Source of the DNA: Spirochaetaceae bacterium
GTDB taxonomy: Bacteria; Spirochaetota; Spirochaetia; DSM-27196; SKKC01
Length of the DNA: 48,033 nt
Assembly: GCA_007694005.1 (NCBI GenBank)
Contig: RECN01000099.1
Coordinates: 1 to 48,033, forward strand
Reading direction: 5' to 3'
The notes beneath the pieces are model-generated. The model worked only from the letters and a program-made list of their open reading frames with translations. It did no database searches and was not told the origin of the DNA. This document shows, one piece after another, positions 1-48,033 of this stretch (its first letter is position 1; each line of letters begins with the position of its first letter). The position numbers and the translations under genes were made by a program.

Positions 1-1
1 G

Positions 2-58
2 TACGAAGCTATCGGAGGCGCAGCGACGGGATTGGCTGCAGTTGCACTGGACCCCTGA
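2..58 (+). CDS. C-terminal end of an unidentified protein (partial)
   Basis: Reading from base 2 gives an 18-residue open tail ending LAAVALDP before a TGA at 56-58. It has the small-residue composition (Gly, Ala) of a real protein end, and no other frame on this strand looks as protein-like. The rest of the gene lies outside the window, so the family cannot be named. It could be chance; the call rests only on composition. Confidence 0.35.
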   Translation, partial: YEAIGGAATGLAAVALDP

Positions 59-91
59 ACGAGAGAATCGGAGAAGCAGACGGGTAACTCC

Positions 92-113
92 TTCCTACGC
101 AGCTGCTTAGGAA
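92..113. repeat. 22-bp near-perfect palindrome in the 5' intergenic region
   Basis: TTCCTA and TAGGAA flank a GCAGCTGC core, with one mismatched pair. It sits between the partial gene ending at 58 and the promoter-like sequence at 150. A second short dyad, ACCACC-AG-GGTGGT, follows at 120-133. These could be protein-binding sites or a weak terminator of the upstream gene. There is no T-run, so an operator is at least as likely. Confidence 0.35.
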
Positions 114-149
114 GTAACGACCACCAGGGTGGTGAACAGTAAACAAAGT

Positions 150-178
150 TTGACATACGAACACGAGCGGACTACGCT
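150..178 (+). promoter_or_regulatory. Possible sigma-70 promoter for the TPR/peptidase-MA-like gene
   Basis: A perfect -35 box TTGACA (150-155) is followed after 17 bases by TACGCT (173-178), a weak -10. Transcription would begin near 185, just before the GGAGG (186-190) that serves the ATG at 198. The -10 is poor, so this is tentative. Confidence 0.35.
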
Positions 179-197
179 TAATGCCGGAGGATTAAGG

Positions 198-1379
198 ATG
201 CAAAAAACACTCCTTGTGTGCCTGTTACTGCTTGGCGCCCTGGCAGGACTGTCCGGACAGAACATGTACGAGGCAGAGACCGAGCATTATCGGGTGCTTT
301 CATCTGTTTCCGCTGAGCACGCTCAGGAAACAGCAACAGCTGCCGAAGCACTCGCACACCTGTACAACCAGTATTTCCGTTTCGAGATGGATGAGCTTCC
401 TTCGAGGATGACTGTACGTATATTCGCCGACCGGTCCGATTTTGACCGGCATCTGACCAGGATCATCGGCGAAACGCGGAACGAACCGGTGTATCTTCAT
501 TTCACCGATCATGCCCGCAGCGAACTCGTCGCGTATATTATGGACGACTTCGAGCAGTACCGGGCATCACTGACTCATCAGAGTGTGATTCAGTTCCTCA
601 GGGCCTTTATTCAGAACCCGCCACTGTGGATACGAGAGGGTTTCGCCGTCTATTTCGAAAACTCTTATTATGATGATGAACGCGGCGAAGCGGTGTTCCA
701 GGCGAATACGGCGTGGCTCGAAACCCTTCAGCAGCTGGTGTCAGGCTCACGGCCTGTCATGCCCTTGTCCACGGTACTCTCAGCAGACGTGGCGACAGCG
801 CGCAGTCAGCTTGATACATTCTACCCGCAGACTTGGGGCATGATTACCTTCCTGACGGAGAGCGAGAACAGACAGCATAATCGAATGCTCTGGGACGCCA
901 TCGCGGCTCTGGAACCGCAAGCATCGCTCGCACAAAACGTGGAACAGATAGAGCGCCGTGTGCTTCGCTGGGTCAATACCGACGCTCTGGTCGATGAGTT
1001 CAGCACGTTCGTTTCGGAAATGCGCAGTTTCCGGCAACTTGTAGAACAGGGTATCGAATACTACGGTCGTGGTGAGTACGAAGCGGCTGAAGAACAGTTC
1101 CGGCGGGCCATCGCGCTGCGGGACGGCAATCATGTGCCCTACTACTACATCGGGCTGATTCTCTACGGTCAGGGATCATACGAAGAGGCTGACATGTACT
1201 ACCGTGTTGCGCTTGAACGAGGTGCTCCCGAAGGTCTTGTCTACTTTGCGCTCGGTGTGAACGCCTTTGCGGGTAGTATGTTCGACGATGCTGTACAGTT
1301 TCTCGAACGTGCTCTGGAACGCGACCCTGGCGCGTACGGCGACCGTGCCGAGCAGCTGATCGCACGTATAGGAAACTGA
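198..1379 (+). CDS. Exported peptidase-MA-like TPR protein, active site degenerate
   Basis: This 393-residue protein starts at ATG 198, chosen because GGAGG lies 7 bases upstream and a clean signal peptide follows (residues 1-20, ending LAGLSG). The middle resembles gluzincin peptidases of the MA-like family: the stretch PPLWIREGFAVYFE (about residues 141-154) matches the downstream part of that fold. The expected HEXXH zinc motif is replaced by HQSVI at 127-131, so the catalytic Glu and second His are missing and peptidase activity is doubtful. The last 100 residues hold about three tetratricopeptide repeats for protein contacts. It probably acts in the periplasm as a binding protein. It stands alone, followed by a strong terminator. 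Fold assignment is moderately sure; function is unknown. Confidence 0.75.
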   Translation: MQKTLLVCLLLLGALAGLSGQNMYEAETEHYRVLSSVSAEHAQETATAAEALAHLYNQYFRFEMDELPSRMTVRIFADRSDFDRHLTRIIGETRNEPVYLHFTDHARSELVAYIMDDFEQYRASLTHQSVIQFLRAFIQNPPLWIREGFAVYFENSYYDDERGEAVFQANTAWLETLQQLVSGSRPVMPLSTVLSADVATARSQLDTFYPQTWGMITFLTESENRQHNRMLWDAIAALEPQASLAQNVEQIERRVLRWVNTDALVDEFSTFVSEMRSFRQLVEQGIEYYGRGEYEAAEEQFRRAIALRDGNHVPYYYIGLILYGQGSYEEADMYYRVALERGAPEGLVYFALGVNAFAGSMFDDAVQFLERALERDPGAYGDRAEQLIARIGN

Positions 1380-1385
1380 TAGTAC

Positions 1386-1423
1386 ACAGGCTGTGTGGGA
1401 TCGAATTCTCCCACACAGCCTGT
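1386..1423. terminator. Bidirectional transcription terminator hairpin
   Basis: A perfect 15-bp inverted repeat (arms 1386-1400 and 1409-1423) with an 8-base loop containing GAATTC. It lies exactly between the stop of the rightward TPR gene (1379) and the stop of the leftward pcnB gene (1442), the expected place for a shared terminator of convergent genes. The downstream tract is only modestly T-rich on either strand. Confidence 0.75.
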
Positions 1424-1441
1424 CTTCAGAATCTTAGCCTA

Positions 1442-2497
1442 TCAGTCGAAAACCTTTTCGCTCATGTATCGCCGTTTCCTCTTCAGAAGAAAGGCAACGC
1501 CGTGTTCAACGTCACGGTTTGCCGGAACAAGCGGTCGAAGAAATGCTTTCACCGTCGCGAAAGCATCAGGGAAGGAAACACGGCGCTCGATATTCAGGCC
1601 CGAGAAGCCGAGTAAGAAGTCACCACAGAGATATGCAATGCACATGTCACGCCCGGGCGTTTCGCGCGCGGCCCGCTCGTCGAGTTTACCGATGGAGTAC
1701 AGAAGCCGGCGCCGAAACTCTTTCTGTTTCAGATAATCACCACATCCTGGCAACAGATAGTGAAGCATGTCGTACTTTATGGCACGCTCGAAGATCGCCT
1801 TTGCGCGACCCGACTGTAGTATCTTGAAGAGCTCTTCGGTCAAGCGGGATGGAGACACGTCAGCTAACAGATGGACAGACTTAACCAGGGCCCGGTTTAA
1901 GGGCCTGACGATGCGAAATCCGGTAGAAACAGAATACTTGATCGCCCGAATCATGCGCACAGGGTCTTCTGCAAAAATCCGTTCCACAGGAATGACGGGC
2001 TTGAGCTTTCCAGCCTTGACGTCTTTAAATCCCCCGACGTAATCGACGAGTATGTTTTTGATCGGACAGTAAAACAGCGCATTCAGACTGAAATCGCGTC
2101 TCAGCGCGTCTTCTTCGATGTCACCGTAGATATTCTGGAAACCTTCGCTGTCACGCGATCGGAAAGTTGAGACCTCGACGATTTTTTCACCGGTAAAGAA
2201 AACGTGAACGAGTCGGAAGCGTTTGCCTATCACCCGCGAGTTCCGGAACAGTTTGCGTATTCGACCGGGCGGCGCGTCGGTGGCAATGTCAAAATCTTTC
2301 GGTGTTGTGCCGACGAGCAGATCACGGACCGCTCCACCGACGATGTAGGCTTCATGTCCGCGTGAGTTGAGTCTACGTACGATTTTGACGGCATCGGCAT
2401 CAATTCGTGCAGGATCGATTCCGTGCTCGGCAGCGGTGTATACTTCGGCCTGTCGGACAGCCGATCCATTTTCAAGTGTTTTGTATCGTGTTAGCAA
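1442..2497 (-). CDS. pcnB: PcnB-type poly(A) polymerase / tRNA nucleotidyltransferase
   Basis: 351 residues. This is a class II nucleotidyltransferase that adds A (or CCA) to RNA 3' ends. The N-terminal head domain shows the family signature: EAYIVGGAVRDLLVG followed by PKDFDIAT, whose Asp pair binds the catalytic metals, then RNSRVIGKRFRLVHV, typical of the PcnB subgroup. RNA-binding domains follow. The start is a TTG at 2497 with AGGA upstream. The reading MLTRYKTLENG...EHGID fits the N-terminus of PcnB relatives, and no ATG is available there. It is about 100 residues shorter than E. coli PcnB, lacking the long basic tail, so a CCA-adding role remains possible. It follows the Mrp-type gene with a 96-base gap. 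Confidence 0.88.
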   Translation of the reverse strand: MLTRYKTLENGSAVRQAEVYTAAEHGIDPARIDADAVKIVRRLNSRGHEAYIVGGAVRDLLVGTTPKDFDIATDAPPGRIRKLFRNSRVIGKRFRLVHVFFTGEKIVEVSTFRSRDSEGFQNIYGDIEEDALRRDFSLNALFYCPIKNILVDYVGGFKDVKAGKLKPVIPVERIFAEDPVRMIRAIKYSVSTGFRIVRPLNRALVKSVHLLADVSPSRLTEELFKILQSGRAKAIFERAIKYDMLHYLLPGCGDYLKQKEFRRRLLYSIGKLDERAARETPGRDMCIAYLCGDFLLGFSGLNIERRVSFPDAFATVKAFLRPLVPANRDVEHGVAFLLKRKRRYMSEKVFD

Positions 2498-2593
2498 GGA
2501 GTTCCTACGCCCGTTTCAAATTTTTGTCCAGAGTAAGGCCATAATACACCGGCATCCGCCGGCACGGTCAAGGAACAGCAACGGATCCGCACG

Positions 2594-3412
2594 TCAGGAT
2601 CGCCTGGCGATTTCCAGTCGCATGCTGTTAGTCAGGCTGTGCATGGCCAAAGCAGCAGGTCCCTCGGGATTTCGTCGGACAACGGGAACACCTGCATCTC
2701 CGGCAGGTACGACATCGCTGTCCATGGGTATGGTGCCGAGAAAAGCTATTTCGAGCTCTGACGCTGCGGTTCGTCCTCCACCGCTCCCGAAGAGTTTCGG
2801 CCCGTCCGCGGGGTCACTCATGTTCTCCACCATCCCGAGGACCGGTACACCGGCTTTCCGTGCAAAGTCCACGCTTTTTCGTGCGTCGAGAACTGATACC
2901 GCCTGCGGGGTCGTTACAATGACAGACCCTGAAAGCTCAGGAATGTACTGACATACGGTCATGACCTCATCCCCGGTGCCCGGTGGAGTATCAATAATGA
3001 GATAATCGAGCTCGCCCCACTCCACGTCTTCGAGAAACTGTTTAATGAGACCAAGTTTCATCGGGCCCCGCCAGATAAGTGCGCTGTCACGGTCGTAACC
3101 GATGAGTCCAACGCTCGCGAGGCGTATCCCGCTCTCCGCGATGATAGGCTCGATAACAGTCACGGTATCCTCGCCATCAGACTCTTCGCGCGTCACAAAG
3201 CGCGCATCCTCTACGCCCATCATAGTCGGAACATTAGGTCCATGAATGTCGACGTCAAGAATTCCGACCCGTGCTCCGCTCTGAGCGAGTGCTTCTGCAA
3301 TGTTAACCGATACCGTACTCTTACCGACGCCACCCTTGCCACTCATGACAGCGATTTTGTAGGTAATTCGCGACATTCGCTCAGTGATTTTTTGTGTTGG
3401 CCGTGGGACCAT
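2594..3412 (-). CDS. apbC: Mrp/ApbC/NBP35-family P-loop ATPase lacking the CxxC motif
   Basis: 272 residues, in a family of scaffold/carrier ATPases for iron-sulfur cluster assembly. The deviant Walker A GKGGVGKST is at residues 25-33, DVDIHGPNVP at about 53-62 and DTPPGTGDE at about 141-149, all diagnostic of Mrp/NBP35. After VENMS (195-199), family members normally have a CxxC that binds the bridging cluster. Here the text runs straight DPADGPKLFG, and the whole protein has one cysteine (residue 154). It also lacks the N-terminal MIP18 domain. Start ATG 3412 has GGAG 9 bases upstream; an ATG at 3376 is an alternative. It lies between the GltS-like gene (20-base gap) and pcnB on the same strand. 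Family is sure; cluster carriage is doubtful. Confidence 0.88.
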   Translation of the reverse strand: MVPRPTQKITERMSRITYKIAVMSGKGGVGKSTVSVNIAEALAQSGARVGILDVDIHGPNVPTMMGVEDARFVTREESDGEDTVTVIEPIIAESGIRLASVGLIGYDRDSALIWRGPMKLGLIKQFLEDVEWGELDYLIIDTPPGTGDEVMTVCQYIPELSGSVIVTTPQAVSVLDARKSVDFARKAGVPVLGMVENMSDPADGPKLFGSGGGRTAASELEIAFLGTIPMDSDVVPAGDAGVPVVRRNPEGPAALAMHSLTNSMRLEIARRS

Positions 3413-3432
3413 ATGTATGAACTCCGGAAGGG

Positions 3433-4863
3433 TCAGGGATTTACATTAGAGTGTAACCAGACCCTGAACCGTTCCCGAAAGGACCGTTCGCGAGCCATCA
3501 CCATGTACGAGACCGCAACAAAAAGAAGATACACGCTCACGACAAGGACCGCCAACCAGAACCAACGGTTTTCTCCGCTGCTGTAGGCAAGGACAGGCAG
3601 ATTTATGCTCAGGACAAGGGGTATCACCAGGGCGAATACGAGTCCGGAGGCATAGGCATAATCAGTGGCAACCGGTGTCTCGAAATCGGGATCGAGGACG
3701 CGTAACAGAGCGAGTCCTGTCGTCAGCGTTCCGGTACTCGCACCGTAAATCATAAGCATGCGCAGAAACCGGTGATCGTCCGGCCGGAATATTCGCGAAC
3801 AGACCCACGGCACAAGAACGATGGTCAAGAGAGCACCGGTACTGGCAAGGATGCTGATCGGAATAATGTACTCAAGTACAACAAGAAGCGATATTGCCCC
3901 GAGCGATGCGGTAACGAGGACGTCGACGGCAAAACCGTTGACCCGATTCAGGGTCTGCGTGTCGGTTAGATGCTGGAGCTTCAGAGCGCGAATTATGTGT
4001 TTGAAGAGAATCGCAGCCAGAGCGGCAAAAATGAAACTCAGACCCCAGAGATTCGTCGCAAGCTCCACGCCGAGCGGCCCGATGAACGACAGCGAGTACT
4101 GCAACGCGCTGAGGACGAGAAAAGTCAGAAAATACACCAGGAACACGACGGCGGCGGTGAACGAGAGGCTGTCTATTGCCTCACTTTCAGTGACCATTCT
4201 ACCCCCAACAGGCTGACTGTCTTTCGGATAGATACCGGTGCGTACCCGTTCGGTGTCGAGAACTTTGCTCTCGGCACGCGATATCCAGCCGTGGCGGATG
4301 CCATAGTTGATCAGGTAGACGCCACCAAAGCAGGCGAGAAGAAATCCTATCGCGGCGAAGGTAAGTCCGACACTGCCAGCACCCTCAATACCAGAACCTC
4401 GCCATCCTTCACCGATGGAAAGCGCCTGCCCGGGCCCGAGTGCAAAGCCGAGAGGCAATAAAAAGCCAAAACTGTGGTAAAGATCGGGCATGAAGGTGGA
4501 TATCAGCGCAAAGGTGAGCATCAGACCGACAAAAGCCTGGACGGCATACTGGGAAAGGATTCCTATGCCCATGGCAAAAATCCGTCCGTCGCCTTTCTTA
4601 CCGGTCCGTGCCGTCGGTCTGAGCGTCATGGCGATGAACGCTATGCTGAGCAGATGGTAGGTCAGCTCTTCAAGATTCCGCGTACCTATTCCCAACGCAG
4701 GCATTACAAAGTTGTACAGCGGGAGCAGCAGCAGGCCCGCCGTCAGTGCGTTTGGTATCAGATACTTCTGAAAAAAGCGGATGCGAGACCTGAGATACGT
4801 GGCTGCCAGCAGCGCGAGCCCGATCATTCCGAAGTCGACAAACAGCGTCCAGGTAAATGACAT
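3433..4863 (-). CDS. GltS-like sodium-dependent carboxylate symporter
   Basis: About 476 residues with some 10-12 hydrophobic membrane segments throughout. It resembles the sodium/glutamate symporter (GltS) family: the N-terminal TWTLFVDFGMIGLALLAATY helix, a GFLLPLGFALGPGQALSIG re-entrant-type loop, and a matching second half with IYGASTGTLTTGLALLRV. It would import an acidic amino acid or related carboxylate with Na+. GltS of E. coli is about 400 residues, and this one is longer in the central loop. Start ATG 4863 is used; an adjacent GTG at 4866 is possible. A TATAAA box only five bases upstream suggests a leaderless transcript. The substrate is not shown by the sequence. Confidence 0.75.
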   Translation of the reverse strand: MSFTWTLFVDFGMIGLALLAATYLRSRIRFFQKYLIPNALTAGLLLLPLYNFVMPALGIGTRNLEELTYHLLSIAFIAMTLRPTARTGKKGDGRIFAMGIGILSQYAVQAFVGLMLTFALISTFMPDLYHSFGFLLPLGFALGPGQALSIGEGWRGSGIEGAGSVGLTFAAIGFLLACFGGVYLINYGIRHGWISRAESKVLDTERVRTGIYPKDSQPVGGRMVTESEAIDSLSFTAAVVFLVYFLTFLVLSALQYSLSFIGPLGVELATNLWGLSFIFAALAAILFKHIIRALKLQHLTDTQTLNRVNGFAVDVLVTASLGAISLLVVLEYIIPISILASTGALLTIVLVPWVCSRIFRPDDHRFLRMLMIYGASTGTLTTGLALLRVLDPDFETPVATDYAYASGLVFALVIPLVLSINLPVLAYSSGENRWFWLAVLVVSVYLLFVAVSYMVMARERSFRERFRVWLHSNVNP

Positions 4864-4868
4864 CACAC

Positions 4869-4897
4869 TTTATACCCCGATTTCAGAGGTCTGGAAA
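4869..4897 (-). promoter_or_regulatory. Promoter of the GltS-like gene, probably leaderless
   Basis: On the minus strand TTTCCA (4897-4892) and TATAAA (4874-4869) are separated by 17 bases. The first base of the ATG (4863) is six bases past the -10, about where transcription should start, so the message would have essentially no leader. Confidence 0.45.
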
Positions 4898-4931
4898 CCA
4901 TTTTTCTGCTGCGAAATAATAACGAGGCCTG

Positions 4932-4937
4932 TATACT
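4932..4937 (+). promoter_or_regulatory. -10 box of the plsC-like gene, very short leader
   Basis: TATACT at 4932-4937 lies 10 bases before the ATG at 4948. Transcription would begin near 4944, leaving about four untranslated bases and no Shine-Dalgarno sequence. No convincing -35 box is seen at the right distance. Confidence 0.35.
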
Positions 4938-4947
4938 GCAGCCGATC

Positions 4948-6261
4948 ATGGGACAGAACACACGCCGCAAGTCGGCTACGCATGTATTTTTCCGCTTTCT
5001 CCGATTGACCCTCGGACGGTGGCTCAGGTGGAAGTTTCGCATCACGATGAAAAATCGACAGATTCCACGGGATCTCGCACCTCCCTATCTGATCATCCCG
5101 AATCATATCGGTTTCTGGGACCCGTTCCAGATCGGACTCCCCGTGCCGCACCCGATTCACTATGTCGTCGCCGACGCGAACTTCAGGTCACCGGCGTTGC
5201 GATTCCTTCTCGGGCTGGTCAGCTCGATTCCAATCACCAAGTCAATGAGCGACCGTGATGCTGTCAAACGTATCATGGATGTCCGCCGCGATGGTGGTGT
5301 CATGTGCCTTTTTGCCGAAGGCAGACGGACCTGGGACGGTCGTACCCTGCCGGTCATCCCGTCCACCGCGAAGTTGATCAAACTGTTGAAGATACCGGTT
5401 GTCGTACCGGTACTCGAGGGAGCATTTTTTTCTCATCCCTGCTGGGGGACTTCGATTCGGCCCGGCAAGCTGAATATACGTTATCAGAAGCTGTTCGACG
5501 GCCCTGAACTTCGTTCGCTTTCGGCAGATGAAATACACGAGAAACTGGCTGCCGCGATGTGGCACGATGAGTACGAGTGGCAGGCACGAAAACAGATCAG
5601 CTATCGCAGTTCGCGCAAAGCCGAAATGATCGAGCGTGTCCTGTACAGTTGTGACTCGTGCGGACAGACAGGTGGAATGAAGTCTGCGGAAAATACGGTG
5701 CATTGCGCCTACTGCGGTGCTGTAACCGAGATGACCGAACTGGGATATTTACGCCACATAGAAGGCCAGGGTTCATCCCAAACGATTCCGGAATGGAACG
5801 ATCGACAGACCGACCGGCTCCGAGCGCTCATTGAGGCAGCTCACGCGGCACTCGCCACAGATGCCGAAAGTGAGCCCATCTTTTCTGACGCACCGATTCG
5901 TTTGTATCTTGGGTCGCGGCGCAGACCACTGGCAAAGGTTGGAAGCGGGCGGCTGTACATGTTTCCGGACCGCGTCGAGTACCGGTTGACCCGCACATCC
6001 CTCAAGCGCACCGGCGGAGAGGCTCTGCTCCTCTCCGCGAACGCGAATGTTCCGGCACTTGCCGAGGACGGCTCCGTCACGCTGGTGTTTCCGATTACAG
6101 AAATCGCCGGCGTCGGAGTGCATAACCACGAACGTCTGGAATGGTATTATCGTCGACGGCTTTACCATTTCCGCGCGTACGGCGATACGCTTTCCGGCTA
6201 CAAGTGGTATAGCGCCGTACGTATCGCTGCCGAATATACCGGCTCGATCGTAGACGCGTGA
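4948..6261 (+). CDS. PlsC-type acyltransferase with C-terminal zinc ribbon
   Basis: 437 residues. The N-terminal half is a 1-acyl-glycerol-3-phosphate acyltransferase domain, which transfers an acyl chain to lysophosphatidate at the inner membrane face in phospholipid synthesis. The catalytic HX4D is H53...D58 in NHIGFWDPF and the glycerophosphate-binding block is EGRR at 124-127. The domain ends near residue 220. A four-cysteine zinc ribbon follows (C235, C238, C253, C256), then about 170 residues of unrecognised mainly beta-type sequence. Plain PlsC proteins are about 240 residues, so the extension is an accretion. Start ATG 4948 follows a -10 box closely. hisS and a helicase gene follow on the same strand. 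The acyltransferase call is sure; the exact acceptor is not. Confidence 0.82.
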   Translation: MGQNTRRKSATHVFFRFLRLTLGRWLRWKFRITMKNRQIPRDLAPPYLIIPNHIGFWDPFQIGLPVPHPIHYVVADANFRSPALRFLLGLVSSIPITKSMSDRDAVKRIMDVRRDGGVMCLFAEGRRTWDGRTLPVIPSTAKLIKLLKIPVVVPVLEGAFFSHPCWGTSIRPGKLNIRYQKLFDGPELRSLSADEIHEKLAAAMWHDEYEWQARKQISYRSSRKAEMIERVLYSCDSCGQTGGMKSAENTVHCAYCGAVTEMTELGYLRHIEGQGSSQTIPEWNDRQTDRLRALIEAAHAALATDAESEPIFSDAPIRLYLGSRRRPLAKVGSGRLYMFPDRVEYRLTRTSLKRTGGEALLLSANANVPALAEDGSVTLVFPITEIAGVGVHNHERLEWYYRRRLYHFRAYGDTLSGYKWYSAVRIAAEYTGSIVDA

Positions 6262-6314
6262 GTTCGCCTTGTAAGTCGTTCGCCTCTGCCATACAGTACA
6301 GACAGGAGACAGCA

Positions 6315-7625
6315 ATGAGCCTTATTGAACCACGAGTACTGAAAGGGTTTCGGGACATGCTTCCCGACCAGGAACTCGTTCGCCGCAGCCTCATCCGCGA
6401 CCTCGAACAGGGATTTCGAACCTTCGGATACGTTCCCATCGATACCCCGGTTCTCGAGTACACAGATGTGCTGCTCGGAAAAGGCGGTGGCGAAACGGAC
6501 AAACAGATTTTCCGTTTCACTGATCACGGGAACCGTGACGTAGCGATGCGCTTCGATCTAACCGTACCGTTCGCCCGCTACATGGCGGCTCACCAGAATG
6601 AGCTGTACCTGCCGTTTCGCCGCTATCACATTGGCAAAGCCTATCGGGGTGAAAACACACAGCGGGGTCGTTACCGGGAGTTCGTGCAATGTGACTTCGA
6701 CATAGTCGGAACCGACACCCCGAGCGCCGACCTCGACATTCTCCTGACGGTAGTCACCGCATTCGAGATACTCGGTGTGACTGAGGTATCGGTACACGTC
6801 GCACACCGCGGCCTTTTTAACCGCTTCCTCGCGCACATGGACGCAGCAGAACAGAGTGACGAGATCCTTCGGACCGTCGACAAGCTGCGCAAGGTCGGAG
6901 TGGAGAACACGCGTACGACGCTTGCAGACCTGCTCGACGATGCACGTGCGGAGCAGGTAATGGCCTACGTAACGGCCGACGGCAGCTTCGAGGACACCGT
7001 GTCGAAGCTTGAGACGCTCGCCGGTGGTCCGGGTGAAGACTCGGCTCGAATGCGGTCGGTCTATGCGGCAGCGGTGGAAGCCGGTGCTGCCGACAAACTT
7101 TGCTATGACCCTTCGATCACCCGCGGCCTCGACTATTATACGGGTATGGTCTTTGAAACCTTTCTGACGGAACTTCCATCAATCGGAAGCGTCTGCTCAG
7201 GCGGCAGATACAATGATCTCGCGAGTCTGTATACAAAGCAGAATCTGCCAGGCGTCGGCGGATCAATCGGTCTCGACCGCCTGCTTGCCGCCCTCGACGA
7301 ACTCGAGGCGTCCGGAGAGCCGGAATCGGCTGCCGATGTGCTGATTTTCTGTATGGATGAGTCACTGCTTGGATACTATCACGGTCTCGCCCGCAGTCTG
7401 CGTAAAGCCGGATTTTCCTGTGAAGTCTATCCGGAAGCCCGAAAGATCTCGGCACAGTTCGGTTTCGCCGAAAAAAAGGGGATACCAACTGCCATCATCT
7501 GCGGTCCGGATGAACGCGCCTCAGGAGTGATTAACGGCAAGAATCTGAGAAGCCGGGAAAGCTTCACGGCAGATACTCTGCCGGTTGCGATACAGCTGCT
7601 TCAGGGTATTCTTCGCAGCTCATGA
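6315..7625 (+). CDS. hisS: Histidyl-tRNA synthetase
   Basis: 436 residues, a class II aminoacyl-tRNA synthetase that charges tRNA-His in the cytosol. Seen are the N-terminal PRVLKGFRDMLPD segment, motif 2 in RGRYREFVQCDFDIVG, the histidine-specific GLDYYTGMVFE block, and motif 3 in PGVGGSIGLDRL. The C-terminal anticodon-binding domain covers about the last 90 residues. Start ATG 6315 is set by AGGAG six bases before it; upstream codons in frame lie in the end of the preceding gene. Its stop overlaps the next start as ATGA, so it is translationally coupled to the helicase gene. Length is normal for the longer HisRS type. Confidence 0.95.
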   Translation: MSLIEPRVLKGFRDMLPDQELVRRSLIRDLEQGFRTFGYVPIDTPVLEYTDVLLGKGGGETDKQIFRFTDHGNRDVAMRFDLTVPFARYMAAHQNELYLPFRRYHIGKAYRGENTQRGRYREFVQCDFDIVGTDTPSADLDILLTVVTAFEILGVTEVSVHVAHRGLFNRFLAHMDAAEQSDEILRTVDKLRKVGVENTRTTLADLLDDARAEQVMAYVTADGSFEDTVSKLETLAGGPGEDSARMRSVYAAAVEAGAADKLCYDPSITRGLDYYTGMVFETFLTELPSIGSVCSGGRYNDLASLYTKQNLPGVGGSIGLDRLLAALDELEASGEPESAADVLIFCMDESLLGYYHGLARSLRKAGFSCEVYPEARKISAQFGFAEKKGIPTAIICGPDERASGVINGKNLRSRESFTADTLPVAIQLLQGILRSS

Positions 7626-10141
7626 AAGCCCATGATCTTCCGGTCTACCGCGAACGCAGCCGCATCCTCGAATGCCTGTCGTCGTCGCAGGTAATGGTAG
7701 TCGAGAGTCCGACGGGAAGCGGTAAAACCACACAGATTCCGCTCATCCTCCACGAAGCAGGGTATGCTGAGCACGGAAAAATCGGGGTCACACAGCCGAG
7801 ACGTATCGCTGCAGTGTCGGTCTGCGACTACATAGCCCGTCAGACGGGTTCAACACCTCCCGATCTCGTCGGCTTCAAAATGCGTTTCGACGACCAGACA
7901 GACCGCACGACCCGTATCAAGATCATGACTGACGGCATCCTGCTGCAGGAAATGAAGGCGAATCCCGGGCTTGACGAGTACAGCGTCATCGTCGTCGACG
8001 AGGCACACGAGCGGAGCCTGAATATCGATTTTATACTTGGACTGCTGAAGACGGTACTCCGCAAGCGTCCGGAGTTTCGCCTCATCATCAGCAGTGCGAC
8101 CATCAACTCATCGGTCTTCAGTCAGTATTTTGACGACTGCCCGGTCCTGCACATCGACAGTCCGATGTATCCGGTCGAGGTGCGCTATACGCCACCGCCA
8201 TCGGAGAACAGCGAAGAGTCCCTGCTCTATCGCATATCCACCGTCATGGGTGAAATTGTTGAGTCCGGGCACACCGGTGATGCACTGATTTTTCTCAGCG
8301 GTGAGATGGCAATTAAGAACTGTGTAGCAGAGCTTTCTCGTCAGTCGTATGCCGAAACGCTTCATATACTCCCCCTGTATGGCCGTCTCTCTCGGGAAGA
8401 ACAGGAACGCGTGTTCGATCCACCGTCGCCCGGTAAACGCAAAGTCGTGGTATCCACGAACATTGCAGAGACCAGTGTGACGATAGAAGGCATTACCGCC
8501 GTCATCGATTCGGGTCTTGCAAAGCTGAACTTCTACAACCCGAAAACCTCTACGTCAAGCCTCATAGAAGGGCCGATTTCCCGTGCAAGTGCCAACCAGC
8601 GTAAAGGCCGTGCGGGTCGGACCCAGCCGGGTGTCTGTTACCGGCTCTACTCCGAAAAATCGTTTAATGCGCGCGACCTGTTTACCACAGAAGAGATCTA
8701 CCGGACCGATCTTTCCGAAGTGGTTCTTCGCATGGCTGAGCTGGATATCAGGGATTTCGCCAGTTTTGACTTCCTCTCAGCACCGTCGTCGCGAGCACTT
8801 GTCGCAGCAGTCGAAACCCTCGAGCTCCTCGAAGCCCTTGATAATGACAACGGACTCACGGAAATCGGATCGCAGATGGCAAGGTTCCCCCTGTCACCCC
8901 GGCACAGCCGCATGATCGTAGAGGCGATACACCGCTATCCCGACGTCATAGAAGAAACGGTGATTGCAGCTGCCTTTCTCACGAGTCAGTCACCGTTTAT
9001 CCTGCCCGAAGGCGAAGAGATACAGGCTCGGCAGGCCCACCACACCTTCCGACACGAATACGGTGATTTTGCAAGTTACCTGCGCCTGCTTGGTGCTTAC
9101 GATGCGGCGAAGCGAAAGGACCGGTTCTGCAGCACACATTACCTTGATCCGCGTGCCGTTGCTGAAATCCGCAACGTTGCCACACAGCTCGGTGATATCG
9201 TATCCGACATGGGAGTACCGTTGGGAAACGGTGGACGCATTTCGGATTATCTCTGCGCAGTGGCCACAGGCCTTATACAGTTCGTCTGTGTACGAGACGG
9301 TAAGTTCACCTACGCCAGTCTCACGGCAGAGCGCATACAGATTCACCCTGGAAGCGTCATGTTCCGCGAAACACCCGATTACATTGTCGCCGGTGAAATC
9401 GTCCGCACATCGAAAACCTTCGCCCGCTCGGTTTCACCACTCGAACGAAGCTGGCTTTCACGGATTTCGCGCGATCTCGCGATCGGCCTTAAAGAAATAG
9501 GCAGGAGCTCGGACACGGGCAGAAAGGGCAAGTCGGGTAAGAAAGAAAGCAAAAAGCGTGACACAACGTGGCAGGTAAGTATCGCGGGCCGAACCTTTCC
9601 GATCCGACAACAGAAGGGCAAGAAGAAGACCGTCGTCGTGTCCTGGGAAGCCCTCGACGAGCTGTCGAACAGCCGCAGACTGGAGGTCCCCGCAGCGCAG
9701 GGCAATATCCGCTGTGTCCTGACCTACCGCGGAGTTGATCTCATAGCCGGCGAAAAGCTTGAGACCGTACTTCGACTCGCACGTCATATCCGTTTGCCGG
9801 ATGATCTTGGATCAAACCGCCCGCTACAGCGGAGTTACACTGCGCAGACCGACCTGGCAGCGCTGCTTGAAACGATACCTGAGTGTCTTACTTTTGCACC
9901 GCTTCGGAAATCAAAAAAACAGCTCGGCGTCAATGCCCTGTTCACCGACGGTAACGGGACATACTGGTTCAGAACCGTGGGCCGGTACACTCAGGCGGTT
10001 GAAGAGACGCTTGGAAGTCTTGAATATCTGACCGACGAGATCCGGAACACGGGTTCAGATGCAGTTGAGGACGATGGTCTGAACTACGCGGCGCTCGGGG
10101 CCATGTACCGGCGTACAACCCGAATCTACGAGGATCTCTGA
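7622..10141 (+). CDS. hrpA: DEAH-box RNA helicase, HrpA-like
   Basis: 839 residues. Walker A SPTGSGKTT (29-37), QPRR (59-61), DEAH (126-129), SSAT in motif III, STNIAETSVTIEG in motif V and QRKGRAGR in motif VI form a complete DEAH/RHA helicase core. HA2/winged-helix and OB domains follow (about 400-600). A lysine-rich stretch at about 635-655 separates a C-terminal region of unknown fold. It probably remodels mRNA or ribosomes using ATP. E. coli HrpA is 1300 residues; this is the short form, but the core matches HrpA/DHX more than HrpB. The ATG overlaps the hisS stop. It converges on aroB with only eight bases between the stops. Confidence 0.88.
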   Translation: MKAHDLPVYRERSRILECLSSSQVMVVESPTGSGKTTQIPLILHEAGYAEHGKIGVTQPRRIAAVSVCDYIARQTGSTPPDLVGFKMRFDDQTDRTTRIKIMTDGILLQEMKANPGLDEYSVIVVDEAHERSLNIDFILGLLKTVLRKRPEFRLIISSATINSSVFSQYFDDCPVLHIDSPMYPVEVRYTPPPSENSEESLLYRISTVMGEIVESGHTGDALIFLSGEMAIKNCVAELSRQSYAETLHILPLYGRLSREEQERVFDPPSPGKRKVVVSTNIAETSVTIEGITAVIDSGLAKLNFYNPKTSTSSLIEGPISRASANQRKGRAGRTQPGVCYRLYSEKSFNARDLFTTEEIYRTDLSEVVLRMAELDIRDFASFDFLSAPSSRALVAAVETLELLEALDNDNGLTEIGSQMARFPLSPRHSRMIVEAIHRYPDVIEETVIAAAFLTSQSPFILPEGEEIQARQAHHTFRHEYGDFASYLRLLGAYDAAKRKDRFCSTHYLDPRAVAEIRNVATQLGDIVSDMGVPLGNGGRISDYLCAVATGLIQFVCVRDGKFTYASLTAERIQIHPGSVMFRETPDYIVAGEIVRTSKTFARSVSPLERSWLSRISRDLAIGLKEIGRSSDTGRKGKSGKKESKKRDTTWQVSIAGRTFPIRQQKGKKKTVVVSWEALDELSNSRRLEVPAAQGNIRCVLTYRGVDLIAGEKLETVLRLARHIRLPDDLGSNRPLQRSYTAQTDLAALLETIPECLTFAPLRKSKKQLGVNALFTDGNGTYWFRTVGRYTQAVEETLGSLEYLTDEIRNTGSDAVEDDGLNYAALGAMYRRTTRIYEDL

Positions 10142-10149
10142 CTCCCGTT

Positions 10150-11205
10150 TCATTTTGTGCCGGCATACAGAAGCTCATCCCTGAGCTGTGCGGTTTCGAC
10201 CGGCACGACGACCGTGTCGCCGACACCACGGGACAGCACAAAGCGCACCGTACCTTCAAGACGTTTCTTGTCCTGCGACATGGCCCGGATCAGCGCGTCC
10301 ACATCGACGCCCGCATCGCCGGTGCGATACGAGTACGCGTCGAGAATCGCTCTCATCCGATTGGCGTGCTCCGGGGGAGTCAGCCCGATGCGTTCCCCGA
10401 GTCCGACCGCCCGTGCCATTCCCCACGCCACAGCAGCGCCGTGCGTCCAGCTGCCTAATCCGGCGACTGTCTCAAGGGCGTGTGCAAAGGTATGACCGAA
10501 GTTGAGAAACGCGCGGGTACCGTGCTCGCGATAGTCGTCCCGGACGACATCTGCCTTGACTCGTACGGACCGGCGGCAGATATCTGTCAGAATTTCCAGG
10601 TCGCGATCGCGTATCCGTGGAACCTCTTTCTCGAAGCTGATCATGAGATCTTCGTCACCGAGGACTGCTGCCTTGATAGCCTCAGCGAGTCCGCTGTAAT
10701 ACTCGGGATCGGAGAGGCTTAACAGATAGTCTTCGCAAATCCGGACTTCAGCGGCGGTGTGGAAGGTTCCGACCATGTTCTTGTACCCGAGGAAGTTGAT
10801 CCCGGTTTTTCCACCGACAGCGGCATCGACCATGGCCAGAAGCGAGGTCGGGATGAGTACGACTCGCAGCCCGCGCAGGTATACGCTCGCAGCGAAGGCT
10901 GCCAGGTCACACACGACCCCACCACCGAACGCGACGATAGTCGAATTACGATCAAGCCCCCGCCTGACCGCCTCGGTGAGCACCATTTCTACCTGTGTCC
11001 ATGCTTTGGATGATTCACCTGCCGGAATGACAACACAGTCGGAGGCATCTACGGCCGACGGGAGCAGTGTCACCGTGTTGGTATCACACACCCAGAGTGC
11101 CGTTTCAAGTCCCTGCGCTATGCGGACCCGAGGCACCCGACCGACGGTGCTGGTGAACTGTCCTGTATCGATACGTTCCCAGACATCCAGATAATCTTCG
11201 AGCAT
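10150..11205 (-). CDS. aroB: 3-Dehydroquinate synthase
   Basis: 351 residues. It converts DAHP to 3-dehydroquinate, the second step of the shikimate pathway, using NAD+ and a divalent metal. Visible are FGGGVVCDLAAFAA (nucleotide site), PTSLLAMVDAAVGGKTGIN, the metal-ligand region LAEAIKAAVL and the NFGHTFAHALE histidines. Length matches the family. Start ATG 11205 has GAGG 10 bases upstream and lies 12 bases after the ArsR-like stop, so it is the last gene of the fmdB-arsR-aroB unit. No other shikimate gene lies in the window. Confidence 0.95.
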   Translation of the reverse strand: MLEDYLDVWERIDTGQFTSTVGRVPRVRIAQGLETALWVCDTNTVTLLPSAVDASDCVVIPAGESSKAWTQVEMVLTEAVRRGLDRNSTIVAFGGGVVCDLAAFAASVYLRGLRVVLIPTSLLAMVDAAVGGKTGINFLGYKNMVGTFHTAAEVRICEDYLLSLSDPEYYSGLAEAIKAAVLGDEDLMISFEKEVPRIRDRDLEILTDICRRSVRVKADVVRDDYREHGTRAFLNFGHTFAHALETVAGLGSWTHGAAVAWGMARAVGLGERIGLTPPEHANRMRAILDAYSYRTGDAGVDVDALIRAMSQDKKRLEGTVRFVLSRGVGDTVVVPVETAQLRDELLYAGTK

Positions 11206-11217
11206 TGGGCCGATGCC

Positions 11218-11571
11218 TCAGGACTCGAGCTCGTCGTCGACATCAGTGCGGGCCAGCTCTCCAAACTCGCTTTTCAGCGAAAGGATGAGTCTCCTGATAT
11301 AGGGGTCTGAAATCGAGTAAATCCGACGGTTACCCTGCACCTCAGAGCTCACGATTCCCCGTTCCTTGAGAACGGCAAGATGCTGGGAAACAACTGGCTG
11401 CGGTTGCCTGACGCAGACCCAGAGTTCCGACACGCAGGGTTCCTGCTCCTTCGCGATAGCACAGAGAAGCTCAAGACGAACAGGGTGTCCGCAGACCTTC
11501 AGCTTCTGTGATACATCTCTTAATGTCTCCTCACGCTGTGAGGCGATGGTCCGTATTTTTGCCGTATCCAT
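11218..11571 (-). CDS. ArsR-family winged-helix regulator
   Basis: 117 residues, a small DNA-binding repressor type. LKVCGHPVRLELLCAIAK is the ArsR N-terminal helix pair, QPQPVVSQHLAVLKERGIV the recognition helix-turn-helix, and GNRRIYSISD the wing. It contains cysteines (in VCGHP, LLCAI and the EPCVSELWVC segment), but not the classic ELCVCDL arsenic site, so an inducer cannot be read from the sequence. ATG 11571 has a GGGGGA ribosome site seven bases upstream. Lying between fmdB-like and aroB genes, it may regulate its own unit. Confidence 0.85.
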   Translation of the reverse strand: MDTAKIRTIASQREETLRDVSQKLKVCGHPVRLELLCAIAKEQEPCVSELWVCVRQPQPVVSQHLAVLKERGIVSSEVQGNRRIYSISDPYIRRLILSLKSEFGELARTDVDDELES

Positions 11572-11603
11572 GCAGCTTTCCCCCTGCGAGCAGTCTCACG
11601 CGC

Positions 11604-11882
11604 TCAAGCGGTCTTCGCCTCGCTCGTACCCGTTGAAGGTGCTGCATCGGTGCTTTTCGCCGGCGACGTCTTCTTCGTGTCCGAAGCACTCCTGGATGCA
11701 GAACGGCTGTCGTTGACGTAAAATCCGCTGCCCTTGAAGATTATCCCCATTCCCCCGCCGATCAGCCTGCGCAGCGAGAGCTTCCCGCAGGAAGGGCATT
11801 TTTTCAGGGGAGCGTCAGACATGTACTGAAACTCTTCAAAGCTGTGACCACAGGACTTGCACTCATAATCATAACTGGGCAT
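11604..11882 (-). CDS. FmdB-family zinc-ribbon protein
   Basis: 92 residues. MPSYDYECKSCGHSFE starts the FmdB/CxxC_CXXC_SSSS family. C8, C11, C29 and C32 form a zinc ribbon over the first 40 residues, followed by GGGMGIIFKGSGFYVND, the usual family end. The last 35 residues are a disordered Ser/Thr/Ala/Lys tail. FmdB-type proteins are putative regulators named from a formamidase operon; no molecular role is firm. It has its own promoter at 11929-11957 and leads the unit with the ArsR-like gene and aroB. Confidence 0.85.
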   Translation of the reverse strand: MPSYDYECKSCGHSFEEFQYMSDAPLKKCPSCGKLSLRRLIGGGMGIIFKGSGFYVNDSRSASRSASDTKKTSPAKSTDAAPSTGTSEAKTA

Positions 11883-11928
11883 ACCGGCAAATCTCCTATA
11901 CCAGACAATCCATATATTGTTTCACCAT

Positions 11929-11957
11929 ATTATAGCGAGGAGTTGATCCGGCGGCAA
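11929..11957 (-). promoter_or_regulatory. Sigma-70 promoter for fmdB-arsR-aroB
   Basis: Read on the minus strand, TTGCCG (11957-11952) is followed after 17 bases by a perfect TATAAT (11934-11929). It lies just after the hisF stop, so the distal three genes can be transcribed apart from the ileS-hisF run. Start of transcription is expected near 11922, 40 bases before the fmdB-like ATG. Confidence 0.6.
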
Positions 11958-11971
11958 CTGAGTCCGGTCGT

Positions 11972-12742
11972 TTACCAGCGACGTCGCACGGGAATCGACT
12001 GTGCATGCATTTCCGCTTTGATATCGCTGACCGTGTAGTCGCCGTAGTGCACCATACTCGCAACAAGGGCCGCGTCTGCCCTTCCGTCGGCAAAAACTTC
12101 CGATACGTGAGCCGGCACGCCGGCTCCGCCGCTTGCCACGACTGGTACCGTCACTGCCTCGCTTATCATACGCGTAAGCTGAAGCTCGTACCCGTCTCTC
12201 GTGCCATCCGCATCAATGCTGTTCAGTACGATTTCCCCGACTCCGCGTTCCACCGCTTCGAGAGCCCACGCTCGTGCGTCCAGCTCGGTATGGGTGCGCC
12301 CTCCCTGTATCACGACCCGGTACCCGCTTGGCATCGACGGGTCGCGTAATGCGTCCATCCCGAGTACGATGCACTGCTGTCCGAAACGGCGTGCGCCTTC
12401 ATCGATGATCGAGGGATTTCTGACAGCCTGACTGTTGACGCTGATCTTTTCGGCTCCGGCGAGCAGCACTTCGCGCATGGCGGATACGTCGGCAATACCC
12501 CCTCCCACGCTGAACGGTATAAAAATCTGCGATGCGACACGGCGCACAACGTCAATCATAATTCCGCGGTCTTCGGCACTCGCTGTTATGTCGTAGAAGA
12601 CCAGTTCATCCGCCCCCTCCTCGTAATACCGTCGCGCCATCTCGACGGGATCGCCGATGTCGACGTTTCCCTCGAAGCGAACCCCTTTTGTGGTTCTTCC
12701 GTCGCGAACGTCAAGACAGACAATTACACGTTTTTCCAGCAC
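11972..12742 (-). CDS. hisF: Imidazole glycerol phosphate synthase cyclase subunit
   Basis: 256 residues, a TIM barrel. With HisH it turns PRFAR and ammonia into imidazole glycerol phosphate and AICAR in histidine synthesis. The catalytic aspartates are in VCLDVRDG (N-terminal) and VLGMDAL; phosphate loops are IPFSVGGGI and VVASGGAG, and the [12 protein letters not shown] block is diagnostic. Start is GTG 12742 with GAGGTG just upstream, 13 bases after the hisH stop. Length is usual. No hisA, hisI or other his gene is in the window. Confidence 0.93.
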
Positions 12743-12755
12743 GGTTCACCTCATT

Positions 12756-13370
12756 TCAGTCGGTGCAGTCCAGATAACTCTGGAGCATGGACAGGCCGAA
12801 TCGTCCGCTCTTCTCGGGATGAAACTGGACCGCCCAGGTATTCTCCCTTCGAATAGCCGACGCAAAATCGATGCCTGCGTAGTGGGTCCGGGAGAGCACG
12901 AACTGTTCGTTCTCCGGGACCGGATAATATGAGTGCACGAAATAGAAACTTGCGTCGGCGGGCACCTGCTCAAACAGCGGGTGCGGCTGCACCGGTTCGA
13001 CACGGTTCCAGCCCATGTGCGGAATCTTTTCACCGGCATCAGACGGAAACCTGACTGCCCGGCCGGGTATGAGCCCGAGGCATGTGGTAGCTGACTCTTC
13101 TGAGGAATCGAGAATGATCTGCGCTCCAAGACAGATGCCAAGGATCAGCTTGCCCGATCCGGCGAAGTCACGAAGCATCTGGTCGAGTCCCCGTTGTTTC
13201 AGAACCTGCATGGCGGAATCGGCGTCTCCGACTCCCGGAAAAATGAGCCGATCGCAGGACGCCAGTGCCTCGGGCTGGGATGAAACAAGATAGTCTGCGT
13301 CCAGTGCACGCAGGGCCGTTTCAACGCTGGTAAGATTCCCTGCATCGTAGTCAACTAGTCCGATCCTCAT
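12756..13370 (-). CDS. hisH: Imidazole glycerol phosphate synthase glutaminase subunit
   Basis: 204 residues, a class I glutamine amidotransferase that releases ammonia from glutamine for HisF. The nucleophile Cys is in LGICLGAQI, the catalytic His and Glu in VQFHPEKSG, and the N-terminal IGLVDYDAGNLTSV strand is typical. ATG 13370 overlaps the lipoprotein stop as ATGA, and hisF follows 13 bases after, so the subunits are co-expressed. Confidence 0.93.
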   Translation of the reverse strand: MRIGLVDYDAGNLTSVETALRALDADYLVSSQPEALASCDRLIFPGVGDADSAMQVLKQRGLDQMLRDFAGSGKLILGICLGAQIILDSSEESATTCLGLIPGRAVRFPSDAGEKIPHMGWNRVEPVQPHPLFEQVPADASFYFVHSYYPVPENEQFVLSRTHYAGIDFASAIRRENTWAVQFHPEKSGRFGLSMLQSYLDCTD

Positions 13371-14278
13371 GATCCAGCCTCCCCTGCGCCAAGAGCCGCA
13401 GCAAATCCCGTCATCCAGCCGTGCAGTGTTACGTCGGTTACCCTCATTCCATCGAATCCGATACGCCTGCCGGTTCGGATGACTGATATATCCCGTATCC
13501 CGACACCTTCTGCGAGTGTTGCGATCACCAGTCGACCGATGACGTTGAAGACCTGCGCCGCCTGCTCGGTCGTAAACTCGACGTCTCCAGACACCGTATA
13601 CGCCGCATCATCGTTCTCCCGCGAATGTACCAACAGTTCCGCAGATGCGAAGGGGAGCGAGCGAATCTCGCGTGGCAGCCGATCCCGCAACTCGCGCGTG
13701 ATCTCCGGCAACCTGAGCACCAGCTCGGCGTCAGGATCAAGCGATAACAAGTCGGGCCCTGTTCCGAATCCTGCCATTCTCTGCAGCATGTCCGGTACGT
13801 TACCGTTTGAGAACAGGAGCACACGTGAGGATGGTACCGCAATCTGCGACAGACCGCCACGTTCCTGATAGTAGCGGGCAAAACTTCCCGCCGATTCTGC
13901 TTCAAGGCGCTGCCAGGAGCGGCTCAGCGAGAGGCCAAATCGAACCCGACCCGAGGGAAAGCTCCCTTCAGCCACCGCTGAGAACGCCTCCGGCCGGTCC
14001 TGGCCTCCGATAGCGGCGACGATGCGGTCACTCCGGTCGAGGATGTCGGCGATCTCATCGGCCTGAACACCGAAGGCATTCACGAGCGCTTCTATGGAGG
14101 CCCTGAGCCGTTCCGGACGAAACGACACATAGGCCATCGCGTCGGGCGGAAGAGATCTCTCCGCCTGTCCCGGCGAGATTGCAACGGACGTCCCGCAGCT
14201 CACAAGCAGCCACAAAACGAAAACGCCGGACAGAAGGCGGCCGAAATGAGCGGCGTGGCTTCTGCACCGTTGATACAT
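13367..14278 (-). CDS. Putative lipoprotein of unknown function
   Basis: About 303 residues. The N-terminus has Arg/His residues, a hydrophobic stretch and a lipobox ending LLVSC, so it is probably a membrane-anchored lipoprotein exposed to the periplasm. The mature part is soluble, with repeated beta-type strands and a segment LPPDAMAYVSFRPERL like those of large periplasmic proteins of unknown function. I do not recognise a family. It starts at ATG 14278, or at the GTG three bases before it, overlapping the ileS stop, and overlaps hisH at its end, so it is translated within the ileS-hisHF run. Nothing links it to histidine synthesis by sequence. Confidence 0.7.
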   Translation of the reverse strand: MYQRCRSHAAHFGRLLSGVFVLWLLVSCGTSVAISPGQAERSLPPDAMAYVSFRPERLRASIEALVNAFGVQADEIADILDRSDRIVAAIGGQDRPEAFSAVAEGSFPSGRVRFGLSLSRSWQRLEAESAGSFARYYQERGGLSQIAVPSSRVLLFSNGNVPDMLQRMAGFGTGPDLLSLDPDAELVLRLPEITRELRDRLPREIRSLPFASAELLVHSRENDDAAYTVSGDVEFTTEQAAQVFNVIGRLVIATLAEGVGIRDISVIRTGRRIGFDGMRVTDVTLHGWMTGFAAALGAGEAGS

Positions 14279-17200
14279 CACTGCAGTCTCTCGAGAACCA
14301 CCTCAGCAGAGTACTCACCGCAGGAAACCCGCGCCGCCGCGTCGAGCGGCTCAGACCGGATAAGCTCTGTTGAGAGCGTCTCGTTCATGAAGTACTCCTC
14401 GAAGTCGCTCAGCGCGGTAATGATCTCGTCATCGGCAGCTATCCTGACCCGGATGCGGTCGGTGACATCGAAGCCCTGAGATTTTCTCAGGTTCTGCACC
14501 GATCGGATCAGATCGCGGATGATCCCTTCGCGCTTCAGGTCTTCGGTGATCTCGGAATCCAGGGCAACGGTCAGGCTCCCTTCGTTGAGCACTTTAAGAT
14601 TCTCGCGCTCAAGCCGTTGGACCTCTACCTTGCCTGCGTCGAGTTCAAGAGGCTCACCTTCGATATCAAGATGCAGAACGTTACCGTCCAGCAGCGAATG
14701 TATCTCTGATCCTGACAGCTGCTGTATGGCCACAGACGCAGCTTTTATTTTCTTGCCGAGGATGGGACCAAGGACACGGAAGTTCGGTTTCGCCCTGTAG
14801 TCGACCAGCTCCTCTTCGTTTTCCCGGAAGAGAACTTCCTTGACGTTGATCTCCTCACGGATGATCTCCTGCATTTCCCTGAGGATTCGTTTCTCGTCAG
14901 CGTTACGCGTCACCAGATGTATGGCGCGCAGCGGTTGGCGGTTCTTCAGGTTATGCATGCTTCGCAGGGCACGACCAAGACTAACCGCAGTCCGTATCGT
15001 AGCCATCTTCTTCTCAAGGTCGACGTCACGACGTGACTCATCGGGTTCAGGATAGTCGCAGAGATGAACGCTGACCGGGTCATGGTCACACCGTAAGTTC
15101 TGAAAGATCTCGTCAGTGATAAACGGGGCGAACGGTGCAGCGACTTTCACGAGTGTCATAAGCACCGAGTACAGAGTCTCGTAGGCCTGCATTTTGTCCG
15201 AGTCGTTCTCACTGCGCCAGAATCGGCGACGGGAACGTCTGATATACCAGTTATTCAGCAGGTCGATGAAAGCGACGACAGGCTCGCAGGCACGCTGCAG
15301 CTCATAGCGGTCAAGCGCGTCGGCGACCTGCCCGGTAAGCGTTTCCGCCTCGCTGAGGATCCAGCGGTCAAGAGGATTCGCCGGGTCTTCGGGAGCTCCT
15401 TCAGGCTGTGCGTTATCGATGTTTGCATAGGTCACAAAGAAACTGTAGGCATTCCACAGTGGAATAATGATGCCCTTGAGCACATCCTTGACCGATTCAT
15501 CCGAGAACTTCAGATCCTCCGCCCGTACCACGGGAGAGTTCATAAGGCTCATACGCAGGGCGTCGGCACCGTAGGTATTCACGATCTCCATGGGATCGGT
15601 GTAGTTCCGAAGGCTCTTGCTCATTTTTTTTCCATCGGCGGCAAGAACGAGTCCGTTCACGACAACATTCTCAAAAGCCGGTTTGTCAAAGAGTGCAGCC
15701 GCGAGAACCGTGAGGGTGTAGAACCAGCCGCGGGTCTGATCGAGTCCTTCGGCGATAAAGTCGGCGGGGAAGTTCTGTTCGAACCATTCCTTGTTCTCAA
15801 AAGGATAGTGATTCTGCGCGTAGGGCATTGCCCCGCTTTCGAACCAGCAGTCAAGGACCTGCGACACCCGCCGCATGGTTCCCTGCCCCTCGGGTGCGGG
15901 CCAGGTGAGTTCATCGACGAAATGCTTGTGCAGGTCCGGAACGGGTCTACCAGCTTTCTTTTCAAGCTCTTCCCGGCTGGAGATCACCTCTATGTGGTCG
16001 CCGCCATCCGCCTTCCAGACAGGAATGGGGTTTCCCCAGAAACGATTGCGGCTTATCGCCCACTCCCTGGCACCTTCGAGCCACTTACCGAAACGGCCGT
16101 CTCTCAGATGGTCCGGCACCCAGCGGATCGTGCTGTTCGCAGCGAGCATCCTATCCTTGATCTTCTCTACGTCGACGAACCAGCTCGATACCGCTCGATA
16201 GATGAGCGGGCCACCGGTGCGATAGCAGAACGGATAGGGGTGTACGTAGTTGTCTCGTTTAACCAGCTTCCCTTCTTCTTTCAGGCGCCGGATGATTGCC
16301 TTGTCGGCATCCTTCACGAAACTTCCCGCGTACTCAGGGACTTCTTCGGTGAAGCGGCACTCATCGTCTATGGGCAGGACGATGGGAAGCCCGGTGTGTT
16401 TCAGAACGTTATAGTCGTCTTCTCCGAAACCGGGAGCAATGTGAACGATACCGGATCCGTCGTCGACGGTGACGAAATCAGCCTGATGGACGCGAAATGC
16501 GCCGTCACGCTCGAGTTCCGCGAAATACGGAAACAGCGGCTTGTATGAGCGCCCGACCAGCTCGCTACCCTTCATGCGTGCTACGATGCTGTACTCGTTC
16601 TCGTCACGGTAGAAGCCCGGCAGCAGATCCTCTGCGAGAATGTAGTACTCGTCTCCGTCCTTGACCTTGACGTAGGAAATCTCGGGCCCGACGGCGAGTC
16701 CGAGATTACTCGGAAGCGTCCACGGCGTCGTGGTCCACGCGAGAAAATAGGTGCCCGGCTCATCGGCAACTTCAAAGCGTACCGTGATCGCCGGGTCTGT
16801 AACTTCGTGGTAGCCGCCGAGGTTAACTTCGAAGTTGGACAGCGGCGTTGCGAGCTTCGGACTGTAGGGCAGAATGTAGTAGCCCTCGTATACAAGGCCC
16901 TGCTCCCACAGACGGTGGAAGACCCACCAGATGCTTTCCATGTACTCGGGATCCATGGTCTTGTAATCGTTTCTGAAATCTACCCAACGCCCGAGTCTGG
17001 TGACTATGCGCTCCCACTCTCCGGTAAACCGGAGTACGATGGACCGGCACTGTTCGTTGAACTCGGCGACGCCATACTCCTCGATCTCGTATTTACCGGA
17101 AATCCCGAGCTCTTTCTCCATTTCGTACTCGACCGGAAGCCCATGACAGTCCCAGCCGAAACGGCGTTCCACCCGTTTCCCCTTCATGGTCTGATAGCGT

Positions 17201-17406
17201 GGAATCACGTCCTTGATTGTTCCCGGGACAAAGTGCCCGAAATGTGGAAGTCCGGTCGCGAACGGAGGACCATCGTAAAACACAAACTCTTCGGCGCCCT
17301 CACGGGAGGAAAGTGATTTCTCGAAGATGGACTCTTTATTCCAGAAATCGAGTATTTGAGTCTCCATCTCAGGAAAACTCACTTTTGGATCAACCGGCGT
17401 ATACAA
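14278..17406 (-). CDS. ileS: Isoleucyl-tRNA synthetase, long eukaryote-like type
   Basis: 1042 residues, a class I synthetase that charges tRNA-Ile. The HIGH-type motif is HFGH in GLPHFGHFVPGTIKD, the editing-domain flanks are typical (LAWTTTPWTLPSNLGLAVG), and the second signature is KMSKS. GWDCHGLPVEYEMEKELG and the length point to the IleRS2/eukaryote-like class, which is known to be insensitive to mupirocin; the C-terminal zinc-finger of the E. coli type is absent. Start is TTG 17406 with AAAGGGGG just upstream and no ATG near. A strong promoter precedes it. It heads a leftward run with a lipoprotein gene, hisH and hisF. Confidence 0.95.
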   Translation of the reverse strand: MYTPVDPKVSFPEMETQILDFWNKESIFEKSLSSREGAEEFVFYDGPPFATGLPHFGHFVPGTIKDVIPRYQTMKGKRVERRFGWDCHGLPVEYEMEKELGISGKYEIEEYGVAEFNEQCRSIVLRFTGEWERIVTRLGRWVDFRNDYKTMDPEYMESIWWVFHRLWEQGLVYEGYYILPYSPKLATPLSNFEVNLGGYHEVTDPAITVRFEVADEPGTYFLAWTTTPWTLPSNLGLAVGPEISYVKVKDGDEYYILAEDLLPGFYRDENEYSIVARMKGSELVGRSYKPLFPYFAELERDGAFRVHQADFVTVDDGSGIVHIAPGFGEDDYNVLKHTGLPIVLPIDDECRFTEEVPEYAGSFVKDADKAIIRRLKEEGKLVKRDNYVHPYPFCYRTGGPLIYRAVSSWFVDVEKIKDRMLAANSTIRWVPDHLRDGRFGKWLEGAREWAISRNRFWGNPIPVWKADGGDHIEVISSREELEKKAGRPVPDLHKHFVDELTWPAPEGQGTMRRVSQVLDCWFESGAMPYAQNHYPFENKEWFEQNFPADFIAEGLDQTRGWFYTLTVLAAALFDKPAFENVVVNGLVLAADGKKMSKSLRNYTDPMEIVNTYGADALRMSLMNSPVVRAEDLKFSDESVKDVLKGIIIPLWNAYSFFVTYANIDNAQPEGAPEDPANPLDRWILSEAETLTGQVADALDRYELQRACEPVVAFIDLLNNWYIRRSRRRFWRSENDSDKMQAYETLYSVLMTLVKVAAPFAPFITDEIFQNLRCDHDPVSVHLCDYPEPDESRRDVDLEKKMATIRTAVSLGRALRSMHNLKNRQPLRAIHLVTRNADEKRILREMQEIIREEINVKEVLFRENEEELVDYRAKPNFRVLGPILGKKIKAASVAIQQLSGSEIHSLLDGNVLHLDIEGEPLELDAGKVEVQRLERENLKVLNEGSLTVALDSEITEDLKREGIIRDLIRSVQNLRKSQGFDVTDRIRVRIAADDEIITALSDFEEYFMNETLSTELIRSEPLDAAARVSCGEYSAEVVLERLQ

Positions 17407-17447
17407 GGACGGCCCCCTTTGACCTTCGTAGCAATATAGACTGATGG

Positions 17448-17476
17448 ATTCTAGGAATGAGGTATACCCCTGTCAA
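17448..17476 (-). promoter_or_regulatory. Strong sigma-70 promoter for ileS
   Basis: On the minus strand TTGACA (17476-17471), 17 bases, then TAGAAT (17453-17448), five of six matches at -10. The expected start near 17441 leaves a leader of about 35 bases before the TTG start codon. No T-box specifier or antiterminator structure fits in so short a leader. Confidence 0.7.
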
Positions 17477-17524
17477 CCTCGCGGATTTGACAGAAACGCA
17501 TCCTCATGGCACAAGATACGTACT

Positions 17525-18814
17525 ATGAGACCACTTCGTGAACTGCACGCCCGGATAGAGTCGGGCGAAGCACAAAAAGACTTCTTCGAGAAGAGCTCGC
17601 CCCAGGAGCCTGCGGGCGAAACCCGGCGCATGGTATCTCTCCTGTCATCGTTCAGGAACAGACTTGACGATGAACGCTCGGCGGTTTTCGTGTCTGCACC
17701 CGGACGCACCGAACTCGCCGGCAATCACACCGACCACAACAGAGGGAGCGTTCTCGCGGGTGCATGCAACCTTGATACGCTCGGTGTCATCAGTCCGCGG
17801 AACGACGGCATCATTCGCATTCTCAGTGCCGGCTACGATTCGATCATCGAAGTCGACACGCAGGAACTCGACATACAGTCCACCGAACGTGGAAACCCGG
17901 AAGCGCTCGTGCGCGGGGTTGCGGCGTTCTTTGCCGACCAGGATCTGAAGGTCGGAGGGTTCGACGCGTCACTCGAGAGCCGTGTCCTTCCCGGCAGCGG
18001 CCTTTCGAGTTCCGCAGCATTTGAGGTGTTTATCGGGACAGCTCTGAACACGCTCTACAACCGGAACAAGGCAGGGGTCCTCGACATTGCGAAGGCCGGT
18101 CAGTTCGCCGAGAACGAGTACTTCGGGAAACCCTGCGGCCTTATGGACCAGATCGCGTGCGCCCACGGCGGAATCGTTGCCATAGATTTCTCCTGCGATC
18201 CGCCTGAGATCGATAGTGTGCAGACCGATTTCAGGGAAGCCGGATACACGCTGTGCGTCATCGATACTGGTGGCGACCACGCCGACCTGACGGATGACTA
18301 CGCTTCGGTTCCTGAAGAGATGCGCTCGGTTGCCGAGGGGCTCGGGCACACGCTGCTCGGAGAGTCCAGCCTCGAGGCGTTCAGGACCGCTCTGCCGACC
18401 CTGCGCGAACGCTGTTCAGACCGTGCCCTGCTGCGTGCCCTGCATTTCTTTCGGGATAACGAGCGTGTTTCGCAGATGGTAACGGCACTGCGAGCGAAGC
18501 AGACCGAAGCATATCTGAAACTTGTGAACGAAAGCGGCCTTTCAAGCGCGACGAACCTGCAGAACTACTTCAGCACGCGGAATCCCGACACTCAGGGCAT
18601 AAGCCTGGCCTGTGCGCTCGGGTCCGACTACTTCGCCACCAACAGACTCAGTGGCGCACTTCGGGTTCACGGTGGTGGCTTTGCAGGCACCATACAGGCC
18701 TACGTGCCGACAGACCACGCCAAAGGTTTTACCGAATGCATGGAAGCAGTCTTCGGAGCAGGATCGGTCATAGAGCTTCGCATTCGGGAAGCTGGACCTA
18801 TGGTCTTCAGCTGA
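17525..18814 (+). CDS. galK: Galactokinase
   Basis: 429 residues, a GHMP kinase that phosphorylates galactose at C1 with [18 protein letters not shown] is the galactokinase signature, [14 protein letters not shown] the GHMP ATP loop, and [12 protein letters not shown] the third motif. The GNHTDHN spelling and the N-terminal extension of about 60 residues fit the longer bacterial galactokinases. Start ATG 17525 is favoured by family length; ATG 17444 would add 27 residues, and neither has a clear ribosome site. galT and galE are not in the window. PPi-PFK and SMP-30 genes follow on the same strand. Confidence 0.87.
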
Positions 18815-18875
18815 TATCCGCACGGCGGCACGGGAACTTGCCAAAGACCGAGGTGCGTACTACCCTGTCGGTGTT

Positions 18876-20531
18876 ATGCATGTATCAGATTTACAGAGTA
18901 TTCGATATACCTACAGTCCCAAACTTCCCCCTGCCATAGCGGGTAAGATCGCCTCCATCGACGTGCAGAAGGGCGGCCCGACGGAGTCGGTCGCCGATCA
19001 GGACGCGCTTAAGGAAGTCTTCGCGCACAGTTACGGCCAGCCCATCGTAGAACTGATTGCAGGAACGACCGAGCACGAAGCTCCGAAGCGTGTCGTCGGT
19101 GCGATTCTGTCCGGAGGACAGGCCCCGGGAGGACATAATGTGATTGCCGGGCTTTTCGACGCCCTGAAGGCGGCGAATCCGGCGTCAACCCTTCTTGGAT
19201 TTCGAGGCGGGCCCAGTGGTCTGCTCGAGAACAGGGCCATAGAGATCACCTCCGAACTCATCGACACGTACAGAAATACCGGTGGCTTCGACATCATCGG
19301 ATCCGGTCGCACGAAGATCGAGAGTGCGGATGACTTCGCTCAGGCAGCAAAAGTCTGCCGTGAGCTCGAGCTCGACGGACTGATTGTTATTGGCGGCGAC
19401 GACTCCAATACGAACGCCGCCCTGCTCGCCGAGTATTTCCTGTCCGAAGGTGTGGCGACTAAGGTCATAGGTGTCCCGAAGACAATAGACGGGGATCTGC
19501 GAAACGAGTACATCGAGGCGAGTTTCGGCTTTGATACGGCGACAAAAACCTACAGCGAACTCATCGGGAATATCGGCAGGGACGCCGCGAGTGCCCGTAA
19601 GTACTGGCACTTCATACGCCTCATGGGCCGCAGCGCGAGCCACATAGCGCTTGAATGCGCCCTGCAGACTCACCCGAACGTCTGTATCGTGTCCGAAGAG
19701 GTCGAAGCGAAGGCATGGACTCTGCACGACGTCGTCGATCAGATCTGTGACTCGGTGCGCGCTCGCGCGGCAAACGGCATGAACTTCGGTATCATTCTTG
19801 TTCCGGAAGGTCTCATCGAGTTCATCCCGGAGATCAAGAAACTCATTACGTCACTGAACGATCTTCTCGCTCACGAGGCGGATGCGTTCGGCAGACTTGA
19901 ATCAGATGGCGATCGTATTACATTTGTTTCACAACATCTGTCGGACGACCTGAAAGCCACCTTCAACTCCCTGCCAGCAGGCATACAGTCACAGCTGCTC
20001 GACGATCGGGACCCGCACGGGAATGTGCAGGTGTCCCGCATCGAAACCGAGAAAATGCTGATCGAGATGGTTGAGGCTCAACTGAAACAGGATGCCCGGA
20101 CCGGCGTGTACAAGGGAAAGTTCAGCGGACTCGCCCACTTCTTCGGATACGAAGGTCGTTGCGCCTTTCCTTCGAACTTCGACGCCGACTACTGCTACAG
20201 CCTCGGGTATACCGCATTCCTGCTGCTCGCGTCCGACCTCACCGGATACATCGCATCTATACGCAACATATCCCGACCGGCCGGCGAATGGAAGGCGGGA
20301 GGGATACCGCTGACTATGCTCATGAACATGGAGCAACGGCACGGCTCCCAAAAACCGGTGATACGCAAAGCCCTTGTGGAACTCGACGGGGCGCCGTTTC
20401 GTGAATTTGCATCAAAGCGTGACAGCTGGAAGGTGGAGACCTCGTTCTCATCACCCGGCGCAATTCAGTACTTCGGTCCACCGGAGGTCTGTGATCAACC
20501 GACCCTGACGCTCAAACTTGAGCGATCCTGA
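18876..20531 (+). CDS. pfp: Pyrophosphate-dependent 6-phosphofructokinase, long type
   Basis: 551 residues. It interconverts fructose 6-phosphate and fructose 1,6-bisphosphate with pyrophosphate instead of ATP, making glycolysis at this step reversible. [12 protein letters not shown] binds the phosphoryl donor, and GGDDSNTNA carries the second Asp that marks PPi-type enzymes (ATP-type have GGDGS). PKTIDGDL is the catalytic base region, and [14 protein letters not shown] binds fructose 6-phosphate. The length matches the plant-beta/Borrelia/Treponema long class. It starts 61 bases after galK and is followed by an SMP-30 gene after eight bases. Confidence 0.93.
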
Positions 20532-20539
20532 GAACGGCA

Positions 20540-21433
20540 ATGTCACTCGTACAGTCCGACGCGACGATAGCGGTACAGGCAGAGGCAACACTCGGAGAAG
20601 GCGCTCTGTGGGATTCTGTTCGCTCGGTTTTGTACTGGGTCGATATCGCCGGCCGTGAGCTTCACAGCTTCCGTCCTTCTAATGGCACAGACACGCATAT
20701 CTCGACCGACGAGCAGGTCACGACGGTTGTGCCTGTTTCCGATGGTGATGATGTCCTCGTTGGCATGGAGACCTGCATCGCGCGAATACACCCGGAGAGC
20801 GGGGAGATCCGTCAACGCGTTGCTCTGGAAGCCGACATCCCCGAAAATCGCTGCAACGACGGAAAATGCGACCCTCAGGGCCGCTTCTGGATCGGCACTA
20901 TGAGCACCGTGAAACGCACCGGTACAGCCTCGCTGTACCGGGTATCACACGACTATGAAATAGATCGGGTCATCGGTGGAGTGACCACGTCAAACGGGAT
21001 CGTATGGAATGCGGACCAGACCGCCCTGTTCTACATCGACACACCGACACGTCGAATCGATACTTTTGTGTACGATGCCGAGACCGGTTCGGTTGAACAG
21101 CGGAAAACACTCGTCGAAGTTCCTGAGGAGCTCGGCAAGCCCGACGGAATGACCATAGACAGCGAGGGCCGGCTCTGGGTTGCGATGTTTCATGGTGCCT
21201 GTGTCACCGTGTGGGACAGTGAGAGCGGAAGTTTTCTGGAAAAGATCGATATTCCGGCAAAAAACATAACCAGCGTCGCGTTCGGCGGGGACGATCTGTC
21301 CACACTCTTCGTGACGTCTGCTCGTGTTGGAATGTCCGAAGCGGACCTTTCGAAATACCCGGACGCGGGCTGTCTGTTCAGCGTCGCGACATCAGCGACC
21401 GGCACGCCGGCATCACGATTCGGCTCGCACTGA
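20540..21433 (+). CDS. SMP-30/gluconolactonase/regucalcin-family protein
   Basis: 297 residues, a six-bladed beta-propeller that hydrolyses sugar lactones with a divalent metal. The metal ligands are the Glu in LGEGALWD, the Asn in TTSNGIVWN and the Asp in KPDGMTID; RCNDGKCDPQGRFWIGTM is the family core. It starts eight bases after PPi-PFK, so it is co-translated with a sugar-use unit headed by galK. A galactono- or gluconolactone is a natural guess, but the substrate is not readable. Confidence 0.88.
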   Translation: MSLVQSDATIAVQAEATLGEGALWDSVRSVLYWVDIAGRELHSFRPSNGTDTHISTDEQVTTVVPVSDGDDVLVGMETCIARIHPESGEIRQRVALEADIPENRCNDGKCDPQGRFWIGTMSTVKRTGTASLYRVSHDYEIDRVIGGVTTSNGIVWNADQTALFYIDTPTRRIDTFVYDAETGSVEQRKTLVEVPEELGKPDGMTIDSEGRLWVAMFHGACVTVWDSESGSFLEKIDIPAKNITSVAFGGDDLSTLFVTSARVGMSEADLSKYPDAGCLFSVATSATGTPASRFGSH

Positions 21434-21457
21434 TCACGCCGGGGATCCGGGACGACG

Positions 21458-22975
21458 TCAATCCGACGAAACGACCTCTTCAATAGCGGCAACAATGTCA
21501 ACGAGCCCCCGAGTGTCCTGTGCACAGTAGTCACGAAGTCGTGATCCGAGTTCCCTGCGGTCGACCTCGCTGCTGAAATCAGCTTCTTCGTGCCTGGTAA
21601 ACAGCCCGGTGGCATACTCATACTGCCACCTCAGACTGGCCTCCAGGCCGTCCTGCACGTCAAGATCCTCGTAGCCTGAGCCGCTCATGACCGGAAGCAC
21701 TTTCTTCAGACCGGTCTTTCCGTATTGACGGGGATCGTAGTACCAGAACTCGGAAAATGGCTTCTGCAGATCGCGTATTCCTTCGGTTACTCCTGGTACC
21801 TGAGGCGAAAACTCCGGACACCAGTCAGCGAGTCGCAGCAGCGTTCGTCGTTCAAAGGCAGCAGCGTAGGCAATGATACTGCCAGCGCCCTCGATCACCG
21901 GTGTGAGGGCAGCCGCGAGGGCGCAGCGCTCATCCCTGTTCGGGGTCATTGCGTCGGCAACGTAGCCGAACTCGACCAGATCTGCCCCGGGCGACTCCTG
22001 CCGATGCGCTGAGAACTGCACTGGTATGTGCTCCCAGGGCTTTACACCGGACACCGGTGGTATGGCCCGACTGATCGTCTCGAAGTCAAGGTAAACCCGC
22101 GGGAACGAGAGTTCTTCAAGAAAGGCTCTCAGGCGCGCGTGGTCCACGTGGGGAACACCCGTACGAATTGCCTGCAGCTGCAGCTTGTGACGTCGACCCG
22201 GCAGCTGTTCGTCGGACAACTCACGAAGGTCGGTAAACCCCTGCTTCTCGAGTTCATCCACGAGTGCGCCACCACGAAACAGGGTGCGTATGTGATGCTC
22301 CGGTCGCTTCTCAGCGTGGTGTGGATAGCAGGTTTCGCACGAGAGCTGCCTCCTGCACCTCCCGGGCAGATTCGCGGAGGAAACGCCTGCATGAAGCTGA
22401 GCCATGAATGTTTCGGTCTCACCAAGGCTTCGCTCGAAAGTTTTCGGCGCACGAACCTCGCGAAACAGTTCCTGCGCGTCAACCGTGTTGCGCCCAGCGA
22501 GGTCATATTCCTTGTCGAGACAGAGGAACACGATCTGGCGAACATCGTATCCCGACCGCCTGAGCACGACCGTCTGAAGGCGCGCGTAATCGAGAGAGTG
22601 GGCCTTGGGCGCGAAGGCCGGAACAAGATGAAACAGGGTATGAGCACCCGAAAGGTCAACACCGAGAATATCCGGAGAGACGGCAAACCCGTCCACACTG
22701 ACGGAAACCCCGTGCAGGATGCGTTCGAACCGGAATTGCTCGACAAGTACCGTTTTCGCGTGCTCAAGAAGGGTCGTCCGTTGCTCGGCAGCGTGCAGCT
22801 GACTCAGATCGCATACCGACCGTGATCGCTCTGCCTGCGTCTGTGGTATTCCTGCGCCAGGGTCGTCCGCTTCCGACCGGTACGAGATAATCCAGGATCG
22901 CAGACAGCGTTTCGCGTGACCGAGATCACGCTCGGTTATGAACCGGGTCTGCCCGAACGCAAACGGACGCGGCAC
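21458..22975 (-). CDS. DUF2779 RecB-like/DEDD exonuclease-like protein
   Basis: About 505 residues. The C-terminal part is DUF2779, a DEDD-type exonuclease-like fold: YLDFETI (motif I), the IAYAAAFERRTL block (motif II) and YCAQDTRGLVDIV (motif III). The N-terminal part resembles the PD-(D/E)XK RecB/Cas4-like domain often found with DUF2779: FITERDLGHAKRC, SPDILG, and a C-x5-C-x2-C cluster (CRRQLSCETC) that with the early Cys could bind an iron-sulfur cluster. The E-x-K catalytic pair usual after DIL appears replaced (FHLVPAFAPK). Start GTG 22975, 26 bases past the ackA stop, is chosen over longer readings that run into ackA. Role in DNA metabolism is plausible but unproven. Confidence 0.72.
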   Translation of the reverse strand: MPRPFAFGQTRFITERDLGHAKRCLRSWIISYRSEADDPGAGIPQTQAERSRSVCDLSQLHAAEQRTTLLEHAKTVLVEQFRFERILHGVSVSVDGFAVSPDILGVDLSGAHTLFHLVPAFAPKAHSLDYARLQTVVLRRSGYDVRQIVFLCLDKEYDLAGRNTVDAQELFREVRAPKTFERSLGETETFMAQLHAGVSSANLPGRCRRQLSCETCYPHHAEKRPEHHIRTLFRGGALVDELEKQGFTDLRELSDEQLPGRRHKLQLQAIRTGVPHVDHARLRAFLEELSFPRVYLDFETISRAIPPVSGVKPWEHIPVQFSAHRQESPGADLVEFGYVADAMTPNRDERCALAAALTPVIEGAGSIIAYAAAFERRTLLRLADWCPEFSPQVPGVTEGIRDLQKPFSEFWYYDPRQYGKTGLKKVLPVMSGSGYEDLDVQDGLEASLRWQYEYATGLFTRHEEADFSSEVDRRELGSRLRDYCAQDTRGLVDIVAAIEEVVSSD

Positions 22976-23000
22976 GCGTCCGCGATAGCTCGTCGGGAAT

Positions 23001-24215
23001 TCAGCCCTGTGAGACCAGATCGTAGGTATCGATAGCAATCTGCAGCTCTTCGTTTGTGGGTTGAACGACGATTGACGTCGGCGAGTACTCGGTCGAAACG
23101 ATCCCCGTATCTGCTCCAACTTTCTGATTCGCCTCATAATCCATAACCATTCCGAGGTTCTCAAGACGCCGGCAGATCCGTTCCCGCATCTTCACGCCGA
23201 ACTGGCCTATTCCGCCGGTAAAAATCAGAATATCAACCCGGACGATGTTCGCCGTATACGCACCGATGTAGTTTCGAACCCGATGTGCGTAGACATCGAG
23301 CGCTTCGGAGGCGGCCTGGTTACCCTGCTCTGCTGCCTGTTCGACATCCCGCAGGTCATTGCTGACGCCGGAGAGGCCGAGCAGGCCGCTCTTTTTGTTG
23401 AGCATGATATTCAGCTCTTCAGAGCTGTATCCCCGCTCGAGCAGATAGAAAAGAATCGCCGGATCGATGTCACCGCTGCGGGTCCCCATCATGAGCCCTT
23501 CGAGCGGGGTGAACCCCATGGACGTATCGATCGACCGGCCGTTCATGATCGCGGTGATCGATGCCCCGTTTCCAAGGTGACAGCTGATCACGTTCGTGTT
23601 CTCGACCGATCGCTTCATGTAGCGTATCGCTTCCCCTGCGACGTACCGATGACTGGTACCATGAAAACCGTAGCGCCTGATCCGGTACTTGTCGTAAAGC
23701 TCGCGTGGGATTCCGTACAGATACGCGCTTGGTGGCAGGGTCTGATGGAACGAGGTATCAAACACGGCGACCTGAGCAACGTTCGGAAGCATGGCCTGAG
23801 TCGCACGGATGCCCGAGAGATTGGCAGGGTTGTGTATCGGGGCAAGCTCTATGTTCTTGTCGATCGCGGCCATGACTTCATCATCAATAATGACCGACTC
23901 GGAATACTGCTCACCGCCGTGAACGACTCGATGTCCGACACCGGTTATGTCCGATATCCCGGAAACGATGCCTTTTTTGCTGTCGGTCAGCGCTTCGGTG
24001 ACCAGTTTTGCCGCCGTTTCGTGATCAGGAATGTCCGCATTTCGTATGACCTCACCTCGGGGAGAAGTCTGCTTGAGCGTGCCACCACTGACACCGATAC
24101 GCTCGACCTGCCCCTTGCCCAGGCTCTCCCGCGACGGCATTGCGTACACCTCATATTTCAGTGACGAGCTGCCGCTGTTCAGAACCAGAATACATGCTTC
24201 AGATGTGTTACTCAT
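23001..24215 (-). CDS. ackA: Acetate kinase
   Basis: 404 residues. It makes ATP and acetate from acetyl phosphate in fermentation. ILVLNSGSSSLKYEVY is the N-terminal ATPase-fold signature, GHRVVHGGE carries the substrate-binding Arg and His, HLGNGASITAI the phosphate loop, MGFTPLEGLMMGTRSGDIDP the second signature, and FTGGIGQFG the adenosine motif. Length is normal. No pta is nearby. A TPR gene lies upstream (26 bases) and the DUF2779 gene downstream on the same strand. Confidence 0.95.
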   Translation of the reverse strand: MSNTSEACILVLNSGSSSLKYEVYAMPSRESLGKGQVERIGVSGGTLKQTSPRGEVIRNADIPDHETAAKLVTEALTDSKKGIVSGISDITGVGHRVVHGGEQYSESVIIDDEVMAAIDKNIELAPIHNPANLSGIRATQAMLPNVAQVAVFDTSFHQTLPPSAYLYGIPRELYDKYRIRRYGFHGTSHRYVAGEAIRYMKRSVENTNVISCHLGNGASITAIMNGRSIDTSMGFTPLEGLMMGTRSGDIDPAILFYLLERGYSSEELNIMLNKKSGLLGLSGVSNDLRDVEQAAEQGNQAASEALDVYAHRVRNYIGAYTANIVRVDILIFTGGIGQFGVKMRERICRRLENLGMVMDYEANQKVGADTGIVSTEYSPTSIVVQPTNEELQIAIDTYDLVSQG

Positions 24216-24241
24216 TTATACCATCGTTTTGGTCGGGATTG

Positions 24242-25009
24242 TTACTCCCGTATGCTATCAGCATAGCGAATATACGCAAGGCCCAGATTGTAGTAGGCCT
24301 CGGCAAAATCCTCATTCAGCTCTATAGATCGATAGAAATCCTGCATTGCGAGCCGGAATTCTCCCAGGGCGTACCGGGCATTTCCCCGGTTGAAGACCGC
24401 ATCAAGACGGTCCGGGTTGGCTTCAATAACAGCAGTGAAGTCGGTTACTGCAGCCTCGTAGGACCCCATATCAAGGCGAACATTACCCCGGTTGTACCAG
24501 GCTTCGATGAAGTCACTGTCCAGATCGATGGCCCGCGAAAAATCTTCCTCGGCCCGCTGCAGATCACCCATGCGGACGAGTACTACGCCGCGGTTGTTAA
24601 GGGCCTGAAGGTCATCGGGCACACGCTCTATGTATTCGCTGAAGTCGATCAGTGCGAGGTCGTAGCGCTCAAGTCTGAGGTATGCAGTTGCCCGCTGAAA
24701 AAAAAGCTCTTCGACGTCCGTCTTGAGTTCTTCCGCGCGGTCGAAATCATCGATGGCCCGCTGATAGTCACCGCGCTCAAAATGTGTGAGCGCACGATTA
24801 TACCAGGCTTCGAAGAGGTCCGGATTATCCTCGAGGATGAGGTCGTACCGCTCAAGCGCTGCCTCAAAATCGCCTTCAGAAAATAATTCGGCTGCCTCGT
24901 CGAACAGCTCGGCAACGGCAAAGCCCGGCGTTCCCGCCAGAACAAGGGTTATTGCGGCAAACATGAAGCGAATAAGTCTGCTTTTCGGATAACGCATGCT
25001 CAGAAGCAT
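24242..25009 (-). CDS. Exported tetratricopeptide-repeat protein
   Basis: 255 residues. A basic start and hydrophobic segment ending GFAVA form a signal peptide, so it is probably periplasmic. The rest is about six consecutive 34-residue TPRs with the pattern W/N-x-LG-x-Y/F...A, for example FIEAWYNRGNVRLDMGSYEAAVTDF written across residues 150-175. Such proteins are scaffolds. Start ATG 25009 or ATG 24997 are equally possible. It precedes ackA by 26 bases; a functional tie is not evident. Confidence 0.8.
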   Translation of the reverse strand: MLLSMRYPKSRLIRFMFAAITLVLAGTPGFAVAELFDEAAELFSEGDFEAALERYDLILEDNPDLFEAWYNRALTHFERGDYQRAIDDFDRAEELKTDVEELFFQRATAYLRLERYDLALIDFSEYIERVPDDLQALNNRGVVLVRMGDLQRAEEDFSRAIDLDSDFIEAWYNRGNVRLDMGSYEAAVTDFTAVIEANPDRLDAVFNRGNARYALGEFRLAMQDFYRSIELNEDFAEAYYNLGLAYIRYADSIRE

Positions 25010-25093
25010 ATCGTGTCAGGATATCAAACACAACACATACCAGATCCGCCGCGTCGCAAGCGTAATGACGAACTTCGAAAGCTATGACACAAT

Positions 25094-26344
25094 ATGCGCA
25101 TGGCAGAAATCAATCCTATCGTTGTATCAGACAGCGCGTACGATGAACTCGAACAGTATTTGAGAAAAGAGGCCTTCACGAACTGCACCGTCGTTTCGGA
25201 CGAGCAGACTCATGCAGCAGCCGGCGCCGAAGTCGCCGCGCGCGCACGCGCCGCCGGTCTCCGGGTCCGCGAAATTGTCCTCAGCCCGGGCGAGGTTGTC
25301 GCAGACGAAGTCCGCCTGATCGAAATACTCAGACAGACAAGCCCGGAAGACGAACTGTTCATCGCGGCAGGCTCCGGAACGATAACCGACATGACCCGTT
25401 TTGTAAGCTTCAAACTCGGCGTTCCCTTCGTGAGCTGTCCGACCGCCGCTTCGGTCGACGGCTTTACTTCAATCGGGGCTCCTCTGGTTCTCAAGGGAAT
25501 CAAGCAGACGGTGATCTCGCAGCCACCGCTTGCGATGTTTGCCGACACGAACGTCCTGTGCGGGGCGCCACCGGAAATGACGGCTGCCGGATACGGTGAC
25601 ATCATTGGAAAAATCACCTCGCTTGCGGACTGGAAGATCGGAAGACTGCTGTGGAACGAACCCTACGACGAATCAATCGCCGAACGTACGCAAAAGGCAA
25701 TTGATGCCTGCGTGAAACACCGCCACGAGATCGGAACCGGTACGGCCGCAGGCGTGGAGATTCTGATGCACGCGCTTGTTGAGTCGGGGCTCTGTCTCGT
25801 CGACTTCGGCGAAAGCAGACCCGCGTCAGGAGCCGAACATCACCTTTCTCATTTCTGGGAAATGCAGCTTCTGCGTGACGGGCGACCGGCGATTCTCCAC
25901 GGAGCGAAGGTCGGTGTGGCGACGGTCATAATCGCACAACTCTACGAGCGCATTGCATCCATTTCTCGCGAAGGCCTCGCTGAGCGCCTCGCCGGCGTTC
26001 ATTTTCCAAGCCTGTCGTCGGAGAAAGACGCAATACACTCGGCCTACGGAAGCTATGCCGAGCAGCTCATACAGAGCAGCGATTTTCTCGATTTCGATCA
26101 GGAGAAGGTTCGCGAAATCCGCGAACGCATAGTAAAGCACTGGGGCGAAATACAGGATATTGCGGCTGCCGTTCCAAAAGCACGAGAAGTGGCAGGACTG
26201 CTGCGCGACGCCGATGCCCCGACAACAGCGTCCGACCTCGGCCTCTCGGCCGAACTCGAAAACGCGGCATACCGATATGCCCATTACCTGCGAAACAGAT
26301 TTACCTCGGTGAAGCTTGCCCGTTTTCTCGGGATACACAGCTGA
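25094..26344 (+). CDS. egsA: sn-Glycerol-1-phosphate dehydrogenase (AraM/EgsA family)
   Basis: 416 residues, an iron-dependent-alcohol-dehydrogenase-like fold that reduces dihydroxyacetone phosphate to sn-glycerol 1-phosphate. AAGSGTITDMTRFVSFKLG is the NAD(P) loop, PFVSCPTAASVDGFTS the substrate site, GYGDIIGKITSLADWK gives the first metal Asp region and GAEHHLSHFWE the metal histidines. Archaea use the product for lipids; B. subtilis AraM uses it for heptaprenyl glycerol. Start ATG 25094 or 25100. Its 3' end overlaps the convergent glycosidase gene by 44 bases. No geranylgeranylglyceryl-phosphate synthase is seen nearby. Confidence 0.88.
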   Translation: MRMAEINPIVVSDSAYDELEQYLRKEAFTNCTVVSDEQTHAAAGAEVAARARAAGLRVREIVLSPGEVVADEVRLIEILRQTSPEDELFIAAGSGTITDMTRFVSFKLGVPFVSCPTAASVDGFTSIGAPLVLKGIKQTVISQPPLAMFADTNVLCGAPPEMTAAGYGDIIGKITSLADWKIGRLLWNEPYDESIAERTQKAIDACVKHRHEIGTGTAAGVEILMHALVESGLCLVDFGESRPASGAEHHLSHFWEMQLLRDGRPAILHGAKVGVATVIIAQLYERIASISREGLAERLAGVHFPSLSSEKDAIHSAYGSYAEQLIQSSDFLDFDQEKVREIRERIVKHWGEIQDIAAAVPKAREVAGLLRDADAPTTASDLGLSAELENAAYRYAHYLRNRFTSVKLARFLGIHS

Positions 26345-29051
26345 CCGACAGCTCGTACGCACCGGGAGCCAGATCGACGCCGACGGCGTTTCCAAAAACA
26401 GCGAATCCGATCTGGCTTCCGTTCAGAATGACATTACTCTCTGTTGCCGCTCCGCGGTCCGGGCAGATCAATATCGTCGAGACACCGGATTCGGAGGATT
26501 CATCCACCTGCAGTGACAGCGAAAGGACACCCTGAGACGCGGAGCGACGGAGTATCCAGGTATCAAGACCGACGGTGACGGTACCAGGCTGGTAGTATGC
26601 AGCATACCAGTTCAGAACGGGCGATGAGAGGCCACCAAACTGATGCCATCCGGCCCCTCTCCCGGTCGAAAGTGGAAAATGCTCATAACAGCGTCGGCTC
26701 TCCTGAACTTCACGGGCCCACAACTCCAGGGCGGTCCGGGCGATTTTCCATGCTTCCGATCCAAGCCCGAGATCCAGACAGGTCTTCCACATGAACCACT
26801 GATGAGGCATCCAGACTGCACCGTTCCAGTATCCGTCACTCCGCGCATACGAGGCGGACACATCGACGGTACTGATGCCGATCCCGGTCCACATGTGATC
26901 AGGGCTGAAAAGGCGTGCAATCAGGGCGTCGCGCTCGTAAGACAAAAGCGCTCCTGTCACCAGAGGTGAAAGACCGTCGAGGCCGAGGTTCGCATTCTCT
27001 CCGCCAGGAGCGCGAAGGACACCGATGACCTGGCCTGTTTCATCGTGCTCCACATAGCCGAATATCTTCGCGTCTTCGTCCCAGGCGTGCGCGCGCAGAG
27101 CATGCATGATCTCTTCAAGGTCAGCTGAGACCGTTTCGGGCAGCTGCTCGTCGTCCAGCAGGCGCGCGAATCCCGAGAGCAGACGAGCGAACCGGACCAG
27201 GTGGGCATTGGTTACAACCGGTGCAACTCTATCGGCGATTCCCCGTGCGTGAACCATGTTTTGCGCAGGGTAGTCGTCCCAACCGCCTGAGTTATAGAAA
27301 TATGCAAAGGTAGTCCTCAGCTTGCTGCGAAACGGATTGGTAGCAGAACTTCCCCCACGCCCTGCGAGAAACTCGTAGTACCGCAGGAGCCGCCGGTAGT
27401 CACGAGTCCGGTTTTCGTGGCCGGGAAACTGGTCCATCAGTTCCTTCGCGAGGTAGGCCTGAACTGGAACAGGCGACCCGTGATGAAGGAAGGCCCGGTG
27501 CAGGTCCTTGTCGGCACCGAGGTAGGTGTCGAGTGACTCACGGGCGCGCTCGGGCGAGAAGACGCTCAGTCCGATACCTGAGAACCCGGCATCCCAGGTA
27601 TACACGCTGTCCCACCATCGCCCGGGTGTCGTGTGGCACGTGTATTGTCCGCGGATCTGCACCGGGTACACCACGTTGCTCAGCGCGACCGCAGCGAGTC
27701 GGTCCGCGCCGTGTCGTATGCCCGGCTCGGGAGGATCACCGTCGAAGGTAAAGTACGGTGGTGCAGTTCCACCGCGTGGAAAGTCCGCTGTTTCCAGGCA
27801 CGACGCCGCATCCGGCCCCTCTATGCGAAAAACGAAAGAGAGCTCACCACCCGCCTCGACGGCCAGAGGCCGCAGAAACAGATCCAGGTAGTACGGCTCG
27901 TACAAGCCGGGTACCGGGGCGTAGCGCTTGTCCCTGATGTGCAGCTGTACGTGATTGTGTGTGAGGTGAGCCATGACCTCGTCGAGGTTTCGTGTCTCCA
28001 CGGTCCTGAGCACGGTGTCGTAGCGATGATCCCGGAAAAGCCTGAAACGTTCGCCGCCTGCATAGGTGAGTTCAAGGGCGTCGCGCGACCGTATACCCTG
28101 CGATACCGCAGGTCTATCGGCTGGAAGGCCGACCGAACACGGATCGGGGAGTATACCTTCGCGCACGTCCTCGAAGCAGAAGAAGCCGTCGAGGCATAGA
28201 CCTGCTGCTCCTGATACCGTTTCTAGCTCAAGGCGACAGGAGGATTCCGGAGGGCCGGAGAGAGGAAGCACCGAGACCTGAAACCCGTCAGACGGAGGCA
28301 GAGCCACTTCTACGGTATGCGCATCGGCGCCGCCCGGTGACTCATCAGACGGAAACAGCTTCAGTCTGATCCGGATACTGGTGTCGGACGCGTTGCTGTA
28401 CCGTATACCGAGACTGCGAAATCCGGGTTCTGCGCAGTGCAGTGTTGCGATCATCGTATCACCGGTATCGGCACCCCATCCGGACGCGACAGCGACTCCC
28501 CGGACCGATCCCTGTACCGGTTCAATACCTCGGCGGTACCCGTCGTACACAAGCGAATCACGTATGCCCGGCCGGGCGAAGAACAGATCCACGTAGTCAG
28601 CAGCAGCGGACCAGCGGTCAGCGAGCCCGGCAGGGACTGCGACGCTCAGACGGACCTCATCGCTTCCCGGTTTCAGTCGTGGTGGTGCGAGACGGAAAAG
28701 GATATGACAGCAGGTCGATACCGGAAGGCTGCTCGCGTTCCGGAACCGGACCGTGGCCGTGACGATATCCGTCGTCTCCGTGCGCCAGTCTACCTCAGCA
28801 GACAGGGTTTCCGTCATCTCGTGGAGCATGCGCACCGCCCCGAGGTCGACAGCGGCAGCATCGACAAGACAGCCGGCGTCCCAGACGGCGCTCGGCACGA
28901 ACACCCGCCCGCGATAGATCCCCGGAACAACGATGCAATCGAGGCGTTCGCCGGTCTCGTCGCTCAGTCGACGACTGAATCCCATATGCTCTTTCGAGTA
29001 GGGTCCCCAAGCCGGATAGTACCGGGTATCAAGCCGCTCCCTGAGTGACAT
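26301..29051 (-). CDS. GH63-like (alpha/alpha)6-barrel glycosidase
   Basis: About 916 residues. The C-terminal half has glycosidase blocks of the GH63/GH37 clan: VYTWDAGFSGIGL, SGGWDDYPAQ (probable general acid Asp), YWNGAVWMPHQWFMW, and a late segment with EHFPLSTG and GAGWHQFGGLSSPV. The N-terminal half is beta-rich, probably a carbohydrate-binding/super-sandwich domain. No signal peptide, so it should act in the cytoplasm on an imported saccharide. Start ATG 29051 has GAGGAG upstream, inside the end of the preceding oxidoreductase gene; GTG 29072 is an alternative. It is the last gene of the leftward sugar operon. Family is likely; the bond cleaved is unknown. Confidence 0.75.
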   Translation of the reverse strand: MSLRERLDTRYYPAWGPYSKEHMGFSRRLSDETGERLDCIVVPGIYRGRVFVPSAVWDAGCLVDAAAVDLGAVRMLHEMTETLSAEVDWRTETTDIVTATVRFRNASSLPVSTCCHILFRLAPPRLKPGSDEVRLSVAVPAGLADRWSAAADYVDLFFARPGIRDSLVYDGYRRGIEPVQGSVRGVAVASGWGADTGDTMIATLHCAEPGFRSLGIRYSNASDTSIRIRLKLFPSDESPGGADAHTVEVALPPSDGFQVSVLPLSGPPESSCRLELETVSGAAGLCLDGFFCFEDVREGILPDPCSVGLPADRPAVSQGIRSRDALELTYAGGERFRLFRDHRYDTVLRTVETRNLDEVMAHLTHNHVQLHIRDKRYAPVPGLYEPYYLDLFLRPLAVEAGGELSFVFRIEGPDAASCLETADFPRGGTAPPYFTFDGDPPEPGIRHGADRLAAVALSNVVYPVQIRGQYTCHTTPGRWWDSVYTWDAGFSGIGLSVFSPERARESLDTYLGADKDLHRAFLHHGSPVPVQAYLAKELMDQFPGHENRTRDYRRLLRYYEFLAGRGGSSATNPFRSKLRTTFAYFYNSGGWDDYPAQNMVHARGIADRVAPVVTNAHLVRFARLLSGFARLLDDEQLPETVSADLEEIMHALRAHAWDEDAKIFGYVEHDETGQVIGVLRAPGGENANLGLDGLSPLVTGALLSYERDALIARLFSPDHMWTGIGISTVDVSASYARSDGYWNGAVWMPHQWFMWKTCLDLGLGSEAWKIARTALELWAREVQESRRCYEHFPLSTGRGAGWHQFGGLSSPVLNWYAAYYQPGTVTVGLDTWILRRSASQGVLSLSLQVDESSESGVSTILICPDRGAATESNVILNGSQIGFAVFGNAVGVDLAPGAYELSVSCVSRENGQASPR

Positions 29052-29064
29052 GCGCGGACGCTCC

Positions 29065-30141
29065 TCAGTCACCGACCCGAATCGCCATCTCCTGCGCCTG
29101 CAGACAGAGCTCAGCCGCCAGGAAGGTATGATCCTGAGGCATGGCCGTATCGGTACCGTTCAGACAGTCAAGAATGAGCTCTCCAAAATACGGATACCCG
29201 ACGGTTCCGTGTACGGGAATGTGATGCTCGCCGGATCCGTCCACAAGATACACGTGATCTGGAGCTTCATCCCGGGCAACATCGATGTACTTCCGCAGTT
29301 CAATGTAGCCTTCTGTTCCGAGAATGATGGTTCGACCGTCGCCCCAGGTGCGCAGACCGTCCGGGGTAAACCAGTCGACTCTGAAATAGTTCGTTGCACC
29401 GGTATCACCGACGAGGGTGGCGTCACCGAAGTCCTCGAGCTCGGGGTACTCGGGATGTGCGTAGTTGGCGACTTTACTGTGAAGCACCTTCGCGCTCTTC
29501 GATCCGGAAAACGAGAGAAACTGCTCGATCTGATGGCTTCCGATGTCAGTCAGGATTCCACCATAGTACTTCTTCTGAAAGAACCACGCAGGTCGGTTCG
29601 GCGCACTTAGTCGGTGCGGCCCGGTGCCGAGAACCTGCAGAACGCGCCCGATCGCTCCTGACGCGATCAGCCGTCCGGCGTGCACCGCTGCTTCGTTCTG
29701 CACCCGCTCGCTGTAACAGACCGCCCAGTGCAGACCGGTTTCCTTCACCTTTGCCCGCGCCGAGGCCAGCTGTTCGGTCGTCGTGAACGGCGCCTTGTCG
29801 GAAAAGTAGTGCTTTCCGGCGTCGAGGACCTGAAGGCCCAAAGGGCCGCGCTTCGAAGGGATGGCGGCGCTTGCGACCATCTGCACACTCTGGTCCTCAA
29901 GAATCTGCTCGAGACTGTCTGATACCTTCGCCTCGGGAAACTTCCCCAAAAAGGATTTGACCTGTGCAGGGTCATCCGCGTACACCGCTGATAGTGTTCC
30001 TCCTGCGTCGATCAGGCTTTGTGTCATCCCGAAGATGTGACCGTGATCGAGCCCGACCGCCGCAAAACGGAACTCGCCCGGTTTCACAACGGGATCAGGT
30101 CTGCCCTCGGGAGCGTAATTCATACCATCTGCATGTGCCAT
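29065..30141 (-). CDS. Gfo/Idh/MocA-family oxidoreductase A
   Basis: 358 residues, an NAD(P)-dependent sugar dehydrogenase/reductase type. The N-terminal Rossmann part is FRFAAVGLDHGHIFG, the usual EKP catalytic lysine block is present as DKAPFTT, and the alpha/beta C-terminal domain includes GILTDIGSHQIEQF. Start ATG 30141 has GGAGG five bases upstream; longer readings run into the neighbour gene. It lies 10 bases after the isomerase gene and 13 before the glycosidase. With oxidoreductase B it could form an oxidise/reduce pair, which is an inference. Confidence 0.85.
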   Translation of the reverse strand: MAHADGMNYAPEGRPDPVVKPGEFRFAAVGLDHGHIFGMTQSLIDAGGTLSAVYADDPAQVKSFLGKFPEAKVSDSLEQILEDQSVQMVASAAIPSKRGPLGLQVLDAGKHYFSDKAPFTTTEQLASARAKVKETGLHWAVCYSERVQNEAAVHAGRLIASGAIGRVLQVLGTGPHRLSAPNRPAWFFQKKYYGGILTDIGSHQIEQFLSFSGSKSAKVLHSKVANYAHPEYPELEDFGDATLVGDTGATNYFRVDWFTPDGLRTWGDGRTIILGTEGYIELRKYIDVARDEAPDHVYLVDGSGEHHIPVHGTVGYPYFGELILDCLNGTDTAMPQDHTFLAAELCLQAQEMAIRVGD

Positions 30142-30151
30142 ACCAGCCTCC

Positions 30152-30925
30152 TTACAGCAGTCCCATGCTGCGCATGTTCTGTATTGAAAGATCAATCGAC
30201 GCGAATATGTCCCGAACTTCTCGTGGTTTGTCCTGCTCGACTATGAACATGGTAATTTCGTGGTCGCTGCAGGCCTTGAGAATTGCCGGCCAGTTCATGT
30301 TTCCTTCGCCGACTTCGGCAAATACCGGTTCGCCGCCGTCAACAGCGAAATCCTTGATATGTATCGCACCGATCCGTCCACCGTGGGTCTGTATAAAGGC
30401 TTCGGGACTTGCTCCTCCGCGCATGACCCAGTGAACGTCCAGTTCCAGATTGACCGGTGCCGACTCGGTCTCCTTGAGAAAGACCTCCATGAAGGTACTC
30501 CGCTCGAAACGCTCGAACTCGCGGTGGTGGTTATGAAATCCGAGCCTGCACCCGGCTTCCGCAAAACGCTTCGCGGGCTCAAGAAACATGCCGGCGAGCT
30601 CACGCGCGCCGCCCGGTCGGAAAAAATCGGGCCCGGGACTACCAAGCGCGCAGTAATCGCTTCCGAGTATCTTGAGCTTCTCGATTGCGTAATCGGTGCG
30701 ATTTACAATTGTGTCGAGATTTTCGTGAGTCGCACAGACGGCAAGCCCATGCATGTCAGTGATCTGTCTGATCCGCTCCGGAGCAATGTCGCCGACCCCG
30801 GACACCTGCACCGACGGATATCCCATACCTGCGATGCGTTCAAGCGTTCGGGCGAGATCATTCTCGTTCTGGCAATGCTCCCTGACTGAGAACAGGTTAA
30901 TGCCGATTGTATTACTGTTTTTCAT
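30152..30925 (-). CDS. TIM-barrel sugar phosphate isomerase/epimerase
   Basis: 257 residues of the xylose-isomerase-like/AP-endonuclease-2 superfamily. Metal and substrate residues appear in GFHNHHREFERF, NLELDVHWVMRGG, IGAIHIKDF and MFIVEQDKP, in the order seen in IolE/IolI-type proteins. Members isomerise or epimerise sugars, and some catalyse beta-elimination of keto-glycosides. Start ATG 30925 has GAGGA upstream. It sits between two Gfo/Idh genes with 10-base gaps, so all three are co-translated. Confidence 0.85.
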   Translation of the reverse strand: MKNSNTIGINLFSVREHCQNENDLARTLERIAGMGYPSVQVSGVGDIAPERIRQITDMHGLAVCATHENLDTIVNRTDYAIEKLKILGSDYCALGSPGPDFFRPGGARELAGMFLEPAKRFAEAGCRLGFHNHHREFERFERSTFMEVFLKETESAPVNLELDVHWVMRGGASPEAFIQTHGGRIGAIHIKDFAVDGGEPVFAEVGEGNMNWPAILKACSDHEITMFIVEQDKPREVRDIFASIDLSIQNMRSMGLL

Positions 30926-30935
30926 AGATATCCTC

Positions 30936-32126
30936 TTAGTATGTACCTGAAAGGTTTTCGGGTCCCTTTTCTGCTTCGAAAGCTGCTGGATCGTATGACG
31001 ATCCTGCTTTCAGTTCCGCGAGCCGCGTCGCATAGGCAGCTTCGTCCATGGGCATCTCGACTGTTCGGGACTCAAACGACGAGAGCATGATCGCGTTCCC
31101 GAGCAGCACGGAGTTGAGTCCTTCGGGCGCCTCTGCGACTACGCTGCCCTGACCCTGTACCGCTTTCACGAACTGTTCCGTCAGAATGCGGTGTCCTCCC
31201 TCTCCGTGATGGCTGAACGGTATGGTTGCCGGCCAGTACTCCGCCTTCGCGAAGGAAACCGGTGACTCCGCAATCGTTTTGAGCATCGACTCACGATTCC
31301 GGCCAAAGCTAAGCGTATCGTTTTCGAACACCAGCCGACCCTGTTCACCGACAATCTCAAGACGATTGGTACCTGGTGACTCCCCGGTGGATGTGATGAA
31401 GTGGCCGACCATGCCGTTCTGATGCTCGAAATACGCGGTTACCTCATCTTCGACTTCAATCTGATGATACTTTCCCAGCGAGGCGAATCCCCGGACCTTT
31501 GAAGGAAGGCCGAAAAACCACTGATACAGATCGAGGTTATGCGGACACTGGTTCAGGAGTACTCCTCCCCCCTCACCTGCCCAGGTAGCACGCCAGCCCC
31601 CGGTGTCATAATAGTGCTGGGTGCGAAACCAGTCGGTAATAATCCACGTCGCTCTGACGAGGCGCCCAAGCTCGCCTGATTCAAGCAGATCCTTGATCTT
31701 CTTCCAGTGCCCGAAGGTGCGCTGGTTGAACATGGCGCCAAACTGTATCCCCGGATAGCGTTTCTGCGCTTCCTTATAGGCTGCGATCGCCCGGCGTGCA
31801 TCCGTGCCTTCGACGGCAAGCGGTTTTTCCACCAGAACGTGTATTCCCTGGGAAAGCGCCTCGATGGAAATAGGCACGTGATCATAATGCGGCGTCGCCA
31901 CGAGAACGGCGTCCGGCTTTGCACTCCGGAACATATCCGACACATTCGTGTATGCGGTGCATGAGCCGGCCTCGGCTCCCGCGTCCGCGCGTTCCTGTAT
32001 CCGGTCACAGACCGCAACGAGCTCTACTCCATCCATCTGGGAAAGATGGCCTATATGCGTGCTGCCCATGTTTCCGAGGCCGACAACCGAAAAACGGACC
32101 GGGGTGTTTTGTGCTGTATCTGACAT
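30936..32126 (-). CDS. Gfo/Idh/MocA-family oxidoreductase B
   Basis: 396 residues. FSVVGLGNMGSTHIGHL is the Rossmann nucleotide loop, HVLVEKPLAVEG carries the canonical EKP lysine, and GGVLLNQCPHNLDLYQWF holds the catalytic-site His/Asp block. It resembles sugar or inositol dehydrogenases that oxidise a ring hydroxyl with NAD(P)+. Start ATG 32126 has AGGAG eight bases upstream; a TTG just before is less likely. First gene of the leftward sugar operon, divergent from the AraC regulator. Confidence 0.87.
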   Translation of the reverse strand: MSDTAQNTPVRFSVVGLGNMGSTHIGHLSQMDGVELVAVCDRIQERADAGAEAGSCTAYTNVSDMFRSAKPDAVLVATPHYDHVPISIEALSQGIHVLVEKPLAVEGTDARRAIAAYKEAQKRYPGIQFGAMFNQRTFGHWKKIKDLLESGELGRLVRATWIITDWFRTQHYYDTGGWRATWAGEGGGVLLNQCPHNLDLYQWFFGLPSKVRGFASLGKYHQIEVEDEVTAYFEHQNGMVGHFITSTGESPGTNRLEIVGEQGRLVFENDTLSFGRNRESMLKTIAESPVSFAKAEYWPATIPFSHHGEGGHRILTEQFVKAVQGQGSVVAEAPEGLNSVLLGNAIMLSSFESRTVEMPMDEAAYATRLAELKAGSSYDPAAFEAEKGPENLSGTY

Positions 32127-32172
32127 CAACCTGACTCCTTTATTATCACGAACGCCAGTCTAGACCCGGATT

Positions 32173-32183
32173 CCGGTGACCGG
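32173..32183. promoter_or_regulatory. Short dyad in the divergent sugar-operon region
   Basis: CCGGT-G-ACCGG is a perfect 11-bp dyad ending three bases before the -35 of the araC-like gene, within the 102-base region between the divergent starts at 32126 and 32229. Its place suits an operator for the AraC-type regulator, but the arms are short. Confidence 0.3.
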
Positions 32184-32185
32184 TA

Positions 32186-32215
32186 TTGACGGACCCGTTG
32201 TGCAGCATGGATAAA
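32186..32215 (+). promoter_or_regulatory. Promoter of the araC-like gene
   Basis: TTGACG (32186-32191), an 18-base spacer and GATAAA (32210-32215) precede the ATG at 32229 by 13 bases, so the leader would be only about six to eight bases and carries no clear ribosome-binding site. Confidence 0.45.
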
Positions 32216-32228
32216 ACCGGCAAGAATC

Positions 32229-33056
32229 ATGCATATGCGTTCAGACAGTATGCTTCTCAGGGACCTGCTACCGGACCAGATGCACGTCACGTTTACCGAG
32301 CGACCCATCCCGCAGAAGCAGGGAACCGACTGGTCCATAGACCCCCGGGTAATCAACGACTACGATCTCTTTGTCTGTCTCTCCGGGAGCGCCGTGTTCC
32401 GGGTGCAGGATGCCGAGTATCTGCTTTCGCGGGGTGAAGCGCTGCTTGTACCGCCGTACACGATTTTTTCCGCTCGACACGGGGGACAGGGACGCTTCGA
32501 AGCAGTCGCGCAGCATTTCACCGTCGATGTGCTCGGACGTTACGATCTTTTCAGTCTCATACGATACGAACGCCATGTCCGGTTTGATCGGGCGTGGCCC
32601 TACGTAGCCGAGACGGTACGGCTCTACATCGATTCCTGGCAGCAGGACGGAACAAGCCTCTTCGGTCACGCACACTTCCTGACCCTGCTCACGCAATTTC
32701 TCCGGAAGGCCTACCGTGGAGAAAGCGCAGACACGGCTGTGCACGACATGTTTATTATCGAAATGGCACATCTGCTGCAGACACGATTTGCGTCGCCCGA
32801 TGTCATGGAGGAGGCCATTTCGCGTTCACCATACAGCCGCGACTACACGACGCGACTATTCCGCGAGCACACGGGCGTCACTCCGAAACAATACCTCATA
32901 CAGGCCCGCATCCGTGCCGCGAGAGAGATGCTTCAGCAGGGATCATCGGTCAAGGACGCAGCGTTTGCTACGGGCCACAAGGACGAGTTATATTTCTCGC
33001 GGCTATTCAGACAGAAGACCGGCACTCCGCCGAGCGCCTACCGATCAGGAGTATAG
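32229..33056 (+). CDS. AraC-family transcriptional regulator
   Basis: 275 residues. The N-terminal 140 residues look like a cupin-type sensor (YDLFVCLSGSAVFRVQD, RGEALLVPPYTIFSARHG). The C-terminal 100 form two AraC helix-turn-helix units; the second is VKDAAFATGHKDELYFSRLF ending in KKTG-like QKTGTPPSAYR. It probably senses a sugar and activates the divergent oxidoreductase/glycosidase operon and the transporter gene that follows. Its TAG stop (33054-33056) is three bases before the likely start of the transporter. Confidence 0.88.
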   Translation: MHMRSDSMLLRDLLPDQMHVTFTERPIPQKQGTDWSIDPRVINDYDLFVCLSGSAVFRVQDAEYLLSRGEALLVPPYTIFSARHGGQGRFEAVAQHFTVDVLGRYDLFSLIRYERHVRFDRAWPYVAETVRLYIDSWQQDGTSLFGHAHFLTLLTQFLRKAYRGESADTAVHDMFIIEMAHLLQTRFASPDVMEEAISRSPYSRDYTTRLFREHTGVTPKQYLIQARIRAAREMLQQGSSVKDAAFATGHKDELYFSRLFRQKTGTPPSAYRSGV

Positions 33057-33058
33057 GT

Positions 33059-34423
33059 ATCATAACCCACAAGATCAGCCGATGGACGCCGCCGCGGCGC
33101 GTCATATTCGTTGCCGCGGTCATGGCCTTCGTCATGAGCCTGCCCGGCCAGACAAACGGGGTAAGCCCCTTCACGGACCCGCTCATCGAAGCCTTACGCA
33201 TAAGCCGGAACGCACTGAGTCTTGCGTATCTCGTCGGAACAATCTCAAGCGCTGCTCTTCTCACCTTCGCCGGGCGGGCCTACGACAGGCTCGGCTCGCA
33301 GACAACAGGAGCAATAGCCGCGACCGGCCTGGGCCTCAGTCTCTTCGGTCTGAGCAGCCTGCCCGCTATTTCTCGCGGACTGACCACCGCCGGCGTAGAT
33401 CCGGCGATCGCAACGATAACGTCGCTCACCGCCGGATTCTTCCTGATCCGCTTCTTCGGTCAGGGTCTGATAACGCTGGTCGGAAAAACAATGCTCTTCA
33501 AGTGGTACGATGATAAACGCGGTCAGGCGAATGCGGTCCTCTCCATCGCGGTCCCGCTGGTTTTCTCCGGTGCGCCGCTCGTGTTCGATGGTCTGATCCG
33601 GGGAGCCGGGTGGCAGGGCGCATGGATGATTCTTGGACTGATCCTGTTTCCCGGATTTGCTGTAGTAAGTTTCCTGGTATTCCGGGACCCGCCGAAGCAG
33701 GGAACCACCCCTACCGCTTTACCCGGTGTCGGAAGGCGGCCCGGTTTTATACCCGCATGGCTTGTGCGACTGATCGCCCGCACCGGGATCCGACCGACGC
33801 GCGAGCCGAGGCGACCTCCGGTCGACGCAGATCTGTCTGAGGTAGTGCGAAGCCTGCCCTTCTGGGCTTTCAATGGAGTCGTTACCCTGAGCTCAATGCT
33901 GATTACAGGATTCACGTTTCACGTCGTCGGAATATTCGCGGAAGCCGGCATCGGACGGGCTACCGCACTCGCGGTGTTTCTGCCGAGCTCATTCGTCTCG
34001 ATAGCGGTGCAGAGCCTCGGCAGTCTGCTGAGTGATTACGTTCGTCTGAAATATTTCGCGATCCTGCACGCCGTATCTCTTATCGCGTTGCTGGCACTGT
34101 TGCCCTTTCTGGGGAGCGGACCACTCCCATACATGCTTGTTGTCGTAGCACACGGGGTGAGTCTCGCACTCTTCGGAATAAACAGCTCGGTTGTGTGGCC
34201 CCGTTTCTACGGATTGACCCACCTCGGCAGCATCAATGGTTTTGCCGGTGCTTCCATGGCTGCCGGAAGCGCACTTGGGCCCTACGCGTTCAGCCTGAGC
34301 TACGACCTGCTCGGTCGTTTCTCAGCACTGGGTATCGTATTCATACCAGTATGCGCCGTGCTCGTCGTTACCGGTTTCGCGGCAAACAACCCGAACAGGC
34401 GCTTTATTACCGAGAGCTCCTAA
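33059..34423 (+). CDS. Major-facilitator transporter with probable non-canonical start
   Basis: About 454 residues, some 12 membrane segments of the MFS fold. The first, RRVIFVAAVMAFVMSLPGQTNG, resembles the start of oxalate/formate-antiporter-like MFS proteins. A basic Pro/Arg-rich loop at the middle (PALPGV...TREPRRPP region) separates the halves. No ATG, GTG or TTG lies in frame between the araC-like coding part and this first helix. AGGAG at 33047-33051 is seven bases before an ATC (33059) and ten before an ATA (33062), so I place the start at 33059. ATG 33122 would cut the first helix. It is coupled to the regulator gene. It probably imports the sugar used by the divergent operon. Confidence 0.75.
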   Translation: MITHKISRWTPPRRVIFVAAVMAFVMSLPGQTNGVSPFTDPLIEALRISRNALSLAYLVGTISSAALLTFAGRAYDRLGSQTTGAIAATGLGLSLFGLSSLPAISRGLTTAGVDPAIATITSLTAGFFLIRFFGQGLITLVGKTMLFKWYDDKRGQANAVLSIAVPLVFSGAPLVFDGLIRGAGWQGAWMILGLILFPGFAVVSFLVFRDPPKQGTTPTALPGVGRRPGFIPAWLVRLIARTGIRPTREPRRPPVDADLSEVVRSLPFWAFNGVVTLSSMLITGFTFHVVGIFAEAGIGRATALAVFLPSSFVSIAVQSLGSLLSDYVRLKYFAILHAVSLIALLALLPFLGSGPLPYMLVVVAHGVSLALFGINSSVVWPRFYGLTHLGSINGFAGASMAAGSALGPYAFSLSYDLLGRFSALGIVFIPVCAVLVVTGFAANNPNRRFITESS

Positions 34424-34833
34424 CAGGTACCACATCCGCCGGCATGTGGTGCCGCGATCCGGGCAAAGTCAAAACCGATCTGTTCAGAGATGAGCTCGTT
34501 GCAGGCGGCAAAGCGTTCTTTCAGCAGAGACTCGGCGTCCCTGAAGTCACGATTCACCTCGTGAAACTGCACAAGCTGCTGCAGTTGTTGCACCTGTGAG
34601 ATCATTTCGTGGGTCACGGTGCCGTCGGCGTGGGCAGCATTGTACTGCCCGGCAGCTTCGCCGAGCTCACGGCGCAGCCGCGAGAACTCTGCATCCGTCT
34701 CGACCCGCTCGACAGCTTCGCGGTACGAACGGCTTTCTGCACACTGCTCAAGGGCGACGGCAAACCTGTCGGCTGCTTCCCTGACCTGCAGGTCAAGCTT
34801 CATGCTCTGTTCTGGTGTTTTTGTCTGTGGCAT
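34420..34833 (-). CDS. YlbF-family protein with Cys-rich tail (A)
   Basis: 137 residues, all-helical with long amphipathic helices (YREAVERVETDAEFSRL). It matches the YlbF/YmcA family, whose Bacillus members (RicF, RicA) act with RicT in RNA maturation and carry iron-sulfur clusters. The C-terminus HAGGCGTC ends with two cysteines. Start ATG 34833 has AGGA seven bases upstream. It follows the second YlbF gene by 14 bases and overlaps the convergent transporter stop by four bases. Confidence 0.8.
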   Translation of the reverse strand: MPQTKTPEQSMKLDLQVREAADRFAVALEQCAESRSYREAVERVETDAEFSRLRRELGEAAGQYNAAHADGTVTHEMISQVQQLQQLVQFHEVNRDFRDAESLLKERFAACNELISEQIGFDFARIAAPHAGGCGTC

Positions 34834-34847
34834 GGGTTAATCCTGTG

Positions 34848-35261
34848 TCAGTGCGATCCACAGCCGCAACTGTGGGCGGGAGCAGCAAGTCGGGCGAAAT
34901 CGGCTCCAAGTTTCTGCGAAACATATTCGTTCAGCTGCTTTGTATAGTCGATAACGTCTTCCTGAGCGGCCACGTAGCGGCCAGCGGGTTCGTAGGCCTT
35001 CATGGCTGCCTCAAGATCATTCAACTGTTCTATGTCCTCAGGGGTAATCCCACCCCAGGACTTCTTCGCGTGTAGATCTGCCTGGGCTTCCTCGATCTGT
35101 CTGAGCAGCTGCTGCGCTTTCTCGTCGCGTTCCACGGCAGCAGCAGCGGCGAGATACTCCTGGTATACCTGGGTATTCATGAAAGCCTGCGCAAGATCCA
35201 GCGAGGAGTCCATGACCGGGCTCTTCGAGGCGGCTTCGGCAGGTTTGAGATCTGTCGACAT
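34848..35261 (-). CDS. YlbF-family protein with Cys-rich tail (B)
   Basis: 137 residues, a paralogue of the next gene: DLAQAFMNTQVYQEYLAAAAAVERDEKAQQLL matches the family core over the first 70 residues in separate helices, and the tail is APAHSCGCGSH with two cysteines and two histidines. Start ATG 35261 has AAGGAG upstream. The tail in both paralogues ends in a Cys-Gly pattern, which in RicA/RicF binds a cluster; by analogy these may form a hetero-complex. No RicT (YaaT) is in the window. Confidence 0.8.
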   Translation of the reverse strand: MSTDLKPAEAASKSPVMDSSLDLAQAFMNTQVYQEYLAAAAAVERDEKAQQLLRQIEEAQADLHAKKSWGGITPEDIEQLNDLEAAMKAYEPAGRYVAAQEDVIDYTKQLNEYVSQKLGADFARLAAPAHSCGCGSH

Positions 35262-35327
35262 AATAACTCCTTGCGTCAAAACCATGCTGTTCGTCGTGTA
35301 AAGGGTAACAGTATTGAGACGGCTTCG

Positions 35328-35657
35328 TCAGCACCCTTGTCCATCAACATCCCCGGTTCCTCCATCGGGTTCATGCGATTGTGCCTTGGATGAGCGAGCG
35401 CGACCGTGCTCCAGAATGTGGTAGGTATCGAGCACGTTCGAAAAGCGATTCCGCTTCAGACGTGCATAGAGCTCCGCGTTCGTCTCACTCATGTCGGCAC
35501 TCCGCTTGTAGCGACTAAGCTGACTCCGGCGACGGGAGACACTCGCCGCAGGCCCGGCATCAACCTGCCTGTCCTCGCTTTCCGGATTGACCGAGGCGAC
35601 AAGCCGCCTGAGCAGTCGATGAATACGTTCCATGACGGTCAGGCGGCCTTCACTCAT
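35328..35657 (-). CDS. Small protein of unknown function downstream of E2
   Basis: 109 residues, highly charged and Arg/Ser-rich, with a predicted helix MERIHRLLRRLVASV and a segment TNAELYARLKRNRFSNVLDTYH. No membrane segment or known domain. Its ATG overlaps the E2 stop as ATGA, which argues for translation, and it sits between E2 and the YlbF pair. I do not recognise it. Confidence 0.5.
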   Translation of the reverse strand: MSEGRLTVMERIHRLLRRLVASVNPESEDRQVDAGPAASVSRRRSQLSRYKRSADMSETNAELYARLKRNRFSNVLDTYHILEHGRARSSKAQSHEPDGGTGDVDGQGC

Positions 35658-37051
35658 ACGACTATGGTAAGCGGCTTCTCGAGCAGCGTTCTGAGCGTTG
35701 CCAGAAACTGAGCACCCTGCGCGCCGTCAATAACGCGATGATCAATCGTCAGACTGAGCATCATCCGATAGCGCCGGGAAACCGTCCCTTCATCGTCCAT
35801 GACCAGTTCCTGCTCGGCGGTGTTCACACCGAGAATTGCGCTCTGAGGAGGGTTGATGATGGGGGTAAAGCTGTGTATTCCGAACATACCGAGATTGGTG
35901 ACGGTAAAGGTGCCCCCTTTGAGCTCATCGGGTGCAATTTTTCCACCTCTGACCTTATCAGCAAGCGAGCGGGCCTCGGCGGATAGTTCGCTCAGAGTCA
36001 GCCGATCGGCGTCGGGTATAACCGGTACCATGAGCCCGTTCTCGACGGCGACTGCCATACCCAGGTGAACCGACGCCCACGTCACCAGTTCATCGCCGTC
36101 TATGGCGGTTCGAACCTGTGGATGCGCTTTGACCGCTTTTGCCGTCGCCTTCAGAATAAAATCATTCAGCGAGAAACGGATGTCGGATTCTGCATTCAGC
36201 CGCGCACGAAACTCCATGAGCTCCGTCACGTCTACCTTTGCGTTCAGCGTGACCGGTGGCATCGTCAGATGACTCTCGAGCATGCGGTCGCGGATTGCCT
36301 TCCGCATCCCGCTCATCACGGTGCGCTCCTCGTGTCCTGCCTCGCCTGCTTTGATCTCCCGCGTCCGCGCAAATGCCGAAACAACATCCCGACGCATGAC
36401 CCTGCCTGCCGGTCCGCTGCCTTCAACATCTTCGAGGCGCACGCCTTCACTCTCGGCCATCTTGCGTGCGAGAGGGCTCGCAGGTGACCGTGTAGCCGTA
36501 CTACCACTACCGTCAGCGCTCTCGACGTCGCGCAGCTTGACCTCGCCATGCACCCCACTCGCAGTCACGGCAGACAGATCGATATTTCGCTCGGCGGCCA
36601 GACGCTTCGCGGCAGGGGTTGCGGCTACCTTTCCGTCCTGCGAAACAGGCACCGGGGAGGGAGCGGTTTCCCGAGATGATGCGCTGCCGGAATCCGCCGT
36701 GGATACATCGGAGGCATGCTCGTTCTCGCCGGAGGCCTGGACAGCGGTCTCGTCGACGGATTCATCCGTCCCGGCACCTCCGGGGGCAGATGGTACGTCG
36801 GGCAGCTGTTCGCCTTTCTCGCCAAGGTACCCGATCGTCTCGATGACCGGAACGACCTCACCTGGTTCGCGAAGTATGGAAAGCACGTAACCGGAGGTCT
36901 CGGCTTCCACTTCCATACTGACCTTGTCCGTTTCTATCTCGAGAAGCGGCTCCCCGCTCTCTACGTAATCTCCAACCTGTTTGAACCACTGAATGACGGT
37001 TCCGGTTTCCATGGCCATGCCGGCCTTGGGCATGATGATTTCATAGGCCAT
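35654..37051 (-). CDS. 2-Oxoacid dehydrogenase E2 (dihydrolipoyl acyltransferase)
   Basis: 465 residues. One lipoyl domain is at the N-terminus with the lipoylated lysine in ETDKVSMEVE. A flexible acidic linker (about 80-140) follows, then two peripheral-subunit-binding-like segments (ATPAAKRLAAERNID and ASPLARKMAESEGVR), and the catalytic domain with DHRVIDGAQGAQF near the end. It takes the acyl group from E1 and passes it to CoA. Start ATG 37051 has AAGGAG eight bases upstream. Two binding segments are unusual; most have one. Pyruvate or acetoin as substrate cannot be separated by sequence here. Confidence 0.92.
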   Translation of the reverse strand: MAYEIIMPKAGMAMETGTVIQWFKQVGDYVESGEPLLEIETDKVSMEVEAETSGYVLSILREPGEVVPVIETIGYLGEKGEQLPDVPSAPGGAGTDESVDETAVQASGENEHASDVSTADSGSASSRETAPSPVPVSQDGKVAATPAAKRLAAERNIDLSAVTASGVHGEVKLRDVESADGSGSTATRSPASPLARKMAESEGVRLEDVEGSGPAGRVMRRDVVSAFARTREIKAGEAGHEERTVMSGMRKAIRDRMLESHLTMPPVTLNAKVDVTELMEFRARLNAESDIRFSLNDFILKATAKAVKAHPQVRTAIDGDELVTWASVHLGMAVAVENGLMVPVIPDADRLTLSELSAEARSLADKVRGGKIAPDELKGGTFTVTNLGMFGIHSFTPIINPPQSAILGVNTAEQELVMDDEGTVSRRYRMMLSLTIDHRVIDGAQGAQFLATLRTLLEKPLTIVV

Positions 37052-37069
37052 ACAACGTGCTCCTTTGCA

Positions 37070-38044
37070 TTACGCCATCAGATCCCGGATCGCCTGCTCG
37101 ATTTTCTCCGGAGTCGGGACTGCATTCCGCTCGAGCTCGGGATTATAGGGAATCGGGATATCAAGACCGCCGAGACGCTTGATTGGTGCGTCGAGATAAT
37201 AGAACGCTTCACTGTCGGCGACTGTGGCGACGATTTCTCCTCCGTATCCACCGGTCTGTACCGCTTCATGAACTACGAGAACGTGCCCGGTTTTCTTTGC
37301 CGACGTTACAATCGCGTCACGATCAAGCGGCACGAGTGTACGCGGGTCCAGGACCTCAATGCTGAACTGGTCCTTGAGAGCATCGGCAACCTCAAGCACC
37401 ATACTGACCATCCGACCCCAGGTTACAATTGTCAGGTCGCTTCCTTCCCGCTTTATATCAGCCTTGCCGAGCGGGATGGTGTATTCCTCCTCAGGAACTT
37501 CGCCTTTTTTCCGGTACAGCAACTTCTGTTCGAGAAACACAACGGGATTGTTATCGCGTATCGACGTCTTCAGAAGACCTTTTGCATCGTAGGGAGTTGA
37601 CGGAATAACGACCTTGAGACCGGGTATGTGACAATACCAGGCCTCCTGACTCTGACTGTGCTGTGCAGCAGCACCGGTACCCGATCCGGCCGGAGCCCGG
37701 ACAACCATGGGTACTTCGGCGTGTCCACCGAACATATAGCGCATTTTTGCAGCCTGATTCCCGAGCTGATCCATTCCTATAGAGATGAAGTCACTGAACT
37801 GTATCTCGGCGATAGGCCGTGACCCGCTGACCGCCGCTCCTGCGGCGGCACCGATGATCGCTGCTTCGCTGATCGGGGTGTCCCGGACACGCTCGGCTCC
37901 GAACTCGTCGATCATGCCGACACTGACACCGAAGGCGCCACCGTAGATCCCGATATCCTCTCCGAAGAAGAACACCGACTCGTCCCGGCGCATCTCTTCG
38001 CTCATTGCTTCTCGAATTGCTTCCGCGTAGGTAATTTCTCTCAT
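37070..38044 (-). CDS. 2-Oxoacid dehydrogenase E1 beta
   Basis: 324 residues. The N-terminal [25 protein letters not shown] is typical for E1 beta, and [38 protein letters not shown] and the C-terminal [15 protein letters not shown] block follow the transketolase-like fold. It makes the alpha2beta2 thiamine-diphosphate decarboxylase with the upstream E1 alpha. Gaps to the neighbours are 18 bases on each side. Confidence 0.93.
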
Positions 38045-38062
38045 TGTTTCAAATCCTCAGTT

Positions 38063-39076
38063 TCAGTTGGAGGGCGCAAATACATCGTCAAGGATGCTGT
38101 CCACCGACGGGTCGGCACTGTTCTCTGCAAACTTCACCGCTTCTTCAATATCCTGTTTGCACTGCTCTTCGATCGCGTCGAGCTCGGAATCCGTGAACTG
38201 CCCTGTTTCCACGAGGATCGCACGCATGCGCGGAATCGGATCGCGATCCTTCCACTCGGCAATTTCTTCCTTGCTCCGGTACTTGTTAGCATCGCTCTTG
38301 GAGTGCCCCATGAACCGGTATGTTTCCGATACGATAAAATACGGCCCGGTCTTCAGGGCGTGTTTTTTCGCCTTCTTTACCGCTTCGTAAACGGCAAAGA
38401 TGTCATTTCCGTCGACGGTTACTCCCGGTATCCCGTAGGCTTTCGCACGCACCGACAGATCGTCCACGTTCATGCTTTTTTTGGCGCTGAACGACATGCC
38501 GTACTGATTGTTCTCGCAGATGTAGATTACCGGCAGATCCCATATCGATGCCAGGTTCACCGATTCGTGGAAGGTTCCTTCGTTCAGGGCGCCGTCACCG
38601 AAGAAACAGACGACAACGCGTCCCTCGTTACGAAGTTTCAGCGTAATTCCGGCTCCAGTTGCGATGGGAATACCCCCGCCGACTATCCCGTTCGCACCGA
38701 GATTCCCACGGGTCAGGTCAGCGATGTGCATGCTGCCACCCTTGCCGCGACAATACCCGGTTTCCTTTCCGAGCAGCTCTGCCATCATTTTTTTCAGATC
38801 GATTCCCTTCCCTATCGTATGCCCGTGTCCTCGATGCGTGCTCGTCATGAGGTCATCATCGTCGAGATTGGCGAGGGCACCGATCGCGGTAGCTTCTTCA
38901 CCGCTGTATAGATGGGTCGTACCGTGAACCATGCCTCGTGAGAAAAAGTACGCAACCTTGTCTTCGAAGGCGCGCACGTGGTTCATTTTTGTATACATGT
39001 CGTGCAGTTTGTCTTTTGAAAGCGACTGTGCCGTTTTCAGGGCTTGTGCCTTCTGCTTCTCTGTCAACTCTCCCAT
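38063..39076 (-). CDS. 2-Oxoacid dehydrogenase E1 alpha
   Basis: 337 residues. The thiamine-diphosphate motif runs from GDGALNEG to ENNQYG, with the usual spacing. FFSRGMVHGTTHLYSGEEA and THRGHGHTIGKG are E1 alpha blocks; the loop around RFMGHSKSDANKYR matches the regulated Ser loop. It decarboxylates pyruvate or acetoin. ATG 39076 has AAGGAG six bases upstream. It is the first gene of the leftward operon, and no E3 (lipoamide dehydrogenase) is present in the window, so E3 must be shared. Confidence 0.93.
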   Translation of the reverse strand: MGELTEKQKAQALKTAQSLSKDKLHDMYTKMNHVRAFEDKVAYFFSRGMVHGTTHLYSGEEATAIGALANLDDDDLMTSTHRGHGHTIGKGIDLKKMMAELLGKETGYCRGKGGSMHIADLTRGNLGANGIVGGGIPIATGAGITLKLRNEGRVVVCFFGDGALNEGTFHESVNLASIWDLPVIYICENNQYGMSFSAKKSMNVDDLSVRAKAYGIPGVTVDGNDIFAVYEAVKKAKKHALKTGPYFIVSETYRFMGHSKSDANKYRSKEEIAEWKDRDPIPRMRAILVETGQFTDSELDAIEEQCKQDIEEAVKFAENSADPSVDSILDDVFAPSN

Positions 39077-39112
39077 TGAATACTCCTTGCGATCGTTTGT
39101 GCATATGATAAA

Positions 39113-39160
39113 TGTTACAAACGTTCTTTATGTAAGAACGTTCGCGCACCGCTTGTAACA
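39113..39160. promoter_or_regulatory. Nested operator dyads in the E1 alpha leader
   Basis: Inner perfect 9-bp arms AACGTTCTT (39120-39128) and AAGAACGTT (39134-39142) with a 5-base gap are enclosed by 8-bp arms TGTTACAA (39113-39120) and TTGTAACA (39153-39160). The set lies just past the -10 of the leftward promoter, where a bound protein would block transcription. It could also fold as an mRNA hairpin in the leader. Confidence 0.55.
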
Positions 39161-39161
39161 A

Positions 39162-39190
39162 AGAATATGGCCTATTACGCGTTGCGTCAA
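39162..39190 (-). promoter_or_regulatory. Promoter of the 2-oxoacid dehydrogenase operon
   Basis: On the minus strand TTGACG (39190-39185), 17 bases, TATTCT (39167-39162). The start near 39155 gives a leader of about 78 bases before the E1 alpha ATG, which includes the nested dyads. Confidence 0.5.
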
Positions 39191-39221
39191 CGATATCAAA
39201 CTCAAGCACAGAAGATTTTTC

Positions 39222-39250
39222 TTGACAGATCGTAAAAACAGCCACAATAT
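39222..39250 (+). promoter_or_regulatory. Promoter of the PTS operon
   Basis: A perfect -35 TTGACA (39222-39227) and a -10-like CAATAT (39245-39250) are 17 bases apart; TATCAT at 39248 is an alternative at a 20-base spacing. The operator half-sites lie downstream, in the leader. Confidence 0.5.
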
Positions 39251-39271
39251 CATTTCAGCTTAACGAACGAA

Positions 39272-39298
39272 TGTGAATTATTAGTTCACATATGTGAA
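39272..39298. promoter_or_regulatory. Probable SorC-type operator before the PTS operon
   Basis: Three six-base half-sites, TGTGAA (39272), TTCACA (39285) and TGTGAA (39293), form two dyads; the second, TTCACATATGTGAA (39285-39298), is a perfect 14-bp palindrome. It ends six bases before the regulator's ATG, so binding would stop transcription or translation start: likely autoregulation. Confidence 0.6.
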
Positions 39299-39304
39299 TG
39301 CGGT

Positions 39305-40297
39305 ATGGATGAAACACGACTTGAACTTCTTGGACAGGTAGCAGTCTGGTATTACGAGGACAAACTCGATCAGGCGGAAATCGCGTCTCGGGTAGGCAAG
39401 TCTCGTTCTATGATTTCGAAGATGCTGAACGAAGTGCGTGAACTGGGATTCGTGGAAACAAGAGTAAACTATCCGCTGCGACGCGATGCAGGCCTCGAGG
39501 AAGGCCTTTGCGAAAGCTTTGGTCTCGAGCAGGCGTGGGTGCTCGCGCGACAGCGTTTCGACAACACCGAAGATTCCACCCTCCGTCTGGTGGGCAAACT
39601 GGCGGCAAAGTGTCTGCAGTCACGGCTGTTTGACGGCATACGCATAGGCGTGAGCTGGGGTATGGCAGTCGAGGAGCTTGTACAGGCCATGCCTCGTATC
39701 GAGCTGCGGGAAGCTGAAGTGGTCCAGATCATCGGGTCAATCAGCTACGGTGGAAGCCCTTCCGACGGGTCAGAGCTCGTGCGCTCGCTCTCCGGTAAAC
39801 TGAATGCCAACTTCCGGTTTCTGCCGGCTCCGCTTATCGTAAACTCTAACACTGCTGCAAAGAGTCTGCTCGACCAGCAGACGATACGGGACACTCTGAA
39901 CGTGGCTCGGCAGGTTGACGTTGCAGTAGTTGGAATCGGTACGACGCACCCGAGCCTGTCAACGCTTTTCACCTCAGGATACATCACTGAAGAGGACCTT
40001 GAGCATCTATCCACACGGGGCGCGGTCGGTGACGTTCTCTCGCGAAGCATAGACCGCTGGGGCAGGGAGATCGAAGGCGGGTTTAACGAACGGACGATAG
40101 GTCTCGAGCTCGCTGCCCTGCATTCGATTCCTTCGGTGATCGGATTAGCCGGGCATGTACTGAAAGCCGAGGCGGTACTGGCCGCACTCAGAGGCGGTTA
40201 CATCGACACCTTAGTCACCGACTACGCTACAGCTCACCAAGTCCTTGACCTTCAGACCTCGACGAAAACAATGCACGAGCAGGAGCGCGGCGCATGA
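39305..40297 (+). CDS. SorC/DeoR-like sugar-binding regulator
   Basis: 330 residues. The N-terminal helix-turn-helix (LDQAEIASRVGKSRSMISKML) is followed by the SorC sugar-binding domain: GIRIGVSWGMAVEELVQAMP, VVQIIGSISYGG and VDVAVVGIGTTHPS. Members are repressors or activators of sugar/polyol genes released by a phosphorylated sugar. It is the first gene of the PTS operon, and its stop overlaps gutM as ATGA. The operator dyads lie just before its ATG. Confidence 0.88.
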   Translation: MDETRLELLGQVAVWYYEDKLDQAEIASRVGKSRSMISKMLNEVRELGFVETRVNYPLRRDAGLEEGLCESFGLEQAWVLARQRFDNTEDSTLRLVGKLAAKCLQSRLFDGIRIGVSWGMAVEELVQAMPRIELREAEVVQIIGSISYGGSPSDGSELVRSLSGKLNANFRFLPAPLIVNSNTAAKSLLDQQTIRDTLNVARQVDVAVVGIGTTHPSLSTLFTSGYITEEDLEHLSTRGAVGDVLSRSIDRWGREIEGGFNERTIGLELAALHSIPSVIGLAGHVLKAEAVLAALRGGYIDTLVTDYATAHQVLDLQTSTKTMHEQERGA

Positions 40298-40812
40298 ATG
40301 ACATTACCTCCATCCTTCTGGCTCTCGGGCTGGTGTGGATCATTAACCTGACGCTTTCCGGTTATCAGACCAAACGCTTTCACCAGCGGGTGATCGCCCT
40401 GCGCAAGCACGGAAGCTACACGGCAGTCGGGCAGTCGGGAACCAACATAAAACTGAAGCAGTACGTGGTTCTCGTCGTCGACACCGACGAGGACGACAAC
40501 GTGGAAAAGGTGGTGGTAGCCGAGCGCCTGTCGGGCGTGACGGTGTTCGCGAACCTGAAACCGGTGCCGGAACTGGTTGGATTATCGCTTGACGACATAG
40601 AACACGGAGAACGTCCGGTATCGGTGTCGGAGAAGACCTGGTCGGCTGCGCAGAGTTCAGTCGGGTTCATCCGAAACGCGCAGAAACACGAACACGAAGC
40701 AGACGACGGGACCGAGTTTGCCGATGCAGAGGACGCGGACCCGGAAGACGCAGAACTTGACCTGAAACCGCTTCGCCTTCGCGAAGCGGATCAGAGCATA
40801 GAGGGTAGATAG
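40294..40812 (+). CDS. gutM: GutM-family glucitol operon protein
   Basis: 172 residues. An N-terminal membrane helix (ILLALGLVWIINLTLSGY) is followed by QTKRFHQRVIALRKHGSYTAVGQSG, the GutM/SrlM core. Residues after about 125 are an acidic Asp/Glu-rich tail. E. coli GutM activates the glucitol operon, and its membrane anchor suggests sensing near the permease. The ATG overlaps the preceding stop. The acidic tail is an addition over E. coli GutM (119 residues). Confidence 0.82.
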   Translation: MNDITSILLALGLVWIINLTLSGYQTKRFHQRVIALRKHGSYTAVGQSGTNIKLKQYVVLVVDTDEDDNVEKVVVAERLSGVTVFANLKPVPELVGLSLDDIEHGERPVSVSEKTWSAAQSSVGFIRNAQKHEHEADDGTEFADAEDADPEDAELDLKPLRLREADQSIEGR

Positions 40813-40928
40813 CCCCGGTACCCGGGGGATTCGCGCGGGTACATACACGAATTCGGACCACGGGTTCCTGACGAAGCAAGGATCGACAGGGATCTGTGTG
40901 CCGAACATACCGAAGACAGGAGGTATGC

Positions 40929-41477
40929 ATGGAAACTTTAGCAAATCTTGCTGAAGGTTTTATCGGCCTGTTCCAGGAAGGCGGCGGCGTCTTCATGAGT
41001 CTGGTCACGGGCATCGTTCCGCTTCTGGTTGTTCTGATGACGGCGGTCAACGCCCTCATCGCAATGATCGGATCGGACCGAATCGACAAGGTCGGCGAAT
41101 GGGCCGGTCGCAGCGGGTTGCTGTTTTACCCGATCCGCTACGTCGTTCTTCCATTCCTGGCGGTGTTCTTTCTGACCAACCCGATGGCGTATACCATGGG
41201 CCGCTTCCTTCCGGAACGGCTGAAGCCCGCGTTCTACGACGCGGCGGTCAGTTTCGTTCACCCGCCACTGGGGCTGTTTCCGCACATCAACCCCGGCGAA
41301 ATCTTTGTCTGGGCGGGGATCGCAGCCGGAATCACCGAACTCGGGCTGGGTCTGGGAGCACTTGCGATACGGTACTTCGTCGTAGGTCTCATCGTTATCT
41401 TTATTCGCGGTATCGTGACTGAATGGATCAGTGGGGTCATGTTCGGTCGCCGCGCGAAAGCAACACAGGGGGGTTGA
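40929..41477 (+). CDS. srlA: PTS glucitol/sorbitol-family IIC subunit (SrlA-like)
   Basis: 182 residues, about four membrane helices. LANLAEGFIGLFQEGGGVF and FFLTNPMAYTMGRFLPERLKP match SrlA/GutA of E. coli (187 residues); GLFPHINPGEIFVWAGIAAG is the conserved loop. It forms half the translocation channel for a polyol with the next protein. Start ATG 40929 is decided by AGGAGG five bases before it. A 116-base gap precedes it, with no clear hairpin terminator. Confidence 0.88.
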   Translation: METLANLAEGFIGLFQEGGGVFMSLVTGIVPLLVVLMTAVNALIAMIGSDRIDKVGEWAGRSGLLFYPIRYVVLPFLAVFFLTNPMAYTMGRFLPERLKPAFYDAAVSFVHPPLGLFPHINPGEIFVWAGIAAGITELGLGLGALAIRYFVVGLIVIFIRGIVTEWISGVMFGRRAKATQGG

Positions 41478-41480
41478 TGT

Positions 41481-42023
41481 ATGGCTGGAGGAATTACTGG
41501 CTTCCTTGAAGTTATTGGACGAAAAGTCGGTGTAGTCGTAAGCGCTCTGTATCAGGCAGGCCGGGACAGCATCGACCAGATCATCAAGAACATACTTCCG
41601 TTTATGGCCTTCATAAGTCTCATAATCGGTATCATTCTCGCCACAAACGTTGGTGACTGGATTGCCGGAGGACTGACCGGGCTCGCAGACAACATCGTTG
41701 GACTTCTGGTGCTGTCGCTCATCGTTGGTTTTCCTGTTCTGTCGCCGCTGCTCGGTCCCGGTGCTGTCATCGCACAGATCATCGGTACCCTGATCGGTGT
41801 CGAGATCGGTCGAGGCAACATCCCGCCACAGTGGGCACTTCCGGCTCTGTTCGCGATCAACCCGCAGGTCGGTTGTGACTTCATACCGGTCGGCCTGAGC
41901 CTGGGTGAAGCAGAACCTGCAACCGTAGAAGTGGGCGTGCCCGCGATACTGTTCTCACGTTTTGTTACCGGGCCGCTTGCTGTCGTTATTGCGTGGCTCT
42001 TCAGCGCAGGACTATACAGCTAG
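41481..42023 (+). CDS. srlE: PTS glucitol-family IIC2 domain as a separate protein
   Basis: 180 residues with about four membrane helices. It matches the C-terminal membrane half of E. coli SrlE, which is normally one 319-residue IIB-IIC2 protein: [39 protein letters not shown] and [20 protein letters not shown]. Here it has its own ATG at 41481, three bases after srlA, with a G-rich ribosome site. The IIB part is the next gene, so the domain order on the chromosome is reversed. Confidence 0.87.
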
Positions 42024-42039
42024 AACCGGGTATGTGCAG

Positions 42040-42072
42040 TTCCCGCCGGCGTGAAAAGACGCCCGGCGGGAA
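42040..42072 (+). other. Stable intergenic hairpin between IIC2 and IIB
   Basis: TTCCCGCCGGCGT (42040-42052) pairs with ACGCCCGGCGGGAA (42059-42072) with one bulged base and a six-base loop. No T-run follows, so it is more likely an mRNA-stability or processing element than a full terminator. Confidence 0.55.
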
Positions 42073-42117
42073 TGCGCATATTCTATCGTGACGCGACCGA
42101 AGAAAAGGAATTACGCA

Positions 42118-42660
42118 ATGGCTATGTGGGATAAAGTAAAGAAAGCTCTTGTCGGTGATACACCGAAAGAAGAACCGAAGAAGAAAGAGTCAACGGCCCA
42201 ACCCGCGGCCGCCGAGTCCGCCTGGGGTGGTGGTTCAGCCACTGCGGATACCCCGACGTCCCCGCAGGATGCGAGTCCTGCTCCCTCCGGGAACTACAAG
42301 CGGGTCAAAGTCTCGGCGAGCGGAAAGGGATGGGGTGGACCTCTGATTATCGAACCGAAGCCGGGCAAGGATCTGATCTATTCGGTGACCGGTGGCGGCA
42401 TACATCCAATAGCACAGAAAATCGCTGAACTGTCGGGCGGCCGGCCGTTTGATGGATTCAACTCGAGTGCAGGCTTCGACGAAATCGCCTGTGCGGTAAT
42501 CGATTGCGGTGGAACGGCCCGGGTCGGCGTCTATCCCATGAAGAAGGTTCCGACCATAGACATCTATCCGACAAGTCCGTCGGGACCACTCTCGAGGTTC
42601 ATTACCGAAGATATATTCGTTTCAGGTGTAAAGATCGAAACCATCGAACTCGCAGACTGA
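42118..42660 (+). CDS. srlE: PTS glucitol-family IIB protein with N-terminal linker
   Basis: 180 residues. Residues 60-180 match the IIB domain of SrlE: GKGWGGPLIIEPKPGK, the phosphorylated cysteine in VIDCGGTARVGVYP (C130), PTIDIYPTSPSGPL and EDIFVSGVK. It receives phosphate from IIA and gives it to the polyol. The first 14 residues (MAMWDKVKKALVGD) could be an amphipathic helix, and a Pro/Ala/Ser/Lys linker of about 45 residues follows, which E. coli SrlE lacks. Start ATG 42118 has AAGGA eight bases upstream. Confidence 0.88.
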   Translation: MAMWDKVKKALVGDTPKEEPKKKESTAQPAAAESAWGGGSATADTPTSPQDASPAPSGNYKRVKVSASGKGWGGPLIIEPKPGKDLIYSVTGGGIHPIAQKIAELSGGRPFDGFNSSAGFDEIACAVIDCGGTARVGVYPMKKVPTIDIYPTSPSGPLSRFITEDIFVSGVKIETIELAD

Positions 42661-42691
42661 AGCGTGACACACTACGACTCGTATTCAGGCG

Positions 42692-42718
42692 TCGGTGCCC
42701 GGCTTGTCGCGGCACCGA
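42692..42718 (+). other. Intergenic hairpin between IIB and IIA
   Basis: TCGGTGCC (42692-42699) and GGCACCGA (42711-42718) form an 8-bp stem; flanking CTACGACTC and GAGTCGCGTAG could extend it with a bulge. No T-run. It may tune the ratio of subunits. Confidence 0.45.
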
Positions 42719-42787
42719 GTCGCGTAGCGTAACAGCACTCGCTCCAGCGTTCGCGCGCTGCGTAGCGACGGAATTCAGGGAAATACT

Positions 42788-43147
42788 ATGGAAAAATACA
42801 GAGCAGAGGTCGTCTCCCTCGGCGAATTTGCCTCGGAGTTCATTGCCGAACAGATCATGGTCTTTTTTGGCACCAATGCACCGGATGAGCTGAAGGAGCA
42901 CTCGATCGTTCATAAGCACGGAGACCTCGCTGCGCCGGTGGTCGCCGGTGACACAATACGCATCGGTACCGACAGTTTTACCGTGCACGCCATCGGAAAG
43001 GTGGCTAATGAGAATCTGAAGAACCTGGGACACTTCGTCCTGAAGTTCAACGGGCTTGCCGAGCCGGAAATGGACGGGGATATCTGCGTCGACAATACGA
43101 CGCTCCCTCCCATTGGTCCGGGAACCGTTGTTATCATAGAAGGATAA
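42788..43147 (+). CDS. srlB: PTS glucitol/sorbitol-family IIA protein (SrlB-like)
   Basis: 119 residues, close in length to E. coli SrlB (123). SIVHKHGDL (H42, H44) matches the FIHCHGEL block that holds the phosphorylated histidine, and ENLKNLGHFVLKFNGL and IGPGTVVIIEG align to the end. It carries phosphate from HPr to IIB. It is followed within five bases by the oxidoreductase gene. Confidence 0.88.
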   Translation: MEKYRAEVVSLGEFASEFIAEQIMVFFGTNAPDELKEHSIVHKHGDLAAPVVAGDTIRIGTDSFTVHAIGKVANENLKNLGHFVLKFNGLAEPEMDGDICVDNTTLPPIGPGTVVIIEG

Positions 43148-43151
43148 GACA

Positions 43152-44450
43152 ATGTTTATTACAGAAGCACTGAACACACGTGAACGTTCTCCCATGGGAC
43201 CGGTCAAGGTAGCCATCATAGGCGCCGGTCAGATGGGCGAAGGACTGATTGCACAGATGGAGATCATGAAGGGCTTGAGTCCTGCAGCGGTCTGCGACGT
43301 CCGACCCGGGCGAGCCCGGGAGGTCCTCGAAAGCGCTCGCGTGTCCGTCCCCATCGTCGAAACAGATGATCCGGCAGTCGCGTCGCAGGCGCTTGTCGAC
43401 GGAAAACGGGTCGCAACGACACGCCCCGAGGCGGTGTTTGCAGCTGAACCGGTGGAAATCGTCGTAGAGGCGACCGGCGTTCCCGAGGTCGGTGCCTACG
43501 TTGCCTATCATGCAATACTTGCCCGCAAACACGTTCTACAGATGAACGTGGAGACAGACGCAACAGTCGGGTACATTCTCCGTAAGACCGCTCGTGCGGC
43601 CGGCGTGGTGTACACGCTGACCGCCGGGGATGAACCCGGCACTACCATGGAGCTCTATGATTTTGCTGTCGGGCTCGGATTTCAGGTAGTGAGCGCAGGA
43701 AAAGGCAAGAACAATCCGCTGAACCGTCACGGAAACCCGGAAACCGAAGCCGCACGCGCGCAGAAGCAGATGATGAATCCAAAAATGCTCGCAAGCTTTG
43801 TCGACGGTACCAAAACCATGGTGGAGATGACCTCGCTCGGAAACGCAATCGGGTTTCCACCCGACGTACGGGGCATGCACGGTCCCGAAGCAACGCCCAA
43901 AACCATACAGAACGTTTTTGTCCCGAAGGAGGCAGGAGGCGTTCTTTCCCGGCCCGGAGTCGTCGATTACGGCCTCGGTATTGCACCGGGCGTGTTTGTC
44001 GTCATTACAGCCGAGCACCCGAAACTGCTTCGTGACCTGACCTATCTTGGTCTTGGAGACGGTCCCTACTACGCTCTGTACCGGCCCTACCATCTGACGA
44101 GTCTTGAAACACCGATCTCGATCGCACGAGCGGTACTGCACGGGCAGACAACCATTGCGACCGACCTGGTTCCGGTCTGCGAGACGGCCACCTACGCCAA
44201 GAAAGATCTTAAAGCGGGAGAAACCATAGATTCGCTCGGTGGATTCACCGTATATGGTATGATCGAGCACGCCGACACGGCACGGGCCGAGTCTCTGCTA
44301 CCCCTTGGTCTCGCCCCGGGCGCGGTGCTCAAACGAGACGTCGCAATCGATACGCCGGTCACATACGACGACGTAGAGCTTAATCCTGACAGCTACATAG
44401 TCCAGCTTCGCAGAATGCAGGACACGCTCATCAAGGAGCAGATCAAATGA
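43152..44450 (+). CDS. Homoserine-dehydrogenase-like oxidoreductase with SAF domain
   Basis: 432 residues. The N-terminal Rossmann motif is AIIGAGQMGEGL; EIVVEATGVPEVGAYVAYHAI and the LTAGDEPGTTMELYDFAVGLGF block recall homoserine-dehydrogenase-type proteins. The C-terminal third (VPVCETATYAKKDLKAGETID... LPLGLAPGAVLKRDVA) is a SAF domain, as in sialic-acid synthase and altronate dehydratase. Related proteins oxidise branched or short sugar acids or polyol derivatives, but this substrate is not known. It occupies the place of sorbitol-6-phosphate dehydrogenase in the operon. AGGA lies seven bases before the ATG; the stop overlaps ptsH as ATGA. Confidence 0.82.
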   Translation: MFITEALNTRERSPMGPVKVAIIGAGQMGEGLIAQMEIMKGLSPAAVCDVRPGRAREVLESARVSVPIVETDDPAVASQALVDGKRVATTRPEAVFAAEPVEIVVEATGVPEVGAYVAYHAILARKHVLQMNVETDATVGYILRKTARAAGVVYTLTAGDEPGTTMELYDFAVGLGFQVVSAGKGKNNPLNRHGNPETEAARAQKQMMNPKMLASFVDGTKTMVEMTSLGNAIGFPPDVRGMHGPEATPKTIQNVFVPKEAGGVLSRPGVVDYGLGIAPGVFVVITAEHPKLLRDLTYLGLGDGPYYALYRPYHLTSLETPISIARAVLHGQTTIATDLVPVCETATYAKKDLKAGETIDSLGGFTVYGMIEHADTARAESLLPLGLAPGAVLKRDVAIDTPVTYDDVELNPDSYIVQLRRMQDTLIKEQIK

Positions 44451-44725
44451 AAGAAACGACTCTCACGGTCAAGCACAAGGTCGGGCTGCACGCCCGACCA
44501 GCAGCCAAGTTCGTCAAGGCTGCCAAGCAGTTTGACAGCAAAATTCAGATAAGCAACATAACGCGTGGAGGCGACCGGGTCAGCGCGAAAAGCCTCGTGA
44601 GTCTCGTCAAGATCGCCGTCGCCTGCGGTCATCAGGTGCACATAACGGCCGACGGCTCCGATGAGGATCAGGCTATTGAAGCCCTCACAGAGTTTATCGT
44701 GAACACCATGGAGGAACAGCCGTGA
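44447..44725 (+). CDS. ptsH: HPr phosphocarrier protein
   Basis: 92 residues. The phosphorylated His15 is in VGLHARPAA, and the region VSAKSLVSLVKIAVACG contains Ser49 at the position of the regulatory Ser46 of HPr. It passes phosphate from Enzyme I to IIA. ATG overlaps the oxidoreductase stop, and its own stop overlaps the ptsI GTG start. An HPr kinase gene is not in the window. Confidence 0.94.
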   Translation: MKETTLTVKHKVGLHARPAAKFVKAAKQFDSKIQISNITRGGDRVSAKSLVSLVKIAVACGHQVHITADGSDEDQAIEALTEFIVNTMEEQP

Positions 44726-46434
44726 CCCGTATGCAGGGCATAGCAGCGAGCAATGGAATCGCGATTGGCCCTGCGTTCCTCTATCGCGTCGAACTGCCGG
44801 ACATTCCGGTCCGTTCGGACGCAGATCCGACAGAGGAACTCGAACGCTTCGAGCAATCTGTCGATGCGGTACGAACGCACCTTGAGTCGATCAAAGAGCG
44901 CAAGCGCGGTCAGATGCACGCGGATAACTTCGAGATTCTTGACGTGCAGAAAGAACTGCTCTCCGACGAAGAATATGGAGACAAGATCCGGACGCTGATA
45001 CAGCATCAGGGCAGGAATGCTGAGGCCGCGGTTCAGGAAGTGACCGAGGCGGTTGTGACCGAGTTCTCCATGCTGGAGGACGAGTATTTCCGGCAACGGG
45101 CCGCCGATGTCGCAGATCTCGGTAACCGGCTGATTCGCAATCTCATGGAGATCGCCGACGTTGATCTCGGAGATCTGACCGAACCGGTAGTCCTGCTTGC
45201 GCACGATCTCTCCCCGTCGGATACCATAGGGTTTGAACTCGATAAGGTCGCTGCCATGTGCACCGAAGCAGGCAGCTCCACGTCGCACACGGCTATTGTC
45301 GCGCGAAGCATAGGAATACCCGCGGTCGTAGGCGTCGGCACAATAGATGTACGCGAAGGGGCTACAATCATACTCGATGGCAACGAAGGAGTTGCGATTG
45401 CCGATCCGGACGATGCGACGCTCGCGGAGTACCACGAACGTAAAACCAGAGACGAGAAGAGGCGCGAAGAACTGCTCGCGAAAGCGGCGGCGCCGGCGAT
45501 TACGGCCGACGACGTTCACATTCACTGTGTCGCAAACGTCGGCAGCGTCGACTCCGCGCGAACTGCTGCAGAGTACGGTGCCGACGGTATAGGCCTCCTG
45601 CGGAGCGAGTTTCTCTACCTCGAACGGCCCAGACTTCCCGACGAAGAAGAGCAGTACACTGCCTTCTCACAGATCGCAGACTGCCTTCCGGACACGACGG
45701 TCGTTGTACGGACGCTTGACGTGGGAGGAGACAAGTCGGTTCCCTCGATCAGGATGCCGAAGGAGGAAAACCCCTTTCTCGGTCATCGTGCAATACGATT
45801 GACCCTTGAAGAGCCTGACCTCTTTGAACCGCAGATACGGGCACTTTTACGCACTGCCGCCGACCGGGACGTCCGCATTATGCTGCCGTTCGTGAGCACG
45901 CTGACGGAACTGCGTACGGCACGGGAGAAGATCGGTACCATCCATGCTTCTATGACCGCACAGGGAACAGCAGTGTGTGACCGTCCGAAGATCGGCATCA
46001 TGATCGAAATTCCCAGTGCCGCCGTCATTGCCGACGCGTTCGCCCGGGAAGCAGATTTTTTCAGCATAGGGACGAATGACCTCTGTCAGTACACCATGGC
46101 CGCTGACCGCACCAACGAGAAGGTCGCCGAACTTGCGAACTTTCTCGATCCGGCCGTTCTGTTTCTGATCAAGAGAAGCATCGACGCCGCACAGAACGCG
46201 GGAATCCCGGTCGCCATGTGCGGGGAGATGGCAGGGTCAGTCATTGCAACCCCCCTGCTGCTTGGAATGGGATTGCGGGAGTTCAGTATGTCTCCGTCCC
46301 AGCTTCCGGAGATCAAGGACGCTGTTCGCAGGCTGGCAGTCGAAGACTGCAGGCCGCTCGTGGATACATGTCTGCAGTGCGCGACGGCTTCAGACGTCCG
46401 GGACATCCTTCAGGACTTTCTCGACTCACGATAG
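44722..46434 (+). CDS. ptsI: PTS Enzyme I
   Basis: 570 residues. It takes phosphate from phosphoenolpyruvate to HPr. The phosphorylated histidine is H189 in AGSSTSHTAIVAR, the same number as in E. coli EI; GADGIGLLRSEFLYLERP, VRTLDVGGDKSVPS and the active-site Cys in VAMCGEMAGS complete the PEP-binding domain. Start GTG 44722 has GGAGG seven bases upstream and overlaps the ptsH stop; ATG 44731 is an alternative. The end overlaps the convergent photolyase gene by 25 bases. Confidence 0.95.
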   Translation: MTRMQGIAASNGIAIGPAFLYRVELPDIPVRSDADPTEELERFEQSVDAVRTHLESIKERKRGQMHADNFEILDVQKELLSDEEYGDKIRTLIQHQGRNAEAAVQEVTEAVVTEFSMLEDEYFRQRAADVADLGNRLIRNLMEIADVDLGDLTEPVVLLAHDLSPSDTIGFELDKVAAMCTEAGSSTSHTAIVARSIGIPAVVGVGTIDVREGATIILDGNEGVAIADPDDATLAEYHERKTRDEKRREELLAKAAAPAITADDVHIHCVANVGSVDSARTAAEYGADGIGLLRSEFLYLERPRLPDEEEQYTAFSQIADCLPDTTVVVRTLDVGGDKSVPSIRMPKEENPFLGHRAIRLTLEEPDLFEPQIRALLRTAADRDVRIMLPFVSTLTELRTAREKIGTIHASMTAQGTAVCDRPKIGIMIEIPSAAVIADAFAREADFFSIGTNDLCQYTMAADRTNEKVAELANFLDPAVLFLIKRSIDAAQNAGIPVAMCGEMAGSVIATPLLLGMGLREFSMSPSQLPEIKDAVRRLAVEDCRPLVDTCLQCATASDVRDILQDFLDSR

Positions 46435-47855
46435 AGCCTCGTGTAACTCGCCTCCAGATCCACGACGGGCCGCGGATAGCGGCCCGCATCGACTGAGTTC
46501 TTCCACGGCCGGTGCATCGCTTCGGTGCTCAGACGCTTAAGTTCCGGGACCCACAAGGAAATATACTCTGCGTTTCTATCGTAGCGCTCCCCCTGCCCCA
46601 CCACGTCAAAGAAACGGTCTCGTGGATCGCAGCCCACCCGACTGTTGTAGGCCCAGTTTCCCCAGTTACTTGAGACATCATAGTCGAGCAGATGCGCTTC
46701 AAACCACTGCGCTCCGAGTCGCCAGTCGATGTTGAGATTATTCGACAGAAAACTCGCACAATTCTGCCGGCTCCGATTCGACATATAGCCGGTGGCGGTG
46801 ACCTCCCGCATGCCGGCGTCCACAAAGGGAACTCCCGTTCGCCCGCACTTCCAGGCTTCGAGTCCTTTCTCGTCTTCACCCCAGCTTCTCGCTTTGTTGA
46901 ACGGCCCGTGCAGGTTAAAAGATCTTTTCCCGTGTTTCAGCATCTGGAACATGTAAAAGTCCCGCCAGCGAAGTTCAAATATGAGCCAGTAGGTTGATTC
47001 GTTGCGAACCCGCTGCTGCTCGTACTGTAAGAGTTCAGCAAATACCGCCCGCGGACTGATGCACCCGACAGCGAGCCAGGGAGATAGTTTCGATGAGTAC
47101 TCCGTGCCCACAAGTCCGTTTCGGGTTTCCTTATACCGTTCGATCCCGCGCGTTTCCCAGAAATACGACTTCAGCCGTTTTAAGGCTGCGTTCTCTCCCC
47201 CGACGAACGGGAATGCCGTATGCTCAGAAGTTTCAGCCTTTCCGGCACACTCACTCAACCACGACGGCAGCGTGAACGAGTCGTGACGAACCTGGAGAGG
47301 GCTTTTGAGATACACCGGCTTTGGAAATGGTGGTCGTATGTTCCCGGTCTTTTCAACGTTTGTGCGAAACGACGTAAACACGTCAGGCGTGTCTGCTATT
47401 TCGAATGGGACGTCATCGGGATGATGAAGACTGGCCCCGAAAAATTGATGTACCTCAATACCGAAACGGCTGGCAACGCTCAGGCATATCTCCGCCTCGC
47501 GTGCTTCCTCGTCTCCCGGTTCGTCGTGAAAAAATAGTGCGTCGACGCGATGCTCCCGGAACAAGGCTTCCAGCGTTTCAGAAAAACCGGAGTCCGTCAC
47601 GTACAGGCCCGCTCCAAGCTCGGACAATCCCCCCGCGAGATCCGTCAGGCTTTCTTTCAGAAATCGCGCGCGCAAACGTGAAAACCGGGGGAGACCACCG
47701 TATCCCATCCCCTGAAGCGCGACCGGGATAAAATAGAGGCACACTACCGTCTCGCACGCTTCAGAAGCCCTGAAGAGTGCTTCGTGATCGCTCAGCCGTA
47801 AATCATTCCGGAACCAGATCAGTCCACACCTATAGGTCTTATTCCCGTCGCTCAT
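46410..47855 (-). CDS. CRY-DASH cryptochrome/DNA photolyase
   Basis: About 481 residues. The N-terminal photolyase domain begins GLIWFRNDLRLSDHEAL (antenna side), and the FAD domain shows LSPWLAVGCISPRAV, ELRWRDFYMFQMLKHG and TGYMSNRSRQNCASFL, with the CRY-DASH end DVSSNWGNWAYNSRVGCDPRDR. Members repair UV-induced cyclobutane dimers, preferably in single-stranded DNA, with light and FAD. Start ATG 47855 is chosen because longer readings add unrelated residues; no good ribosome site is seen. It is read towards ptsI. Confidence 0.92.
   Translation of the reverse strand: MSDGNKTYRCGLIWFRNDLRLSDHEALFRASEACETVVCLYFIPVALQGMGYGGLPRFSRLRARFLKESLTDLAGGLSELGAGLYVTDSGFSETLEALFREHRVDALFFHDEPGDEEAREAEICLSVASRFGIEVHQFFGASLHHPDDVPFEIADTPDVFTSFRTNVEKTGNIRPPFPKPVYLKSPLQVRHDSFTLPSWLSECAGKAETSEHTAFPFVGGENAALKRLKSYFWETRGIERYKETRNGLVGTEYSSKLSPWLAVGCISPRAVFAELLQYEQQRVRNESTYWLIFELRWRDFYMFQMLKHGKRSFNLHGPFNKARSWGEDEKGLEAWKCGRTGVPFVDAGMREVTATGYMSNRSRQNCASFLSNNLNIDWRLGAQWFEAHLLDYDVSSNWGNWAYNSRVGCDPRDRFFDVVGQGERYDRNAEYISLWVPELKRLSTEAMHRPWKNSVDAGRYPRPVVDLEASYTRLYRESRKS
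46466..46486. terminator. GC-rich hairpin past the ptsI stop
   Basis: CGGGCCGC (46466-46473) and GCGGCCCG (46479-46486) with a five-base loop lie 32 bases after the ptsI stop, within the 3' part of the photolyase gene. No T-run; it may stabilise the 3' end of the PTS transcript. Confidence 0.35.
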
Positions 47856-48017
47856 GACCGAAAGGTACTGACTATTTCTCAATATCGACGAATGTTTACT
47901 GTCCGCGACCGTGGTGATTTTCTCATCATTTCCGACAATCAAAGTGCATCTCCTGCGGGTAAAGGTATATGAGTCGCTCTGACTCGATATTCCTGCTTCA
48001 CAGAAGGGAGGTGAGCC

Positions 48018-48033
48018 ATGAAGAAACATGGAC
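48018..48033 (+). CDS. Start of a downstream gene (partial)
   Basis: ATG at 48018 reads MKKHG to the window end, with AAGGGAGG (48004-48011) six bases upstream, a near-ideal ribosome site. The 162-base region between it and the divergent photolyase start would hold its promoter. Nothing can be said about its product. Confidence 0.5.

Follow-up and report, generated by a model that had tools for sequence, protein, structure and literature searches.

A candidate operon for redox glycoside breakdown joined to a GH63-like hydrolase in a spirochaete draft genome

Redox cleavage of glycosides is itself recently described chemistry, and several systems are known. For example, in the levoglucosan pathway LgdA-LgdB1-LgdB2-LgdC, LgdB2 is capable of two steps (PMC7676230), and operons with a single TIM-barrel protein are common, at 126 of 265 levoglucosan operons (PMC10066097). 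AtOGE of Agrobacterium tumefaciens binds Mn2+, with His132, Asp163, His189 and, weakly, Glu233 as metal ligands; its base is His134, and the substitutions H134A and H189A abolish activity (PMC10628242). The ycjQRS genes of E. coli, accompanied by phosphorylases, encode D-guloside 3-dehydrogenase, 3-dehydro-D-guloside 4-epimerase and D-glucoside 3-dehydrogenase. The 3-keto-beta-glucopyranoside-1,2-lyase/glucuronide-3-dehydrogenase pathway of Alistipes and Bacteroides is represented by the structures 8tcd, 8tcr, 8tct and 8tdi, which we took from their PDB titles only. In this study, a window of 48,033 nucleotides (the whole stretch of DNA analysed, contig C173 of a 3.9-Mb spirochaete draft genome) was examined. 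From the gene content, the homology to a 3-dehydrogenase and 3-keto lyases, the catalytic residues, the fold and the conserved gene order, we believe that it probably carries an AraC-regulated operon for the cytoplasmic redox breakdown of a glycoside, joined to a hydrolase.

The genes of GFO1, TIM, GFO2 and the GH63-like enzyme form a tight minus-strand operon with intergenic gaps of 10-13 bp, which is divergent from the plus-strand genes of an AraC regulator and an MFS transporter (Table 1). ORF positions and Pfam placed all the parts of the cluster where the initial annotation had them, and the family assignment of every part, including the two GFO_IDH_MocA proteins, was backed by Pfam; the AraC regulator is a part that the annotation had left unnamed. 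Seven genes, including a convergent glycerol-1-phosphate dehydrogenase-like gene, have the same order and orientation in a spirochaete relative (L008), with protein identities of 61-85%. Between L008 and the window, pN was 0.11-0.27 and pS was 0.69-0.76, with synonymous sites near saturation. The low pN relative to pS and the kept order indicate that these are functional genes under purifying selection and not chance ORFs. The closest relatives in the named collections were the spirochaetes L007 and L008, whose GH63-like proteins were 89% and about 60-61% identical, respectively, and their sample names (CSSed) would point to Cock Soda Lake sediment. The 3' ends of the GH63-like and the convergent dehydrogenase-like genes share 44 bp (26301-26344), an overlap that L008 also keeps (8822-8865). 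The initial annotation had reported no kinase, which holds within the cluster and not beyond it: a galactokinase-like GHMP kinase followed by a phosphofructokinase lies outside the cluster, 6-9 kb away in the window (17444-20531), and ROK-family matches occur elsewhere in the same genome.

Table 1. Positions of the cluster features in the window, with predicted roles and the basis of each row
Feature	Position	Strand	Basis or remark
GH63-like (MGH1-like) glycosidase, 916 aa	26301..29051	-	stop 26301, most likely start ATG 29051
GFO2, Gfo/Idh/MocA, predicted reductase	29065..30141	-	2p2s/3u3x matches
TIM, xylose-isomerase-like TIM barrel, predicted 3-keto-beta-glycoside 1,2-lyase	30152..30925	-	AtOGE match, predicted fold
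GFO1, Gfo/Idh/MocA, predicted NAD-dependent glycoside 3-dehydrogenase	30936..32129	-	TTG start or ATG 32126
Divergent intergenic region, 99 bp, presumed AraC operator and two promoters	32130..32228	.	position between divergent starts
AraC-family regulator	32229..33056	+	HTH_18 and AraC_binding (Pfam)
MFS transporter, monocarboxylate/oxalate-formate type	about 33060..34423	+	MFS_1; start codon uncertain

The MFS transporter scored 70 bits with MFS_1 and 52 bits with the model of the L-lactate transporter SfMCT, whose cut-off is 320 bits; it was 76% identical in L008, and we predict that it is likely an importer. At its start (33060-33120) the window reads ACG where L008 has ATG, and an in-frame upstream start would overlap araC. 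An AraC homologue divergent from GFO1 was also present in L159 (38.7%) and L008. The divergent intergenic region showed neither repeats, inverted or direct, nor a sigma-70-like site.

The GH63-like protein matched PF22422 (MGH1-like_GH) with 85.7 bits against a cut-off of 27, and PF03200 with 21.9 bits, just under the cut-off of 22.4. It is cytoplasmic and consists of N-terminal beta-sandwich domains and an (alpha/alpha)6 barrel. Its AlphaFold model (pLDDT 88.5) matched eukaryotic glucosidase I along most of the chain, and the barrel was nearest to Thermus mannosylglycerate hydrolase (Z 31.6, rmsd 2.5, 330 residues, 24% identity). Across 50 aligned homologues D592, D593 and E790 were invariant, and W15, G16, Y18 and the sugar-pocket motif Y484-T485-W486-D487 were kept. 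Matched by motif position and not by coordinates, the catalytic pair D182/E419 and the pocket residues Trp42-Asp43 of MhGgH are kept, and its glycerate contacts Tyr36 and Trp40 read Trp480 and Tyr484. These residues and the modelled fold suggest that the protein is likely an inverting alpha-glycosidase, a putative one to which no substrate can be assigned. A glycerate-type substrate, considered because of the MGH1-like name and the MCT-like transporter, found no support: the residues at the +1 site are different, and the score with the glucosylglycerate/mannosylglycerate hydrolase equivalog was very low (18.5 bits against a cut-off of 550); these clues may still give a weak hint that the substrate is anionic. 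Just 3 of 296 sampled genomes in the phylum carry the family, which is widespread outside it, with 149 relatives found. Proteins with the WGPYSK motif occur across Bacillota, Bacteroidota and Chloroflexota. The usual neighbours of the relatives of the GH63-like gene are, in Bacillota, ABC importers together with AraC/histidine-kinase regulators and, in Bacteroidota, SusCD-like genes. Reading the substrate from these neighbours was rejected, because the contexts were too varied to name a sugar. In L006 (G252:C47), the contig carries SusC-like genes typical of Bacteroidota in a genome placed in the spirochaete class, which is likely contamination of the draft.

GFO2 matched 2p2s (E 3e-110) and 3u3x (E 1e-86), two entries whose titles name no function. 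In this subfamily an invariant HGH (residues 27-35) takes the place of the Rossmann GxGxxG, and GFO2 and its homologues (31 aligned) share H32, G33 and H34 together with the invariant catalytic residues K115, D198 and H202. Judged from the alignment, cofactor binding in this HGH-motif subfamily may be unusual. The subfamily was common in Spirochaetota (27 of 393 genomes), where its members often adjoin a different Gfo/Idh gene and no TIM gene. This other pairing and the altered nucleotide motif count against the proposed pathway, of which GFO2 is the weak point. From pathway logic, GFO2 is the predicted reductase of a 3-keto sugar, and it is plausible that GFO1 and GFO2 work in opposite redox directions.

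The best PDB match of GFO1 was the glucuronide-3-dehydrogenase 8tdi (E 1e-62, residues 11-371), far ahead of the next structure, and GFO1 retains the EKP and NQxPH motifs. It stayed under the curated cut-offs of the levoglucosan dehydrogenase LgdA (57.5 against 650 bits) and of IolG (102.2 against 355 bits). GFO1 is predicted to be an NAD-dependent glycoside C3 dehydrogenase, perhaps for a glucuronide-like substrate. TIM scored 36.9 bits with AP_endonuc_2 (cut-off 31.1), and its best solved sequence relative was AtOGE (8bvk, E 1.8e-21), followed by 8tcd, 8tcs and 8tct. His131, Asp163, His189 and Glu230, together with His133, align with the metal ligands and the catalytic His of AtOGE, so that all five positions are conserved. 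The HNH motif is kept in the TIM homologues of other genomes and in Roseinatronobacter TIM1, and Cetobacterium TIM2 keeps both histidines as HMH. The AlphaFold model of TIM (pLDDT 89.4) was nearest to the 3-keto-beta-glucopyranoside-1,2-lyases AL1 (Z 27.0 and 26.8) and BT1 (Z 26.6), with structures 8tcr/8tcd/8tct and identities of 22-26% across the fold match; it gave Z 27.3 with an uncharacterised Parabacteroides relative and Z 24.6 with AtOGE. We therefore favour elimination over isomerisation, since the lyases and AtOGE are nearest by both sequence and fold and the metal site is kept. The initial annotation had let the TIM protein either eliminate or isomerise, and only the first arm is favoured here: TIM is predicted to be a metal-dependent 3-keto-beta-glycoside beta-eliminase and not a generic isomerase. 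Taken together, the homologies of GFO1 and TIM indicate C3 oxidation followed by beta-elimination. The oxidative glycoside route proposed earlier is thus well supported for these two proteins (8tdi, the 3-keto lyases and the metal site). The GH63-like enzyme has a tentative place in it, since relatives of that enzyme are mostly found with ABC or SusCD importers and the GFO1-TIM core also exists on its own.

Oxidation, epimerisation and reduction would account in one line for two Gfo/Idh proteins, one TIM and one glycosidase together. GFO1 would yield a 3-keto glycoside, TIM would epimerise its C4 or C2 and leave the glycosidic bond intact, GFO2 would reduce the product to a common glucoside and GH63 would hydrolyse it; the E. 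coli ycj cluster follows the same logic upstream of phosphorylases. However, TIM had no BLAST similarity to YcjR, which ranked only 36th in the Foldseek search with the TIM model, below the lyases and AtOGE at the top, and the epimerases reached Z 22 at most against 27 for the lyases. At the position of the first metal ligand, YcjR has Glu (EPL where TIM reads HNH) and both TIM and AtOGE have His, and Glu stands in this region of the second TIM type as well (Cetobacterium TIM1, Halanaerobium TIM). We consider such an epimerising route rather unlikely. Catabolism of inositol or inosose, with GFO1 as the inositol dehydrogenase and TIM as the inosose dehydratase, has in its favour the distant IolG match of GFO1, an IolE match of TIM (31.6 bits) and the IolE structures, which are the next-nearest folds to TIM after the lyases (about Z 23). 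Both scores are nevertheless far under the curated cut-offs (290 bits for IolE), the neighbours included no other recognisable iol gene, and the known lyases and AtOGE are nearer to TIM in sequence and fold, which makes inositol very unlikely.

The GH63-like gene might also be a passenger acting on another substrate, with the redox genes alone forming the pathway. GFO1 homologues directly adjoin TIM homologues, with no GH63 gene nearby, in five genomes (G002, G147, G163, G361 and G011); the divergent AraC gene recurs in G361, and G011 combines the complete GFO1-TIM-GFO2 order with a GH63 homologue on another contig. These five genomes suggest that GFO1-TIM is the core and GH63 an add-on. Most relatives of the GH63-like gene sit elsewhere, and a Gfo/Idh gene was found within 9 kb in just 12 of 80. 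Against a passenger, the order and the spacing of about 13 bp are kept in L008 at 61% identity, and in Halanaerobium kushneri a relative of the GH63-like gene occurs with a homologue of GFO1, a further Gfo/Idh and a TIM of another type. On balance we regard a passenger gene as unlikely, and we prefer an operon in which redox breakdown and the hydrolase belong together.

The Halanaerobium kushneri locus (L009, NZ_FTNC01000020, 5645-11637) has its own arrangement, in which the GH63 relative, the GFO1 homologue (41%), the other Gfo/Idh and a type-1 TIM are accompanied by an ABC importer, a two-component system and DUF2264. It is likely an independent case of another redox glycoside locus. Cetobacterium somerae p2 (L099, 4749-13279) carries AraC, TIM type 1, a GFO1-like protein, a second Gfo/Idh, TIM type 2, a GPH transporter and a beta-glucuronidase, apparently a complete oxidative glucuronide locus. 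With its beta-glucuronidase, this locus sets a precedent for an ordinary glycosidase that accompanies the pathway, and it agrees with a glucuronide-like substrate of the GFO1 dehydrogenase family. Some other neighbours were also observed. A glycerol kinase (GlpK) adjoins the GFO1-TIM-GFO2 core in L152 (G011:C89) and lies near GH63 in L079; with the convergent glycerol-1-phosphate dehydrogenase-like gene of the window this hinted at a link to glycerol, but each of these is a single case. GH38 alpha-mannosidases were seen close to the core in G011 and to GH63 in L010 and L043. The genome of the window has a second redox-sugar locus (L177, G000:C145:50000-52932), in which one long ORF combines a TIM barrel with a Gfo/Idh domain; it is accompanied by another TIM and, both judged by eye, an inositol-monophosphatase-like protein and a protein resembling a GH130 phosphorylase.

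The route that we propose is as follows. The MFS protein would import a small, possibly anionic, glycoside, and GFO1 with NAD+ would oxidise C3 of the sugar to give a 3-keto glycoside. TIM with a divalent metal (Mn2+ in AtOGE) would then use His133 to take the C2 proton, so that the aglycone would be eliminated and a 2-hydroxy-3-keto-glycal would be formed. Water would be added to the glycal by the same TIM, spontaneously or by another enzyme, and GFO2 with NADH would reduce the 3-keto sugar to the free sugar, at a net redox cost of zero. The GH63-like enzyme would cut alpha-glycosidic bonds by inversion, either trimming the import before oxidation or handling an alpha-linked part in parallel. 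A shared substrate is not evident, given that GH63 enzymes cut alpha bonds and the relatives of TIM work on beta-glycosides. In this scheme we infer the substrate, the direction of GFO2, the hydration step and the point at which GH63 acts.

As for hydration, the glycal must take up water in the known pathways, but the cluster has no second TIM to serve as a hydratase, which counts against the proposed route; many levoglucosan operons lack one too. In the genome, a search for the partner TIM type, run without a positive control, gave no homologue, and the 3-keto-disaccharide hydrolase PF06439 was not found either. The genome has ten TIM-barrel matches, the one in the window included, and these could include an unrecognised hydratase. 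The gap leaves room for the GH63-like enzyme to supply a pathway step by working on keto-sugar intermediates, for which we see only a small chance. If true, it would be novel work for a GH63-fold enzyme, and we know of no earlier case in which such an enzyme acts on keto-sugar intermediates.

The pairing of redox glycoside cleavage with a GH63-like hydrolase is unusual. The predicted operon would extend the redox route to soda-lake-type spirochaetes, and with four enzymes, one regulator and one transporter it offers a compact test case. It would also give a defined chemical context to the GH63-like proteins with the WGPYSK motif and to the Gfo/Idh proteins with the HGH motif, both of them uncharacterised families.

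Compared with the known systems, the 3-keto-lyase pathway includes the solved structures closest to GFO1 in sequence and to TIM in fold; the cluster here differs in having one TIM, an MCT-like MFS protein and a GH63-like enzyme. The AtOGE operon is alike in the metal site and catalytic His of its TIM protein and in having a Gfo reductase, but there GlycDH oxidises, a second TIM-type protein, AtHYD, is the provisional hydratase, and GH63 is absent (PMC10628242). The levoglucosan pathway shares a Gfo/Idh dehydrogenase, a TIM beta-eliminase and a Gfo/Idh reductase (PMC7676230), and has an ABC importer where the present cluster has an MFS protein and a GH63-like enzyme. E. coli ycjQRS has a similar set of parts, but the active site of YcjR is of the Glu type and that of TIM here is of the His type. 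The GH63 hydrolases Tt8MGH and MhGgH (PMC6608630) have the same barrel, catalytic Asp/Glu and Trp-Asp pocket motif as the GH63-like protein, which is twice as long and carries in addition an N-terminal beta-sandwich region.
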